Source of the DNA: Bacteroidia bacterium
GTDB lineage: Bacteria > Bacteroidota > Bacteroidia > Bacteroidales > CAJPTX01
Length of the DNA stretch: 64,000 bases
Reading direction: 5' to 3'
Assembly: GCA_002749065.1 (NCBI GenBank)
Contig: PDTX01000003.1
Coordinates: forward strand, 62,001 to 126,000
Position 1 is the stretch's first letter. Each line of letters begins with the position of its first letter. The notes under the pieces were generated by a model, which made no database searches, was not told the DNA's origin, and saw only the letters and a list, made by a program, of their open reading frames with translations. Of the stretch, positions 1 to 64,000 are shown one piece after another. Position numbers and translations under genes: made by a program.

Positions 1-276
1 GCAACCGCCGTGCTCGGGCCAGCGGGCGAGCTGCTCGGCATCGTGACCGACGGCGACCTCCGCCGCATGCTCCAGCGCAAGCTCGACATCGAGACCACCC
101 TCGCGCGCGACATCATGTCGACGCAGCCCCACACGATAGCGAGCGACGAGCTGGCCATCAACGCGTTCAACCGGATGGAGCGGCACAAGATCACCCAGCT
201 TATCGTCCTGAACCAGGGTCGCTACGCCGGCATGCTCCACCTGCATGACCTCCTGCGGGAGGGCATAATAGGCTAG
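1..276 (+). CDS. kdsD: Arabinose-5-phosphate isomerase (KpsF/GutQ/KdsD family), C-terminal CBS-domain part, truncated by window start
   Basis: Frame 1 is open from base 1; CBS-pair motif GIVTDGDLRRML...MSTQPHTIASDELAINAFNRMERHKITQLIV typical of the KdsD C-terminus. Confidence 0.85.
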   Translation, partial: ATAVLGPAGELLGIVTDGDLRRMLQRKLDIETTLARDIMSTQPHTIASDELAINAFNRMERHKITQLIVLNQGRYAGMLHLHDLLREGIIG

Positions 277-297
277 AATAAGTTCTGAAATTACTGT

Positions 298-2760
298 ATG
301 CGATTTGTACGTTTCCCCATATTCCTCTTCATCCTACTCTTCACCTTCCTCAGCGCCTCGGCCCAGTCGACCCGCGTGCGCGGCAAGATAGTCGATGCCG
401 ACACGGGCGAGCCCCTGGCCTTCATCGGGGTCACGGTCAAGGGGAAGCCCATCGGCACCATCACCGACGACCAGGGGATATACTTCCTGGAGACGCGGAC
501 CAGCTTCGACACCCTGGTCTTCAGCTACATCGGCTACCAGAGCCAGCAGCGCAGGGTGCAGCCCGGGAAGTTCCAGTACGTCAACATCAGCCTCAAGGCC
601 GAGAACATCCAGGTGGAGGAGGTCGTGGTGCGGCGCGAGCGTAGCCCGGCCCTCCGCGTCCTCGACTCGGTCATCGCCCACAAGGCACGCAACGACCCCC
701 GGGGCATCGACCGCTACCGATGCCGGGTCTACAACAAGCTCCAGGTCGACCTCAACAACATCGACTCCAGCACCTTCGACCTGGCCCCCTTCCGCTCCCT
801 GGCCTTCCTGCGCCAGCAGCTCGACACCAACGCCGCAACGGGCAAGGTGTACCTCCCGGCCTTCATGTCCGAGGCCGTCTCCACCGACTACTACCAGCGC
901 GACCCCCGGAAGGTCCGAGAGGTCATCGAGGCCTCACGCCTCTCCGGCGTGGAGAACGACGGCTTCGACCAGTTCATGGGCGGGCTCTACCAGGACATCA
1001 ACCTCTACGACAACTTCATCAACATCTTCGACAAGGGCCTGGTGAGCCCCATCAACAGCAGCGGACCCCTGTACTACCGCTACTTCCTGGTCGACTCCTC
1101 AGTCCGCCACGGCGTCAAGCACTACCAGATATCCTTCAAGCCCCGCCGCCGGGGCGAGCCCACCTTCAAGGGCTACATCTGGGTCGACACCGTCCACTAC
1201 GCCCTGGTCGAGGCCAAGATGGAGCTCACCGACGCCAACCTCAACTTCGTCAACTACCTGCTGCTCACCGAGGAGAGCGTGCTGGTGGACGACTCGGTCT
1301 ACTTCCCCCGCCGCAAGCAGTTCTTCATGGATGTCACCGTGGATAGGTTCCTGGGCGACTACACCATGGGCCTCTTCGGCCGCAAGACCGTGCTCTACGA
1401 CTCGGTGAAGCTCGGCGAGCCCATGCCCCGCGCCATCGCCCGCAACCCCAACGAGGTCATCCTCCGGAAGCAGATCGACACCGACGACTCCGCGGCCTGG
1501 AACAGGCTCCGCCCCGTGGAGCTCTCCCGCCAGGAGAAGCAGATATACCGCATGGTCGACACCGTCAAGAGCCTCCCCTTCTACACCGCCGCCCGAACGC
1601 TGGTGCGCACCTTCGCCCTGGGCTACATCCCCCTGAAGTACGTCGAGATCGGCCGGATATACAACTTCTACAGCCACAACCCCATAGAGGGGCACCGCGC
1701 CCTCTTCGGCCTACGAACCACCCGCGAGCTCTGGGAGCCCGTGCGCCTGAGCGGCTACGCGGCCTACGGGTTCAAGGACAGGGACTGGAAGTGGATGGGC
1801 CAGCTCGAGTGGGTGCAGAGCCGCTACCCCTGGCGGAAGTTCACCCTCCGGGCCAAGTACGACATGGTGACCCTCGGGGAGGACCCCGACCGCCTCTCGC
1901 AGAACAACATCCTGGGCACCATCCTGCGGCGCAAGTGGAACTACATGTACACCCCCGTGCGGAGCTACAGCCTGGACTACTACCACGAGGTCTACAGCGG
2001 CCTCAGCATGGAGGCCGGGCTGGGCTTCCACACCATCTACGCCACCCCCTACGTCACCTTCAACGAGCCGGATGGCACCGCCCACCGGGTGTTCGAGTAC
2101 CCCGAAATCGAGTTCGGCATACGGTGGAAGCACAAGGAGAAGTTCATCACCAACCGCTATGAGCGACGGGCCGCCTCGAGCAAGTACCCCGCCCTGTCGC
2201 TCCGCCTGACGGGCGCCCCCGGCCTGGGCCGCTTCTTCACCTACCCCTACCTCAAGGCCGAGGGGCAGTTCGACTGGAAAGTCCCCTTCAACCCCATCGG
2301 CTTCTCCCGCTTCATCCTCACGGGGGGCTACGTCCTCGGCGATGTGCCCTACCCCCTGCTCAAGCTCCACGAGGGCTCGGAGACCTACGGCCTCTCGCGC
2401 TACGGCTGGAACATGATGGGCTACTACGAGCTGGCCTCCGACCGATGGGCCTCCCTGGTCTGGGAGCACCACTTCAACGGTCTGCTATTCAACCATGTCC
2501 CCCTCCTCCGCGAGCTGCAGATCCGCGAGGTCGTGGCTGGCAAAATCCTGACGGGCGATGTGCGCCCCGCCAACCTCCAGCGCTTCACGCCCCCGGCCAG
2601 CCTGGAGGGCATCGGGCGGATACCCTACATCGAGCTCTCGGCCGGGGTTGAGAACATCCTCCACCTGATCCGCATCGATGCCGTGTGGCGACTGACCCAC
2701 AACGGCCCCAATAGGTCCTTCCCCCTGGGTCTCCGGGCGGGCATATACTTCCAGCTCTAG
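298..2760 (+). CDS. DUF5686 / carboxypeptidase-regulatory-like domain protein, probable outer-membrane protein
   Basis: Signal peptide, then VRGKIVDADTGEPLAFIGVTVKGKPIGTITDDQGIYFL (CarboxypepD_reg-like), long C-terminal barrel-like region ending in aromatic-rich strand. Confidence 0.8.
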   Translation: MRFVRFPIFLFILLFTFLSASAQSTRVRGKIVDADTGEPLAFIGVTVKGKPIGTITDDQGIYFLETRTSFDTLVFSYIGYQSQQRRVQPGKFQYVNISLKAENIQVEEVVVRRERSPALRVLDSVIAHKARNDPRGIDRYRCRVYNKLQVDLNNIDSSTFDLAPFRSLAFLRQQLDTNAATGKVYLPAFMSEAVSTDYYQRDPRKVREVIEASRLSGVENDGFDQFMGGLYQDINLYDNFINIFDKGLVSPINSSGPLYYRYFLVDSSVRHGVKHYQISFKPRRRGEPTFKGYIWVDTVHYALVEAKMELTDANLNFVNYLLLTEESVLVDDSVYFPRRKQFFMDVTVDRFLGDYTMGLFGRKTVLYDSVKLGEPMPRAIARNPNEVILRKQIDTDDSAAWNRLRPVELSRQEKQIYRMVDTVKSLPFYTAARTLVRTFALGYIPLKYVEIGRIYNFYSHNPIEGHRALFGLRTTRELWEPVRLSGYAAYGFKDRDWKWMGQLEWVQSRYPWRKFTLRAKYDMVTLGEDPDRLSQNNILGTILRRKWNYMYTPVRSYSLDYYHEVYSGLSMEAGLGFHTIYATPYVTFNEPDGTAHRVFEYPEIEFGIRWKHKEKFITNRYERRAASSKYPALSLRLTGAPGLGRFFTYPYLKAEGQFDWKVPFNPIGFSRFILTGGYVLGDVPYPLLKLHEGSETYGLSRYGWNMMGYYELASDRWASLVWEHHFNGLLFNHVPLLRELQIREVVAGKILTGDVRPANLQRFTPPASLEGIGRIPYIELSAGVENILHLIRIDAVWRLTHNGPNRSFPLGLRAGIYFQL

Positions 2761-2766
2761 CTAGCC

Positions 2767-3249
2767 ATGCTCTACTTTACACATCCTTTCGCCCGTACGT
2801 TCCACCTTCTGCTCCTTCTGCTCGCGAGCGGCGCGCTCTCCGGCTGCGGCCTGGACGCGCATCGGCAGGGAATGGTCCGCCGGGTGAACCTCCCGGGTGG
2901 CTGGCAGGCCACCGGGCTGCCCTACCGCCTCGGCGGGGAGGAGGCTCCGTTGCCCGGCGCCCTCGGGCTGGACAGCCTCAGCCTGGCGGAAATCTACATC
3001 TACGGGCATGACACCTGCCGGCTCCTCCCCAGCCCGGGTGGCCCGCACCTGAGCCTCCGCTGGGCCTACGATGAGCACAGCAACGAGCTGACCCTTAGCC
3101 GTATGGACGATGATGGGGCGGAGGCCGAACTGTACGCCACCCTGCGGATAATTCCCCAGGATACGCTGCTGTACGTCGGGGTGGGTACGGACCCGGCCAG
3201 CGGCAAGACGCTCTACAAGCCCTTCCGGCGCGTCTACTGGTTCTACTAG
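2767..3249 (+). CDS. Hypothetical small lipoprotein
   Basis: Lipobox-like LSGC after hydrophobic signal (LLLLLLASGALSGCG); 160 aa; no family recognised. Confidence 0.6.
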   Translation: MLYFTHPFARTFHLLLLLLASGALSGCGLDAHRQGMVRRVNLPGGWQATGLPYRLGGEEAPLPGALGLDSLSLAEIYIYGHDTCRLLPSPGGPHLSLRWAYDEHSNELTLSRMDDDGAEAELYATLRIIPQDTLLYVGVGTDPASGKTLYKPFRRVYWFY

Positions 3250-3303
3250 GGTTGCATATCCATCTCGCCCAGCTTTGGGCACCATTCTTCGGCATTAGGA
3301 AAA

Positions 3304-3345
3304 GCGAGAGCGGCGGCGACCCCTACGGGCCGTCGCCGCTCTCGC
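3304..3345. terminator. Hairpin between convergent genes, probable (bidirectional) terminator
   Basis: GCGAGAGCGGCG (3304-3315) ... CGCCGCTCTCGC (3334-3345) perfect 12-bp stem; on the minus strand followed by CTTTTCC. Confidence 0.6.
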
Positions 3346-3368
3346 GTATTCCGTCGTGGGTGGGTGGC

Positions 3369-3797
3369 CTAGAAGAGGCGGTTCTTCTCGCGGTCCTTGA
3401 TGACGGTGCCGAATATCTTGTGCTGTATCTCCTTTCGCTTGGGGTCGTTGGAGAGGATGGTGACGACGCGGCTGATGGCCTGGGGCTTGGGCTCTATGCG
3501 GAAGAAGACCTTGATCTCGCCGGTCTTCCCGGGCAGGATGGGCCCCTTGGGGTAGGACTTGATCTCGGTGCCGCAGCAGCCGCTGACGCTCTGGAGTATG
3601 AGGGGCGCATCGCCGCTGTTGTGCACGGTGAAGGCGACGTTGCCGGTGCCCTCGTGGAGCTCCTTGATCTGGATCTGGCCCATCTTGATGGTGTCGGGGG
3701 TGACCTCTATCTGGGGGGCCTTGGCCCAAGCCGTGGCGGGGAGCAGGGCCAGCGCGAGCAGGGGCAGGAGGGCGAGTACGGGAAGGATTCGCTTCAT
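3369..3797 (-). CDS. DUF1573 domain-containing exported protein
   Basis: Signal peptide; FTVHNSGDAPLILQSVSGCCGTEI...VTILSNDPKR pattern characteristic of DUF1573. Confidence 0.85.
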   Translation of the reverse strand: MKRILPVLALLPLLALALLPATAWAKAPQIEVTPDTIKMGQIQIKELHEGTGNVAFTVHNSGDAPLILQSVSGCCGTEIKSYPKGPILPGKTGEIKVFFRIEPKPQAISRVVTILSNDPKRKEIQHKIFGTVIKDREKNRLF

Positions 3798-3880
3798 AGT
3801 TCCTAATGGATTTGGTTACCGTAAGAGTAAACGTCGTGCGGGGAGCTTTGTTGCCCGGAGCGCGGTAAAAGAAATAATCG

Positions 3881-3888
3881 TATATTTG
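3881..3888 (+). promoter_or_regulatory. Bacteroidota-type -7 box TATATTTG upstream of the PorE-like gene
   Basis: Match to TAnnTTTG; places start at ATG 3915 rather than the TTG at 3897. Confidence 0.5.
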
Positions 3889-3914
3889 CGTGACCTTTGA
3901 TTCGGAACACAAGT

Positions 3915-5969
3915 ATGATGACAATGACTGAGCGATTGGCGCGTGTGCATGCGCTCGTGGGGGGGGCGCGAGGCTGCCTACTGGCCCTGTTGCTGGGCCT
4001 GGGGGTGCTTCTCCCGCTGGCCTCGCATGGGCAGATGAGTAAGATAGAGCAGGCGAATGCCTTCTACCGGGCCGGGGGCTACATGTCGGCCCTGCCGCTG
4101 TACAAGGAGGTGATGGAGACGGTGAACAAGGATGAGCTGGGGGACTACCTCTTCAAGATCGGGGAGTGCTACCGCCTCACGGGGCAGTACCGCCAGGCGA
4201 CCATCTGGTACCACAAGTCGATACTGCGCGATTTCCGCGACCCGAAGGTGCATCTCTACTACGCGCAGTGTCTGCTGGCCGTGGAGAAGTACGACGAGGC
4301 GAAGGTGGAGTTCGAGAACTACAAGAAGCTGATGCCCAACGATGAGCGGGCGGCCAACGGGCTGGAGTCGGTGGAGCTGGCCAAGTCGTGGTCCGAGTCG
4401 CCCACCGGGTACAAGATCCGCAACATGCGCTCCATCAACAGCAAGTACAACGACTACGGCCCCGTCTACGGCTCGAAGGACTACCGTACGCTGTTCTTCA
4501 CCTCCTCGCGCGAGGAGGCCACCGGGAAGAAGTACCACGCCGGCACTGGGGAGAAGTTCAGCGACATCTTCGTCTCGCTGAGCAACGGGGCGGGGCGCTG
4601 GAGCAAGCCCCAGCTCATGAAGGGCTCGGTCAATACGGAGGTGGAGGAGGGGACACCGGGGGTCAACTCCAGCTTCACCAATTTCTACTTCACGCAGTGC
4701 AAGTCGACCAAGAAGCGGCGGAAGAAGACCGACCACCTGGGCTGCCAGATCTACGAGGCGCGGCAGACCGGCCAGGGCTTCGACGAGGCCAAGCTCATAC
4801 CCATAGCCCCCGACTCCGTCGTGGTGGCCCACCCGGCCATCTCGCCCGACGGGCTACAGCTCTACTTCACGAGCGACCTCCCGGGGGGCTTCGGCGGCAC
4901 CGATATCTGGATGGTGAGCCGCACCAGCGTCGACGGGGCCTGGGGCAAACCCATGAACATGGGCTCGGCCTTCAACACCTCCGGCAACGAGATGTTCCCC
5001 TACGTCCACGCCGACGGCACGGTCTACTTCTCCTCGGACGGCCTGCCGGGCATGGGGGGGCTGGACATCTTCAAGGCCACACCCCGCAGCGACAGCAGCT
5101 TCAAGGTTGAGAACATGCGCGCGCCGGTGAACTCCTCGAGCGACGACTTCGGCATCACCTTCCAGGCCGAGCGGGAGGAGGGCTTCTTCTCCTCGAACCG
5201 GCCGAAGGGGCGGGGGGGCGACGACATCTACTGGTTCTACCTCGCGCCGCTGACCTTCAACATGGCGGGCACCATCCAGGATGAGAAGGAGGGCAAGCCG
5301 CTCCAGGGCGTGAAGGTCCGCCTGGTGGGCAGCGACGGCTCCATCCAGTACGTCCGCACGAATTCCAAGGGCCAGTACAAGTTCATGCTCTCGCCCAACA
5401 CGGAGTACGTGGTGGTGAGCATGGTGAAGGGCTACCTGAATGGCAAGACGAAGGTGTCGACCAAGGGGCTCTCGGCCAGCAAGGACTTCGAGCAGATCGT
5501 GAAGATGAGCTTCGCCGGGGGCGGGAAGGCCATCTCGATTCCGAATATCTTCTACGATGTGGGTAAGCACGAGCTGCGGCCTGAGTCGGGCGAGGCGCTC
5601 CAGCAGCTGGTCCAGCTCCTGAACGACAACCCCCAAATCAAGGTGGAGATAGGCTCGCACACCGACGCGGTGGGCTCCGAGAAGTTCAACTACCAGCTAT
5701 CCAAGCGTCGTGCGCAGTCGGTGGTCCGCTACCTCATAGAGCAGGGCGTGACGGCCAGCCGCCTACGGCCCAAGGGCTACGCCGCGACCCTGCCCGCCGT
5801 GGTGAACGAGGCTGACCACGAGCGGCATCCCTTCCTGCCAGTAGGCCAGAAGCTCGACGCGAAGTACATCCGCCGCCTAACCGAGCCGCAGCAGGAGGTG
5901 GCAAGGCAGATAAACCGACGCACGACCTTCCGGGTTATCGCGGAGAGCGATGACGAGCCGGGTGTCTAA
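3915..5969 (+). CDS. TPR / PD40 beta-propeller / carboxypeptidase-regulatory / OmpA family protein (PorE-like, type IX secretion associated)
   Basis: N-terminal TPR (AFYRAGGYMSALPLYKEVM), PD40 repeats (GLQLYFTSDLPGGFGGTDIW), CRD (LQGVKVRLVGSDGSIQYVRTNSKGQYKF), OmpA-C (IEIGSHTDAVGSEKFNYQLSKRRAQSVVRYLIEQGV). Confidence 0.8.
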   Translation: MMTMTERLARVHALVGGARGCLLALLLGLGVLLPLASHGQMSKIEQANAFYRAGGYMSALPLYKEVMETVNKDELGDYLFKIGECYRLTGQYRQATIWYHKSILRDFRDPKVHLYYAQCLLAVEKYDEAKVEFENYKKLMPNDERAANGLESVELAKSWSESPTGYKIRNMRSINSKYNDYGPVYGSKDYRTLFFTSSREEATGKKYHAGTGEKFSDIFVSLSNGAGRWSKPQLMKGSVNTEVEEGTPGVNSSFTNFYFTQCKSTKKRRKKTDHLGCQIYEARQTGQGFDEAKLIPIAPDSVVVAHPAISPDGLQLYFTSDLPGGFGGTDIWMVSRTSVDGAWGKPMNMGSAFNTSGNEMFPYVHADGTVYFSSDGLPGMGGLDIFKATPRSDSSFKVENMRAPVNSSSDDFGITFQAEREEGFFSSNRPKGRGGDDIYWFYLAPLTFNMAGTIQDEKEGKPLQGVKVRLVGSDGSIQYVRTNSKGQYKFMLSPNTEYVVVSMVKGYLNGKTKVSTKGLSASKDFEQIVKMSFAGGGKAISIPNIFYDVGKHELRPESGEALQQLVQLLNDNPQIKVEIGSHTDAVGSEKFNYQLSKRRAQSVVRYLIEQGVTASRLRPKGYAATLPAVVNEADHERHPFLPVGQKLDAKYIRRLTEPQQEVARQINRRTTFRVIAESDDEPGV

Positions 5970-6002
5970 CATTAGGGCTGGTAGAGCAGAGGGAGGTATC
6001 CA

Positions 6003-6377
6003 ATGGCAAGGAAACGCATGATACAACTAGTACTCCTCGCGCTACTCCTACCCCTTCTGGTGGCCGGTGGCCCGGCGAGCGCGCAGAAGTTCTACCAATG
6101 CCAGGTAGGCGAGGTGGCCGATGTCAAGGTGTGGGCGGCGGAAACGCCGGAGGAGGCCGATTTCTGGGCCTACTTCGTGTACGATGCCTCCGAGCTGGGT
6201 GGGCCTGGTGTGGTCATGCAGGTGCCGACGGCGGCGGAGGCGGCCTTCAAGCTGACCTTCGTGGACAAGCAGGAGGAGGCGGACTTCTCGCTCTGGCTGA
6301 TAGAGGACAAGGCCAAGGCCGGCTGGCATAGGCCAGAGAGGTCCCGGGTGCTCGACAAGTACATCAAGAAGAAGTAG
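6003..6377 (+). CDS. DUF6150-like small exported protein
   Basis: Signal peptide; repeated (K/D)VKVWAAET-EEADFWAYFV / LTFVDKQEEADFSLWLIEDKAKAGW pattern. Confidence 0.55.
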   Translation: MARKRMIQLVLLALLLPLLVAGGPASAQKFYQCQVGEVADVKVWAAETPEEADFWAYFVYDASELGGPGVVMQVPTAAEAAFKLTFVDKQEEADFSLWLIEDKAKAGWHRPERSRVLDKYIKKK

Positions 6378-6387
6378 GAGCGTAGGA

Positions 6388-7563
6388 ATGGCATCATCGC
6401 GCTACATGCAGCGTGGCGTTTCGTCCCAGAAGGAGGATGTGCACGCCGCGATATCCCGGCTCGATAAGGGCCTCTTCCCCAAGGCTTTCTGCAAGATTAG
6501 CCCCGACATCCTGGGAGGGGATGAGGACTACTGCGTGATCATGCATGCGGATGGGGCGGGGACGAAATCCTCGCTGGCCTACGCGTACTGGCGCGAGACG
6601 GGCGACCTGTCCGTGTGGCGGGGGATAGCCCAGGATGCCATCGTCATGAACCTGGACGACCTCCTGTGCGTGGGGGTGACCGACGACATTCTGCTCTCCT
6701 CGACGATAGGGCGCAACAAGCGGCTCGTGCCCGGCGAGGTCATCAGCGCCATCATTGAGGGCACGGAGGAGGTCTGCGCCATGCTGCGGAGCCACGGGGT
6801 GAACATCCGGCTGACAGGGGGCGAGACGGCCGATGTGGGCGACCTGGTGCGCACCGTAATCGTGGACAGCACCGTGGTGGCCCGCCTGCCGAGACGGGAG
6901 GTCATCTCCAACGACAGGATAGCCCCCGGCGATGTGATTGTGGGGCTAAGCTCCTTTGGCCAAGCGAGCTACGAGACGGAGTACAACGGCGGGATGGGGA
7001 GCAATGGCCTCACGTCCGCCCGCCACGACGTGTTCTCCAAGCTGGTGGCCGAGCGCTTCCCGGAGACCTACGACGGGGGGATAGACCCCGAGCTGGTCTA
7101 CAGCGGCTCGCTGGGGCTGACGGATGCCGTGGAGGGCAGCCCGCTGGATGCGGGGCGGCTGGTGCTCAGCCCGACGCGCACCTACGCGCCGGTAATCCGT
7201 GAGGTCCTCGCGCAGCTCGGGCAACGTGTACACGGCCTGGTGCACTGCTCCGGCGGGGCGCAGACGAAGGTGTTGCACTTCGTGGAGGGGCTGCGCGTGG
7301 TGAAGGATGCGCTCTTCCCCACGCCCCCGCTCTTCCGGCTCATTCAGCGGGAGTCGGGTACGGATTGGCGGGAGATGTATCAGGTCTTCAACATGGGCCA
7401 CCGGATGGAGGTCTACCTCCCCGAGGAGCACGCGCAGACGGTGGTGGATATCGCCCAGGGCTACGGGGTGGATGCCCGGGTGGTGGGGCGATGCGAGGCG
7501 AAGGAGGGTAGGGCAGAGGTGCTGATTGTCTCGCCGCACGGGGAGTTCCGCTACGGGGGGTAG
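6388..7563 (+). CDS. purM: Phosphoribosylformylglycinamidine cyclo-ligase / AIR synthase-related protein
   Basis: MHADGAGTKSSLAY, NLDDLLCVG, LTGGETADVGDLV, GLSSFGQASYETEYNGGMGSNGLT, VFNMGHRMEVY motifs. Confidence 0.85.
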   Translation: MASSRYMQRGVSSQKEDVHAAISRLDKGLFPKAFCKISPDILGGDEDYCVIMHADGAGTKSSLAYAYWRETGDLSVWRGIAQDAIVMNLDDLLCVGVTDDILLSSTIGRNKRLVPGEVISAIIEGTEEVCAMLRSHGVNIRLTGGETADVGDLVRTVIVDSTVVARLPRREVISNDRIAPGDVIVGLSSFGQASYETEYNGGMGSNGLTSARHDVFSKLVAERFPETYDGGIDPELVYSGSLGLTDAVEGSPLDAGRLVLSPTRTYAPVIREVLAQLGQRVHGLVHCSGGAQTKVLHFVEGLRVVKDALFPTPPLFRLIQRESGTDWREMYQVFNMGHRMEVYLPEEHAQTVVDIAQGYGVDARVVGRCEAKEGRAEVLIVSPHGEFRYGG

Positions 7564-7617
7564 CCGGTAGAGGCCAGAGCCAGAGTTTTGGTTTCCCTTT
7601 TTGGGTGGCTTCTCGGT

Positions 7618-7661
7618 TTTACGAGCTGCATCTAGTAAATTTACGAGCCGTATCTAGTAAA
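7618..7661. repeat. Two adjacent 22-bp direct repeats, each an imperfect dyad (TTTACGAG-N6-CTAGTAAA)
   Basis: TTTACGAGCTGCATCTAGTAAA (7618-7639) and TTTACGAGCCGTATCTAGTAAA (7640-7661), 20/22 identical, directly upstream of the ATPase promoter. Confidence 0.9.
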
Positions 7662-7677
7662 ATCTGCACGAAAGGGC

Positions 7678-7685
7678 TACCTTCG
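7678..7685 (+). promoter_or_regulatory. Candidate -7 box TACCTTCG for the AAA/DUF4143 gene
   Basis: TAnnTTYG-like element 16 bp after the tandem dyads and 27 bp before ATG 7713. Confidence 0.5.
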
Positions 7686-7712
7686 CGCCATTGGCTTGCT
7701 TAGCAATGGATT

Positions 7713-8897
7713 ATGGAGTATAGCAGACCGCAGCTTCGGGAGCTGAAGGAGCGTATTCTGGCCCCGCGGCGGCAGCTGCAGATGCTGGTGGGGCCTCGGC
7801 AGGTGGGGAAGACGACCATGGTGGGCCAGCTGCTCAGGGGGCTGTCGATGCCAGTTGTGTCCGTCTCGGCCGATGGCGTGCTGACCGACGGGCGGGCGTG
7901 GATATCGCAGGTGTGGAGCAATGTGCGGCGTTTGCTGGCCGAGGGGGCGGGGGAGGCGCTGCTGGTGATAGACGAGGTGCAGAAGGTGGACCAGTGGAGC
8001 TCGGTGGTCAAGGCGGAGTGGGATGCCGATACGCGCGATGGCCTCGGCCTGAAGGTTCTGCTCCTGGGCTCGTCGACCCTGCTGATTGATAGGGGCTTGA
8101 GCGAATCCCTCATGGGTCGTTTCCGCCTCATGAGGCTGGGCCACTGGTCGTACAGGGAGATGGCCGATGCCTTCGGCTGGTCGCTGGAGCAGTACGTCTA
8201 CTTCGGCGGCTATCCGGGTTCGGCGGGCTTCATCGACCGTGAGGACGATTGGTACGACTACGTTCTGCACTCGCTCGTCGAGCCGACAATCTCGCTCGAT
8301 GTCCTCATGATGTCCCAGGTCAACAAGCCCATGCTGCTCCGCCGCGCCTTCGAGCTGGGCTGCGCCTACTCCGGGCAGCTGCTCTCCTACACCAAGATGC
8401 TCGGGCAGCTTCAGGATAAGGGCAACACGACCACCCTCTCGCACTACCTCAAGCTGCTGGACGAGGCGGGCCTGCTGGGGGCGCTGGAGAAGTACGCGGG
8501 GGAAGAGCTGCGACGGCGGGCCTCCATCCCGAAGTTTCAGGTATACAACAGCGCGCTGCTCGCGGCGCAGGGGCATGGGTCGTTCCAGTCGGCGCGGCTG
8601 GATGGTAGGGAGTGGGGGCGGCGCGTCGAGTCGGCCGTTGGTGCGCACCTGCTCAACCAGTGCATGGGGGGCGCGCTGCGGCTCTACTACTGGCGGGATG
8701 GGGGGCAGGAGGTGGACTTCGTGCTGGAGCACCGTGGGCGGGTGGTGGCCCTCGAGGTGAAGTCGAACGCCGCCGGGATGAAGCGTGGGATGGAGGCTTT
8801 TGTGCGGCGATTTAGCCCCCACCGAACGTACCTTGTGGGTGAGGCTGGCTTGCCGCTGGGGGATTTCCTCAGCATGGATGCGCGGGGGCTATTCTAG
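7713..8897 (+). CDS. AAA family ATPase, DUF4143 domain-containing
   Basis: Walker A VGPRQVGKTTMV, Walker B ALLVIDEVQK, C-terminal RDGGQEVDFVLEHRGRVVALEVKSN (DUF4143 PD-(D/E)XK-like tail). Confidence 0.9.
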   Translation: MEYSRPQLRELKERILAPRRQLQMLVGPRQVGKTTMVGQLLRGLSMPVVSVSADGVLTDGRAWISQVWSNVRRLLAEGAGEALLVIDEVQKVDQWSSVVKAEWDADTRDGLGLKVLLLGSSTLLIDRGLSESLMGRFRLMRLGHWSYREMADAFGWSLEQYVYFGGYPGSAGFIDREDDWYDYVLHSLVEPTISLDVLMMSQVNKPMLLRRAFELGCAYSGQLLSYTKMLGQLQDKGNTTTLSHYLKLLDEAGLLGALEKYAGEELRRRASIPKFQVYNSALLAAQGHGSFQSARLDGREWGRRVESAVGAHLLNQCMGGALRLYYWRDGGQEVDFVLEHRGRVVALEVKSNAAGMKRGMEAFVRRFSPHRTYLVGEAGLPLGDFLSMDARGLF

Positions 8898-8905
8898 GCC
8901 TCGGG

Positions 8906-11900
8906 TCAGCCTATCTCCGCCATCAGCCGTATCGTTTCGCCCAGCGCGTGCACGATGCGCGCGTAGTGCTCGATGTCGTCGAAGGACAGGCATCGGGGTG
9001 GCTCGCCCTTCTTTGCCTTGCGGTCCTTGAGCCACTTCTGCGCGGGCTGGTAGCCGCCGATGTAGAGCTCCCAGACCGCCTTCGGCACGCCCTCGAAGTG
9101 CTGGGTGTCGTTGATGTAGACCCGGCCGTCGGCCCAGCGTATTGCTTCCACCGCGCAGTCGCCCTCCACGGGGAAAGTGCATGCCAGTGGCCACGACTGG
9201 GCGTTCTCCATGAGGTGCAGCGCGCGTAGCTGCCCGCCGAGGGTTACCAGCCGCAGGTACTCTTTCCTATCGGTGGGGTAGGGGATGCGCGGGAAGTCTA
9301 TCTTGAGGAATTCCTTGTACCGCTCGCGGTAAGTGAGTGAGTGGAGCGTGGCGTAGATGTAGTCAAAGAGCTGGAGGGGCTCGACCATTTCGTCGAGGGC
9401 CTGTTCGATTTTGGATAGCTCGGCGGGATTGAGGTTGGGGACGAGGCGGTGGGGGGAGGGGGTTGCTTCTGACATGCTGAGCTCCAGCGCGGAGGTGGAT
9501 TCGAGGTGGTAGAGGGGGAAGGCGTAGTCACCGCCCTGCGTGCCCGGGCTAGACCAGCTTCTGAAGTCGATGATATTCCTCGACACGAAGCAGGGTGCGG
9601 ATGCATCTTTTGGATGACCGAGCTTGCATATCAGGGCCAAATTCTGAGGATGTGACAGGTGAAAAAAATTTTCGAATCGTGGCCTGGCCACGATTCCGTT
9701 TGTAGTACCTGTGTAGTAGAGGAATTTCGTGTCGAAGGGGCGGTAGCCTATTGGTCGGATGAGCTCGGGCTTTAGGGTCTGGCCTACATCTGCCTTTGCC
9801 CGGGCGATGGACCAGTCGCGGGTGTCCGTCAGGCCATACTTGGTCCGCAGTTCCTCCTCTGGTAGGGCGATGAGGTCCCTGATGCGCCTCTCTACCTGCT
9901 TGGGACTATCGCAGATGAGGAAGGCATCCTTCGTGGTGACTATGCCGACTGAGCTTTGTGGTATTAGCTCGTTGATGGCGAAGCTCGCCTGGTATTCCTC
10001 CTCCAGCTCGAAATCCTTGGGCACGAAGAAGTACTGCGGGGCCCTGGGCTGCAGCTCCTGCCATGGCACGCTGCCCAGGCTACCCGCATCTAGGTAAGCA
10101 AACTTATCCTCCCTCGTGCCGAGTAGCTCGTGGTGGAATACGCAGCCCATTCCTTTCCCTTTTGTTCCAGAGCTCACGAAGATGCCGATGCTCACCCCCT
10201 GCATGATGTCGAAGACGTTCTCATCCTTGCCACCGTCGCGGGTGGTCTCCCTCTTGCGGGCGTTGCCGTGGAGGTCGAGGAGGTAGATCGTGTCGAAGGT
10301 CCGGAGCAGCTGCCATCGCATGCCGCGGAAGGTGGGGTTGTCGAGGTAGCCGTGGGGGGTGATGAAGGCCAGCACGCCGCCCTCGGGGTTGCGCTCAATG
10401 TAGTGCTGGCCCATGCGGATGAACTTCACGTAGTCGTCATTGAGCCACTTGGGGTTGCGCTCGTCGAGCTTCCGCAGGCCGCCCGGCTCGGTCTTGTAGC
10501 TCTGCATTAGGTCCATTATCCATTGGCTCTTGTTGGTGCTCGCGCCGTTGTAGGGCGGGTTGCCGAGCATGACCATGACGGGAGCGATGCGCTTGATGGC
10601 ATTGGCGGCGTTGGCCTCGCGCGAGAGCCAGGAGGCGAAGAGGTTGCGCGTGTCTGGATGCTCGTTCTCCAACGCATCGGTGAGGTAGATGCGGATGCGG
10701 GGTGTCTGGTCAGGGGGCGGGGTGTAGCCCGTGTTGCGGAGCTGGCTCTCGAGATTGAGGTGCGCAATGGCATAGGGGGCCATGAGCAGCTCGAAGCCGT
10801 AGAGGCGGGGGAGGAGGTGTTGTTCTACGTAGCCCTGCCATGCGCCCTTGTTGCTCTTGAACTTGGTGTGAATCTGGCGCACGACTTCGGCCAGGAAGGT
10901 GCCCGTGCCGGTGGCTGGGTCAAGTATTTGCACGCGGTGGTGGGGGGCGGTGGCCGTGGAGCTGTCAGCCAGGCCCTTGGCCAGCCCGAAGTCACGGATG
11001 AGGATTTCATCCACGGCCCGCACGATGAAGCTGACTACAGATTGAGGGGTATACCATACGCCCTTCGTCTTGCGTAGGTCAGGGTCGTATGCAGTCAGGA
11101 AGTCCTCGTAGAAGTGGATGATGGGGTCGTGGGTCTCGTCGTGCATGACGGCCTGGGTATCCACATAGTTGAAGGTGGTGGCTAGGTCGTCGACTATCCA
11201 CGCATAGCGGGGGTCGAGGTCGAAGGTGGCAATGGTCTGGAATACCTGTCGAAGGAAGGGATTGGACTGGGGGATTAGGGTGGCGGCGTTTTGCCGGGTG
11301 AATTGGTCCCCCGTGCTGTCGTTAATCCGTGCGGCGAAGAGGCCGTAGGTAATGGTCTGGGCGTAGAGGTCGGCGAAGGCGTTCGGGCTGAGGTCGTGGA
11401 TGAGCACGTGGCGGAAGGCCTTGAACTGGTCCACGATGGGAACATTGGTTTCCTCACTCAATGCATCCAGCGGCGACTCCTCCGCCTCTTCATCGAGTTC
11501 GTAGCCGGCGAGAATGCGGTCGATGGTCTGGGCTAGCAACCGCGCCTTCCCGGCCATGATCTGGGCCAGCTGCTGTGCGGAGGCGATGCCCTGGGGCTGG
11601 GCGATGCGGATGTGGCCCACCACCAGCTCCATGAACTTCCCCTCGTTCTCCTTGATGTGTACGATTTTGCCCCCTTTGAGCTCCCCGATGCGCACGCTGT
11701 CGACGAATTCGCCCCCCTGGTAGACGTGGAAGTCGAGGTAGTCGGTGAATATCAGGTTCTCGAGCGCCTCTTTGTACCTATCGAATTGCTCCCGGTTGGC
11801 CCTCCGGCCATCGAGGTCGGGGTCGCCGATGTCCTTGGCCTCGATGAAGGCCACGGTGAGCTTGCTGCCCCTCGCGCTGATGATGTAGTCGGGCGCGCCG

Positions 11901-12049
11901 CAGGCGATGCGCTTGGGCTCGTTGGTGGTGCTGTGGCCGGGGAGTAGGGCGGTGAGCAGGCCCTGTAGGTGAGGTCGGTAGGAGTGCTCGGTGGCCTTGC
12001 CCTGCTGGAGGGTGGCGTTGAGCTGCTGGATGTATTCCTTGATGGTCAT
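8906..12049 (-). CDS. Single-chain restriction-modification-type protein: N-terminal PD-(D/E)XK-like nuclease, N6-adenine methyltransferase, C-terminal specificity region ('type ISP'/IIG-like, no helicase visible)
   Basis: PDYIISARGSKLTVAFIEAKDIG nuclease-like motif; DPATGTGTFLAEVV SAM motif; LGNPPYNG catalytic NPPY; start chosen at MTIKEYIQQL (12049). Confidence 0.85.
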   Translation of the reverse strand: MTIKEYIQQLNATLQQGKATEHSYRPHLQGLLTALLPGHSTTNEPKRIACGAPDYIISARGSKLTVAFIEAKDIGDPDLDGRRANREQFDRYKEALENLIFTDYLDFHVYQGGEFVDSVRIGELKGGKIVHIKENEGKFMELVVGHIRIAQPQGIASAQQLAQIMAGKARLLAQTIDRILAGYELDEEAEESPLDALSEETNVPIVDQFKAFRHVLIHDLSPNAFADLYAQTITYGLFAARINDSTGDQFTRQNAATLIPQSNPFLRQVFQTIATFDLDPRYAWIVDDLATTFNYVDTQAVMHDETHDPIIHFYEDFLTAYDPDLRKTKGVWYTPQSVVSFIVRAVDEILIRDFGLAKGLADSSTATAPHHRVQILDPATGTGTFLAEVVRQIHTKFKSNKGAWQGYVEQHLLPRLYGFELLMAPYAIAHLNLESQLRNTGYTPPPDQTPRIRIYLTDALENEHPDTRNLFASWLSREANAANAIKRIAPVMVMLGNPPYNGASTNKSQWIMDLMQSYKTEPGGLRKLDERNPKWLNDDYVKFIRMGQHYIERNPEGGVLAFITPHGYLDNPTFRGMRWQLLRTFDTIYLLDLHGNARKRETTRDGGKDENVFDIMQGVSIGIFVSSGTKGKGMGCVFHHELLGTREDKFAYLDAGSLGSVPWQELQPRAPQYFFVPKDFELEEEYQASFAINELIPQSSVGIVTTKDAFLICDSPKQVERRIRDLIALPEEELRTKYGLTDTRDWSIARAKADVGQTLKPELIRPIGYRPFDTKFLYYTGTTNGIVARPRFENFFHLSHPQNLALICKLGHPKDASAPCFVSRNIIDFRSWSSPGTQGGDYAFPLYHLESTSALELSMSEATPSPHRLVPNLNPAELSKIEQALDEMVEPLQLFDYIYATLHSLTYRERYKEFLKIDFPRIPYPTDRKEYLRLVTLGGQLRALHLMENAQSWPLACTFPVEGDCAVEAIRWADGRVYINDTQHFEGVPKAVWELYIGGYQPAQKWLKDRKAKKGEPPRCLSFDDIEHYARIVHALGETIRLMAEIG
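9674..9696. repeat. 23-bp perfect palindrome (11-1-11) inside the methyltransferase CDS
   Basis: GAATCGTGGCC T GGCCACGATTC. Confidence 0.9.
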
Positions 12050-12080
12050 GCGGCGCTTGCTTTTCGGGCGTAAAGGTAGG

Positions 12081-12117
12081 GAAAAAGGGGCTACGTGGAA
12101 TGCCCCACATAGCCCCT
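12081..12117 (-). terminator. Intrinsic terminator of the pseudouridine synthase gene
   Basis: Minus strand: AGGGGCTATGTGG ggcatt CCACGTAGCCCCT followed by TTTTTC; 13-bp stem with one G-T-type mismatch. Confidence 0.8.
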
Positions 12118-12141
12118 CCAATTCTGGTCTATGGCCGATGC

Positions 12142-14064
12142 CTAGTGGTACCGGCCCATCTTCAGCATGGCGATCTCATCCTCCTCCAGGAAGCGCCACT
12201 CCCCGCGGGGGAGGTTCTTCTTGGTCAGCCCGGCGTAGTACACCCGGTCGAGCTTCACCACCTTGTAGTCCAGCGCCTCGAAGAGCCGACGGACCACCCG
12301 GTTCTGCCCGGAGTGCAGCTCCACGCCCACCACCGACTTGTCCTCGGGTCGGGTGTAGTCGATGCTATCCACCCTCACCACGCCCACCTCGGTCTCGATG
12401 CCCTCCAGGAGCCGCGCCATGTCGTCCTGGGTCACGTTCCTGTCCAGCCCCACCTCGTAGATCTTGCTCTTGGCGTAGGAGGGGTGGGTGAGCTGCTCGG
12501 TGAGCTCCCCGTCGTTGGTCATGAGCAGCAGGCCGGTGGTGTTGCGGTCTAGCCGACCGACGGGGTACACCCGCTCGGAGCATGCCCCCTCGATGATGTC
12601 GAGCACGGTGCGCCCGGCGTTCGGATCCTCCAGGGTGCAGAAGCAGTCCTTGGGCTTGTTCATCAGGATGTACACCTTGCGCTCCCGCTTCAGCACCTCC
12701 CCCTTGAAGGTGATTTCCTGCTCGGCCGGGGTGACCTTCGTGCCGAGGGTGGTGACCACCTGCCCGTCGACCATCACCTCGCCCTGCTCTATGAGTAGGT
12801 CGGCGTCCCGCCGCGCGCATACCCCGCAGTGGGCTATGTAGCGGTTGAGGCGCATGGGCTTCGTGGGGTCAAATACGGCCACGGGTTGCTCCTGCTTCTT
12901 CCTGCGGGGCCTGCGGTCATCCCGACGGTCGAAGCGGTCATCGGAGCGTTCGAAGCGCCCCGCCCCGCGGCGTGAAAAGCGGTTGTCCCTCCTGTCGTCC
13001 CTTCCGTACCTGCTCTCCCTTCTATCGTCCCTTCCGTACCTACTTTCCCTCCTATCATCCCTACTTTCCCTCCTATCATCCCTTCCGAACCGACTTTCCC
13101 TTCTGTCGTCCCTTCCATACCTGCTTTCCCTTCTATCGTCCCTTCCGTACCGGCTTTCCCTTCTATCGTCCCTTCCGTACCGGCTTTCCCTTCTGTCGTC
13201 CCTTCCGAACCGGCTCTCCCTTCTGTCGTCCCTTCCGTATCGGCTCTCCCTCCTATCGTCCCTTCCATACCTGCTCTCCCTTCTATCGTCCCTTCCGTAT
13301 CGGCTCTCCCTCCTATCGTCCCTTCCATACCTGCTCTCCCTCCTGTCGTCGCTTCCGTATCGGCTCTCCCTCCTGTCGTCCCTTCCGTACCTGCTCTCCC
13401 TCCTGTCATCGCTTCCGAACCTGCTTTCCCTTCTGTCGTCCCTTCCATACCTGCTCTCCCTTCTATCGTCGCTTCCGAACCTGCTCTCCCTCCTGTCGTC
13501 CCTTCCGAACCTGCTCTCCCTTCTATCATCGCTTCCATACCTGCTTTCCCTTCTGTCATCGCTTCCGTACCTGCTCTCCCTCCTGTCATCGCTTCCGAAC
13601 CGGCTCTCCCTTCTATCGTCCCTTCCGAACCGGCTTTCCCTCCTGTCGTCCCTTCCATACCGACTTTCCCTTCTATCGTCCCTTTCGAACCGGCTCTCCC
13701 TCCTGTCGTCCCGCCTATCATCCCGACGCTCAGGCCGCCGTCCCCCCATCATCCGCTCCTCCTCGCTATCGTAGGGTTGCTGCGGCTCGGGTTCGGGCGT
13801 CGCGGGCTGCACGTAGTTGAACTCCCGTTTAGCTGTCCGTGGGCGGTAGCTGCCCGACTCCTCACGGCGGGCAGGGCGCTCCGCGTACTCGCGTCGCTCC
13901 TCCCTTTCGTCCTGCGCCCTCTCCTCTCGGGGGGCCATCGTAGCGCGCCGGGTGCGCGGCATGTACTGCCGGGCTGGCTCCTCGCTACGGCCACGTCCGC
14001 TTCGGCCATCCTCCCGACGGTCACCGCGGCTCCTTCTGCTCATTCTGTCTTCCATGTAGTCCAA
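12142..14064 (-). CDS. RsuA/RluB-family rRNA pseudouridine synthase with very long Arg-rich repetitive N-terminal extension
   Basis: S4-like MRLNRYIAHCGVCARRDADLLIEQGEV, catalytic VGRLDRNTTGLLLMTNDGELTEQLTHPSYAKSKIYEV; N-terminus with ~25 DDRRESR(Y/F)G(R/S) units. Confidence 0.9.
   Translation of the reverse strand: MDYMEDRMSRRSRGDRREDGRSGRGRSEEPARQYMPRTRRATMAPREERAQDEREERREYAERPARREESGSYRPRTAKREFNYVQPATPEPEPQQPYDSEEERMMGGRRPERRDDRRDDRRESRFERDDRRESRYGRDDRRESRFGRDDRRESRFGSDDRRESRYGSDDRRESRYGSDDRRESRFGRDDRRESRFGSDDRRESRYGRDDRRESRFGSDDRRESRYGRDDRRESRYGSDDRRESRYGRDDRRESRYGRDDRRESRYGRDDRRESRYGRDDRRESRFGRDDRRESRYGRDDRRESRYGRDDRRESRYGRDDRRESRFGRDDRRESRDDRRESRYGRDDRRESRYGRDDRRDNRFSRRGAGRFERSDDRFDRRDDRRPRRKKQEQPVAVFDPTKPMRLNRYIAHCGVCARRDADLLIEQGEVMVDGQVVTTLGTKVTPAEQEITFKGEVLKRERKVYILMNKPKDCFCTLEDPNAGRTVLDIIEGACSERVYPVGRLDRNTTGLLLMTNDGELTEQLTHPSYAKSKIYEVGLDRNVTQDDMARLLEGIETEVGVVRVDSIDYTRPEDKSVVGVELHSGQNRVVRRLFEALDYKVVKLDRVYYAGLTKKNLPRGEWRFLEEDEIAMLKMGRYH
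12980..13715 (-). repeat. 30-bp in-frame minisatellite, ~25 units, encoding DDRRESR(Y/F)G(R/S)
   Basis: Period-30 repetition visible as near-identical half-lines from 12980 to 13715; one shortened unit (DDRRESR only) near 13020-13080. Confidence 0.95.
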
Positions 14065-14117
14065 ATTTCTCTTCTGTTACTTGCTATAGAACTGTTGTAG
14101 CATTTGTTAATCCGCGG

Positions 14118-14125
14118 CAAAGGTA
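14118..14125 (-). promoter_or_regulatory. Candidate -7 box TACCTTTG (minus strand) for the pseudouridine synthase gene
   Basis: CAAAGGTA on plus strand in the divergent intergenic region. Confidence 0.5.
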
Positions 14126-14216
14126 CTAACTTTCGCCCACAATCCCGTACCACGAGGGGCTTCGCCCGGGCGTGGCCCACCGTGGATGGTCAAAACAAGC
14201 TAAAAATCTCTGGAGA

Positions 14217-15077
14217 ATGCAGCACGCTAAAACGCCCACAGTGGCGCTGGTGTACGACTTCGACGGCACCCTCTCGCCCAAGAACATGCAGGAGTACGAC
14301 TACCTCAAGGCCATCGGCGTGGCCAGCTCGGAGGACTTCTGGGACAAGTGCGCCCGCATGGTCCAGCAGTACAACGCCAGCAACATACTCTGCTACATGA
14401 AGCTCATGCTCGACAAGGCCCGGGCCGAGGGCGTGAGCCTCAAGCGCGAGCAGTTCCGCGCCTTCGGCGCGTCGGTGGAGCTCTACCCCGGCGTGCTCGA
14501 GTGGTTCGGCCACATCAACAGCCTGGGCCAGGAGCTCGGCCTGCGCATCGAGCACTACATCAACTCCTCCGGCCTGGCCGAGATGATAGAGGGCACTCCC
14601 ATCGCCCAGCACTTCCGCCAGATATACGCCTGCTCCTTCATGTACATCGACGGGGTGGCCCAGTGGCCCGCCGTGGCCGTCGACTTCACCACCAAGACCC
14701 AGTTCCTCTTCATGATTAACAAGGGGATTGAGCGCGTATCCGAGAACCGCCGGGTCAACGACTACCTCGCCGAGGCCCACCGGCCCGTCCCCTTCAAGCA
14801 CATGATATACTTCGGCGACGGGGAGACCGACATCCCCTGCATGCGCCTGGTCAAGCAGCAGGGCGGGAACTCCATCGCCGTCTACGCCCCCGGCAACCAC
14901 GCCAAGCAGCAGGCCGCCCGCGGGCTCATGCGCGACGACCGGGTGAACTTCGCCTCACCGGCCGACTACTCCCAGAACGGGCAGCTCTACTGCATCGTGC
15001 ACGCCATACTCCAGAAGATAAAATTCGGCCATGAGTTCGACACCCTCCAGCGGGAGAACCGCCAGGAGTACTCCTAA
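14217..15077 (+). CDS. HAD-superfamily hydrolase
   Basis: VYDFDGTLSPKN motif I; HMIYFGDGETDIPCMRLVK motif IV; start chosen at MQHAKTPTV. Confidence 0.85.
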   Translation: MQHAKTPTVALVYDFDGTLSPKNMQEYDYLKAIGVASSEDFWDKCARMVQQYNASNILCYMKLMLDKARAEGVSLKREQFRAFGASVELYPGVLEWFGHINSLGQELGLRIEHYINSSGLAEMIEGTPIAQHFRQIYACSFMYIDGVAQWPAVAVDFTTKTQFLFMINKGIERVSENRRVNDYLAEAHRPVPFKHMIYFGDGETDIPCMRLVKQQGGNSIAVYAPGNHAKQQAARGLMRDDRVNFASPADYSQNGQLYCIVHAILQKIKFGHEFDTLQRENRQEYS

Positions 15078-15108
15078 ACCCCCTCACCCCAAACGGACAC
15101 CCCACGCC

Positions 15109-15540
15109 ATGAGGAGACTGCTATGCCTACTCGCCCTGCTGCCCATGCTCCAGGCCGCGCGCGTCGCCGAACCCCCCTTCGCGCAGACGACTTCGTCGAC
15201 AATATCGCCGAGGTGCAGCACGCGCTGCATGGCCCGCTGAGCCCTTGGTGAACCTCCTGTCGATAGCCCCCTAGGGGCGCTGGAGGTGTACCGCGCTGCG
15301 CACGTGGCCCGGAGCATCCCGCCCCGGGAGATGGCTCGTCGGGCCCATGCCCATCAGGCGGGCGGGATGCTGCTCTCGGCCCGTCGGCTCAACGGCGGCA
15401 CGTGGGAGGTAACCCAGAACGGCTACTACAGCATCTACCGCTTCGTGTACGACCCACGGTCAGGTGCGTGCTGCGCGTGGAGGTATGGAAGAGGCGGGAG
15501 TGACTATTGCTTCTATATCTACCGGACATGCCCTATGTAA
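15109..15540 (+). pseudogene. Interrupted small exported protein (signal peptide then Cys-rich C-terminus), in-frame TGA at 15238-15240
   Basis: MRRLLCLLALLPMLQAARVAEPP... and ...LEVYRAAHVARSIPPREMARRAHAHQAGGMLLSARRLNGGTWEVTQNGYYSIYRFVYDPRSGACCAWRYGRGGSDYCFYIYRTCPM are in the same frame, separated by a TGA; a +1 frame over the middle reads DDFVDNIAEVQHALHGPLSPW. Confidence 0.5.
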
Positions 15541-15643
15541 CGCATAGCCGGTAGGGATTGTCACATGGTATTCTGTGGAGGGCTCCACTCTGTTGAAATC
15601 GATGCCTATGGCTGGTCTGGTGCAGGACATTATGGAGGGAGGC

Positions 15644-16243
15644 TTATTCCGTGGATTTCTCACCTAGATTAATGCCGATAGCCTTAGCAAAATCTCTGAG
15701 CTCTTCGTCATTGTTTAGCGTATCCATCCCTTCGATTTTCTCTTTAAAATCAGCGGCATCTGCTTCAGCGGCATTGACTACGGAGATATAAAATTCCGCA
15801 TTGGCTAGTATGAGTTTACGGCATCTATCATCATCTACCACTTTCCCAAGAATTCGTCTTGTGAATTTTTTAGCATTTTCGTCTACAACACCCCATTGCC
15901 TAAACAGTGATTCGAAGAGCAGAAACTCCTCTTCGCTTATGTTCTTATTGTTCTCATTGCTACAATAGTGGTCTATGATATCTTTTAGAGTGGGAGTCCA
16001 ATCTTCATTTCCTGCCTTATGGAACAGCTTGAACTGGAACGACCCCATGCTCGGTACTTCTATCTTGTCCTCAGCAATTTCTTGTAGTTTTAATTTTAGT
16101 GTATTTTTTAGTGATTTAGTCGGTTCCATTAGATTATTTTGAAGGTATATAGCTAGCATTTCGTATATGTAGGAACTATCTTCTTGTCCTTCTCTGTATC
16201 CGCCGTATTCTTTGTTCCATTTCTTCTCATCTTGTGATTTTAG
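15644..16243 (-). pseudogene. AT-rich gene of unknown function, 5' end removed at an ISL3-type terminus
   Basis: The 171-aa ORF stays open upstream of its first ATG for 28 codons (LKSQDEKKWNKEYGGYREGQEDSSYIYE) exactly to the IS end at 16244. Confidence 0.6.
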
Positions 16244-16560
16244 GGCTCTTCGTCAGAAAGTGTACTCTTGATTTGTACCGTAGATTATCAACCGGATAAA
16301 CTCCTTATTCCTAAAGCCATAGGCGCGCCGGAATAGCGTCCGGAAAAGGTTGTTCTTGCCCTCTAGCATACCTGAGCTAATTTGATACTTGCAGAAAGCT
16401 ATGATGCCATCTCGATGTTGCTGCAATGAATTTGACAGCGCATTGAAACTACTGGCTCCCAAATTCTTAGCCATTTCAATGCATGTATCAAGCGTAGAAA
16501 CAGCCTTAAGCATTGACGGTTGCTGAATTGCCTTCCGATACCCTAGTAAATCCCCCTGTC
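16244..16560 (-). mobile_element. ISL3-family insertion sequence remnant: terminal inverted-repeat end plus C-terminal ~100 codons of transposase
   Basis: GGCTCTTCG... terminus at 16244, transposase stop at 16253-16255 immediately inside it; SSGMLEGKNNLFRTLFRRAYGFRNKEFIRLIIY matches the ISL3 transposase C-terminus pattern; inner boundary approximate. Confidence 0.75.
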
Positions 16561-17190
16561 CCAGCTCCCCCCCTCGCGCCGCACCGGCACTTTCAGCCCC
16601 GTGTAGGCCAGGTAGCGGTACATGGTCCCCGGCGCAACGCCCACCCGCTTCGCCATCTTCACAACGGACATGCCCCCATCCAGCGCCTTGGATATCCAAT
16701 CATGCCTCCTTACGCACTTGGGGTTCAGCTGGCTACGCCGCCCAAGCGGCCTCCCCAGCTTTACCCCCTCAGCCCGCCGCCGCGCCAGGGCCTCCTGCGT
16801 CCTGGTGCTGATGAGCTCCCGCTCCACCTCCGCGCAGAGACCCAGCGAGAAGGCCAGCACCTTGCTCTGCAGGTCGTCGGTCAGGCAGTAGCCCTCCTTG
16901 ATGGTCCGTACGCAGCAGCGCTTCTGCATGCACCCATTCAGTATCTCCATTATCATGAACAGGTTGCGCCCCAGGCGGGAGAGCTCGGTGCAGAGGATGG
17001 TGTCCCCCTCCTCGAGCGCCTCGAGGACACCCCCGAGCTTCCGCTCGCCGTAGGCCCGCGTCCCGCTGATGGTCTCCTCCACCCAGCTATCCACCGCGAG
17101 CCCCTCCCGCTTGCAGTACTCGCCTATCTCGTAGCGCTGGTTCTCCACCGTCTGCTTATCGCTGCTGACGCGGATGTAGCCGTATATCAT
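16543..17190 (-). CDS. Serine site-specific recombinase, resolvase/invertase family, resembling Bacteroides Mpi master DNA invertase
   Basis: MIYGYIRVSSDKQTVENQRYEI, catalytic Ser in VSSDKQ, ELSRLGRNLFMIMEILN, QSKVLAFSLGLCAEVERELISTRTQEAL, C-terminal HTH (VVKMAKRVGVAPGTMYRYL). Confidence 0.9.
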   Translation of the reverse strand: MIYGYIRVSSDKQTVENQRYEIGEYCKREGLAVDSWVEETISGTRAYGERKLGGVLEALEEGDTILCTELSRLGRNLFMIMEILNGCMQKRCCVRTIKEGYCLTDDLQSKVLAFSLGLCAEVERELISTRTQEALARRRAEGVKLGRPLGRRSQLNPKCVRRHDWISKALDGGMSVVKMAKRVGVAPGTMYRYLAYTGLKVPVRREGGSWDRGIY

Positions 17191-17380
17191 TCTTCCCCCT
17201 CCCTGATTTCCCCGCCACCCGGCAGAATGCGGTTTGTACCCCTTGAACTCTCCCCGCGAATATACCCCACCTTCGCCACGCCCCCGTGGGGCCATCGGCC
17301 CATCGGGGAGCGCGCAGCCCGCCGGATTTTTCCTACCTTAGCGCGCCCGCCCACCGTGTAACACCTGAACCGTGCTCCGT

Positions 17381-18268
17381 ATGCGTAGGATTGTTCGACT
17401 ACTCGCCCAGGCATCCATCGGCCTGCTGCTGCTGGTGCTCCCGGGCCCCTCGAGGGCGGAGGGGCTGCTGCTCCCCCGGCCGCGAAACCTGGTGAACGAT
17501 TCGGCCTTCGTGCTGAGCACCAGCGAGATTGAGGGCCTGGAGAGGGTCCTGCGGGCCTACATGGACAGCACGAGCCGGCAGGTCTTCGTGGTCACGGTGC
17601 GGGACCTCAAGGGCCACGATGCCAACGGCTTCGCCACCGAGCTGGGCAACCAGTGGGCGGCGGGCCAGCGGGGGCTCGACAACGGGGTGATTATCCTCCT
17701 GCGCCCGGGGCGCGACCTGCCACGGCGGGCGGCATCCGATAGCGCGGACCTGGCCCCCAGCCCGGCGGGCGATGGGGCAGACCTGGGGGAGGGCTACATT
17801 GCGGTGGGCTACGGCCTGGAGCCGGTGCTGCCCGACGCGCTGGCCGCCCGCATTGTCCGCGAGGTCATGGGTCCGTTGGTGGTGGAGGGGCGCGTCTTCG
17901 AGGGCCTGCTGGGCGCCTCGCTGGAGGTAATCCGCTGCGCCAGTGGCGACTCCTCCACCCGCTCCGATGTCGGCGGGGCGAGGGCCGATGGGCTGGCGGA
18001 GGACGGGCGGATGCTCTGGTTCCTGCTGGCCCCGAGCGTGGTCATCTTCTTCATGGCCCTCTCCCGTGCGCGCCAGAGGCCCCACCCCAGCTTCCTGATG
18101 GCCTTCATCTCCATCTTCTTCTGGATGCACTTCCGGCTGCTCTGGATGCTCCTCTCGGCCACGGGCCGGGGCGGGCGGGGCGGTGGCGGTGGCGGGGGTG
18201 GGGGTGGGGGTGGCATCTCCGGCGGCGGCGGGAGCTTCGGTGGCGGGGGTGGCGGCTCGCGCTTTTAG
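17381..18268 (+). CDS. TPM-domain protein with glycine-rich C-terminus (YgcG-like)
   Basis: LVNDSAFVLSTSEIEGLERVLRAYMDSTSRQVFVVTVRDL...GNQWAAGQRGLDNGVIILL...GYGLEPVLPDALAARI; C-terminal GGGGGGGGISGGGGSFGGGG. Confidence 0.85.
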   Translation: MRRIVRLLAQASIGLLLLVLPGPSRAEGLLLPRPRNLVNDSAFVLSTSEIEGLERVLRAYMDSTSRQVFVVTVRDLKGHDANGFATELGNQWAAGQRGLDNGVIILLRPGRDLPRRAASDSADLAPSPAGDGADLGEGYIAVGYGLEPVLPDALAARIVREVMGPLVVEGRVFEGLLGASLEVIRCASGDSSTRSDVGGARADGLAEDGRMLWFLLAPSVVIFFMALSRARQRPHPSFLMAFISIFFWMHFRLLWMLLSATGRGGRGGGGGGGGGGGGISGGGGSFGGGGGGSRF

Positions 18269-18278
18269 CCCGGGCGGC

Positions 18279-19136
18279 CTACAGCTTGGGGATGTCGTCG
18301 TAGGGGTGCTTGACCGCGAAGGGGGGGTTCAGCAGGTTCTGCCGATTGTAGCGCAGGGGGAGCATGGTGTGGAGGTCCACGAGCTGGCACCCGGCCTCCT
18401 CGGCGATGAGCTGCCCGGCGGCGGTGTCCCACTCGGAGGTGGGGTTGATCCGGGCGTAGAGGTCGGCCTTGCCCTCGGCCACCAGGCAGATTTTCAGCGA
18501 CGAGCCCTTGACGATGACGTCCAGGTCGGGGTGCAGCTTGCGCAGCAGGTTCCGGTAGATGTGCATCTCGGCCGACACGTTGGACCGCGAGGTGAATATG
18601 GTGTAGGGCCGCGGGCTGGCGGGCAGGGGCAGGCGCTGGGCGCGGGGGAGCATCTCGTCGAGCTCGCACTCGGTGTAGGTGCCCTGGAAGTTGAACTTGC
18701 TGATTTTGTACGCCCCGTGGCCCTTGAGGGCGAAGTAGAGCGTGTCGATGGAGGGGGCCACAATCACCGCGATGTGGGGCTGCCCGTTCTGTATGAGGGC
18801 GATGTTGACGGTGAACTCGTCGTTGATCTTGATGAACTCGCGCGTCCCGTCGAGGGGGTCGATCAGCCAGAGGAGCCGCCACGACTGTCGCTCGTCGTAG
18901 CGCACGTGCCGCCCCTCCTCCGAGATGGTGGGTATGCGGGTGAAGCTGAGGTGCTCGGTGATGATGTCGTGCGACTTCCGGTCGGCCCGGGTGATGGGCG
19001 CGGCGTTCTCCTTGATGTTGACGTCGAACTGGCCGGTGGCGTATATCGCGTTGATTTCCTGCGCGGCGGTCATGGCGGCCTGTACGGCCTGGGCGAGGAG
19101 CCGCTTGAGCGTGTCGATCTTGAGGTCTTCTACCAT
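18279..19136 (-). CDS. cysQ: 3'(2'),5'-bisphosphate nucleotidase CysQ
   Basis: PITRADRKSHDII, LWLIDPLDGTREFIKINDEFTVNIALI, SSLKICLVAEGKADLYARINPTSEWDTAAGQLI. Confidence 0.92.
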   Translation of the reverse strand: MVEDLKIDTLKRLLAQAVQAAMTAAQEINAIYATGQFDVNIKENAAPITRADRKSHDIITEHLSFTRIPTISEEGRHVRYDERQSWRLLWLIDPLDGTREFIKINDEFTVNIALIQNGQPHIAVIVAPSIDTLYFALKGHGAYKISKFNFQGTYTECELDEMLPRAQRLPLPASPRPYTIFTSRSNVSAEMHIYRNLLRKLHPDLDVIVKGSSLKICLVAEGKADLYARINPTSEWDTAAGQLIAEEAGCQLVDLHTMLPLRYNRQNLLNPPFAVKHPYDDIPKL

Positions 19137-19316
19137 GGGGCTATTGCGTGTTACTCCGGGTGGCGCGGGCCGGGGTGGGCCCGGTCGGCCAGCGTGCGAA
19201 GGTAGCAATAATTGCGCTAGCGGCGCGGGGGCGGGCTGCCGGCCGGGTTTCACAGATTTGCGATTATTCGTATCTTCGCGCTCGCGTGGCTGGCTGCGGA
19301 ACAGAGCTATAAGAAT

Positions 19317-22300
19317 ATGGGTATTCGACGGATAGTGTACTCCTTCCTGTTGTCCCTCCTGCTGCTCGGCGGCGGGGGGCTCGCTGTGGGGCGCGATGTG
19401 GAGGGGGTTCGTGGCGTGGTGCACAGCGCGGCGCTCGAGGCGATGCATCGGCGGGGGATGGACCTCTTCGCCGCCGGGAAGTACGCCGCGGCCGAGGGCG
19501 TTTTCAGCGAGCTGGTGGGGGCCTGCGCCAGCACCGATAAGCTCCTGCTGGGCGATGCCTCGTACTACTACGCCCTCTGCGCCGTGCGGCTGGGGCGCGA
19601 CGACGCGGAGTTCCTCATGGTGGACTTCATCGGGCGCTTCCCCGCCTCCCTGCACGTGAACGAGGGGCGCATGGAGCTGGGCAACCTGTACTACGCCCGC
19701 CACGACTGGGCGAAGTCCAAGGAGTGGTTCGACCGCGTGGTGACCCGCCGCCTGGGCCAGGAGCTCTGGCAGGAGGTCCTCTTCAAGCGGGGCTACTGCG
19801 CCTTCCAGCTGGGCGACATGGACACGGCCTTCGACCTCTTCGGCCAGGGGCGCAACGTCCACTCCTACTACCAGGCCTCGGCCACCTACTACTACGGCCA
19901 CATCGCCTACGAGCGGGAGCTCAACGAGACGGCCCTGGAGGCATTCACCGCGCTGGAGGGCGACGAGAGCTTCGCCCCGATCGTGCCCTACTACCTGGCC
20001 CACATCCTCTACCGCCAGGGCGAGTACCGGGCGGTGGTGGACCGCTTCACCCCGATGCTGGACTCGCTCTCGGGCTCGCGCCGCCTGGAGGTGATGCGCA
20101 TGCTGGCCGATGCCAACTTCCACCTCGGCGACTACCGGGCGGCCCTGCCCCCGATGGAGCGCTACGTCAAGGAGGTGGGGGAGGAGCGGCTCAGCCGTCA
20201 GGACAGCTACCTGCTGGGCTTCCTGTACTACCAGCTCGGCCAGTCGGAGCGGGCCATACCCTTCCTGGAGCGGGCCGTCGGCGAGCACGATGCCTACACC
20301 CAGAACGCGAGCTACCACCTGGCCGCAGCCCTCCTGAAGACGGGCAACCGCGAGCGGGCACGGCAGGCCCTGAGCCTGGCCAGCAGCCTCGATTTCGACC
20401 GCGACATCCAGGAGGACGCGCTCTTCAACTACGCCAAGCTGACCTACGAGATGCGCAGCAACCCCTTCGTCGATGCGGTCGATGCCTTCACCCGCTACCT
20501 GGAGCTCTTCCCCTCCACCCCCCGTGTGGACGAGGCCTACACCTACCTCGGCATGTCGCTCTCCGCGGCCAAGGACTACGGCAAGGCCCTCGACGCGCTC
20601 GAGCGGATATCCCAGCCCACCCCCGTGACCCGCCGCGCCTTCCAGCGGGCCGCCTACTTCCGGGGCGTGGAGCTCTTCCAGAACGCCCGCTACGCCGAGG
20701 CCGCGGCCATGTTCGACAAGTCGCTCGAGGAGGGACGCTACAACCCAAGCCTCCAGGCCCGCGCCTTCTACTGGAACGCCGAGGCCAACTACCGCCTGGA
20801 GCGCTACGCCAAGGCCTCGCGCTTCTACCAGGAATTCTACCAGGCACCGGGGGCCTTCGCCCTGCCGCAGTACCGCCTCGCACCCTACAACGTGGGCTAC
20901 TGCTACTTCAAGATGCGCACCTACGACAAGGCCGCGCAGTGGTTCCGCACTTTCCTCGACGGGGGGAGCGACCAGCCCGTAGACCTCCGTAGCCAGGCCT
21001 ACGCGCGGCTGGGCGACTGCCACTTCATGGCCAAGAGGTACTGGCCCGCGGCCGATGCCTACACCCGCGCCGATGAGCTGCAGGGGGCGGACGGGGACTA
21101 CGCCCTCTTCCAGAAGGCCGTAACGCTGGGGCTGGTCGACCGTCCGGAGAAGCGGGTCGCCGTGCTGGAGACCCTCCCGCTCCGCTACCCCCAGTCCCGC
21201 TACGTGGCCAAGGGGCGCTACGAGATTGCCCTGACCCGCCAGTCGCTCGGCCAGCTCGATGCCGCCAAGCGCGACTACCTCTCCGTGGTGCGCGACTTCC
21301 CCACGAGCCAGTACGCCCCCTCATCGCTGGTGCAGGCGGGGCTGGTGGACTTCGCGCGCGAGGACCTCGACGGGGCGACAAAGCACCTGGAGCGGGTGTG
21401 CGTGGAGTACCCCCACACGGAGGAGATGCACGAGGCGCTGGCGGCCCTGGAGCGGGTGTACAACGCGCGGGGGAACGTACGGGGCTACCTGGCCTTCCTC
21501 GAGCGGGTGGGCCAGAAGGATAGGCTCGGCTCCATGGAGCGCGATTCGCTCTACTTCTCCTCGGCCGAGGGCCTCTACATGGCGGGCGACTGCGCGAAGG
21601 CCCGCTCGGCCCTGCAGGACTACCTCGCCGAGTTCCCCAACGGGCGGCATAGCCTGGAGGTGAATTTCTTCCTGGGCGACTGCCTCCTCAAGGGCGGGGA
21701 CACGGTGGCCGCAATCGTGCCGCTCGAGCGCGTCGCCGGGCGTAAACCCAACGCCTACTACGTGCAGTCAGTGGAGTTCCTCGGGGGCATCTACGAGCGG
21801 CGGAAGGAATACAAGCGGGCGGAGGAGCAGTACAGCGAGCTGGAGCGGGTGGCGACTGAGAACCGTCGCCTGGTGCAGGCCCGCTCCGGGAGGCTACGGT
21901 GCGCGGTGGCCCTGCGCGACAGCATGGCGGTGGTGGAGACGGCGCAATCCCTCCTGGCCACAGAGCAGCTGCAGCCCGAGATGGCCGAGTTCGCCGAGTA
22001 CCATCTGGCCAAGGCCCTATGCCTTGTCGGGAAGGCGGAGGAGGCCTACACGCACTTCGAGCACCTGAGCGGCCGACCCGGCTCCGAGCTGAGCGCCGAG
22101 GCGAGCTTCATGATGGCGAAGATTCGCTTCGACCAGGCGCGCCACCAGGAGGTGAAGGACATCGTCAAGCAGTTCAGCAAGCAGCGCACGCCGCATCAGT
22201 ACTGGCTGGGCCGGGGTTTTGTCCTGCTGGGGCGGTCGTACCTGCTGCAGGGCGACTATTTCCAGGCCAACGCAACGCTCAGCAGCGTGGTGCAGCACTA

Positions 22301-22439
22301 CAAGGTGAAGGACGATGGGGTGGTGGAGGCCGCCCGCGCGGTGCAGGAGGAGGTGCAGCGGGCGCAGCGGGAGAAGGAGGTGGCCCCGCATGTGGATACC
22401 TTGCGGGTAGGACCTGATAAGCAAGTTAAAGGAGTATAG
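19317..22439 (+). CDS. Large exported tetratricopeptide-repeat protein
   Basis: N-terminal signal; many TPR-type helical repeats (e.g. GKYAAAEGVFSELV, RYAEAAAMFDKSLEEG, EYKRAEEQYSELERV). Confidence 0.85.
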   Translation: MGIRRIVYSFLLSLLLLGGGGLAVGRDVEGVRGVVHSAALEAMHRRGMDLFAAGKYAAAEGVFSELVGACASTDKLLLGDASYYYALCAVRLGRDDAEFLMVDFIGRFPASLHVNEGRMELGNLYYARHDWAKSKEWFDRVVTRRLGQELWQEVLFKRGYCAFQLGDMDTAFDLFGQGRNVHSYYQASATYYYGHIAYERELNETALEAFTALEGDESFAPIVPYYLAHILYRQGEYRAVVDRFTPMLDSLSGSRRLEVMRMLADANFHLGDYRAALPPMERYVKEVGEERLSRQDSYLLGFLYYQLGQSERAIPFLERAVGEHDAYTQNASYHLAAALLKTGNRERARQALSLASSLDFDRDIQEDALFNYAKLTYEMRSNPFVDAVDAFTRYLELFPSTPRVDEAYTYLGMSLSAAKDYGKALDALERISQPTPVTRRAFQRAAYFRGVELFQNARYAEAAAMFDKSLEEGRYNPSLQARAFYWNAEANYRLERYAKASRFYQEFYQAPGAFALPQYRLAPYNVGYCYFKMRTYDKAAQWFRTFLDGGSDQPVDLRSQAYARLGDCHFMAKRYWPAADAYTRADELQGADGDYALFQKAVTLGLVDRPEKRVAVLETLPLRYPQSRYVAKGRYEIALTRQSLGQLDAAKRDYLSVVRDFPTSQYAPSSLVQAGLVDFAREDLDGATKHLERVCVEYPHTEEMHEALAALERVYNARGNVRGYLAFLERVGQKDRLGSMERDSLYFSSAEGLYMAGDCAKARSALQDYLAEFPNGRHSLEVNFFLGDCLLKGGDTVAAIVPLERVAGRKPNAYYVQSVEFLGGIYERRKEYKRAEEQYSELERVATENRRLVQARSGRLRCAVALRDSMAVVETAQSLLATEQLQPEMAEFAEYHLAKALCLVGKAEEAYTHFEHLSGRPGSELSAEASFMMAKIRFDQARHQEVKDIVKQFSKQRTPHQYWLGRGFVLLGRSYLLQGDYFQANATLSSVVQHYKVKDDGVVEAARAVQEEVQRAQREKEVAPHVDTLRVGPDKQVKGV

Positions 22440-22441
22440 CT

Positions 22442-23917
22442 ATGGGCAATTCTTTTAATGGTATGCTGAGGTGTATTCGGGGTGCTTTGCTGCTTGCCCC
22501 GCTTCTGGTTCTGGTTCCCGTTTCCCTGGCGCAGGGGGGGAAGGGCGACCCGGGGGATAATGCCTACACCCTCCCTCAGGACGAACCCTTGCCGAGCGAG
22601 AAGCTGCAGCTCCCCCCCAACGCGAAGGCCAAACCGTCCGATACCCCGAAGGCCGATGTACCTGTGCCCCCGGGTGATAATGCATATAGGCAGCTTCAGG
22701 GTGGAGCGATGCCACCCTCCGGTCCGCCACCCGCCCCGAAAGGTGGTGTCCAAGACCCGGGCGACAATGCCTACAAGCTGCTGCAGGGCGGTGCTGTGCC
22801 GCCCCCCGTTCCGCCGTCTACCCCGTCTACGCCGAAAGCCGGTGCTAGTAAAGACCCGGGCGACAACGCCTACGTTCTGCTCCACGGCAAGCCACAGGAC
22901 AGCGTCAAGAAGGGCGATAATGCCTACACGTTGATATATGGCCAGGAGCCTCAGGCAAGGCCAGCGCCCCCCGCGCACATCGTCCCCGTGCCGGAACCGC
23001 CCTACATGGGGGGCGACTCCCTCTGCTTTGCCGTGGTGGCCAAGCGGTACGCGGAGGGCGATTGCCTCGAGGTCATCGAGGTGGGGAATGCCTACGTGGA
23101 GCACTACCCGAAGGGGCGCGACAGCGTGCGCGCGGCCTTCTACCTGGCCTCGTGCTACCTCAAGAACAGGGATACGGCCAACGCGGTGCCCTCCCTCGAG
23201 CGGCTGGCGGGCTGGCCGTCCACCGAGCACTACATGAATTCCCTACTCATCCTCGCGCCCTACCTCGAGCGGCGAGGGGAGTACGCCAAGGCCCTGCGGC
23301 ATTTCGAGCTGCTGGAGCGGGAGAACCCCAGCCATCAGGCGCGCTACGATACCCGTCGTGGCATGCTGCACTGCGCGGTGCAGCTGGGTGATAATGAGAA
23401 GATAATTGATTATGCAAAGGCCTTCCTGGCGCTAGGGGATACCCCCGAGGAGCTGCGCGAGTACGCGAAGTACCAGAAGGCGAGGTCGGAGGTCCTGCTC
23501 GGCCGGATGGAGGAGGCCTACGACGGCTTCGCGGAGCTGGGCCTCCAGCCGAAGAAGAACCCGATAGCCGCCGAGGCCCGCTACCGGATGATGCAAATCC
23601 GCTACTCGCAGAAGCGCTGGGAGACCCTCATGCCCCTGCTCAAGGACTTCGTGCGCCAGCGAACCGTCCATCGCTACTGGCTGGGCAAGAGCCACCTGCT
23701 GATGGCCCAGGCGCAGATGTACCAGGGCGAGTTCGCCAAGGCCTCCGAGCTGCTCCTGAGCCTGCGGAAGAACTACGACGAGCCGGACGACGGGGTGGTC
23801 CAGGAGTCGAAGGACCTAGACCTGTTGATAAAGAAGGTACGTATACTCAATGAGGATTTGCCGCCTTTTGACCCAGCGGTACGCTTCGAGAAGGGGGGGT
23901 ACGAGGATGGGAAGTAG
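22442..23917 (+). CDS. Exported TPR-like protein with five N-terminal GDNAY repeats
   Basis: PGDNAYTL, PGDNAYRQL, PGDNAYKLL, PGDNAYVLL, KGDNAYTLI separated by Pro-rich linkers; C-terminal half resembles the C-terminus of the upstream TPR protein. Confidence 0.75.
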   Translation: MGNSFNGMLRCIRGALLLAPLLVLVPVSLAQGGKGDPGDNAYTLPQDEPLPSEKLQLPPNAKAKPSDTPKADVPVPPGDNAYRQLQGGAMPPSGPPPAPKGGVQDPGDNAYKLLQGGAVPPPVPPSTPSTPKAGASKDPGDNAYVLLHGKPQDSVKKGDNAYTLIYGQEPQARPAPPAHIVPVPEPPYMGGDSLCFAVVAKRYAEGDCLEVIEVGNAYVEHYPKGRDSVRAAFYLASCYLKNRDTANAVPSLERLAGWPSTEHYMNSLLILAPYLERRGEYAKALRHFELLERENPSHQARYDTRRGMLHCAVQLGDNEKIIDYAKAFLALGDTPEELREYAKYQKARSEVLLGRMEEAYDGFAELGLQPKKNPIAAEARYRMMQIRYSQKRWETLMPLLKDFVRQRTVHRYWLGKSHLLMAQAQMYQGEFAKASELLLSLRKNYDEPDDGVVQESKDLDLLIKKVRILNEDLPPFDPAVRFEKGGYEDGK

Positions 23918-25607
23918 TCTCCGCCCGGCCCTCCGCCTGCTCGGCCTGCTGCTCCTGCTGCCTGCGCTCGGCGTGGCCCAGGACAAACCGTCCGACGGGC
24001 GCAATGCCGCCGATGAGGCCTCCGAGCTCAAGACCGTGGAGGTGAGCCGCGCCTACGAGCCGAAGGTGGAGGACGCGGAGAAGACCAACTTCATCCCCCC
24101 GCTGGACGACACGGTGGTCCCCGCCCCGGTGTTCACCTACTCCCTCATCCAGCGGCCAGTCCACTCCCTCATAACGCTGCGCCCGCTCCCGGCCGCCCGC
24201 ATGGGCGACGAGGCGCCGGAGGAGCTCTCCAACTGGTATCTCCGCCTGGGCTTCGGCAACTACCTCTCCCCGCTCGGCGAGCTGTACTACAGCAGCGACC
24301 AGGGCAAGCACTTCACCCTCGGCGCGCACCTCCGCCACGCGAGCGACTGGGGCAAGGTCAAGCTCCGGGGCGACGAGGATGCACCGGCCAAGCACTCCGA
24401 CACCCGCCTGGGCATCTTCGGCGATGGTGTCGCCTGGGGGCACGGGATGCACGGCCGGTTCGACTACCGGCATGCCTACGACAACTTCTACGGCCGGCTC
24501 GACAAGACCGCCGGCGGGGGGGGCGAGCTCTTCCTCAAGGGCACCGGGGCGAACACCTTCAACGGCGAGTGGCGGATGAATACGCTGCATATGGACTCGA
24601 GCCACGTCCACTACGATGGGCGCTTTCGGCTGGGGGGCTACGTGGACAGCCGCGACGCGAGCGTGGTGGTGGTGGATGCCTCCTTCGCCGGGCATAAGTA
24701 CCTCCACAGCGAGGCGCTCGGCGGCCAGGTGCGAATTCGCCACTTCGGCACGAAGGTGGGCTCGAAGTCGCGGGGCAATACGATATTCTCGCTCTACCCG
24801 TGGGTCAAAATCTTCGGCGAGCGGTGGCGCGCCTGGGCCGGGATAGACCTCACCATCGAGGGGAACAACGGCAAGACCTTCTTCCACTTCTTCCCGCACG
24901 GCCACGTCTCCCTCGACGTGATAAAGCAGTACATGATACCCTACTTCGAGGTGGACTCTGAGCTCGAGGTGGCCGACTACCAGAGCCTCCGCGCGGCCAA
25001 CCCGTGGCTACGCCCCGGCCTCTTCGTGTGGAACTCCCCCCGCCTGCTCGAGCTCCGCTTCGGCGTGAAGGGGAACCTGAATACGAGCCTCTCGTACAAC
25101 GTGTCGGGCTCCTTCGCGGTGGTCGACAGCGTGCACGTCTTCGTCAACGGCCTGACCCCGGCCGGGGGCTACAGCTCCGACTTCGTGGTAGAGCAGGATA
25201 AGGGCCAGGAGCTGCACCTCAACGGCGAGATGGAGTACGCCTTCGGCCGGAAGTTCCGCCTCTACGCCCGGGGCGACTGGTGGCACTACAAGCTCGACAA
25301 GCAGCCCATCGCCTGGCACAGGCCCACCTACCGCCTCTCGCTCAACGGGCGCTACAACCTCCGGAGAAAGATTGAGGGCTCGCTGGACCTCTTCCTCGAG
25401 GGGGGGCGTAAGGCCCGCGCCCTCGACGGGAGCGCCATCCCCCTGCGCGCTTTCCCCAACCTGAACCTGGGCTTCAGGTATCAATTCTCCGACCTCTTCG
25501 GCCTCTTTGTCGACCTGCGCAACCTGCTGTTCTGGCAGCACGAGGTCTACTACCTGTACCCGGGGCATCGCTTCCAGGCCCTGCTCGGCGTGAGTCTGAA
25601 CTTCTAA
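23907..25607 (+). CDS. Outer-membrane beta-barrel protein (TonB-receptor-like), partner of TPR genes
   Basis: Signal peptide; KTVEVSRAYEPKVEDAEKTNFIPPLDDT; alternating aromatic beta-strands; ends ALLGVSLNF; start overlaps previous stop. Confidence 0.7.
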   Translation: MGSSLRPALRLLGLLLLLPALGVAQDKPSDGRNAADEASELKTVEVSRAYEPKVEDAEKTNFIPPLDDTVVPAPVFTYSLIQRPVHSLITLRPLPAARMGDEAPEELSNWYLRLGFGNYLSPLGELYYSSDQGKHFTLGAHLRHASDWGKVKLRGDEDAPAKHSDTRLGIFGDGVAWGHGMHGRFDYRHAYDNFYGRLDKTAGGGGELFLKGTGANTFNGEWRMNTLHMDSSHVHYDGRFRLGGYVDSRDASVVVVDASFAGHKYLHSEALGGQVRIRHFGTKVGSKSRGNTIFSLYPWVKIFGERWRAWAGIDLTIEGNNGKTFFHFFPHGHVSLDVIKQYMIPYFEVDSELEVADYQSLRAANPWLRPGLFVWNSPRLLELRFGVKGNLNTSLSYNVSGSFAVVDSVHVFVNGLTPAGGYSSDFVVEQDKGQELHLNGEMEYAFGRKFRLYARGDWWHYKLDKQPIAWHRPTYRLSLNGRYNLRRKIEGSLDLFLEGGRKARALDGSAIPLRAFPNLNLGFRYQFSDLFGLFVDLRNLLFWQHEVYYLYPGHRFQALLGVSLNF

Positions 25608-25623
25608 TGCGGGAGGCTAGCCG

Positions 25624-26976
25624 ATGGTAATGGCACTCAGTGCTCCCGGGAGCTTAGCGGGCCGTCAGGAGCGTTTCGACAGGGTGCTGGGCGAGCTGCG
25701 TCACTACCTCGTGCTCGCCTCCCTCCTGGTGCTGGTGCTCCGGCCCTTCTACATATCCACCCTCATGGTGCTGGGCGGGGTGCTGAGCCTCCTACACATC
25801 GCGCGCCACCACCGCGAAATCCCCCTGCGTCGCTACTGGCCCCTGCTGCTCACCGTCGGCTACTTCCTCCTGTCGGCCCTCTCCACCTGGCACGGCATCA
25901 TCCCCAACAGCGCGGGCTCCTCCATCGCCCGCCGCGTACCCTACGTCCTCATCCCCCTGATGCTGATAGACCTGTCCCCCCGGCGGTCCTGGGGTACGGC
26001 CCTGCTCCTGGGCATCCTCTGCCTGGATATCCTGCTCCTGCTGCTGACCCTCCGCGCCTGCTTCACCCTCGGACCACAGGGCTGGGAGTTCAGCTACCTG
26101 CTCGCCGGATGCAACCCGGCCGACTACCCCCTGACCTTCCACAACCTCTTCTTCAGCCCCCAGTCGCACTTCTACTACTCCACCATCACCGAGCGGCTCG
26201 GCCTGGCCTACTGGCCCTCCTACGTGGGCCTGGGCAACCTGCTGGGCCTGCTGGTGGTCGTGAGCCGCCTGCTGCGGGCAAGACAACGCCGCTGGCCCTT
26301 CTACGCATCCTACGCCGCGGTGCTGGCGGTGCTACTCTTCTTCCTGCTGCTCATCAACAGCCGGACCAACCTCCTGGGCGCGCTGCTCTGCCTCGGGGTG
26401 CTGACCGTCTGGACCCTACGCTGGGTGCGGGGCTGGCGACGCTGGGTGGTATTCGGGCTGCTGGGCCTGTGCCTGACCGGCCTGCAGTTCACCCGCCTGA
26501 ACATCGCCAACGTGGGCTGGAGCAACTTCGAGTCCTTCGTCGAGCACGACGCCCGCCTCCACATGTGGCGCGAGACCATCACCGACGCCCAGCACTGGTC
26601 GCCCTGGGGGGTCGGCGCGGGCGGCGCGCGGCGCTACCTCGCGGCCCGCTGCGCGAGCAACCTGGCCGACTACCGGCAGGACAACGTGTCCCGGGGCGTA
26701 GTCCAGAAGGTGCACAACGAGTTCCTGGAGGCCTTCCTCGAGCTGGGCTACCCGGGCGGCCTGTACCTGCTGGGCATCTTCCTGCTCCCCCTGCTCCGTC
26801 TGCGGCGCTTCCCGGTGGAGAGCCTCTGCCTCTTCGGAGCCCTGGGGGTGCTGATGTGCTTCGAGTCGCTCGGCCCCCTCACGCAGTCCATCATGCTCCT
26901 GGCCTGGGTCTACAACCTGGCCTGGCTCTACGGCATATCGAGCTGGCACGACCCGGCCGACGCGGAGGGCCTCTAG
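25624..26976 (+). CDS. O-antigen ligase/polymerase family (Wzy_C-type) integral membrane protein
   Basis: Multiple TM segments; LLLINSRTNLLGALLCLGV and VQKVHNEFLEAFLELGYPGGLYLLGIFLLPLL motifs. Confidence 0.8.
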   Translation: MVMALSAPGSLAGRQERFDRVLGELRHYLVLASLLVLVLRPFYISTLMVLGGVLSLLHIARHHREIPLRRYWPLLLTVGYFLLSALSTWHGIIPNSAGSSIARRVPYVLIPLMLIDLSPRRSWGTALLLGILCLDILLLLLTLRACFTLGPQGWEFSYLLAGCNPADYPLTFHNLFFSPQSHFYYSTITERLGLAYWPSYVGLGNLLGLLVVVSRLLRARQRRWPFYASYAAVLAVLLFFLLLINSRTNLLGALLCLGVLTVWTLRWVRGWRRWVVFGLLGLCLTGLQFTRLNIANVGWSNFESFVEHDARLHMWRETITDAQHWSPWGVGAGGARRYLAARCASNLADYRQDNVSRGVVQKVHNEFLEAFLELGYPGGLYLLGIFLLPLLRLRRFPVESLCLFGALGVLMCFESLGPLTQSIMLLAWVYNLAWLYGISSWHDPADAEGL

Positions 26977-27046
26977 GCACAGCAATATATCATTGAGTAT
27001 CATAGGCCCTGCCCGAGGCGCGGGGCGCGCAATAGTACATGGCAGT

Positions 27047-29836
27047 ATGGCAAAGGGGAGTATAGACCTGCGGGGAGTCCGGGTCAACAATCTGCGCATC
27101 GAGGAGCTATCAATCCCCCGGCGAGAGCTCGTGGTGCTGACGGGCCTCTCCGGCTCGGGGAAGTCCTCCCTGGCCTTCGAGACCCTCTACGCCGAGGGGC
27201 AGCGCCGCTACGTGCAGAGCATGACCGCCTACGCCCGGCAGTTCCTGGGCCGCATGCCCAAGCCCGATGCCGACTACATCGGCGGCATACCCCCCTCGAT
27301 AGTGATTGAGCAGAGGGTGAGCAACCGCAACCCCCGCTCGACCGTGGGGACCTCCTCCGAGGTCTACGAGTACCTCCGCCTGCTGTTCGCCCGCGTGGGG
27401 AAAATCATATCGCCCGTCAGCGGCCAGGAGGTGCGCTGCCACACGGTGGACGACGTGGTGCGCTTCCTGGACCACCACGAGGGGGAGCGCGCGATGGTGC
27501 TCGCCCCCCTGAACCCCGGCGGGGGGCGCGTCGGCCTGGACCTCCTGGAGGACCTCTCGAGCGAGGGCTACAGCCGGGTGTACGTGGAGGGCGAGCTCAT
27601 GCAGATTGACGACGAGGATGTCCGCGAGGCCGTCTGCCGGATGCAGAGCCCGGTCTACCTCCTGGTCGACCGCTTCGTGGCGAGCTCCGAGGCCAGCGGG
27701 CAGATGCGCGCCAGCGACAGCGTGGAGGCGGCCTTCCGTCGCGGCGAGGGGGCCTGCCGCATCATGCTGATGCCCAAGGAGGGCGAGCCAAGCCCACACG
27801 ATTTCAGCGTACGCCTAGAGCTCGACGGCCTCACCTTCCAGCGCCCCAACCCCAACCTCTTCAGCTTCAACAACGCCATGGGGGCCTGCCCCGTCTGCGA
27901 GGGCTACGGAATGGCCGTGGGCATCGACGAGGACCTGGTCATACCCGACAAGAACCGCTCGGTCTACGACGACGCGGTGGCCTGCTGGCGCGGCGGGAGC
28001 ATGCGCCAGGTGCGCGACGAGTTCATCGAGGAGGCCTCGCAGGTGGGCTTCCCCATCCACCGCCCCTACTTCGAGCTGACCGACAAGCAGCGGGCCATGC
28101 TCTGGGACGGTGTCGGCCGCGCCGAGGGCATCAACGCCTTCTTCGAGGCCCTCAAGCGGCAGAACTACAAAGTGCAGAACCGCGTGATGCTCTCGCGCTA
28201 CACGGGCAAGACCCTCTGCCCCACCTGCCACGGGCACCGCCTGCGCGACGAGGCCCTCTGGGTGAAGGTCGCCGGCTACAGCATCTCCGAGATGGTGGAC
28301 ATGCCCCTCCACCGCCTCAGGACCTGCCTCGACGGCCTGGAGCTCGACCCCCACGACATGGCCATCGCCCGCCGCCTCCTGCAGGAGCTACGCACCCGCC
28401 TGGCCACCCTGACCGACGTCGGCCTGGGCTACCTGACCCTCAACCGCCTATCCAACACCCTGAGCGGGGGCGAGACCCAGCGCATCAACCTGGCCACCTC
28501 GCTGGGCAGCTCGCTGGTCGGCTCGCTCTACATACTCGATGAGCCGAGCGTGGGCCTGCACCCGCAGGATACCCAGCGGCTCGTGGCCGTGCTGGAGCAG
28601 CTCCGCGACAAGGGCAACACCGTGCTGGTCGTGGAGCATGATGAGGACGTGATGCGGGCCGCCGACACCATCATCGACATGGGCCCGGGGGCGGGGCGCA
28701 ACGGCGGGCAGGTGATGTACGTCGGGCCACTGGATGGCGTATCGGCTAAGCCCGAGAGCCTCACGGGGGCCTACCTCTCCGGGCGGGAGCGCATCCCCCT
28801 GCCCCCGGCCCGCCGCCCCGGCCAGGGCGAGCTGCGCGTCGGCGGCGTGGTGGTCAACAACCTCAAGGGCGTGGACGTACGCATCCCCCTGGGCGCGCTC
28901 ACGGTGGTGACCGGGGTGAGCGGCTCGGGCAAGTCCAGCCTCGTGAACGTGGGCGTACGGCAGGCCGTCGAGAGCCTCCTGCAGGAGGCCGACCCGTCGA
29001 ACCCCAATTTCCGGGAGGTCAGCCTACGTGGCCCCTCCCTCTTCGACATGGAGCTCATGGACCAGAACCCCCTCTCGCGCTCCACCCGCTCCACGCCCGT
29101 TACCTACATCGGCAGCTTCGACCGCGTGCGCAATATCTTCGCGGCCGAGGAGGCCTCCAAGCGCCTCAACCTCGAGGCCAACGCCTTCTCCTTCAACTCC
29201 TCGGTGGGCGCATGCCCGGAGTGCTCGGGCGCGGGCCGCGTAGTGGTCGAGATGCAGTTCATGGCCGACATCGAGGTGCCCTGCGAGGCCTGCCACGGCA
29301 CGCGCTACAGGCCCCAGGTCCTGGAGGCGCACCATCGCGGCAAGACCATACACGACGTCCTGCAGCTGACGGTGGACGAGGCCGCGGACTTCTTCCGGGG
29401 CACCGAGGGCAACGAGGCCACCCACCTGGTGGAGGAGCTGGAGGTGCTGCGGGAGGTCGGCCTGGGCTACGTGCAGCTCGGCCAGAGCACCAGCACCCTC
29501 AGCGGCGGCGAGGCCCAGCGCCTGAAGCTGGCCAGCTACCTCCTGAAGCCCCGCAGCGAGGAGCGCATCTTCTTCATATTCGACGAGCCCACCACCGGCC
29601 TGCACATCCACGACATCCGCCGCCTGCTCCACGCCTTCAGCCGCCTCGTGGAGCTGGGGCATACCATCGTGGTCATAGAGCACAACGTGGAGCTCATGCG
29701 CCAAGCCGACTGGATGATAGACATGGGGCCGGGGGCCGGGGAGTACGGCGGGCAGGTCGTCTTCATGGGCACCCCCGAGGAGCTGGCCCGCTGCGAGCAG
29801 TCCGCCACGGCCGAGTACCTACGGGGGCGGCTCTAG
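27047..29836 (+). CDS. uvrA: Excinuclease ABC subunit UvrA
   Basis: LTGLSGSGKSSLAFETLYAEGQRRYVQSMTAYARQFLGRMPKPDAD; LSGGETQRINLATSLGSSLVGSLYILDEPSVGLHPQDTQRL; zinc fingers. Confidence 0.98.
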   Translation: MAKGSIDLRGVRVNNLRIEELSIPRRELVVLTGLSGSGKSSLAFETLYAEGQRRYVQSMTAYARQFLGRMPKPDADYIGGIPPSIVIEQRVSNRNPRSTVGTSSEVYEYLRLLFARVGKIISPVSGQEVRCHTVDDVVRFLDHHEGERAMVLAPLNPGGGRVGLDLLEDLSSEGYSRVYVEGELMQIDDEDVREAVCRMQSPVYLLVDRFVASSEASGQMRASDSVEAAFRRGEGACRIMLMPKEGEPSPHDFSVRLELDGLTFQRPNPNLFSFNNAMGACPVCEGYGMAVGIDEDLVIPDKNRSVYDDAVACWRGGSMRQVRDEFIEEASQVGFPIHRPYFELTDKQRAMLWDGVGRAEGINAFFEALKRQNYKVQNRVMLSRYTGKTLCPTCHGHRLRDEALWVKVAGYSISEMVDMPLHRLRTCLDGLELDPHDMAIARRLLQELRTRLATLTDVGLGYLTLNRLSNTLSGGETQRINLATSLGSSLVGSLYILDEPSVGLHPQDTQRLVAVLEQLRDKGNTVLVVEHDEDVMRAADTIIDMGPGAGRNGGQVMYVGPLDGVSAKPESLTGAYLSGRERIPLPPARRPGQGELRVGGVVVNNLKGVDVRIPLGALTVVTGVSGSGKSSLVNVGVRQAVESLLQEADPSNPNFREVSLRGPSLFDMELMDQNPLSRSTRSTPVTYIGSFDRVRNIFAAEEASKRLNLEANAFSFNSSVGACPECSGAGRVVVEMQFMADIEVPCEACHGTRYRPQVLEAHHRGKTIHDVLQLTVDEAADFFRGTEGNEATHLVEELEVLREVGLGYVQLGQSTSTLSGGEAQRLKLASYLLKPRSEERIFFIFDEPTTGLHIHDIRRLLHAFSRLVELGHTIVVIEHNVELMRQADWMIDMGPGAGEYGGQVVFMGTPEELARCEQSATAEYLRGRL

Positions 29837-30339
29837 CGACCCTCCTCCCCGCGCCGAGGGAACCAGGGTATGCACCGGTTGACGCGCTGGCAGTAGGCAT
29901 CGAACTCCTCGCCGTGCAGCCGGCGTAGCCATTTCTCCTCGCTGTGCTTTATCAGGAGGGTCAGGAATAGGTAGTAGGCCGGGGGGAGGATGAGGAGGTA
30001 CACGTTGCCGGTGAGCATGACGATGGCGGATGCCTCAAGCATGAACGCCGAGTATATGGGGTTCCTGACGATGGCGAAGGGGCCGGTGGTGAGGAGCTGG
30101 TTGTGGGTGATGGCGGTCTGTATGCCGGAGAAGAGGGCCGCCCTGGCCCAGAGGGCGAGGGCGAATAGCGCGAGGGCGATGCCCGCGGCTCGTAGCGGCC
30201 ACGTAGCGCCGGGGATGCGGAGCTGTGGCAGTACCCCTTGGTGGTCCAGGTAGCACGCGATGATGCTGGTGAGCATGACGGTGGGCGCGTAGAGCGGCTC
30301 CACTCCGAGGCGGGACAAATGCTTTTTCGCTCGGCTCAT
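29833..30339 (-). CDS. Isoprenylcysteine/phospholipid methyltransferase-like integral membrane protein
   Basis: TTGPFAIVRNPIYSAFMLEASAIVML...LTLLIKHSEEKWLRRLHGEEFDAYCQRVNRCIPW, classic ICMT/PEMT C-terminal pattern. Confidence 0.8.
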   Translation of the reverse strand: MSRAKKHLSRLGVEPLYAPTVMLTSIIACYLDHQGVLPQLRIPGATWPLRAAGIALALFALALWARAALFSGIQTAITHNQLLTTGPFAIVRNPIYSAFMLEASAIVMLTGNVYLLILPPAYYLFLTLLIKHSEEKWLRRLHGEEFDAYCQRVNRCIPWFPRRGEEGR

Positions 30340-30464
30340 GGTCTCCCTCCTTCCTCCGTTTTTTCGCTGGACACGGTCATGCGCGAAGGTAGCTTTTTTT
30401 GCCCCAGGCTCGTTTCGTCTCATTCCAAATTTCCCTCGCCTTAGGATAATTCGATTGGAATGGC

Positions 30465-30472
30465 TACTTTTG
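30465..30472 (+). promoter_or_regulatory. Candidate -7 box TACTTTTG for clpX
   Basis: TAnnTTTG match 47 bp before clpX ATG. Confidence 0.5.
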
Positions 30473-30518
30473 CTCTTAGATTACTGGCTCTGCCCGCTGA
30501 ATAGACCATTAAGCTTAG

Positions 30519-31787
30519 ATGTCGGATAGTAAAGAAAGCAAGACTCCTCGCTGTGCAATGTGTGGCCGTCACTACGGCGAGGAGGGGACGGTCCTGATCG
30601 AGGGGCGCGACGGCTATGTCTGCCCTGCCTGCGTAGAGGAAATCCACCAGCTCATGGAGGACGAGCTGCAGGATATGGGGCCGAGCGCCGGCGGTATGAG
30701 CGTTCGGGAGCTGCTCCCCCCCCGGGAGATGAAGGCCTTCCTCGACCGCTTCGTGATAGGGCAGGACCGGGCCAAGCGCTACCTCTGCGTGGCGGTCTAC
30801 AACCACTACAAGCGCGTCATGCAGGGGGCTATACCCCCGTCTGGGCCCCAGGCCGAGGAGTATGCCGAGGTGGAGGTGGAGAAGAGCAACATCCTGATGG
30901 TGGGCCCCACGGGCACGGGCAAAACCCTCCTGGCCAGGACGATAGCCCGCATGCTCCACGTCCCCTTCACGATAGTGGATGCCACCGTACTCACCGAGGC
31001 GGGCTACGTGGGCGAGGACGTGGAGGGCATACTCACCCGCCTGCTGCAGGATGCCGACTACAAGGTGGAGCGCGCCGAGATGGGCATCATCTTCATCGAC
31101 GAGATTGACAAGATCGCCCGCAAGAGCGACAACCCCTCCATCACCCGCGACGTGTCGGGCGAGGGCGTGCAGCAGGCCCTGCTGAAGATGCTGGAGGGGA
31201 CGGTGGTGAACGTGCCACCCCAGGGCGGGCGCAAGCACCCCGACCAGAAGTTCATCCAGGTCAACACGCGCAACATCCTCTTCGTCTGCGGCGGGGCCTT
31301 CGAGGGCATAGAGCGGCGTATCGCCCAGCGCGTCAACACGAAGGTGGTGGGCTACGGGGCCGGATCGTCGCGCTCCAAGGTGGAGAAGGACGAGCTCCTG
31401 CGCCACATCGCGCCTCAGGACCTGCGGGCCTACGGGCTCATACCCGAGCTCATCGGCCGGCTGCCAGTCCTGACGCACCTGGACCCCCTCACCAAGGATA
31501 CGCTCCGCCGCATACTCACCGTGCCGGAGAACAGCATCGTACGCCAGTACCAGCGCCTCTTCGCGATGGACGGCATCGGGCTGCGCATAGATGATGAGGT
31601 CCTGGACTTCGTGGTCCAGAAGGCCATGGACTACAAGCTCGGCGCGCGGGGGCTCCGCTCCATCATGGAGGCCATACTCATCGACGCGATGTACGAGCTG
31701 CCGGGCACAGGCGCCGAGGAGTGCCGTATCGACCTGCAGTACGCGCAGGAGGCCCTTGGACGGGAGCATTTTGCCGGGGTGGGGTAG
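30519..31787 (+). CDS. clpX: ATP-dependent Clp protease ATP-binding subunit ClpX
   Basis: N-terminal C4 zinc finger (CAMCGRHYG...CPACV), [40 protein letters not shown]-type sensor II ([11 protein letters not shown]). Confidence 0.97.
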
Positions 31788-31867
31788 CGGGGTGGTACGA
31801 TTATTCATAACTTCGCCTATGGGGACAGGGTGCCATTTGCCCTGCGTGTAGGTAAGAACGTCATGGT

Positions 31868-33223
31868 ATGGATGTAAGAATTCGCAAAGGCTTAGACATT
31901 AAGCTTGTAGGGCAGGCCGAGAAGGTCTACGACCGTCTTCCGACCCCGGGGGACTACGCCCTCTACCCGACGGATTTCCCGATGATGGTGCCCCGTCTGC
32001 GGGTGCGCGAGGGCGATGTGGTGAAGGCGGGCTCGCCCCTCTTCGTGGACAAGCGGAATGAGGACATCGTCTTCGCCTCGCCGGTGAGCGGCACCGTCAA
32101 GCAGGTGCTCCGCGGCGAGCGGCGGCGCGTGGAGAAGGTGGTCGTGGGCTGCGGCACCGAGGAGCTGGAGTACGAGGACTTCGGGGCGGCGCAGCCCTCG
32201 GGCATGGCCCGTGAGGCCGTGGTGGAGAAGATGCTGAAGGGGGGCGTTTGGCCGTTGATACGTCAGCGCCCCTTCAACGTGGTGGCCGACCCGCGCATCG
32301 CCCCTCGGGACATCTTCATCTCCGCCTTCGACTCCGCGCCTCTGGCCCCCGACCTGGACTTCTCGCTCAAGGACAACGCCGAGAGCTTCCAGCTGGGCCT
32401 GGATGCCCTCCGCCGCCTCACCGACGGGGGGGTGCATATCGGCATCAACGGCAAGTACCCCCCGGCCAAGGTCTACGCCAGCGCGCAGGGGGTGCAGCTC
32501 CACAGCTTCTCGGGCCCCCATCCCGCCGGGAATGTCGGCGTGCAGATAAGCCACATCGCACCCGTGTGCAAGGGCGAGGTGGTCTGGACGGTCAGCCCCC
32601 TGGACGTAATCATCATCGGCCGCCTGTTCGCGAGCGGCCGCTACGACGCGCGGCGCATCATCGCCGTGGCGGGCAGCCGGGTGGAGAAGCCCCGCTACTA
32701 CACCACCCTCATCGGCGCGCCGATGGCCCAGCTGCTGGACGGGCAGGTCAAGCCGGGACCGCGGGAGGCCCGCATCATCAGCGGGAACGTCCTCACCGGC
32801 ATCAAGACCGGGCTGGACGAGTGGGTGCACTACTACGCCAACATGGTGACCGTCATCCCCGAGGGGAACTACTACGAGTTCATGGGCTGGCTCGCCCCCG
32901 GCCTCAAGAAGTTCAGCGCCTCCCACATGTTCCCGGCCTTCCTCATGCCCAAGCGCACCTACGACCTCGACACCCACATGCACGGCGGGCACCGCGCCTT
33001 CGTGGTCACCGGCCAGTTCGAGCGCGTCATGCCCATGGACATCTACCCCAACCAGCTGCTGAAGGCCATTCTGGCCAAGGATATCGAGGGGATGGAGAAC
33101 CTCGGCATCTACGAGGTGGCCGAGGAGGACTTCGCGCTCTGCGACTTCGTGAGCACCTCGAAGATTGAGGCCCAGACCATCGTGCGCGAGGGCCTCAACC
33201 AGATGATACGTGAAATGTACTAA
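31868..33223 (+). CDS. nqrA: Na+-translocating NADH:quinone reductase subunit A
   Basis: IRKGLDIKLVGQAEKVYD; PVSGTVKQVLRGERRRVEKVVV; first gene of contiguous nqrABCDEF. Confidence 0.96.
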   Translation: MDVRIRKGLDIKLVGQAEKVYDRLPTPGDYALYPTDFPMMVPRLRVREGDVVKAGSPLFVDKRNEDIVFASPVSGTVKQVLRGERRRVEKVVVGCGTEELEYEDFGAAQPSGMAREAVVEKMLKGGVWPLIRQRPFNVVADPRIAPRDIFISAFDSAPLAPDLDFSLKDNAESFQLGLDALRRLTDGGVHIGINGKYPPAKVYASAQGVQLHSFSGPHPAGNVGVQISHIAPVCKGEVVWTVSPLDVIIIGRLFASGRYDARRIIAVAGSRVEKPRYYTTLIGAPMAQLLDGQVKPGPREARIISGNVLTGIKTGLDEWVHYYANMVTVIPEGNYYEFMGWLAPGLKKFSASHMFPAFLMPKRTYDLDTHMHGGHRAFVVTGQFERVMPMDIYPNQLLKAILAKDIEGMENLGIYEVAEEDFALCDFVSTSKIEAQTIVREGLNQMIREMY

Positions 33224-33241
33224 CAAGCGGGAGCGAAAAAG

Positions 33242-34429
33242 ATGGGACTACGATCCATACTCGATAAGATAAAGCCGAACTTCCAGCCCGGCGGGCGGTT
33301 CTCCTACCTGCATTCGACCTTCGAAGCCTTCGAGACCTTCCTCTACACGCCCGACACGGTCACCCGCCAGGGCAGCCATATCCGCGACGCGGCCGACCTC
33401 AAGCGCACCATGATCATGGTGGTCATCGCCCTGATGCCCGCCCTGGTCTTCGGCTGGTACAACATCGGCCTGCAGCACGCCCGGATGCTCGGCCAGACCG
33501 TGGACATCTGGCCCGCCATATGGTACGGCTTCCTGCAGATGCTGCCCGCCATCGTCGTCTCCTACGTGGTGGCCCTGGGCATCGAGTTCGGCGTGGCGCA
33601 GGCCCGGGGCCATGAGGTCAACGAGGGGGTGCTGGTCACGGGGATACTCGTGCCGATGATCATCCCGGTGGACCTCCCCCTGTGGATGCTCGCGCTGGCC
33701 GTGGCCTTCTCCATCGTCTTCGGCAAGGAGATATTCGGCGGCACGGGCATGAACATCTTCAACCCCGCCCTGCTCACCCGCGCCTTCCTCTTCTTCGGCT
33801 TCCCGGCCTACATGTCGGGCGACAGCGTGTGGGTCTCCGGCATGCGCGACGCGGCCCAGGTGGCCGACGGTTTCAGCGGGGCGACCCCCCTGTCGTACGC
33901 GGCGGCGGGGCTGGAGGAGCAGCTCCCTAGCGTCATGGAGATGTTCGTGGGGACCATCCCCGGCTCGGCGGGCGAGACCTCCATGCTGGCCATCCTGCTG
34001 GGCGCCCTGCTCCTGCTGGCCACGGGCGTGGCCAGCTACCGCATCATGCTCTCGGTATTCGCCGGGGGCTACCTCACGGGCCTGCTCTTCAACGCGATTG
34101 GCATCAATGCCTACATGGGGCTGCCGGCCCACTACCACCTGCTCATGGGGGGCTTCGCCTTCGGCGCGGTCTTCATGGCGACCGACCCCGTCTCGGCCTC
34201 GCAGACCAACGCCGGCAAGTGGGTGTACGGCTTCCTCATCGGGGTCTTCACCATCATGGTCCGGGTCATCAACCCGGCCTACCCGGAGGGGATGATGCTC
34301 TCCATCCTGCTGATGAACGCCTTCGCCCCGCTGATAGACTACGTCGTGGTGGGGCGCAACATCCGGGCCCGCAAGCGGCGTACCGCGGCGCTGGAGAGCG
34401 CCCGCCTGGCCAGCGAGCCGACCGAGTAA
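33242..34429 (+). CDS. nqrB: Na+-translocating NADH:quinone reductase subunit B
   Basis: KIKPNFQPGGRF; FSGATPLSYAA flavinylation-site context; multiple TM helices. Confidence 0.96.
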   Translation: MGLRSILDKIKPNFQPGGRFSYLHSTFEAFETFLYTPDTVTRQGSHIRDAADLKRTMIMVVIALMPALVFGWYNIGLQHARMLGQTVDIWPAIWYGFLQMLPAIVVSYVVALGIEFGVAQARGHEVNEGVLVTGILVPMIIPVDLPLWMLALAVAFSIVFGKEIFGGTGMNIFNPALLTRAFLFFGFPAYMSGDSVWVSGMRDAAQVADGFSGATPLSYAAAGLEEQLPSVMEMFVGTIPGSAGETSMLAILLGALLLLATGVASYRIMLSVFAGGYLTGLLFNAIGINAYMGLPAHYHLLMGGFAFGAVFMATDPVSASQTNAGKWVYGFLIGVFTIMVRVINPAYPEGMMLSILLMNAFAPLIDYVVVGRNIRARKRRTAALESARLASEPTE

Positions 34430-34452
34430 GTAACCACTGAACGACAAGAACG

Positions 34453-35328
34453 ATGAAAAAGGATAGCAACGTATACATCTTCCTCTACTCGGTGGCGCTG
34501 GTGGTCGTGGTGGCGGTGCTGCTGGCCGTCGCCTCCACGGCGCTACGCCCGGCGCAGGAGCGCAACATCGAGATGGAGAAGCGCCTCGACATCCTGAAGG
34601 CCATCGGCGTGGATGGCCAGGTGGAGACCATGCAGATGCCCCGCCAGGCGGCCGTCAGCGAGCTCTACGATAGGTTCATCACCGAGCGCCTGGTGGTCAG
34701 CGGGGATGGCGTGGTCCTCGAGGGGTGGGATGCCTTCCAGCTCGACCTCCGCCCGGAGCTGGCCCGCATGCCGGGGGAGCAGCAGCTCCCCGTGTTCGTG
34801 GCCCATCTGGACGACGGCAGCACCAAGTACGTATTCCCGCTGGCCGGGCAGGGGCTCTGGGGGCCGGTGTGGGGCTACATCTCCCTGGATGCCGATATGG
34901 ACCACATCTACGGCGTGTCCTTCGGGCATAAGGGCGAGACGCCGGGCCTGGGGGCGGAGATTGTGGGCGAGTGGTTCTGCGGCCAGTTCAAGGGCAAGGC
35001 CATATTCAGCGGCTCGAGCTTCGTGTCCGTCGCCGTGCTCAAGGGGGCGGGGGCCTCGGAGGGCATGCCCAGCGCGGTGGACGGCATCAGCGGCGGGACG
35101 CTCACCAGCCAGGGCGTGGAGCAGATGCTGATGGCCAGCCTGTCGGCCTACAGGCCCTACATAGAGCGGATGCGGGACGAGAAGGCCCAGCCGCCAGCAC
35201 CGGTAGAGGTGGAGGCGGAAGCGGCCGAGGAGGCCCAGACGGAGGAGTCGGAACAGGCGGAGGATGCCACGCTCGACGCATCCGAGGCGCAAATGCAAAC
35301 GGAAAAGGAGGGACAAAGCAATGGGTAG
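34453..35328 (+). CDS. nqrC: Na+-translocating NADH:quinone reductase subunit C, with extended acidic C-terminal tail
   Basis: HKGETPGLGAEI; VDGISGGTLTSQGVEQML (FMN site context); tail EVEAEAAEEAQTEESEQAEDATLDASEAQMQTEKE. Confidence 0.95.
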   Translation: MKKDSNVYIFLYSVALVVVVAVLLAVASTALRPAQERNIEMEKRLDILKAIGVDGQVETMQMPRQAAVSELYDRFITERLVVSGDGVVLEGWDAFQLDLRPELARMPGEQQLPVFVAHLDDGSTKYVFPLAGQGLWGPVWGYISLDADMDHIYGVSFGHKGETPGLGAEIVGEWFCGQFKGKAIFSGSSFVSVAVLKGAGASEGMPSAVDGISGGTLTSQGVEQMLMASLSAYRPYIERMRDEKAQPPAPVEVEAEAAEEAQTEESEQAEDATLDASEAQMQTEKEGQSNG

Positions 35329-35983
35329 CCAGGCAAAAGGAGGAGGCCTCTTCTCCAAGCAGAACATGGAGCTGCTAACCGCCCCGATAGGGGCCAACAA
35401 TCCCGTCACGGTGCTGATACTGGGCATTTGCTCCGCGCTGGCCGTGACCGTGAAGCTCAAGCCCGCCATCGTCATGGGCCTCTCGGTTGTGGTCGTGACG
35501 GCCGCGGCCAACCTGGTGATGGCCCTGCTGCGAAAGGGCGTGCCGAACCGCATCCGCATCATCGTGCAGCTCCTGGTGGTGGCCGCGCTGGTAATCCTGG
35601 TGGACCAGGTGCTCCAGGCCTACGTCTACGACGTGAGCAAGCAGCTGTCGGTCTTCGTCGGGCTGATCATCACCAACTGCATCATCATGGGGCGCATCGA
35701 GGCCTTCGCGCTCAACAACTCCCCCTGGCGCTCCCTCCTCGACGGCATAGGCAACGGGCTCGGCTACGGCCTGATACTCATCATCGTGGCCTTCTTCCGC
35801 GAGCTCTTCGGCTTCGGCACCCTCCTGGGCTTCCAGGTGATCCCCGACGCGCTCTACGCGGCCAACGGCGGCTTCTACGTGAACAACGGCTTCTTCATCA
35901 TGCCCCCCATGGCCCTGATCCTGGTGGGCTGCATCATATGGGTGCAGCGCCTGCTCAACAAGGATTTGCAGGAGAAGAGCTAG
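35321..35983 (+). CDS. nqrD: Na+-translocating NADH:quinone reductase subunit D
   Basis: LVDQVLQAYVYDVSKQLSVFVGLIITNCIIMGRIEAFA; start overlaps nqrC stop. Confidence 0.96.
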   Translation: MGSQAKGGGLFSKQNMELLTAPIGANNPVTVLILGICSALAVTVKLKPAIVMGLSVVVVTAAANLVMALLRKGVPNRIRIIVQLLVVAALVILVDQVLQAYVYDVSKQLSVFVGLIITNCIIMGRIEAFALNNSPWRSLLDGIGNGLGYGLILIIVAFFRELFGFGTLLGFQVIPDALYAANGGFYVNNGFFIMPPMALILVGCIIWVQRLLNKDLQEKS

Positions 35984-36020
35984 CCAAGGCAAGGCAACCA
36001 CAATCTACACACGATAAGCT

Positions 36021-36638
36021 ATGCAAGACATAATCAGCCTATTCGTACGGTCCATCTTCGTGGACAACATGATATTCGCCTACTTCCTGGGCATGTGCTC
36101 CTACCTGGCCGTCTCGAAGACCGTCAAGACCTCCGCCGGGCTGGGGCTCGCCGTCATCTTCGTGCTGGGCATCACCATGCCGGTCAACTACCTGCTCAAC
36201 TCCTACGTGCTGCAGAAGGGCGCCCTCTCGTGGCTGGGGGCGCAGTACGCTGAGATCGACCTGAGCTTCCTCTCCTTCATCATGTTCATCGCCGTCATCG
36301 CCTCCATCGTGCAGCTCGTCGAGATGGCCGTAGAGAAGTTCTCCCCCGCCCTGTACAGCTCGCTGGGCATCTTCCTGCCCCTGATCGCGGTCAACTGCTC
36401 CATCCTGGGCGGCTCCCTCTTCATGCAGGAGCGGCACTACAGCTCCATGGCCGAGGTCCTCTCCTTCAGCCTCGGCTCAGGCATAGGCTGGTTCCTGGCC
36501 ATCGTGGCCCTGGCGGCCATCCGCGAGAAGCTCAAGTACTCCAACATACCCGCCCCGCTGCGGGGCATCGGCATCACCTTCATCCTCACGGGCTTGATGG
36601 GCATCGCCTTCATGACCTTCATGGGCGTGAAGATCTAG
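36021..36638 (+). CDS. nqrE: Na+-translocating NADH:quinone reductase subunit E
   Basis: LFVRSIFVDNMIFAYFLGMCSYLAVSK; LPLIAVNCSILGGSLFMQER. Confidence 0.97.
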   Translation: MQDIISLFVRSIFVDNMIFAYFLGMCSYLAVSKTVKTSAGLGLAVIFVLGITMPVNYLLNSYVLQKGALSWLGAQYAEIDLSFLSFIMFIAVIASIVQLVEMAVEKFSPALYSSLGIFLPLIAVNCSILGGSLFMQERHYSSMAEVLSFSLGSGIGWFLAIVALAAIREKLKYSNIPAPLRGIGITFILTGLMGIAFMTFMGVKI

Positions 36639-36707
36639 CCCGAACGCCAATTCCGAAACCAACGTCCCCTGATGGGCATCCAGTAGAACAACCGAAATAG
36701 ACAACTC

Positions 36708-37964
36708 ATGGCAGCAAATACGATGATTATCGCCCTTAGCGTGGTCGTTTTCCTGATGGTCATTCTCCTGCTGGTGATCATGCTCCTGGTCGCCCAGAAG
36801 AAGCTCGTGCCCCAGGGGAAGGTCGAAGTGTCCATCAACGATGGGGATAAGCTCCTCGATGTCAACATGGGGGGCACCCTGCTCTCCACCCTGACCTCCG
36901 AGGGCATCCTCCTCCCCTCGGCCTGCGGCGGGGGGGGCACCTGCGGCACATGCCGCTGCCAGGTGCATGCGGGCGGCGGCACCATACTCCCCACCGAGAC
37001 GGGCTTCTTCACCCGGAAGGAGCAGGAGAACGACTGGCGCCTCGCCTGTCAGGTCAAGGTGCGCGACAACATAAAGATCGAGGTGCCTGAGGACATCCTC
37101 GGCGTGAAGAAGTGGGAGTGCGAGGTCGTCTCCAACCGCAACGTCGCGACCTTCATCAAGGAGTTCGTCGTGCGGCTACCCGAGGGCGAGGAGCTCAACT
37201 TCCGCTCCGGGGGCTACATCCAGATCGACGTGCCCGAGATCGACGTGGACTTCTCCACCGACATAGACGTGGACGAGCAATTCCGCGACGAGTGGGACAA
37301 GTTCAACCTCTGGAGCCTGAAAATGCACAACCCCGAGGCATCCTACCGGGCCTACTCCATGGCCAACCACCCGGCCGAGAGCAACATCATCATGCTCAAC
37401 GTGCGTATCGCCACCCCGCCCTTCGACCGTGTCAATGGCGGCTTCCAGAAGCTCAACCCGGGCATCTGCTCCTCCTACATCTTCTCGCGCAAACCCGGCG
37501 ATAAGGTCACCATCGCCGGGCCCTACGGCGAGTTCTTCCTGGTGGACAACTCCCAGCGTGAAATGATGTTCATCGGGGGGGGCGCCGGCATGGCCCCCAT
37601 GCGCTCGCACCTCTTCCACCTCTTCCACACCCTGAAGACCGACCGGAAGGTCAGCTTCTGGTACGGGGCGCGCTCCCGACGCGAGATATTCTACGAGGAG
37701 GACTACCGGGCCATCGCGCGCGAGTTCCCCAACTTCAACTTCACCATCGCCCTCTCCGACCCCCACCCGGACGACAAGTGGGACGGGGCCACAGGCTTCA
37801 TCCACCAGGTCATCCTCGAGAACTACCTCGACCAGCACGAGGCCCCAGAGGACATAGAGTACTACCTCTGCGGCCCCCCACCCATGACCGCCGCCATCAA
37901 CCGCATGCTCTACGACCTGGGCGTTGAGAACGATATGATACACTACGATAACTTCGGAGGATAG
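36708..37964 (+). CDS. nqrF: Na+-translocating NADH:quinone reductase subunit F
   Basis: 2Fe-2S motif PSACGGGGTCGTCRCQV; FAD RAYSMANHPAE; NADH IGGGAGMAPMRSH. Confidence 0.97.
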   Translation: MAANTMIIALSVVVFLMVILLLVIMLLVAQKKLVPQGKVEVSINDGDKLLDVNMGGTLLSTLTSEGILLPSACGGGGTCGTCRCQVHAGGGTILPTETGFFTRKEQENDWRLACQVKVRDNIKIEVPEDILGVKKWECEVVSNRNVATFIKEFVVRLPEGEELNFRSGGYIQIDVPEIDVDFSTDIDVDEQFRDEWDKFNLWSLKMHNPEASYRAYSMANHPAESNIIMLNVRIATPPFDRVNGGFQKLNPGICSSYIFSRKPGDKVTIAGPYGEFFLVDNSQREMMFIGGGAGMAPMRSHLFHLFHTLKTDRKVSFWYGARSRREIFYEEDYRAIAREFPNFNFTIALSDPHPDDKWDGATGFIHQVILENYLDQHEAPEDIEYYLCGPPPMTAAINRMLYDLGVENDMIHYDNFGG

Positions 37965-37969
37965 CACCC

Positions 37970-39082
37970 ATGAACCGCAACAGCCCATCGATTCGGAGCC
38001 TCGCCCTCGCCACCCTTCTGGCCATGCTCGCCCTTGCCCAGAGCGCCTGCTCCGACGACCCCCTAAAGCTCGGCGATGTGGAGAACTACACCGTCAAGCG
38101 GGACACCGTCTGGAAGGCCGGTAGCCCCATCATCGTGCGGGGTACGATGCGTGTTGAGAAGGGGGCTACATTGCGGATTGAGGCCGGCACTAGGGTCCAG
38201 TTTGCCACGGATGCGCAGCTCGTGGTGGGCAAGGAGACCACGGCCAACCTGAGGGTGGAGGGCACGGCGGAAAACCCCGTAATCTTCGAGTCGCGCTCGA
38301 AGGAGGGGTGGAGCGGTATCCGCCTCATGAAGACCGGGAACAATACGCTCATAAAGCACCTCCAGATTAAGGGCGGGGGCGACAATTCAAGCCCCGCTCT
38401 CGGCATCGCGAAGCTCTCCTTCGCGGTGGAGGGCCTGGAGATATCGGCCTCCCGGGGCCTGGGCCTGTCCATCGCCAGGGTCGAACCTGGAGCCTCTCTC
38501 AGCAATTTGAGCCTCGAGAGCGAGAACCATCCGCTCGCCATTAGCCCCGGGGTTCTGGGCCTCCTCCCGGCCAATCTGGACATAAAGACCGGGAAGGGGA
38601 GGGGCATACAAATCAGCGGCGGGATGGCGAAGGCAGAACGCCTGGATTTTAAGTATAAGGATTACTACATCTCGGGCCCGGTATCCCTCAACGCGAGCCA
38701 CCTGAATATGGGGCCCAACGTCACCTTCCATTGCGAGCCGAAATCCTCCATCATTGTCGGGGAGGAATTCCCAACCATATTTACTTGTAGGAAATGCGTA
38801 TTCACCTCCACCGCGAAGGAGAAGAAGCAGGGGCAGTGGGCGGGCCTACAGCTCAAGGAGAATACCCAGCCCAGCAGCGTGATTGAAAACTGCACCGTCG
38901 AGGCGGGTGGTGGATACGGGGCAAATGCCGGTCTGGCAATCATCAAGGTCAACGGCATCCTCGTGAAGAATTCGCTCTTCCAGTTCAACAGGGGGGCCGG
39001 AATCGGTTGTCAGGGATGCAATATCCACAGTGAGGGTAATAGGTTCTTCGAGAACACGAATAACCGGGTGGCTCAGCTGTAG
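37970..39082 (+). CDS. Lipoprotein with right-handed beta-helix-like repeats
   Basis: Lipobox AQSACSDD; IIVRGTMRVEKGATLRIEAGTRVQFATDAQLVVG...VIENCTVEAGGGYGANAGLAIIKVNGILVKNSLF. Confidence 0.65.
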   Translation: MNRNSPSIRSLALATLLAMLALAQSACSDDPLKLGDVENYTVKRDTVWKAGSPIIVRGTMRVEKGATLRIEAGTRVQFATDAQLVVGKETTANLRVEGTAENPVIFESRSKEGWSGIRLMKTGNNTLIKHLQIKGGGDNSSPALGIAKLSFAVEGLEISASRGLGLSIARVEPGASLSNLSLESENHPLAISPGVLGLLPANLDIKTGKGRGIQISGGMAKAERLDFKYKDYYISGPVSLNASHLNMGPNVTFHCEPKSSIIVGEEFPTIFTCRKCVFTSTAKEKKQGQWAGLQLKENTQPSSVIENCTVEAGGGYGANAGLAIIKVNGILVKNSLFQFNRGAGIGCQGCNIHSEGNRFFENTNNRVAQL

Positions 39083-39148
39083 GCTGGGCGATTTGACCCG
39101 AGCGCCAGCCTACGCGGCGGGCATCCTGCCCCCTTCTGCTGGCCTGGG

Positions 39149-39619
39149 CTACTCCCCCTCTTCCCCCCGCATGCAGCGCGCGTGCCGACAAGGGGCCTCA
39201 TCTCGCAGCCCCCGGCATCCCTGCTCCTCCTCGAGGTCCTCCTCCACCTCGCGCTGCTTCTCCTCGTCGGCCTGCGTACGTCGGCGGAGGTAGCGCTCGC
39301 ACTGCCCCATGCGGTCGTAGCCCAGCATGATGCCGAGCATGAAGTCCTCCTCGTCCGTTATCAGGTTGAGCGCCGGGCTCGAGAAGCCCCGTACAATCTC
39401 CACGCAGTTGGGGTTGCCAAAGAAGACGTTGATGCGGCTGTGGCGCACGCTCTGTATGCAGAACTCGATGCCCCGCTGCGAGAGGAACTGCTCGACATCC
39501 TGCCGCTCGCTGGCGCACATGGTGTGTAGCACCAGGCTGCGCAGCCCCTTGTTGTACTCGTAGATGTGGTGGCATAGCACCCTGAAGTCCACGCTCATCG
39601 CGCCGTTTTCCGTAGTCAT
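39149..39619 (-). CDS. DUF2023 family protein
   Basis: DFRVLCHHIYEYNKGLRSLVLHTM...INVFFGNPNCVEIVRGF...EDFMLGIMLGYDRMGQCERYL; downstream of flavodoxin. Confidence 0.85.
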   Translation of the reverse strand: MTTENGAMSVDFRVLCHHIYEYNKGLRSLVLHTMCASERQDVEQFLSQRGIEFCIQSVRHSRINVFFGNPNCVEIVRGFSSPALNLITDEEDFMLGIMLGYDRMGQCERYLRRRTQADEEKQREVEEDLEEEQGCRGLRDEAPCRHARCMRGEEGE

Positions 39620-39642
39620 GATTGCTGTGTATAGCAACGAAA

Positions 39643-39666
39643 GGCCTGCCCTATCAGGAGCAGGCC
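39643..39666 (-). terminator. Hairpin between flavodoxin and DUF2023 genes
   Basis: GGCCTGC-N10-GCAGGCC; minus-strand readout followed by TTTCGTT. Confidence 0.45.
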
Positions 39667-39774
39667 CATCCGTTAACCTAAAGAGAAAAAATCATCCGCC
39701 AATTTCACGGTTGGGCCTGGCGGCTCGCCCTATGCCTTGGCACTCCCCGCCCCTTGGGGGAGGGAAGCCTAAGC

Positions 39775-40275
39775 CTATTTGAATTCGCCCTTGATTTTGC
39801 CCACCCAGGCGGATATGCGGCTGTCCGTCATGTCGCCCTGGTTGTCCTCGTCGAGGATAAGGCCCACGAAGTCGCCACCGTCCGCGGCCTTGGACTCCAC
39901 GAAGTCGTAGCCGTCGGTGGAGGTGAAGCCAATCACGTCGCAGCCCTTGCCCTGCAGCGCCTGGTACACCGTGCCGACACCGTCGCAGAAGGTGTCGCCG
40001 TAGGTGGCCTGGTCGCCCAGCCCGTAGAGGGCCACCTTCTTGCCCTTGAGGTCAACGCCCCCGAAGGCGCCCACGAAGCCCTCCATGTCGTCCTGCAGGT
40101 CGCCCACGCCCCAGGTCGAGGTGCCGATGATGATGTTCTCAAACTCGGCCATCTTGCCGGCATCCGTGTCGCTCACGTTGTAGAGCTCCGCGTTGCCCAG
40201 GGCCTCCTTGATCTTCTCTGCTGCGCCCTCGGCGTTCCCGGTCGATGAGCCGAAGAAAATTCCTACCTTCTCCAT
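39775..40275 (-). CDS. fldA: Flavodoxin
   Basis: GIFFGSSTGNAEGAAEKI; IIGTSTWGVGDLQDDMEGF; ALYGLGDQATYGDTFCDGVG. Confidence 0.95.
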   Translation of the reverse strand: MEKVGIFFGSSTGNAEGAAEKIKEALGNAELYNVSDTDAGKMAEFENIIIGTSTWGVGDLQDDMEGFVGAFGGVDLKGKKVALYGLGDQATYGDTFCDGVGTVYQALQGKGCDVIGFTSTDGYDFVESKAADGGDFVGLILDEDNQGDMTDSRISAWVGKIKGEFK

Positions 40276-40326
40276 CTTGTCTTAGTCTTTTAAGTTGTGA
40301 GTGTATTCCCTCATTGGTTTGCAACG

Positions 40327-40334
40327 CAAAGGTA
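40327..40334 (-). promoter_or_regulatory. Candidate -7 box TACCTTTG (minus strand) for flavodoxin
   Basis: CAAAGGTA on plus strand, 52 bp from flavodoxin start. Confidence 0.5.
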
Positions 40335-40428
40335 GTGCCATTCCAAATAGTGGCAAATCCCCAAAAATGGGTATTTAATCTTAGTCCAGTGTTTGGGAAC
40401 GGGCCCCGGCGAGTTCCCCATAATTTGT

Positions 40429-40436
40429 TACCTTCG
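40429..40436 (+). promoter_or_regulatory. Candidate -7 box TACCTTCG for engB
   Basis: TAnnTTYG match 36 bp before engB ATG. Confidence 0.45.
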
Positions 40437-40471
40437 CGACGCTTTAGTCGTAACGGCAATACCGGATAGAG

Positions 40472-41074
40472 ATGGGCATACACCGCGCGGAGTTTCTTTG
40501 TAGCAGCCAGAAGTGGGAGCAGTGCCCTGCCCCGGACCGTGGCGAGGTGGCCTTCATCGGTCGGTCCAACGTGGGGAAGTCCTCGCTGATCAACATGCTG
40601 ACCCGGCATGGCTCGCTGGCCAAGGTGTCGGGCACGCCCGGTAAGACCCAGCTAATCAACCATTTCCTGATTGACAATTCGTGGTACCTGGTGGACCTGC
40701 CCGGCTACGGCTTCGCGAAGATCTCGAAGAAGGGCCGGGCCACGCTCGAGCAGATGATCAAGGGCTACGTGGCGCACCGGCCGAACCTGTACTGCCTCTT
40801 CATCCTGCTGGATGTCCGCCTCGAGCCGCAGCGCATAGATATAGAGTTCATGCAGTGGGCGGCCGGGCAGGGGGTGGCCATCGCCCTAGTCATGACCAAG
40901 GCCGACAAGCTCTCCAAGACGGCCCTGCCCGAGCACGTGGCGGCCTACCGCGAGGGCCTGCTGGAGTACTGGGAGGAGTGCCCGCCCCTCTTCGTGAGCT
41001 CGGCCCAGAAGGGCGTGGGGCGCGAGGAGATAATCGATTTCATCCAGTCCTTCATACACCAGGGGACCGAGTAG
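40472..41074 (+). CDS. engB: Ribosome biogenesis GTP-binding protein EngB (YihA/YsxC)
   Basis: VAFIGRSNVGKSSLINMLT; GTPGKTQLINHFLI; YLVDLPGYGFAK; VMTKADKLSK. Confidence 0.97.
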   Translation: MGIHRAEFLCSSQKWEQCPAPDRGEVAFIGRSNVGKSSLINMLTRHGSLAKVSGTPGKTQLINHFLIDNSWYLVDLPGYGFAKISKKGRATLEQMIKGYVAHRPNLYCLFILLDVRLEPQRIDIEFMQWAAGQGVAIALVMTKADKLSKTALPEHVAAYREGLLEYWEECPPLFVSSAQKGVGREEIIDFIQSFIHQGTE

Positions 41075-41112
41075 CATAGTACGCACAAACATAGGAGGAT
41101 ATAGCCAGAGCA

Positions 41113-42054
41113 ATGAGTGAATCGCAAATAGTATTCTTCGCCGGGAGGAACAGCCGTGATTTGGCCGAGCGTATCGCCAGCGAGTACGGTGTCAAGCTGG
41201 GGGCCCAGAGCTTCCTGGGCTTCAGCGATGGGGAGTTCCAGCCATCCTTCGAGTGCTCGGTCCGTGGCAAGACGGTCTTCCTGATTCAGAGTACGAATCC
41301 GCCCTCAGACAACCTCTTCGAGCTGCTGCTGATGGCCGACGCGGCGCGCCGGGCCTCGGCCTACAAAATCGTCGCGGTCATCCCCTACTTTGGCTGGGCG
41401 CGGCAGGACCGCAAGGACAAGTCGCGCGTGCCTATCGGCGCGCGCGTGGTGGCCAACCTGATTGAGGCCAGCAGCATCGACCGGGTGATGACCATGGACC
41501 TGCACGCGGACCAGATTCAGGGCTTCTTCAACATCCCGGTGGACCACCTCTTCTCCTCCTGGATGTTCGTCCCCTACATCGAGAGCCTGAACATGGAGAA
41601 CCTGGCCTTCGCCTCCCCCGACATCGGCGGGGCCAAGCGGGCCAGCGTCTACGCCAAGAACCTGCACTGCCCGCTCATAATCTGCCACAAGACCCGGGCG
41701 GTGGCCAACCGGGTGGAGAACATGACGGCCATCGGGGACGTGGAGGGCAAGGATGTAATCCTGGTGGATGACATGGTCGACACGGCCGGCACCATCACCA
41801 AGGCGGCCGACATGATGGTGGACCTGGGGGCCCACTCCGTGAGCGCAATCGCCTCGCACGCAGTGCTCTCCGGGCCAGCCTACGATAGGATTAACGCCTC
41901 GAAGCTCAAGGAGCTGGTGGTGACAGACACCATCCCCCTGCGGGCCGATGCCGACCGGAGCAAGATACGCGTGCTCTCGGTGGCGAACCTCTTCGCGGAC
42001 GTGATCGCGAAGGTATTCCACAATGAGTCCATCAGTAAGAACTACGTTTTCTAG
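41113..42054 (+). CDS. prs: Ribose-phosphate pyrophosphokinase
   Basis: FSDGEFQPSFECSVRGKTVFLIQST; PYFGWARQDRKDKSRVPIGARVVANL; DVILVDDMVDTAGTITKAADMM. Confidence 0.97.
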   Translation: MSESQIVFFAGRNSRDLAERIASEYGVKLGAQSFLGFSDGEFQPSFECSVRGKTVFLIQSTNPPSDNLFELLLMADAARRASAYKIVAVIPYFGWARQDRKDKSRVPIGARVVANLIEASSIDRVMTMDLHADQIQGFFNIPVDHLFSSWMFVPYIESLNMENLAFASPDIGGAKRASVYAKNLHCPLIICHKTRAVANRVENMTAIGDVEGKDVILVDDMVDTAGTITKAADMMVDLGAHSVSAIASHAVLSGPAYDRINASKLKELVVTDTIPLRADADRSKIRVLSVANLFADVIAKVFHNESISKNYVF

Positions 42055-42057
42055 CCC

Positions 42058-42822
42058 ATGAACAGGGAGAAGCCGCTAATTCTGGTTAGCAATGACGACG
42101 GTATCGATGCCAAGGGGATAGGCCTGCTGGCCACGGCCATGGCCGACCTGGGCGAGGTGTGGGTGGTGGCCCCGGCCCAAGCGCAGTCCGGCATGTCGCA
42201 GGCCCTGACGGCCGTCCGCCCCCTGCGGATGAAGGAGCTCGACCGGGGGAGGCCCTACCGCGAGTTCAGCGTGGACGGTACGCCGGTGGACTGCGTGAAG
42301 CTGGCCCTGTGGGGGATAGTACCCCGGCAGCCAGACCTGGTGGTGGCGGGGATTAACCATGGGTCCAACGGCTCGATCAACGTGCTCTACTCCGGGACGA
42401 TGGGCGCAACGCTGGAGGGGTGCATCGCCGGCATCCCGAGCATAGGCTACTCCCAGGTGGGGCGGCGCGTGCAGGAGAAGTTCCAGCCCTACGTGCAGCG
42501 GATAGCGCGGAACGTGCTGGAGAGGGGCCTACCGCAGGGGGTCTGCCTGAACGTGAACCTGCCGCAGCGCCCCTTCGACGGGGAGGTGCGGGTATGCCGC
42601 CAGGCCAACGCCCGCTTCGACAACACCTACGAGCAGCGCGAGGACCCCTTCGGCAAGCCCTACTACTGGCTCTGCGACTCGTTCCGCAGCCTGGAGTACT
42701 ACGCGCCCGACACGGACGACATGGGCCTGCGGGAGGGCTGCATCACGATAGTCCCCACGATGATAGACCTGACCCACCGCGCAACGATGGAGGAGCTGCA
42801 GACATGGGAATGGGGAGCATGA
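42058..42822 (+). CDS. surE: 5'/3'-nucleotidase SurE
   Basis: ILVSNDDGIDAKGI; VAPAQAQSGMSQALT; VVAGINHGSNGSINVLYSGTMGATLEG. Confidence 0.96.
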   Translation: MNREKPLILVSNDDGIDAKGIGLLATAMADLGEVWVVAPAQAQSGMSQALTAVRPLRMKELDRGRPYREFSVDGTPVDCVKLALWGIVPRQPDLVVAGINHGSNGSINVLYSGTMGATLEGCIAGIPSIGYSQVGRRVQEKFQPYVQRIARNVLERGLPQGVCLNVNLPQRPFDGEVRVCRQANARFDNTYEQREDPFGKPYYWLCDSFRSLEYYAPDTDDMGLREGCITIVPTMIDLTHRATMEELQTWEWGA

Positions 42823-43115
42823 TACAGGGCCAGAATGATAGGGTCTCGACCGGCGTGAAGCTGGGGGGCTTGCTACCCCTGCTGCTCTTCGCCCTGCTGA
42901 TGGGGGCATTCTACCTACGGCTACCCGACGGGGTGCACTGGTTGCGCCTGGTCTCGGGGGAGAACCTCCCGCGCATCCTGAGCCTCTCGGTGCTGGGCAA
43001 CGCCCTGGCCTTCTTCATCTTCATCCATAAGGGGCGGCTGCTCGTGGCGCGCGGCATTCTGGGGATGACGATAGGCTACGCCGCGGTGGTCTTCATCCTG
43101 AACCTAGCCCTCTAG
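42819..43115 (+). CDS. Small membrane protein of unknown function
   Basis: ATGA overlap with surE stop; three predicted TM helices (LLPLLLFALLMGAFYL, NLPRILSLSVLGNALAFFIFI, LLVARGILGMTIGYAAVVFILNLAL). Confidence 0.7.
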   Translation: MIQGQNDRVSTGVKLGGLLPLLLFALLMGAFYLRLPDGVHWLRLVSGENLPRILSLSVLGNALAFFIFIHKGRLLVARGILGMTIGYAAVVFILNLAL

Positions 43116-43119
43116 CGGG

Positions 43120-44247
43120 ATGCGCTACTTCCTGGTGGTCGGTGAGACTTCGGGCGACCAGCACGCCGCGGCCCTGATGCGGGGCCTGATGGCGGTGGAT
43201 GCTCAGGCTGAGTTCGCCTACCTCGGCGGCGATGCCATGGCTGCGGTGGCCCCCGGTATGGTGCTGCATTGCCGAGAGCTGGCCATCATGGGCTTCTGGG
43301 AGGTGCTGGCGGGCCTACGACGGGTGCTGGCCAACCTGCGGAAGTGCCTCCGGGCGATAGAGGACTTCCGCCCCGATGCGGTAATCCTGGTCGATTTCCC
43401 GGGCTTCAACCTCCGCGTGGCCAAGGCCTGCCGGGCTCGTGGTCTGCGGGTGTTCTACTACATCGCCCCGAAGGTCTGGGCCTGGAAGGAGCGGCGCGTG
43501 GAGCAGCTTCGGGCCTACGTGGATAGGCTGTTCATCATTTTCCCCTTCGAGGTGGAGTACTTCCGCAGGAAGGATATCGCCGCCATCTACGAGGGCAACC
43601 CCCTTCTGGATGAGCTGGATACGTCCCCCCCGGCGCAGGACGAACGGGAGGAATTTTGCGCGCGGCATTCCCTCGACGGCCGGCCGAAGGTTGCCCTGCT
43701 GCCGGGTAGCCGGGTGCAGGAAATCCGCGCCACCCTCCGGCGGATGGGCAACCTGAGCGTGGACTACCCGGCCTACCAGTTCGTGGTGGCCGCCGCGCCT
43801 TCCATCTCCGAGGAGGAATACGCCCACATCCTGGGTGAGTTCCCCGACCTGGCGATAGTCTACGGCGATACGCCCGGTCTGATGCGCCACTCCGTGGCCG
43901 GGGTTGTGACCTCTGGGACGGCAACCCTAGAGGCGGCCCTTCTGGGCTTGCCCGAGGTGGTGGTCTACCGGGCCAACCCCATATCCATGGCCATAGCCCG
44001 TCGGCTGGTGAAGCTGCAGTGGGTGAGCCTGGTGAACCTGGTGCTGAACCGGGAGTGCGTGCGCGAGCTCCTGCAGGAGGATTTTAACGCATCGGCGCTC
44101 CGCTCCGAGCTGGGGCGTATACTGCCCGGTGGCGACCGCCGCGATGGGATGCTGGGGCAGTTCCGCGAGCTGGCCGAGATGCTGGGGGGGCCGGGCGCAT
44201 CGATGCGTGTAGCCGAGAGGATGTATGGTCTGCTTACTGAGGTGTAG
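43120..44247 (+). CDS. lpxB: Lipid-A-disaccharide synthase
   Basis: VVGETSGDQHAAALM; ILVDFPGFNLRVAKACR; YYIAPKVWAWKERRVEQL; GTATLEAALLGLPEVVVYR. Confidence 0.96.
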   Translation: MRYFLVVGETSGDQHAAALMRGLMAVDAQAEFAYLGGDAMAAVAPGMVLHCRELAIMGFWEVLAGLRRVLANLRKCLRAIEDFRPDAVILVDFPGFNLRVAKACRARGLRVFYYIAPKVWAWKERRVEQLRAYVDRLFIIFPFEVEYFRRKDIAAIYEGNPLLDELDTSPPAQDEREEFCARHSLDGRPKVALLPGSRVQEIRATLRRMGNLSVDYPAYQFVVAAAPSISEEEYAHILGEFPDLAIVYGDTPGLMRHSVAGVVTSGTATLEAALLGLPEVVVYRANPISMAIARRLVKLQWVSLVNLVLNRECVRELLQEDFNASALRSELGRILPGGDRRDGMLGQFRELAEMLGGPGASMRVAERMYGLLTEV

Positions 44248-45391
44248 CAGCGTGCTACGCGTAGCTTTCCTGTTGCTGCTATGCGCCTGTAGCATGGGCA
44301 TGGCCCGTGCCCAGCAGCTGGTGAGCGTGAGCCTCTTGGATACGAGTAGGCTCGAGCGACTGGAGATTGTGCCGGCGCGGGGGCGCTACAGCGTGCTGGT
44401 CAATGGGGTGTCGCGCTCCCTGTCGGTGGGCGAGCGGCTGCGCGTGGTGCGAACCGGCGATTCGCTATTCCTCCGCGTGGGTGCGGAGCTGCTGGGCCTC
44501 TGTCGGCATGCGGTGCTGCTCGGCGAGGAGGGGCGTGGCCAGTTCACCCTGGAGGTGGAGCCACCCCTTGCGCTGAGTAGGCTCTACGACGGGAATGTGA
44601 GCCTGAGCGTGGACTACGGGCGGATAATGTGCGTTAACCTGGTGGAGATGGATGTCTACCTCGCGGGTGTGATCCAGGCCGAGATGGGCTACCGCGCCCC
44701 GCTGGAGGCATACAAGGCTCAGGCCCTGCTGGCGCGAACCTACCTTCTGGAGCATCTGGAGCGGCATCTGGCCGAGGGCTTCAACGTATGCGACCAGGTG
44801 CACTGCCAGGCCTACCACGGGAGCGCGAGCGCGAACGAGGTGGCCATGCGCGCGGCCCGTGAGACTAGCGGCCAGGTGGTGGTCGATGCCCAGGGACAGC
44901 TGATTGAGGCGGTGTTCCATGCCAACAGCGGGGGCGAGACGGCGGCCGCCGGTGATGTGTGGCTGCGCGAGGTGCCCTACCTCCGCCGGGTTGCCGACCC
45001 GCACTCGGCGGGGCAGCGTGGCGCGCGGTGGTCGAAGCGTATTCCGCTCGAGTCGTGGCGGCGCTTCATGGAGAGCAAGGGCGTGCCGCGCCGGGCGGCT
45101 GGGGCCTACGCGCTTCGCACGCCGCGCCGGGCCTCGCACTACCAGCTATCGGGGGCACGCCCCGTTCCTTTCCGTGAAATTCGGGAGCACTTCCACCTGA
45201 AGAGCGCGTGGTTTGACGTACAGGTGCAGGGGGGTATGATAGTGCTTGAAGGGCGTGGTTACGGGCACGGCATCGGTCTGAGCCAGGAGGGAGCCATGGA
45301 GATGGCCCGCCGGGGCTACGACGCGAGGGCCATACTGGAGCACTACCTCCCGGGGACGCGCATCGTGGGTCGGGAGACCGCGGCGAAATGA
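44225..45391 (+). CDS. SpoIID/LytB domain-containing protein
   Basis: DVYLAGVIQAEMGYRAPLEAYKAQALLARTYLLEH; VFHANSGGETAAAGDVW; GRGYGHGIGLSQEGAMEMARRG. Confidence 0.9.
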   Translation: MVCLLRCSSVLRVAFLLLLCACSMGMARAQQLVSVSLLDTSRLERLEIVPARGRYSVLVNGVSRSLSVGERLRVVRTGDSLFLRVGAELLGLCRHAVLLGEEGRGQFTLEVEPPLALSRLYDGNVSLSVDYGRIMCVNLVEMDVYLAGVIQAEMGYRAPLEAYKAQALLARTYLLEHLERHLAEGFNVCDQVHCQAYHGSASANEVAMRAARETSGQVVVDAQGQLIEAVFHANSGGETAAAGDVWLREVPYLRRVADPHSAGQRGARWSKRIPLESWRRFMESKGVPRRAAGAYALRTPRRASHYQLSGARPVPFREIREHFHLKSAWFDVQVQGGMIVLEGRGYGHGIGLSQEGAMEMARRGYDARAILEHYLPGTRIVGRETAAK

Positions 45392-45497
45392 GTTGCTTCG
45401 CTGCCAAGGGGGGGCTGGTGGTGGAAGGTGTACGGCTTTTCGTCCCAAAATCTGTAGAATGCTTCTTGTTTCATGCTCCCGTTTCGCGGGTAAATGC

Positions 45498-45505
45498 TAC
45501 CTTTG
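45498..45505 (+). promoter_or_regulatory. Candidate -7 box TACCTTTG for the large T9SS cargo gene
   Basis: TAnnTTTG match 24 bp before ATG 45529. Confidence 0.55.
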
Positions 45506-45528
45506 AGCCAAAGATAGGAGGGAAAATT

Positions 45529-48500
45529 ATGCTAGGTATAGTGCGTTTTGGGTATCGACTTTTGCTGCTGATGGCGGGTCTGCTGGTGTCGCTGGCGGGC
45601 TTCGCCCAGAAGACCATGGATGCGCCGGAGATCGAGGTGAATGTGCCAAGTGGAGCGACAGTAAACCGCCCCAACCTGGAGGTGGAATTGAGTGTTTCTA
45701 GGGGGGGAGGTCTTGAGAGATGTGCAGGTTGGAAGTTGGATGGAAGTGGCGCTCTCATTCCTACTAAAACATTTTCTCCGGGGGGATGGGTTTCTACAAC
45801 CTCAGAGCAGGATTTTATCGTTCTAGTGAAGCATGTCCTGAGGCTTGAAGGAAGCTCAACTCCTAATGAAAAGCAGGGATGGGCGATTAAGGAGCTTTCG
45901 ATCAAGGCCTACAATGGCATGAATGAGCTGGAGTTAGCAAGGTATACCCCGAATCCATTTTATGTGACACATACTCCACTTGACCTTAACAATATCCCTA
46001 ATGCACTCTGCTTGGATGTTTCGAATGAATACCATAGATTATACTTTAAACTACCTTCGTCAGTACAGGACCATTGGAAAATTAAGCTTAGCCTTAAGCT
46101 GATTCCCCAGGAAATGGTTCAGGTGAAAAAGACTGGTCTGGGGTCTCGCAAGCTGTACGTTCATACGCAACTCTATGATAAATCGATTCAACATAATGAA
46201 AACACCTATAAATCGGAATTGTCAGATGGAGACTGGATACCGAAGGATGCTTACGTAGGCTATGATCACACGTTGGGTGCTGCTGGTTATCCTGCTGCCC
46301 CACACCATCCTTTCCCCTCTGGAAGAGCAAAAGAGCTAAAATATAGAGGGAAACCTTTTACGAAAGAGATTAAGTGGAAGGTAGTCGGCAACATTGAGAA
46401 GTGGGTGGATAAACGGCCGAGCCCGGCGGTGAAGCGGAAGGCGAGCCTGCAGGTGGTGAATGAGGATGGCAGTGCGGCCTCTGGCCTGACGGTGAACATC
46501 GGCGGAGAGGCAGCCAAGGAAATGCCTCCCAGTTCTGGGATATACGTCGTGGAGCTGGATGAGAACGCTGACTACAAGTTCAAGGTCACTGGGCTCAGCG
46601 GGAAGGAGGTGACGGCCAGCGACATAAATCCGTCGTCGCCCTCGCCCTCTGGCAATTTCCACCTCGGTGCTGCGGACAAGGAGATTGGCACGCTGACCAT
46701 AGGCCCTGCAAAGTCCACCAAGAACTTCCAGTTCACCATTCAGGAGGATGGTAATTCTGCGAATAAGCTTCCGGGCATAAAGGTAAGCCCGGTGGGGAGC
46801 GAGGTGACATTCAATCCGTCGGAGGCAACCTCTGCCACGGGTGGTACGGCGAGCCTTCAGGGCGGGGCGCGTACCTGGCCAGCATCGGTATCCTTCAGGT
46901 TCACCGACCCCTCGGAGGTGTTTGGGTCGAAGGATGTCTCGGTAGATGTTCCGCCCTCGGGGGCGATTCCCACAAAGACGGTCGAGCTGGAGCGTCTCAG
47001 CACGCAGGTGACCTTCAGGGTGAAGGATGGTTCTAGCCCCGTTGCGGGGGCGACTGTGACCGTGGATGGGCAGACGGGTACGACGGATGGCAGCGGCGAG
47101 GTGAAGCTCGAGCTGAAGCGTGGCAAAACGCACGCCTACCAGGTGAGCCACAGCGAATACAGCCCCACTTCGGGCAATACTGAGGTGGTGGGTGCGAGCC
47201 CGAGCTTCGTGGATGTTGCGCTGAGCAAGGTGCCCACGATCAAGGTGACAATCGAGGTGAAGGATGATGATGGTGCCCCGGTGAAGGGGGCCAAGGTGAG
47301 CATAAAGCCGAGCAGCGGCTCTGCGTTCACAGCGACAGACAATGGGGATGGCACGTATAGCGCGGGTTGCGTCGATGGGGACTATACCTACGAGGTGAGC
47401 GCACCTGAGCATTTCACGGCGCCCGCTTCGGGGAGCTTTAGCGTGGGGGGAGCGCCGGTCACGGAATCGGTCTCGCTGACGCGGAAGACGGTAGACTATA
47501 AGGTGGTGGTCAATGCGCCGGGGGCGATATCCGGCGAGCCGACGGTGGATATTTCTGGCTTCTCCGTGGTGAAGGAGTCTGGGAGTGGCGGTGTATTCAC
47601 CTTTAAGGTCAGCGGGTTGAAGTCGGGCAAGGACTACAAGGTGGATGTCAAGATGTCGGGCTTTGAGAGCAAGATGGGCTTGGCGCTGGACCCCGGGCCG
47701 AGCGCGGCGACGGGGGCGACCAACCGGATGGAGATTACGCTGGAGGAGAAGCAGAATACCTATAAGCTGAACTTCACGGTGGTGGCCACTCTGGGCTCCA
47801 AGGATTACTCCAAGACGGGGGAAATCAGCGTGCTGTCCTGCACGCCGTCCGGCCTGCTGCAGAAGGTGAAGGAGGGCATCAAGAATGGCGGGAAATTCCC
47901 CTACGGGCTGGAGTTCAAGGCCCAGGCGGGCGTGCCGATAACGGTGAAGGTTAAATTCTTGAATTTCAAGCACTTTGTGGATAAGGAGCTTTCTTTTGAA
48001 TTCCCTAGGACGAAATCTGAGGAGACTATCAAATTGGAGCAGAAGGATAAAGAGATTTACTGCGAGGCCAAGGGGGCGAAGAGGGCCTCGTTGTACTACT
48101 TCAAGGATGACGTTACGAAGAGCGATGGTACGTATACTTTTAGGGGGCTGGAAGAGGGTAAGGAATTCTACCTGGTGGTTATGAAGGAGGGGTATAAGAG
48201 CCAGCGGATAAAGTTGAGCTCGGCTAATCCCACTCCGGAGGTAAACTTGAAGGCAGAGACGGCGAGTGATCCCACCAAGAAGTACCGGATGCAATTCCGG
48301 GTGGTGGATTCTGATGGGAATGGGATTCCGATGGCTAAGGTGATATATGGTCCTTCTGGCTCGATACAACGAGGTGAGACGTGGACGGATGTGAACGGTG
48401 GCGTGCTTATTTTTGAACTTGAGGGGGCGACCGGTGGGAAGGAGTATGTCTTTGAGGTGAGCAAGGAGGGCTATGGGACGACTACCAGCATCAAGAAGGT

Positions 48501-49908
48501 GGCAGATAAGGATGAGACGATGGAGGATGTGGTGCTGAGCCGCACGAGGGGGATTGTAACCCGTGGGATGCTGGCTGTGCCGACAGCCCTGACTGCCCCC
48601 GTACCATACGGCCCGATACGTACTCGGGGCAGCTGGGATTTGACGGTGACCGTCAAGAGTGGCACTGAGCTCCTCTCTGGTGCGCGCCTTTACCTTCTCA
48701 AAAAGGAGTTCGAGATAGGAGACGGTGTGACCAAGCTCGAGTGGGGTGAGGGTAAAAAGAAAAAACCGCTAAAAAAACCTACGGGGAATATGTGGTTCGA
48801 GGTGGAGGGGGCGAAGAGTGTGAATGGAAGGAACGAAGTGGAGGAAGACCTGCTGGCGGTGACGCTCAATGAAAAGGTGCTGGATAATCCAGTGAGATAC
48901 TATGAGGAAGGGAATGCTGACGAGATAATGGGCATAATCATAGAGGAGAGCAAGCTGAGCGGCGCAGAGAATGTGGTGAAGGCCTGGGTAAATAATTCAT
49001 ACACTGAGGAGGGCCAGAAGAAGCTGCAGTACATCCAAGTGATAGCACGGGATGGCGGTAGTGTGCTGGTGGATGGGAAGGACCTGCAGGAGAAGCCGCT
49101 GGAGGTGAAGCCCGATACCCCAGTGACCATAGAGTTCAGGCCTGAGGGTGGTCTGGATTTGTTGAGTGTACATGATGAGAATTTCGCCCGTTTCTTCACC
49201 CCCGAGGACCCGAACGACAGGAGGAAGGGTAAGCTGAAGATGCCGAAGCTGGCGTACCCGGATAATGTGCTCTACATACGGGGCGAGTTTGGTAAACGGG
49301 GAAATTCTGGCGAAGCGGAGCCGGCTAACTACAACGTTTCGTGGAGCATAGTGGATGAGAGCATCTACGGGGATGTCGTCTCGCTGACCATGAAGAACAA
49401 CTCGGGTGAGGTGCTGACCAGCGGTGTGGGTATTGCTCAGAATAGGATAGTGTACTACGATGTGAGGGTGAACCATGAGGGTTACTACCTGAAGTCCTTC
49501 AAGCGCAACGGTGTTGAGCAGCTTCGTCCGGAGCAGAAGGAGCTGAGCGCCTTCTCCGATCAGTGGCGCGTGTCGGAGAACAGCGTTTTCACGCTGGAGC
49601 TGGGGGAGAAGGCCAACACGGGTGGTGGGAATGCGTTGCCGGGTGGTGGTGCGACCTCGGTGGAGAGCCGTCTGCTGGGCGGGGTGAAGGCCTACCCGGT
49701 GCCGCTGGTCGACTGGCTGAAGGTGTCGAATGTGCAGCAGGCGAAGCGCTACCGCCTCCTGAATGCCCTCGGGGTAAGCCTGATGGAGGGGACGATGAGC
49801 GGCGCGCCGATGCTGCAGCTGGATGTGTCGGGCCTGCCGGCGGGGATGTACCTGCTGGAGCTGGAGGATGTCGAGGGGCGCTTTAGCCGTCTGCGGCTGG
49901 TGAAGTAG
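45529..49908 (+). CDS. Large secreted protein with repeated Ig/carboxypeptidase-regulatory-like domains and T9SS type A C-terminal sorting domain
   Basis: Signal peptide MLGIVRFGYRLLLLMAGLLVSLAGFAQ; repeated VTIEVKDDDGAPVKGAKVSI-type modules; C-term VKAYPVPLVDWLKVSNVQQAKRYRLLNALGVSLMEGTMSGAPMLQLDVSGLPAGMYLLELEDVEGRFSRLRLVK. Confidence 0.88.
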   Translation: MLGIVRFGYRLLLLMAGLLVSLAGFAQKTMDAPEIEVNVPSGATVNRPNLEVELSVSRGGGLERCAGWKLDGSGALIPTKTFSPGGWVSTTSEQDFIVLVKHVLRLEGSSTPNEKQGWAIKELSIKAYNGMNELELARYTPNPFYVTHTPLDLNNIPNALCLDVSNEYHRLYFKLPSSVQDHWKIKLSLKLIPQEMVQVKKTGLGSRKLYVHTQLYDKSIQHNENTYKSELSDGDWIPKDAYVGYDHTLGAAGYPAAPHHPFPSGRAKELKYRGKPFTKEIKWKVVGNIEKWVDKRPSPAVKRKASLQVVNEDGSAASGLTVNIGGEAAKEMPPSSGIYVVELDENADYKFKVTGLSGKEVTASDINPSSPSPSGNFHLGAADKEIGTLTIGPAKSTKNFQFTIQEDGNSANKLPGIKVSPVGSEVTFNPSEATSATGGTASLQGGARTWPASVSFRFTDPSEVFGSKDVSVDVPPSGAIPTKTVELERLSTQVTFRVKDGSSPVAGATVTVDGQTGTTDGSGEVKLELKRGKTHAYQVSHSEYSPTSGNTEVVGASPSFVDVALSKVPTIKVTIEVKDDDGAPVKGAKVSIKPSSGSAFTATDNGDGTYSAGCVDGDYTYEVSAPEHFTAPASGSFSVGGAPVTESVSLTRKTVDYKVVVNAPGAISGEPTVDISGFSVVKESGSGGVFTFKVSGLKSGKDYKVDVKMSGFESKMGLALDPGPSAATGATNRMEITLEEKQNTYKLNFTVVATLGSKDYSKTGEISVLSCTPSGLLQKVKEGIKNGGKFPYGLEFKAQAGVPITVKVKFLNFKHFVDKELSFEFPRTKSEETIKLEQKDKEIYCEAKGAKRASLYYFKDDVTKSDGTYTFRGLEEGKEFYLVVMKEGYKSQRIKLSSANPTPEVNLKAETASDPTKKYRMQFRVVDSDGNGIPMAKVIYGPSGSIQRGETWTDVNGGVLIFELEGATGGKEYVFEVSKEGYGTTTSIKKVADKDETMEDVVLSRTRGIVTRGMLAVPTALTAPVPYGPIRTRGSWDLTVTVKSGTELLSGARLYLLKKEFEIGDGVTKLEWGEGKKKKPLKKPTGNMWFEVEGAKSVNGRNEVEEDLLAVTLNEKVLDNPVRYYEEGNADEIMGIIIEESKLSGAENVVKAWVNNSYTEEGQKKLQYIQVIARDGGSVLVDGKDLQEKPLEVKPDTPVTIEFRPEGGLDLLSVHDENFARFFTPEDPNDRRKGKLKMPKLAYPDNVLYIRGEFGKRGNSGEAEPANYNVSWSIVDESIYGDVVSLTMKNNSGEVLTSGVGIAQNRIVYYDVRVNHEGYYLKSFKRNGVEQLRPEQKELSAFSDQWRVSENSVFTLELGEKANTGGGNALPGGGATSVESRLLGGVKAYPVPLVDWLKVSNVQQAKRYRLLNALGVSLMEGTMSGAPMLQLDVSGLPAGMYLLELEDVEGRFSRLRLVK

Positions 49909-49932
49909 CCCGCTTTCGGGTGTCGATGTCGG

Positions 49933-49997
49933 CCAGAATTATTCTGGAATAATTTATACCTTTGCGCTTGGTGTATAGTTCTGCACCAAGCGCAAAG
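49933..49997. promoter_or_regulatory. Stacked perfect dyads over the secA promoter
   Basis: CCAGAAT-T-ATTCTGG (49933-49947), overlapping AATTATTC-TG-GAATAATT (49937-49954), -7 box TACCTTTG (49957-49964), CTTTGCGCTTGGTG-N10-CACCAAGCGCAAAG (49960-49997). Confidence 0.85.
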
Positions 49998-50012
49998 TTT
50001 ATATTAGCACGT

Positions 50013-53000
50013 ATGGCGAAGAGCATAGTAGCGAGGGTGATATCCTCGGTTTTCGGCACGAAGTCCGAGAAGGACCAGAAGGCCCTGCAGCCGATTGTGG
50101 CCAAGGTGAACGAGGAGTGGCCCCGCCTCAAGGCGATGAGCAATGACGAGCTGCGCACGGTGGCGCAGGGCATGCGCGCCGAGGTGCAGGCTTCGTTCGC
50201 CGAGAGCCAGAGGGAGATCGGGGAGCTGAAGCACCGTCTGGACGTGGAGCCGCTCACGCTCGGCGAGCGCGAGAAGCTCTTCAAGCGCATCGATGAGCTG
50301 AAGGCCAGCATCGGGGAGAGCGTCGAGGCGGCTCTGCAGCGGGTGTTGCCCCTGGCCTTCGCGGTGGTGCGTGAGACGGCGCGCCGGTTTGCTGAGAGTG
50401 AGACCCTGGAGGTTACGGCCAATGAGCATGACCGCCAGCTGGCCGGCCAGGGGCGCGACTTCGTGGAGATAGAGGGCGACAAGGCCATATACTACACGAG
50501 CTGGATGGTGGGGGGGAATGAGATACGCTGGGACATGGTGCACTACGATGTGCAGCTGATGGGCGGGGCGGTGCTCCACGAGGGGAAGGTGGCCGAGATG
50601 TCGACCGGTGAGGGGAAGACGCTGGTGGCGACCCTGCCGGTGTTCCTCAACGCCCTGCCGGGCCTGGGGGTGCACGTGGTGACGGTGAACGACTACCTGG
50701 CCAAGCGTGACTCCGAGTGGATGGGCCCGCTCTACGAGTTCCACGGCCTGAGCGTGGATTGCATTGACAGGCACGAGCCCAGCTCGGATGCCCGGCGGAG
50801 GGCCTACGCGGCCGACATCACCTTCGGCACGAACAACGAGTTCGGCTTCGACTACCTCCGCGACAACATGGCCTTCGAGGTGGGGGGCCTGGTGCAGCGC
50901 GAGCACAACTACGCCATCGTCGATGAGGTCGACTCGGTGCTGATTGACGATGCCCGTACCCCGCTCATCATCTCCGGCCCGACCAACCGGGACAACAACC
51001 AGATGTTCGAGGAGTTCCGCCCGGAGGTGGAGCTGCTGGTGAACGCGCAGCAGAAGTTCGTCATCCAGCAGCTGGCCGAGTCGAAGCGGCTCATCGCCGA
51101 GGGGAAGAACGAGGAGGGGGGGAAGATGCTCCTGCGCGTGTTCAAGGGTCTGCCGAAGTACAAGCCGCTGACCAAGTTCGAGAGCGAGCCGGGCATCAAG
51201 AGCCTGCGGCTGAAGACCGAGAACTTCTACATGCAGGAGAACAACAAGAACATGCATCTGATAACGGATGACCTGTTCTTCATCATCGACGAGAAGCGCC
51301 ACAGCGTGGAGCTGACCGATAAGGGCATCGACATGCTCTCGCGGCGGGTGAACGACCCGGATTTCTTCGTGCTGCCGGACATGGGCGTGAAGGTGGCCGA
51401 GATTGAGGAGGGGGATGGCACGCCCGACGAGAAGGCCCGCGCGAAGGAGGAGCTCATGCGGCAGTGGTCCAACAAGGCCGAGCGCCTCCACATCGTGCAG
51501 CAGCTGCTGAGCGCGTACACGATGTACGAGCGCGACGTGGAGTACCTGGTGGAGGACAATCAGGTGAAGATTGTCGATGAGCAGACGGGGCGTACGCTCG
51601 AGGGGCGGCGCTACTCCGACGGGCTGCACCAGGCGCTGGAGGCCAAGGAGGGGGTGAAGATAGAGGCCCCGACGCAGACCTTCGCGACGGTGACCCTGCA
51701 GAACTACTTCCGTATGTACCGCAAGCTCTCGGGCATGACCGGTACGGCCGAGACGGAGGCGGGCGAGCTCTGGAGCATCTACAAGCTCGATGTGGTCGTC
51801 ATCCCGACCAACCGGCCGGTGATCCGCAAGGATGGGAACGACCTGCTCTACAAGACCGTGCGGGAGAAGTTCGCCGCCGTGATTGAGGAGGTGGAGCGGC
51901 TAGTGGGCGAGGGGCGGCCGGTGCTGGTGGGCACAACCTCGGTGGAGATTTCCGAGCAGCTGAGCCGCATGCTCAAGTTCCGCAAGATTCCGCATAATGT
52001 GCTCAACGCCAAGCAGCACCAGCGCGAGGCCGAGGTGGTGGCCCAGGCGGGCAAGGCGGGCACGGTGACCATCGCCACCAACATGGCGGGCCGTGGTACC
52101 GACATCAAGCTCAGCCCGGAGGTGCGGGCGGCCGGCGGGCTGGCCATCATCGGCACCGAGCGGCATGAGTCCCGAAGGGTGGACCGCCAGCTGCGGGGCC
52201 GCTCCGGCCGTCAGGGCGACCCGGGCTCGTCGACCTTCTTCGTGTCGCTGGAGGACAACCTGATGCGTATGATTGTGTCCGACCGCTTCGGGCGCATGAT
52301 GGACCGCCTCGGGCACCAGGAGGGCGACGTGATTCAGCACCCTTGGTTCACCAAGTCCGTGGAGCGTGCCCAGCGGAAGGTGGAGGAGAACAACTTCGGC
52401 ATCCGCAAGCGGCTCCTGGAGTACGACGACGTGATGAACCTGCAGCGTACCAATATCTACACCCGACGGCGGCACGCCCTCTTCGGCGAGCGCCTCGAGG
52501 AGGACATCGCCGATGCGATAGCCAGCGTGAGCTACGACATCGCGGGCATGTTCGCGGGCTATGAGGACTACGAGGGGCTGAACGACTTCATCATGCGCAG
52601 CTTCGCCATGGAGAGCACCATCAGCGAGGCGGCCTACACCGAGGCCTCTGGGGACCAGCTCGGCGAGCTCATCGAGGAGATGCTCACGGCCCGCTACAAG
52701 CAGCGGATGGACTCCATAAAGCAGCGGGCGATGCCGGTGCTGCAGGGCGTGGTGCAGGAGCATGGCGACCGCTTTGAGAACATCGCCGTGCCCCTCTCCG
52801 ACGGGGTGCGCAGCATACAGATCACCATCCCGCTCAGGCGCGCCATCGAGAGCGAGGGGCGCGAGCTGGTGCGGGGCATTAGCCGCACGGTGGTGCTGCA
52901 CGAGATAGACGACCACTGGCAGCAGCACCTCCTGGCCATGGACGAGCTCAAGCAGAGCGTGCAGAACGCCTCCTATGAGCAGAAGGACCCGCTGGTGATC

Positions 53001-53312
53001 TTCAAGTTCGAGGGCTACAACCTCTTCGAGAAGATGATAGGGACGCTCAATCAGGCCATTCTGGAAATACTCTTCAAGATCCACATACCCGTGGAGGAGC
53101 CCGAGCAGGTGCGTGAGGCCCCGGAGCGACCCAACCCGTCGAGAGGGCCGAAGAACCTCCAGGCCGGGCGGAGCGAGGTGGCCACCTCGCGGACCAGCGA
53201 GCCGAGCCGTACGCCCCTACGCCGGGAGAAGAAGATAGGCCGGAATGACCCCTGCCCCTGCGGCAGCGGGAAGAAGTACAAGCAGTGCTGCGGTAGGCAC
53301 GATAAGCAATAG
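50013..53312 (+). CDS. secA: Preprotein translocase subunit SecA
   Basis: MSTGEGKTLVATLPVFLNAL; DEVDSVLIDDARTPLIISGP; ATNMAGRGTDIKL; C-terminal zinc motif RNDPCPCGSGKKYKQCCG. Confidence 0.98.
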   Translation: MAKSIVARVISSVFGTKSEKDQKALQPIVAKVNEEWPRLKAMSNDELRTVAQGMRAEVQASFAESQREIGELKHRLDVEPLTLGEREKLFKRIDELKASIGESVEAALQRVLPLAFAVVRETARRFAESETLEVTANEHDRQLAGQGRDFVEIEGDKAIYYTSWMVGGNEIRWDMVHYDVQLMGGAVLHEGKVAEMSTGEGKTLVATLPVFLNALPGLGVHVVTVNDYLAKRDSEWMGPLYEFHGLSVDCIDRHEPSSDARRRAYAADITFGTNNEFGFDYLRDNMAFEVGGLVQREHNYAIVDEVDSVLIDDARTPLIISGPTNRDNNQMFEEFRPEVELLVNAQQKFVIQQLAESKRLIAEGKNEEGGKMLLRVFKGLPKYKPLTKFESEPGIKSLRLKTENFYMQENNKNMHLITDDLFFIIDEKRHSVELTDKGIDMLSRRVNDPDFFVLPDMGVKVAEIEEGDGTPDEKARAKEELMRQWSNKAERLHIVQQLLSAYTMYERDVEYLVEDNQVKIVDEQTGRTLEGRRYSDGLHQALEAKEGVKIEAPTQTFATVTLQNYFRMYRKLSGMTGTAETEAGELWSIYKLDVVVIPTNRPVIRKDGNDLLYKTVREKFAAVIEEVERLVGEGRPVLVGTTSVEISEQLSRMLKFRKIPHNVLNAKQHQREAEVVAQAGKAGTVTIATNMAGRGTDIKLSPEVRAAGGLAIIGTERHESRRVDRQLRGRSGRQGDPGSSTFFVSLEDNLMRMIVSDRFGRMMDRLGHQEGDVIQHPWFTKSVERAQRKVEENNFGIRKRLLEYDDVMNLQRTNIYTRRRHALFGERLEEDIADAIASVSYDIAGMFAGYEDYEGLNDFIMRSFAMESTISEAAYTEASGDQLGELIEEMLTARYKQRMDSIKQRAMPVLQGVVQEHGDRFENIAVPLSDGVRSIQITIPLRRAIESEGRELVRGISRTVVLHEIDDHWQQHLLAMDELKQSVQNASYEQKDPLVIFKFEGYNLFEKMIGTLNQAILEILFKIHIPVEEPEQVREAPERPNPSRGPKNLQAGRSEVATSRTSEPSRTPLRREKKIGRNDPCPCGSGKKYKQCCGRHDKQ

Positions 53313-53329
53313 AATAGGGAGAAGGCCGT

Positions 53330-55135
53330 ATGGCGATGGAGAAAATGGATATCGTAGCGCAGCTGCAGGCTGAGATACAGGGGGCTATCAGGGAGCTGCT
53401 GGCTCTGGAGGTGCCGTCGGAGACGATACAGGTGACCCCCACCCGCTCGGAGTTCGAGGGCGACTACACGGTGGTGGTCTTCCCGTGGGTCAAGCAGGCC
53501 CGGTGCAAGCCCGAGGAGCTGGGGCATAGGCTGGGCGACTACCTGCTGCAGCACTCGCCCAGCGTGGCGGATGTCAACGTGGTGAAGGGCTTCCTGAACA
53601 TGAGCCTGCGCGACGAGTTCCTGACCCTGGCCCTGGCGAGGATGCCCAAGGATGGCACCTTCGGCCTGGCCGCGCCCAATAGCTCCGGCAGGACGCTCTG
53701 CCTGGAGTACTCCTCGCCCAACACCAACAAGCCGCTGCACCTGGGGCATATCCGCAACATCCTGCTGGGGTGGAGCGTGAGCCGCATCAAGGAGGCCGTG
53801 GGCGATAGGGTGGTCATGGTCAACGTGACCAACGACCGGGGGATACACATCTGCAAGTCCATGCTCGCCTGGATGCGCCACGGCCAGGGCGAAACGCCCC
53901 AGAGCAGCGGCATGAAGGGCGATTTCCTCGTGGGGAAGTACTACGTCCTCTTCGAGAAGGACTTCCGCCGGGAGGTGGCCGAGCTGGTGGCCGGGGGCAT
54001 GACCGAGGAGGAGGCCAAGGAGGCGGCGCCCAGCATGCGCGAGGCCCAGGAGATGCTGCGGAGGTGGGAGCGGAAGGACCCCGAGATCTACGCCCTGTGG
54101 GAGCGGATGAACAGCTGGGTCTACGCCGGGTTCGAGGTGACCTACCAGACCCTCGGCGTGCATTTCGACAAGATATACTACGAGTCGGACACCTACATCC
54201 TCGGGAAGAGCCTCGTGGAGGACGGGCTGGCCTGCGGGGTGTTCTACCGGCGCGAGGACGGGTCGGTGTGGGCCGACCTGACCGACATCGGCCTCGACGA
54301 GAAGCTGCTGCTGCGCTCCGACGGCACCTCGGTCTACATGACCCAGGACCTCGGCACGGCCCTCGAGCGCTACAACGAGTTCCGCTTCGACGACATGACC
54401 TACGTGGTGGGCGATGAGCAGAACTACCACTTCCAGGTGCTGCAGATACTCCTCCAGCGCCTGGGCTACGAGTGGGCCTCGCGGATATTCCACCTCAGCT
54501 ACGGCATGGTCGCCCTGCCGGAGGGGAAGATGAAGTCGCGCGAGGGTACGGTGGTCGACGCCGACGACCTCATCGCCTCGGTGGTGAGCATCGCCCGCGA
54601 AACCTCCGACACGCTCGGCAAGCTCAAGGAGGTGGACCCCGCCGACCTGGACGACATACACAGGGCCGTGGGCCTGGGCGCGCTCAAGTACTTCATCATC
54701 AAGGTGGACCCCACCAAGAGCATGGTCTTCGACCCCAAGGAGTCCATCGACTTCAACGGGAATACCGGCCCCTTCATCCAGTACACGCACGCCCGTGCAT
54801 GCAGCATCCTCCGGCGGATGGAGGGCCAGGTCGAGCCCCTCCTCCCCACGCTGGAGGGCATCAGCTACAGCCCCTTCGAGCGTAAGCTCATCCGCCGCCT
54901 CTACGCCTTCCCGGGCCTCATCCGCCAGGCGGCCAAGGAGCATAGCCCCGCCCTGGTGGCCAACTATACCTACGAGCTGGCCCGCGAGTTCAACCAGTTC
55001 TACCACGAATGCCCCGTGAGCCGCGAGGAGGACCCCAAGCTCAGGAGCATGCGCGTGGAGCTGACCCGGGGCGTGGTCAAGGTGCTGGCCTCGGCGCTCA
55101 GGCTGCTGGGCATACAGGCACCCGAGCGGATGTAG
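53330..55135 (+). CDS. argS: Arginyl-tRNA synthetase
   Basis: EYSSPNTNKPLHLGHIRN (HIGH-type); VVGDEQNYHFQVLQILLQRLG; KMKSREGTVVDADDLI. Confidence 0.97.
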   Translation: MAMEKMDIVAQLQAEIQGAIRELLALEVPSETIQVTPTRSEFEGDYTVVVFPWVKQARCKPEELGHRLGDYLLQHSPSVADVNVVKGFLNMSLRDEFLTLALARMPKDGTFGLAAPNSSGRTLCLEYSSPNTNKPLHLGHIRNILLGWSVSRIKEAVGDRVVMVNVTNDRGIHICKSMLAWMRHGQGETPQSSGMKGDFLVGKYYVLFEKDFRREVAELVAGGMTEEEAKEAAPSMREAQEMLRRWERKDPEIYALWERMNSWVYAGFEVTYQTLGVHFDKIYYESDTYILGKSLVEDGLACGVFYRREDGSVWADLTDIGLDEKLLLRSDGTSVYMTQDLGTALERYNEFRFDDMTYVVGDEQNYHFQVLQILLQRLGYEWASRIFHLSYGMVALPEGKMKSREGTVVDADDLIASVVSIARETSDTLGKLKEVDPADLDDIHRAVGLGALKYFIIKVDPTKSMVFDPKESIDFNGNTGPFIQYTHARACSILRRMEGQVEPLLPTLEGISYSPFERKLIRRLYAFPGLIRQAAKEHSPALVANYTYELAREFNQFYHECPVSREEDPKLRSMRVELTRGVVKVLASALRLLGIQAPERM

Positions 55136-55157
55136 CACACTAGCCGATACGCGGCAT

Positions 55158-56471
55158 ATGAACTACGAAGAGACGGTCGGCTACATCATGTCGGCCCTGC
55201 CCATGTTTCAGCGTGTGGGGGCCGCGGCCTACAAGCCCAACCTGGACAACTCGCACGCCCTGGACCTATACGATGCCTCCCCCCACGAGGATTTCCTCAC
55301 CATCCACGTGGCGGGCACCAACGGCAAGGGGAGCGTGTCGCACATGCTGGCCGCCATCCTCACCGCCGCGGGCTACCGCACGGGCCTGCTGACCTCCCCC
55401 CACCTGCTGGACTACCGCGAGCGCATACGCGTCGATGGGCAGATGGTCAGCGAGGACTTCATCACCCAGTACGTCGATAGCCATCTGGAGGTCTTCGAGG
55501 AGATAAGCCCCTCCTTCTTCGAGATGTCGGTCGCCATGGCCTTCAGCTACTTCGCCGACCAGCAGGTCGATATCGCCGTGGTGGAGGTCGGGATGGGGGG
55601 GCGGCTCGACAGCACCAACATCATCAGCCCCACCGTCAGCGTCATCACCAGCATCGGCTACGACCACATGGCCTTCCTCGGGGGCACCATGGCCGAGATT
55701 GCGGGTGAGAAGGCCGGCATCATCAAGCAGAACCGCCCCGTGGTGGTGGGGGCTGTGGACGAGGAGCTCCGCCCCGTCTTCATCGATAGGGCCAGGGAGA
55801 TGGGCAGCCCCTACACCTTTGCCCAGGACCGGTGGACGGTGGTGCCCAAGGGCGCATCGGGCGAGAGGCAATGCTTTGACTGCCTGAACAGCCGGTCGCG
55901 CAAGCCCATGGAGATTGTCACCGACCTTCGTGGCATCGTCCAATCGCAGAATTTGGCCACTGTCCTGTGCGTGGTGGACTACCTCCGCCGCGAGGGGCTA
56001 CATATTCCGTGGACCATCGTGCAGCAGGGCTTGGGACGGGTGCAGCAGTCCACGGGGCTGGCCGGTCGGTGGCAACCCATCGACGAAAAGCCCCTCACCA
56101 TTGCCGATGTCGCCCATAATCCGCAGGGTATCGCGGCGGTTCTGGCCCAGGTGGAGCAGACCCCGCATGAGGGCTTGCTCTGGGTGCTGGGCCTATCCGG
56201 CGACAAGGATGTCTCCTCCATTCTGGCCATGCTGCCCTCTGAGGCCACCTACTTCTTCACGCGGGCCGGTGTACCCCGGGCCATGGATGCGGATGCGCTT
56301 CGGGGGGAGGCCACTGGCCACGGGCTCAGGGGGGAGAGCTACCCGGATGTGGCCAGCGCGCTGCGAGCCGCCCGGGAGCGGGCCCGCCCCGAGGACCTCA
56401 TCATGGTGGGGGGGAGCGCCTTCGTCGTGGCGGATGCGCTGGCCGCCGGGGTGGGGGAGAGCGGGCTGTGA
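55158..56471 (+). CDS. folC: Bifunctional folylpolyglutamate synthase/dihydrofolate synthase
   Basis: IHVAGTNGKGSVSHMLAAIL; GLLTSPHLLDYRERIRVDG; VVEVGMGGRLDSTN; DVAHNPQGI. Confidence 0.95.
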   Translation: MNYEETVGYIMSALPMFQRVGAAAYKPNLDNSHALDLYDASPHEDFLTIHVAGTNGKGSVSHMLAAILTAAGYRTGLLTSPHLLDYRERIRVDGQMVSEDFITQYVDSHLEVFEEISPSFFEMSVAMAFSYFADQQVDIAVVEVGMGGRLDSTNIISPTVSVITSIGYDHMAFLGGTMAEIAGEKAGIIKQNRPVVVGAVDEELRPVFIDRAREMGSPYTFAQDRWTVVPKGASGERQCFDCLNSRSRKPMEIVTDLRGIVQSQNLATVLCVVDYLRREGLHIPWTIVQQGLGRVQQSTGLAGRWQPIDEKPLTIADVAHNPQGIAAVLAQVEQTPHEGLLWVLGLSGDKDVSSILAMLPSEATYFFTRAGVPRAMDADALRGEATGHGLRGESYPDVASALRAARERARPEDLIMVGGSAFVVADALAAGVGESGL

Positions 56472-56473
56472 GG

Positions 56474-58036
56474 TCAGAACTCCGTCCAGATGGTCTTGTC
56501 GTCCTCGCTGTAGCGTAGCTGGAAGGCCATCGGGGCATCGGCCACGGCCTTTCGGGCGAGCTCCAGCGCTAGGCGTACGTGGTCGGCCACGTTTGCGGCA
56601 TCGGTGTAGCTCAGGTAGAGGGTGATGGTGCGGCGGGCGTTGTCGTGTACGTGTAGCCGGGCGGGGCAGTCGTCCCAGCTGTTGGGGAGCTCGAGGGCGT
56701 ACTGCTCGCCGCTCGCCTCCATGATGGGGGGGATGATGCGCTCCAGCTCGAGCTGCACATTCCGCCGTCGCTGGATTTCGAGGTACTCCGGCGTGCTGGC
56801 CTGCTTTTCCTGCTCGAGCGCGTAGCTGGCCAGGCGGGGTATGATGTCGGCTAGCTGCTCGAAGGGGGGTAGGGGGAGAACCTCCAGCATGTTCTGCCTG
56901 AATAGGTAGTGCCGGGGTTCGTGTAGCATGATGGTTTCCCAGCCACGCCATGTGGAGAGCGCTACGTACTCCTCATCGATTATGAGGAATTCGCGCCCCT
57001 GCTGCGAGTAGGTGATGGTGGGGATGTGCCTGTATCCATGGCTGCTGACGGACTGGTCGAGGCCGGGGATTTTGAGCTCTGCGAGCCCCTCGAGCTGCTC
57101 CTTCGTGTACCTGGGCCTGAGGCGGAAGTAGTCCATGCGGTCCGGGGGGAAGAGCTGGGCGAGGCGCTTGAGCTCCTCCCGCTGGTAGTCCAGCAGCTGG
57201 GGGCTATTCCCCTGCCCGGGGAAGTTGAGCTTGCTGCGGTGGGTCTGCCCCCAGCCAATATGCTCGCGGACATAGCCTATCCCCAGGGGGAGGGGGCTCT
57301 CGGCCAGCAGCCCATCGAGTATTGCCAGGGTGGGGAGGAGGTGCTTGGCCTTCTGGACGAAGCTGCTGTAGGGGAGGCGTAGCTCCGCGCGCTGCCGCTC
57401 GTTGAGGCGCACGCGTAGCACCTCGCTCTTCTGCTCGCTGCGGAGGTGGTGGGCGTACCGCTTGGTGGCGAGCAGGCTCTTGGCCATGACGCCGACGCTC
57501 CCCGTGGCCACGCTGCGGATTTTCGCCTCCTTGAGCTGCTCGTGCTTTTTGCCGTTCAGGGCTAGCATCCCCTCGGTGCAGAAGCGGGCGTAGCGGGGTA
57601 GCATCAGCCGGAGGAGATCGAGGGAGAAGATGCGCTCATCCTGGGTGTAGCTCCCGCCGAAGAAGGGGCGGAAGTGGGGGCTGTAGTGGCTGAGGCGCAG
57701 CACGAGGTACCCGTCGATGCTGTAGTCGATGCGCTTAATCCGGCGCTCCTCGCCCTTCTTGGCAGGGTAGTGGTGCACCTTGACCTCCAGGTCCGGGGTT
57801 GGGCAGCTGAGCAGGGCCTGGAGCATCTCGTCGGTGCGCTCGAGGTCCTCGCCACTGTTGTGGTAGCGCCTGGGCCTTCGGGCTTGCTCCGCCCGCCCCA
57901 GCTCCCGCCCCAGCTCGGCGACCAGCTGCCTGAGGGCCGCCCGCCAGTGGCGCTTGTCGCTACCCTGGGCCTTCTGCAGACGGGCGGCGGTGAAGCTGGC
58001 CAGCTCCTCGGGGGTGAGTGGGGGGTGCTTGTCCAT
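56474..58036 (-). CDS. Protein of unknown function (520 aa)
   Basis: Full-length ORF with codon use consistent with the genome; no family recognised by eye. Confidence 0.75.
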   Translation of the reverse strand: MDKHPPLTPEELASFTAARLQKAQGSDKRHWRAALRQLVAELGRELGRAEQARRPRRYHNSGEDLERTDEMLQALLSCPTPDLEVKVHHYPAKKGEERRIKRIDYSIDGYLVLRLSHYSPHFRPFFGGSYTQDERIFSLDLLRLMLPRYARFCTEGMLALNGKKHEQLKEAKIRSVATGSVGVMAKSLLATKRYAHHLRSEQKSEVLRVRLNERQRAELRLPYSSFVQKAKHLLPTLAILDGLLAESPLPLGIGYVREHIGWGQTHRSKLNFPGQGNSPQLLDYQREELKRLAQLFPPDRMDYFRLRPRYTKEQLEGLAELKIPGLDQSVSSHGYRHIPTITYSQQGREFLIIDEEYVALSTWRGWETIMLHEPRHYLFRQNMLEVLPLPPFEQLADIIPRLASYALEQEKQASTPEYLEIQRRRNVQLELERIIPPIMEASGEQYALELPNSWDDCPARLHVHDNARRTITLYLSYTDAANVADHVRLALELARKAVADAPMAFQLRYSEDDKTIWTEF

Positions 58037-58073
58037 GGCCTTGGGCTTTGCCGCGAAGGTGGGGGATTTCCGT

Positions 58074-58130
58074 TCCGATTATGGCCTACACTCCCTTTTT
58101 CAGGTCCCTCCCCTCATCACCATAATCGGA
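58074..58130. repeat. 11-bp perfect inverted repeat flanking a 35-bp spacer
   Basis: TCCGATTATGG (58074-58084) ... CCATAATCGGA (58120-58130). Confidence 0.9.
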
Positions 58131-58149
58131 GTGGATGTGGCCGGGTTGC

Positions 58150-59505
58150 CTATTCCCCCGGCGCGACCCCGCCCTCCAGCATCTTCTTCACCTTCTCGTA
58201 CTTCTCCATCATCCCCTTCTCGGCGCGGAAGCGGAAGTAGAGCTTCTTCAGGAGGTTGAGCGAGTTCCCGTGGCCGGGTATGAGCTCGCAGACCTTCTCG
58301 GCCAGCGGGATGCACTTGCGGTACTCGGCCTGCGCCTCCGCCTGGAGCTTATCGTAGCCCTTCGTGTCGCTCGAGGGCAGCTTCGCGGCCTGGTCCGACA
58401 GGTCCACAGCGTGGTTGTAGTGCAGCACGGCCATGTTGTAGTACGCGTCGGGGTAGTTGGGCACGATGGCCACGGCCTGCTGGTAGGCGGCCTCCGAGGC
58501 TTTCATGTCGCCCAGCTCGTCGTAGACTATCCCCTTGGCGAAGTAGAGGCTCGCATTCTTCGGGCTCTTGGCCAGCGCCCGGTCTATGAGCTCGATCACC
58601 CCCTGCGAGTCCTCCTTGTGCTTGATGTTGTACTCCACCAGCTGCATGAGCACGCACTGCGCCTCGGGGAACAGCCCCACGCCCCGCATGAGCATCTGCT
58701 TGCCCTTGGCCCCCTGGCCGCAGAGCTCGGCCGCCTCGAAGTACAGGCAGTATACCTGCCCCTTATTCGTGTAGCCCGCGTTGATGGCCTTCTCCAGGTA
58801 GCCCATGGCCGGCGCGTACTGCTTGTCCTTCAGGAGCATGATGCCCGTGTAGTAGCTGAGCGTGGAGTCCACCTGGGCCCTGCCGGTGATGGAGTCCACG
58901 GCCAGCGCCCGGGCGAAGTGGCCGACGGCCCCCTTGTAGTCCAGCTGCTTGCTGGCGTTTATCCCCGAGGCGATGGAGGCCCTGCGGATGGCCTCGTAGC
59001 CCTGGGCGATACGCTTGTCCTTCACCCCCTCCTGGCTCAGGCTGGCGGCCCGCCCGTAGGCCCGCATCGCGCTGTCGAGCGGCGAGGGGAGCACCGCCTT
59101 CTTCACCCGGTAGAAGTCCAGCTTGTCCTCCGTGCCATCGGCCTTGCGACTGAAGTAGAAGTCGGTCTTTGCGGTCGACCACAGCACGTAGTCCCCGCCG
59201 TGGATATGGAGGGCCTTACGCTCCTCCGGCTCGCCGATGGCTGCGCTGAACTCCCGCGTCCCCACGCCCATGCCAAGGCCCTGTAGGGGCGCCTCATAGG
59301 CCTCCATCATCAGCTCGCCCCGCTTGCGCCAGGTCTTCTCCCGGGCCGCGTACTTCGGCTTGGCGATGTCCCCGTCGCTGGAGGCAATCCGCCGCTCCAG
59401 GCGCGGGTAGTCCCCCTGGGCAAAGGCCGAAGCCCCCAGGACCAGCATCAGGAAAACCCCAGTCCCAATGCGTCTCGAAATGCTTATCCCTGAAACTCGT
59501 AGCAT
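58150..59505 (-). CDS. Exported tetratricopeptide-repeat protein, downstream of gyrA
   Basis: Signal peptide; TPR units (AYQQAVAIVPNYPDAYYNMAVLHYNHAV, QYAPAMGYLEKAINAGY). Confidence 0.85.
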   Translation of the reverse strand: MLRVSGISISRRIGTGVFLMLVLGASAFAQGDYPRLERRIASSDGDIAKPKYAAREKTWRKRGELMMEAYEAPLQGLGMGVGTREFSAAIGEPEERKALHIHGGDYVLWSTAKTDFYFSRKADGTEDKLDFYRVKKAVLPSPLDSAMRAYGRAASLSQEGVKDKRIAQGYEAIRRASIASGINASKQLDYKGAVGHFARALAVDSITGRAQVDSTLSYYTGIMLLKDKQYAPAMGYLEKAINAGYTNKGQVYCLYFEAAELCGQGAKGKQMLMRGVGLFPEAQCVLMQLVEYNIKHKEDSQGVIELIDRALAKSPKNASLYFAKGIVYDELGDMKASEAAYQQAVAIVPNYPDAYYNMAVLHYNHAVDLSDQAAKLPSSDTKGYDKLQAEAQAEYRKCIPLAEKVCELIPGHGNSLNLLKKLYFRFRAEKGMMEKYEKVKKMLEGGVAPGE

Positions 59506-59550
59506 GACTCTCCTCCTTGTGCTTTGGTTGGAAATATCGCCGTACGGAGC

Positions 59551-62091
59551 CTACTCCTCCCCGCCTTCAGCCGCGTGGCTCAGCTCCGAGGGGCTCTGCC
59601 CTTCCACCTCCCCATCCGTCGGCCCCTCGTCCTCATCCTCCTCGGCCGACACGGGCGAGATGGAGGCTATCGTGTCGTTCTTCCCCAGCGCGATGCAGTG
59701 CACGCCCTTCGTATTGCGGCTCACCAGCGGGGTCTGCGATACGGGGAAGCGGATGATCACCCCGTTCTTGGAGATGATCATCAGGTGCTCCTCGTCGCTC
59801 ACCAGGCTGATGTTCACCAGCATCCCGGCCTTCTCCACGTTCATCGTCTTGACGCCCTTGCCCCCCCGGTGGATTATGCGGTACTCGCTCACCTCCGACC
59901 GCTTGCAGTAGCCCTCGTCCGACACCACCAGCAGCCGGCGGGGGTCGTCGGCCGCGTGGCTCACCATGCCGATGACGAAGTCCCCCTCGGCCAGGTCCAT
60001 CCCCCGCACGCCCATGCTCTTGCGCGAGAGCACCCGCAGCGCGTCCTCCCTGAAGCGGATGGCCATCCCCCCGTGCGAGGCGAGGATGAGCTCGCTCTGC
60101 CCGTCGGTCAGCACCGCGTCGAGCAGCTCGTCCTCCTCGCGGATGGCCACGGCGATCAGGCCGTTGGTCCGTGGGCGCGAGTAGTCCGTCAGGCAGGTCT
60201 TCTTGACCACCCCGCTCTTGGTGCACATGATGACGTAGTGCGAGTCGGTGTACTCCCTGTCGTTCAGGTGGCGCACGTTCAGGATGGCGCGCACCGTGTC
60301 GTCCTGCTCGATGTTGATGAGGTTCTGCAGCGAGCGCCCCTTCGTGTTCCGCGCCCCCTCGGGCACGTCGTACACCTTCAGCCAGTAGCACAGGCCCTTC
60401 TCCGTGAAGAAGATGAGCGTGTTGTGCATGGTGGTGTTGTAGAGGTGCTCTATGAAGTCCTCCTCGCGGGTGGCCGAGCCCTTGGCCCCGCGCCCGCCCC
60501 GCCGCTGCGAGCGGTACTCGGCCAGGTTGGTCCGCTTGATGTAGCCCAGGTGCGAGAGCGTGATGACCACGTCGTCGTCGGGGTAGAAGTCCTCCGGGCT
60601 GAACTCCTCGGCCGTGGGGATGATCTCGGTGCGCCGCCCGTCGCCGTACTTGGCCTTCACCTCCTGCAGCTCCTCCTTCATCACGCTGTCCTGCAGGGCC
60701 TTGTCCTCCAGCAGCTGGTTCAGGTAGGCGATGCGCTCGGCCAGCTCCTGGTGCTCGGCCCGCAGCTTGTCGCGCTCGAGGCCGGTGAGCGCCCGCAGCC
60801 GCATGTCCACTATGGCCTGCGACTGCAGCTCCGAGAGGCCGAAGCTGGCCTGCAGCTGGTCCATGGCCTCCCGCGGGCTCTGCGACGCGCGGATGATGCG
60901 TATCACCTCGTCGATGTGGTCGAGCGCGATCAGCAGCCCCTCCAGGATGTGCATCCGCTCCATAGCCTTCTTGAGCTCGAAGCGGGTCCGGCGCATCACC
61001 ACCTCGTGGCGGTGCAGGACGAACTGGGCAATCATGTCCTTGAGGTTCAGCAGCCGCGGCCGGCCGTCCACCAGGGCGATGTTGTTGACCGAGAAGGACG
61101 ACTGCAGGGCCGTCTGCTTGTAGAGGTTGTTGAGCACCACGTTGGCCACCGCGTCGCGCTTGAGCAGGATGACGATGCGCATCCCGTTGCGGTCGCTCTC
61201 GTCGTTGATGTAGCTGATGCCCTCTATCTTCTTCTCGTTGACCAGCTCGGCGATTCGCCGTATGAGGTCGGCCTTGTTCACCTGGTAGGGTATCTCCGTC
61301 ACCACGATGCGCAGCCGCCCCGTCTTGGTCTCGTCAATCTCGGCCCTGGAGCGCACCACGATGCGCCCCCGCCCCGTGCGGAAGGCCTCGCGCACCCCGT
61401 CCATGCCGTAGACCATGGCCCCGGTGGGGAAGTCCGGCCCCTTGACGTGCTCCATCAGGCCGTCCACGTCGATGTCGCGGTTGTCGATGTAGGCGCAGGT
61501 CGCGTCTATCACCTCGCCCAGGTTGTGGGGCGCCATGTTGGTGGCCATCCCCACCGCGATGCCCGAGGCCCCGTTCACCAGCAGCAGGGGCACCCGGGTG
61601 GGCAGCACGGTGGGCTCGGTGGTCTCCTCGTCGAAGTTCGGCATGAAGTCCACCGTGTCCATGTCGATGTCGCGCATCACCTCCTCGGTAATCCGCTCCA
61701 TGGCCGCCTCGGTGTACCGCATGGCCGCCGGGCCGTCGCCATCCACCGAGCCGAAGTTCCCCTGCCCCTTCACCAGCTCGTAGCGCAACGACCACGGCTG
61801 GGCCATACGCACCAGCGCATCGTACACCGAGCTGTCCCCGTGGGGGTGGTACTTACCGATCACGTCCCCCACGATGCGGGCCGACTTCTTGGTCCCCGAG
61901 GCGGCGTTCAGCCCCAGCTTCTGCATCGCGAAGAGCACCCGCCGGTGCACCGGCTTGAGACCATCGCGCGCATCGGGCAGCGCGCGCGAAACAATCACAG
62001 ACATCGCATAGTCGATATACGAAGTCTTCATCTGGTTCTCTATGTCGACACGCTGGATGCGCTCCAAAGAATGCTGCTCCTCCATACCCAT
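59551..62091 (-). CDS. gyrA: DNA gyrase subunit A
   Basis: [66 protein letters not shown] GyrA-box. Confidence 0.98.
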
Positions 62092-62146
62092 TATTTACCG
62101 GTCGCACGTAACCCTGCAACCCGCACTTTACGTTTATAACCAGGCG

Positions 62147-62154
62147 CAAAGATA
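62147..62154 (-). promoter_or_regulatory. Candidate -7 box TATCTTTG (minus strand) for gyrA
   Basis: CAAAGATA on plus strand, 55 bp upstream of gyrA start. Confidence 0.5.
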
Positions 62155-62302
62155 ACAAATTACGGGCGAAACGCGCAAGAATTTCCCCGGGCCTCGTCCT
62201 GCATGCGCCCCTGCTCGTGGTCTCGTCGCCCGCCCGCTGGCCCAGCCCTCCCCCCTCCGCGCGCAAATATCCCCGGATGCCCCGCGAATCATCAAAAAAT
62301 TC

Positions 62303-62310
62303 TACCTTTG
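62303..62310 (+). promoter_or_regulatory. Candidate -7 box TACCTTTG upstream of bactofilin gene
   Basis: TAnnTTTG match; long (~134 bp) leader to ATG 62444. Confidence 0.5.
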
Positions 62311-62443
62311 CATCCCACCAGGGGCGGAGCCTCGCCGAGGCGGGCGCGTCCGTAGCCCCCGGGCTTGCCCCGCGGGCCGGGGTATGCGAGCTTGGAGAAT
62401 AACGTAACCTATTTGTATCTACGAAATAGAACACACCAAAAAC

Positions 62444-62821
62444 ATGGCAAAGGGGAACGAACCACAGACGGCCAACGTGAGCCTCATCGGTACTGGCACG
62501 GAAATCAAGGGGGAGATTAAATGCGCGGGCGACCTGCGCGTCGACGGCTCGGTCGTTGGCAACCTCCAGGTCAAGGGCAAGCTCGTGATTGGTGAGGGGG
62601 GCTTCGTCCAGGGCGAGGTCGTGTGCTCCCATGCGGACATCTCCGGCGAGCTGCAGGGGAAAATCCTGGTGGCCGAAATCCTAGCCCTCAAGAGCAGCTC
62701 CAAGTTCACCGGCGAGATCAGCGCCAAGCGGCTCAGCATAGAGCCCGGCAGCCAGTTCAACGGCTCCTGCCAGATGGGTCAGACCAACCTCCCGAGGGAA
62801 ACGCCCCAGCCGCAGCAGTAG
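62444..62821 (+). CDS. Bactofilin / polymer-forming cytoskeletal protein
   Basis: SLIGTGTEIKGEIKCAGDLRVDGSVVGNLQVKGKLVIGEGGFVQGEV...ADISGELQGKILVAEILALKSSSKFTGEISAKRLSIEPGSQFNGSC. Confidence 0.92.
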   Translation: MAKGNEPQTANVSLIGTGTEIKGEIKCAGDLRVDGSVVGNLQVKGKLVIGEGGFVQGEVVCSHADISGELQGKILVAEILALKSSSKFTGEISAKRLSIEPGSQFNGSCQMGQTNLPRETPQPQQ

Positions 62822-62836
62822 CACCCAGCCCGACGC

Positions 62837-63196
62837 ATGCCGTACATCCTGGCCCTCGCCCTGCCGCAGGCCCTGGTGGCGGGCGTGTGGGTCCACCTCC
62901 TGCGCGGGGGGCTTCTGGGGGGCTACTTCACCGCCCTCCCGGCCGTCCCCCTCTTCTTCACCCTCCTCCCCCTGCTGGCCCATCGCTACCAGCTGGGGCT
63001 CGGCTCGTCCCACCCCCAGAAGGGCATGCGGGGCCTTCTGGGGCTCATCCTGCTACGCCTGCTGGCCACCCTCCTCTTCGCCCTCGTGGGCCTGCTGTCC
63101 CTCCCCCCGGCGCACCGCTTGGCCTTCATGGCCACGACCGCTTCCGCCTACCTCATAGCCTTCCTCTTCACCACTCTCACCACGGCTCGGGGCTAG
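62837..63196 (+). CDS. Small integral membrane protein of unknown function
   Basis: Four hydrophobic segments; immediately follows bactofilin. Confidence 0.65.
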   Translation: MPYILALALPQALVAGVWVHLLRGGLLGGYFTALPAVPLFFTLLPLLAHRYQLGLGSSHPQKGMRGLLGLILLRLLATLLFALVGLLSLPPAHRLAFMATTASAYLIAFLFTTLTTARG

Positions 63197-63234
63197 CCCG
63201 GCGCTTCGCTCCTCCACGGCATGCAGAAAAGATG

Positions 63235-63242
63235 TACATTTG
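63235..63242 (+). promoter_or_regulatory. Candidate -7 box TACATTTG for the macrodomain gene
   Basis: TAnnTTTG match 69 bp before ATG 63311. Confidence 0.5.
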
Positions 63243-63310
63243 CACAGGGCGCGGAGGGGACGGGATTTTGGAGTGGACCTCACCGCCCGTGGAGATAAAA
63301 GACCGTATCT

Positions 63311-63784
63311 ATGGATGCTATTTGCTACGTAAAGGGCGATGCGACAGCCCCTCAGGGTGATGGCGTGAAGGTCATCGCCCACATCTGCAACGACCTCGGC
63401 GGCTGGGGGGCGGGCTTCGTGCTGGCCCTCTCTAAGCGTTGGCCCGAGCCGGAGCGAGCCTACCGGGAGTGGTACCGGGCGCGGGCGGGCAACGACTTCC
63501 AGCTGGGGAGCATGCAGCTGGTCCGGGTGGCGGAGTCCACCTACGTGGCCAACATGGTCGCCCAGCAGGGGCTACGCGCCAGTAGCCAGGGTCCGCCCAT
63601 ACGCTACGAGGCCGTTCGCGAGTGCCTGTCCAAGCTGGCGAAGGAGGCCCTCGCGCTGGGTGCCTCCGTCCACATGCCGCGCATAGGCTGCGGGCTGGCC
63701 GGGGGGAGGTGGGAGCGCATCGAGCCGCTCATCGGGGAGACCCTGCTGGCGGCGGGTGTCCCCACGACGGTGTACGACTTTTAG
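63311..63784 (+). CDS. Stand-alone macro domain (Appr-1-p processing) protein
   Basis: YVKGDATAPQGDGVKVIAHICNDLGGWGAGFVLALSKRWPEPERAYREWY; VHMPRIGCGLAGGRWERIEPLI. Confidence 0.88.
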   Translation: MDAICYVKGDATAPQGDGVKVIAHICNDLGGWGAGFVLALSKRWPEPERAYREWYRARAGNDFQLGSMQLVRVAESTYVANMVAQQGLRASSQGPPIRYEAVRECLSKLAKEALALGASVHMPRIGCGLAGGRWERIEPLIGETLLAAGVPTTVYDF

Positions 63785-63819
63785 CCGCGGGTTTTGAGAA
63801 GCATAAGGGGGACAGCCGG

Positions 63820-64000
63820 ATGATAGACCGTTCCACAGTGGACCGCATCATCTCCTCGGTGCGCATCGAGGACGTGGTTGGCGAGTACGTGCGCCTCGAT
63901 AAGCGGGGGGCCAACCTCCAGGGCCTCTGCCCCTTCCACAACGAGAAGACCCCCTCGTTCAACGTCAGCCCCTCGCGCGGCATCTTCAAGTGCTTCGGCT
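63820..64000 (+). CDS. dnaG: DNA primase, N-terminal part (truncated by window end)
   Basis: MIDRSTVDRIISSVRIEDVVGEYVRLDKRGANLQGLCPFHNEKTPSFNVSPSRGIFKCFG, CHC2 zinc domain. Confidence 0.95.
   Translation, partial: MIDRSTVDRIISSVRIEDVVGEYVRLDKRGANLQGLCPFHNEKTPSFNVSPSRGIFKCFG

Follow-up and report, generated by a model that had tools for sequence, protein, structure and literature searches.

In toxin-antitoxin operators, plasmid Rep iterons and RepA autorepression, a protein reads phased repeats located before its own gene, and the specificity of autoregulatory operators is private to each system. Archaeal Orc1/Cdc6 proteins bind repeated boxes beside their own gene. Dedicated repressors are often found in control of defense genes, as illustrated by BrxR (PMC9122589) and RptR (PMC12255303). 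PDC-S01, a PADLOC defense candidate, is described in PMC12988326 as the fourth commonest defense system in prokaryotes and as unvalidated, with an architecture in which an ATPase is fused to a PD-(D/E)XK domain. PMC13356809 likewise reports it as common and unvalidated. The literature that we surveyed on PDC-S01, AAA_14/DUF4143 and COG1373, which included few subscription journals and little of bioRxiv, describes no cis-element of the kind found here.

We examined a 64-kb window, meaning the whole stretch of DNA under analysis, in which tandem dyads precede a PDC-S01 gene. The features are listed below; all lie on the plus strand.

7618..7639, plus: repeat unit 1, an imperfect dyad TTTACGAG-CTGCAT-CTAGTAAA (sequence TTTACGAGCTGCATCTAGTAAA)
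7640..7661, plus: repeat unit 2, an imperfect dyad TTTACGAG-CCGTAT-CTAGTAAA (sequence TTTACGAGCCGTATCTAGTAAA)
7630..7639, plus: forward half-site 1, ATCTAGTAAA (family consensus ATTGAGTAAA), from a position weight matrix (PWM) and phasing
7652..7661, plus: forward half-site 2, ATCTAGTAAA, exactly 22 bp past half-site 1, from PWM and phasing
7678..7685, plus: probable Bacteroidota -7 promoter box TACCTTCG, which is TAACTTTG in a same-genus relative
7713..8897, plus: 394-aa AAA_14/DUF4143 ATPase, PADLOC candidate PDC-S01 (Pfam, PADLOC and structure model)
7770..8147, plus: AAA+ core, aa 20-145, with intact Walker A (GPRQVGKTT) and Walker B (LLVIDE) motifs (sequence and model)
8328..8543, plus: winged-helix region, aa 206-277, the likely array reader (AlphaFold2 model and covariation; putative DNA binding)
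aa 239-251 of the winged-helix region, plus: probable recognition helix (AlphaFold2 model)
8604..8840, plus: C-terminal PD-(D/E)XK-type fold, aa 298-376 (motif E306 / EVD 333-335 / EVK 348-350, and model)

The first-pass annotation had described two tandem 22-bp units, each an imperfect inverted repeat, ending 16 bp before a -7 box and about 50 bp before the ATG. The sequence and coordinates bear this out. The units are directly adjacent and identical at 20/22 positions, forming a 44-bp block, and both contain the dyad TTTACGAG...CTAGTAAA. The array ends 16 bases (7662-7677) short of the -7 box and 51 bp ahead of the ATG at 7713. The array probably covers the -33 side of this promoter. Adjacent 22-mer pairs with at least 20/22 matches occurred in the window at 7618-7661 alone and in none of 100 block shuffles of the window, which rules out a chance origin of the repeat. 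Copy counts for the source genome rest on pattern searches; with up to 3 mismatches, these recovered the two window copies and no others in the 1.32 Mb assembly (74% complete). One same-genus genome contains the locus, with an equivalent element (TTTTACGAGCTACACCTCGTAGTTTTACGAGATGTAGCTCGTAAAAC) placed 15 bp before a -7 box that is better than that of the window. In this relative, the ATPase gene shares its intergenic region with a divergent gene (L029:313 onwards, start MFDIDGRRLPTGLQSFKKIREEGSIYVDK), by appearance a member of an AAA-ATPase-like/PDDEXK family.

We compared the upstream regions of ATPase orthologs. Ten genomes of the same order contained close relatives, yielding nine usable orthologs (47-55% identity), and a genome scan contributed 80 further ATPase loci. 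The resulting set comprised 76 usable upstream regions (at least 40% identity) from many phyla. Direct repeats with at least 9/11 matches at exactly 22 bp were present in 60/76 of these regions versus 8/368 control (flanking) genes (Fisher p=4e-50). Other spacings gave a mean of 1.7 among the 76 regions, and 44 bp gave 16. Inspection of the 16 regions that failed the 22-bp test showed the same dyad in most, in weaker or single form; a divergent ortholog locus (L096) carries a different palindrome in its place. Period-specific tests were needed, as a generic inverted/direct-repeat score separated orthologs from controls only moderately. The PWM ATTGAGTAAA (11.5 bits) placed forward half-sites at 0, +/-22 and 44 and inverted half-sites mainly at +10/-12, with few strays. 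With this spacing, neighboring half-sites are offset by about 11 bp and face the same side of the helix. The array is rarely more than about 90 bp from the ATPase start codon. The element also occurs at four annotated loci outside the ortholog set, on plasmids of Bacteroides finegoldii, Thermus oshimai and Collinsella aerofaciens and on a faecal phage scaffold. Overall, it precedes the ATPase gene in Bacteroidota, Verrucomicrobiota, Acidobacteriota, Proteobacteria, Thermus and Collinsella. Comparable tandem dyads upstream of orthologs, on which the first-pass annotation had staked its proposal, are thus present with the same 22-bp period in many phyla.

The element is also specific to this gene. 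A strict two-dyad pattern matched 12 times in 247 Bacteroidales genomes, 9/12 directly upstream of an ATPase ortholog, and the reversed pattern gave 0 matches in the same genomes. The other 3/12 matches are orphans with no ATPase gene nearby. In genomes with direct-repeat arrays, the pattern likewise falls mainly at the ATPase gene. These counts rule out scatter of the repeat at unrelated loci, both in the source genome and in Bacteroidales genomes, where matches are nearly confined to the ATPase gene. Together with the 22-bp period in orthologs, this confinement supports the earlier reading of the block as a cooperative operator, or as a nucleoprotein site for the ATPase or an unknown factor, and it is established by computation that the element exists and is coupled to the ATPase gene. 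Solo arrays without a PDC-S01 gene nearby were seen at L186 (motif at 625), L187 (8590), L188 (8494) and L191; these may be left over from loci that lost the gene, or may have a function in their own right. At two loci, copies of the same array flank the ATPase gene on its 5' and 3' sides as direct repeats: L070 (5882-5948, 7290-7334 and one solo copy at 9463-9485) and L088 (5891-5957 and 7230-7296). A second array 3' of the gene is not explained by a simple operator.

The window protein matches PADLOC profile PDLC04791 over its full length (residues 1-392 of 394, E=3.6e-168, 557 bits), a likeness that makes the gene a candidate, unvalidated phage-defense gene of the PDC-S01 type. It is the one DUF4143 gene in the 1.32 Mb, 74% complete source genome. 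Pfam (AAA_14, DUF4143), the structure model and an E/D/ExK motif all place the ATPase-PD-(D/E)XK fusion in this protein, and the nuclease assignment follows PMC12988326. In the AlphaFold2 model (pLDDT 90.3), the AAA+ core is accompanied by a winged helix and, at the C-terminus, by a domain of the PD-(D/E)XK type. A sequence search returned no solved homologs; the closest PDB folds are archaeal Orc1/Cdc6 initiators with DNA, at a weak TM of about 0.35. According to the model and fold matches, the window ATPase has the AAA+ plus winged-helix combination in common with Orc1/Cdc6. It differs from these initiators and their origin boxes in having an extra nuclease domain and sites on a promoter.

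We reasoned from the half-sites themselves about which protein reads the array. Lineages use GAGTAAA, GCGTAAA, GAACATTT, GAGAATTT, GAAGATTT or CTAATAAA, the window uses CTAGTAAA, and each sub-lineage has its own half-site. Copies agree at 7.84/9 positions within a locus versus 6.44 between loci, a difference beyond all 2000 permutations. One genome encodes two ATPase paralogs with two different homogeneous arrays, TTGAACATTT and TTGAGAATTT x7. Across phyla, the half-sites upstream of this gene are conserved and drift in concert, and they are helically phased, with a 22-bp period and steps of about 11 bp. We correlated half-site distance with divergence of each protein region, partialling out the other regions. 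The winged-helix region gave a modest partial r of 0.20 (p 0.014) with phylogeny corrected only in part, and the helices that adjoin it on its N-terminal side gave an equal signal (0.19, p 0.014). The AAA core (-0.09) and the nuclease (-0.05) did not track the half-sites. Of the top 30 covarying columns, 11 lie in the winged helix (p 0.015). Association and covariation support, short of proof, a model in which the ATPase itself reads the array.

In the reading that we consider probable, the 44-bp block serves the ATPase promoter as a private operator array for self-regulation and is bound by the winged helix of the ATPase; binding and repression are the predicted parts of this model. As in autoregulatory operators, the conserved site lies at the gene's own promoter, and the array is on or next to the core promoter. 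Bacteroidota show three layouts: the -7 box may immediately precede the array, fall within it, or follow it. The third layout is that of the window, the same-genus relative and GAGAATTT-type loci. Relative to TAnnTTTG, the array lies upstream, over, or just downstream. An array that can sit on either side of the -7 box and still occupy the core promoter would fit steric repression best, rather than activation. The winged-helix domain would bind successive half-sites side by side, the AAA+ modules would assemble along one DNA face, and the bound array would block RNA polymerase, so that the ATPase gene represses itself. Infection might then change the nucleotide state or assembly, releasing the array, raising expression and freeing the ATPase-nuclease to act. 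Because each paralog would read its own half-site, the array could also insulate paralogs from one another. Induction on infection is loosely suggested by analogy to a distant homolog: expression of TT_P0211, an AAA_14/DUF4143 member in Thermus thermophilus, was raised 6.6-fold in a plasmid-carrying, Argonaute-positive strain (PMC4406477), making one family member transcriptionally responsive. In comparison with toxin-antitoxin, Rep and RepA operators, the putative reader here is a single-gene AAA+ nuclease, with no antitoxin or replication role evident.

Alternatively, the array could be the operator of a host regulator distinct from the ATPase, under whose control the defense gene happens to fall. 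BrxR and RptR also have operators upstream of defense genes, and the three orphan sites without an ATPase gene also speak for this explanation. These two proteins are stand-alone repressors, however, whereas the array here appears tied to the effector gene itself. A separate regulator would have to keep the same element before this gene from Bacteroidota and Verrucomicrobiota to Acidobacteriota, Proteobacteria, Thermus and Collinsella, while the element is nearly absent elsewhere in Bacteroidales. It also sits poorly with the different arrays of two paralogs in one genome and with half-site drift that tracks the ATPase winged helix. We regard this explanation as unlikely.

We hold an equally low expectation that the array serves as a self marker, or as a loading site on which the ATPase-nuclease assembles as a sensing or effector platform, with promoter overlap secondary. 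This proposal is likened to Orc1/Cdc6 loading on origin boxes beside its own gene. Arrays of up to 7 units, the 3' arrays at two loci, the solo arrays and the fold matches to Orc1/Cdc6 with DNA all agree with it. Yet the fold similarity is weak, and loading does not require the near-constant placement of the array close to the start codon, on or near the promoter.

A mobile-element origin, with the repeats as its ends or footprints, is highly improbable. The array-gene-array arrangement of direct repeats in L070 and L088, the solo arrays and the patchy distribution of the ATPase gene are compatible with mobility. Against this, the distance from array to ATG is constrained, and apart from L070 and L088 the window and most orthologs have no 3' copy of the array. 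Paired terminal repeats around the gene, as at transposon ends, were seen at the same two exceptions, and we rejected a transposon-end identity because most loci lack a 3' copy. Least probable of all is action at the RNA level, as a leader structure or in the control of translation. In many Bacteroidota the array would be transcribed, since it is located between the -7 box and the ATG. But it is upstream of the -7 box in the window, the same-genus relative and several further loci, which led us to reject an RNA element, and some arrays consist solely of direct repeats that could form no hairpin.

We found gene-specific upstream repeats beyond the orthologs of the window ATPase. Exact 32-bp repeats (at least 10/11 matches), differing in sequence, precede 14/58 distant DUF4143 genes versus 2/150 controls. 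A less specific repeat score gave 20/47 versus 17/150, with several of these controls themselves of AAA_14 type. DUF4143 homologs from Novosphingobium and Salipiger have 22-bp upstream repeats. Distant genes with such repeats (L126-L185, L352, L355 and L356) show periods of 32 bp in Bacteroidales or 22-23 bp on proteobacterial plasmids. Much of the DUF4143 superfamily appears to share private phased repeats, with at least two periods of about two and three helical turns.

The motif is abundant in viral DNA. The strict two-dyad pattern matched at least 120 times in IMG/VR viral contigs, versus 0 for the reversed pattern, and 80 fetched viral stretches, which are parts of contigs, contained no ATPase ortholog. 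Most of these copies (L210-L289, e.g. L222:2483-2511, L232:4498-4526 and L275) are in related phages, and several lie in unrelated contexts; a few sites inside reading frames may be chance. Other half-site types had few matches in viral contigs; it is thus the GAGTAA type that is abundant there. A search of cultured phages gave no convincing match, and a rearranged control performed similarly. In several phages the motif lies between or beside apparent terminase genes, as assigned by eye rather than by profile, within long intergenic strings of other palindromes. We rejected these palindromes as operators of other DUF4143 families, because regions upstream of distant DUF4143 genes matched the viral contigs no better than the reversed control (5 vs 3 queries) and one of the palindromes is absent from 348 Bacteroidota genomes. 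The viral copies could be decoys, sites of a phage regulator, or targets. We tentatively raise a broader possibility, that AAA_14/DUF4143 defense ATPases, as a superfamily, each read a private phased array at their own promoter (22-bp period in one branch, 32-bp in another) and that the gene-less phage copies are DNA decoys or operator mimics, by which the ATPase would be titrated or held inactive. If functional, such copies would represent phage counter-defense by DNA rather than by protein.

PDC-S01 is among the commonest reported prokaryotic defense candidates, and a gene-specific site conserved across phyla provides a direct handle on it. The array predicts the DNA ligand of the ATPase, offers a reporter for its activation, allows specificity to be tested by paralog swaps, and can serve as a genome search term.

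A Type ISP restriction-modification enzyme (N6_Mtase + Type_ISP_C; 8906-12121, minus strand) lies tail to tail with the ATPase gene, and this downstream neighbor makes the setting defense-like. It is followed by a gene for a pseudouridine-synthase-like protein (12142-14064, minus strand) whose N-terminal half contains an extended tract of DDRRESRYGR repeats. These repeats account for a 30-bp periodicity in the window.
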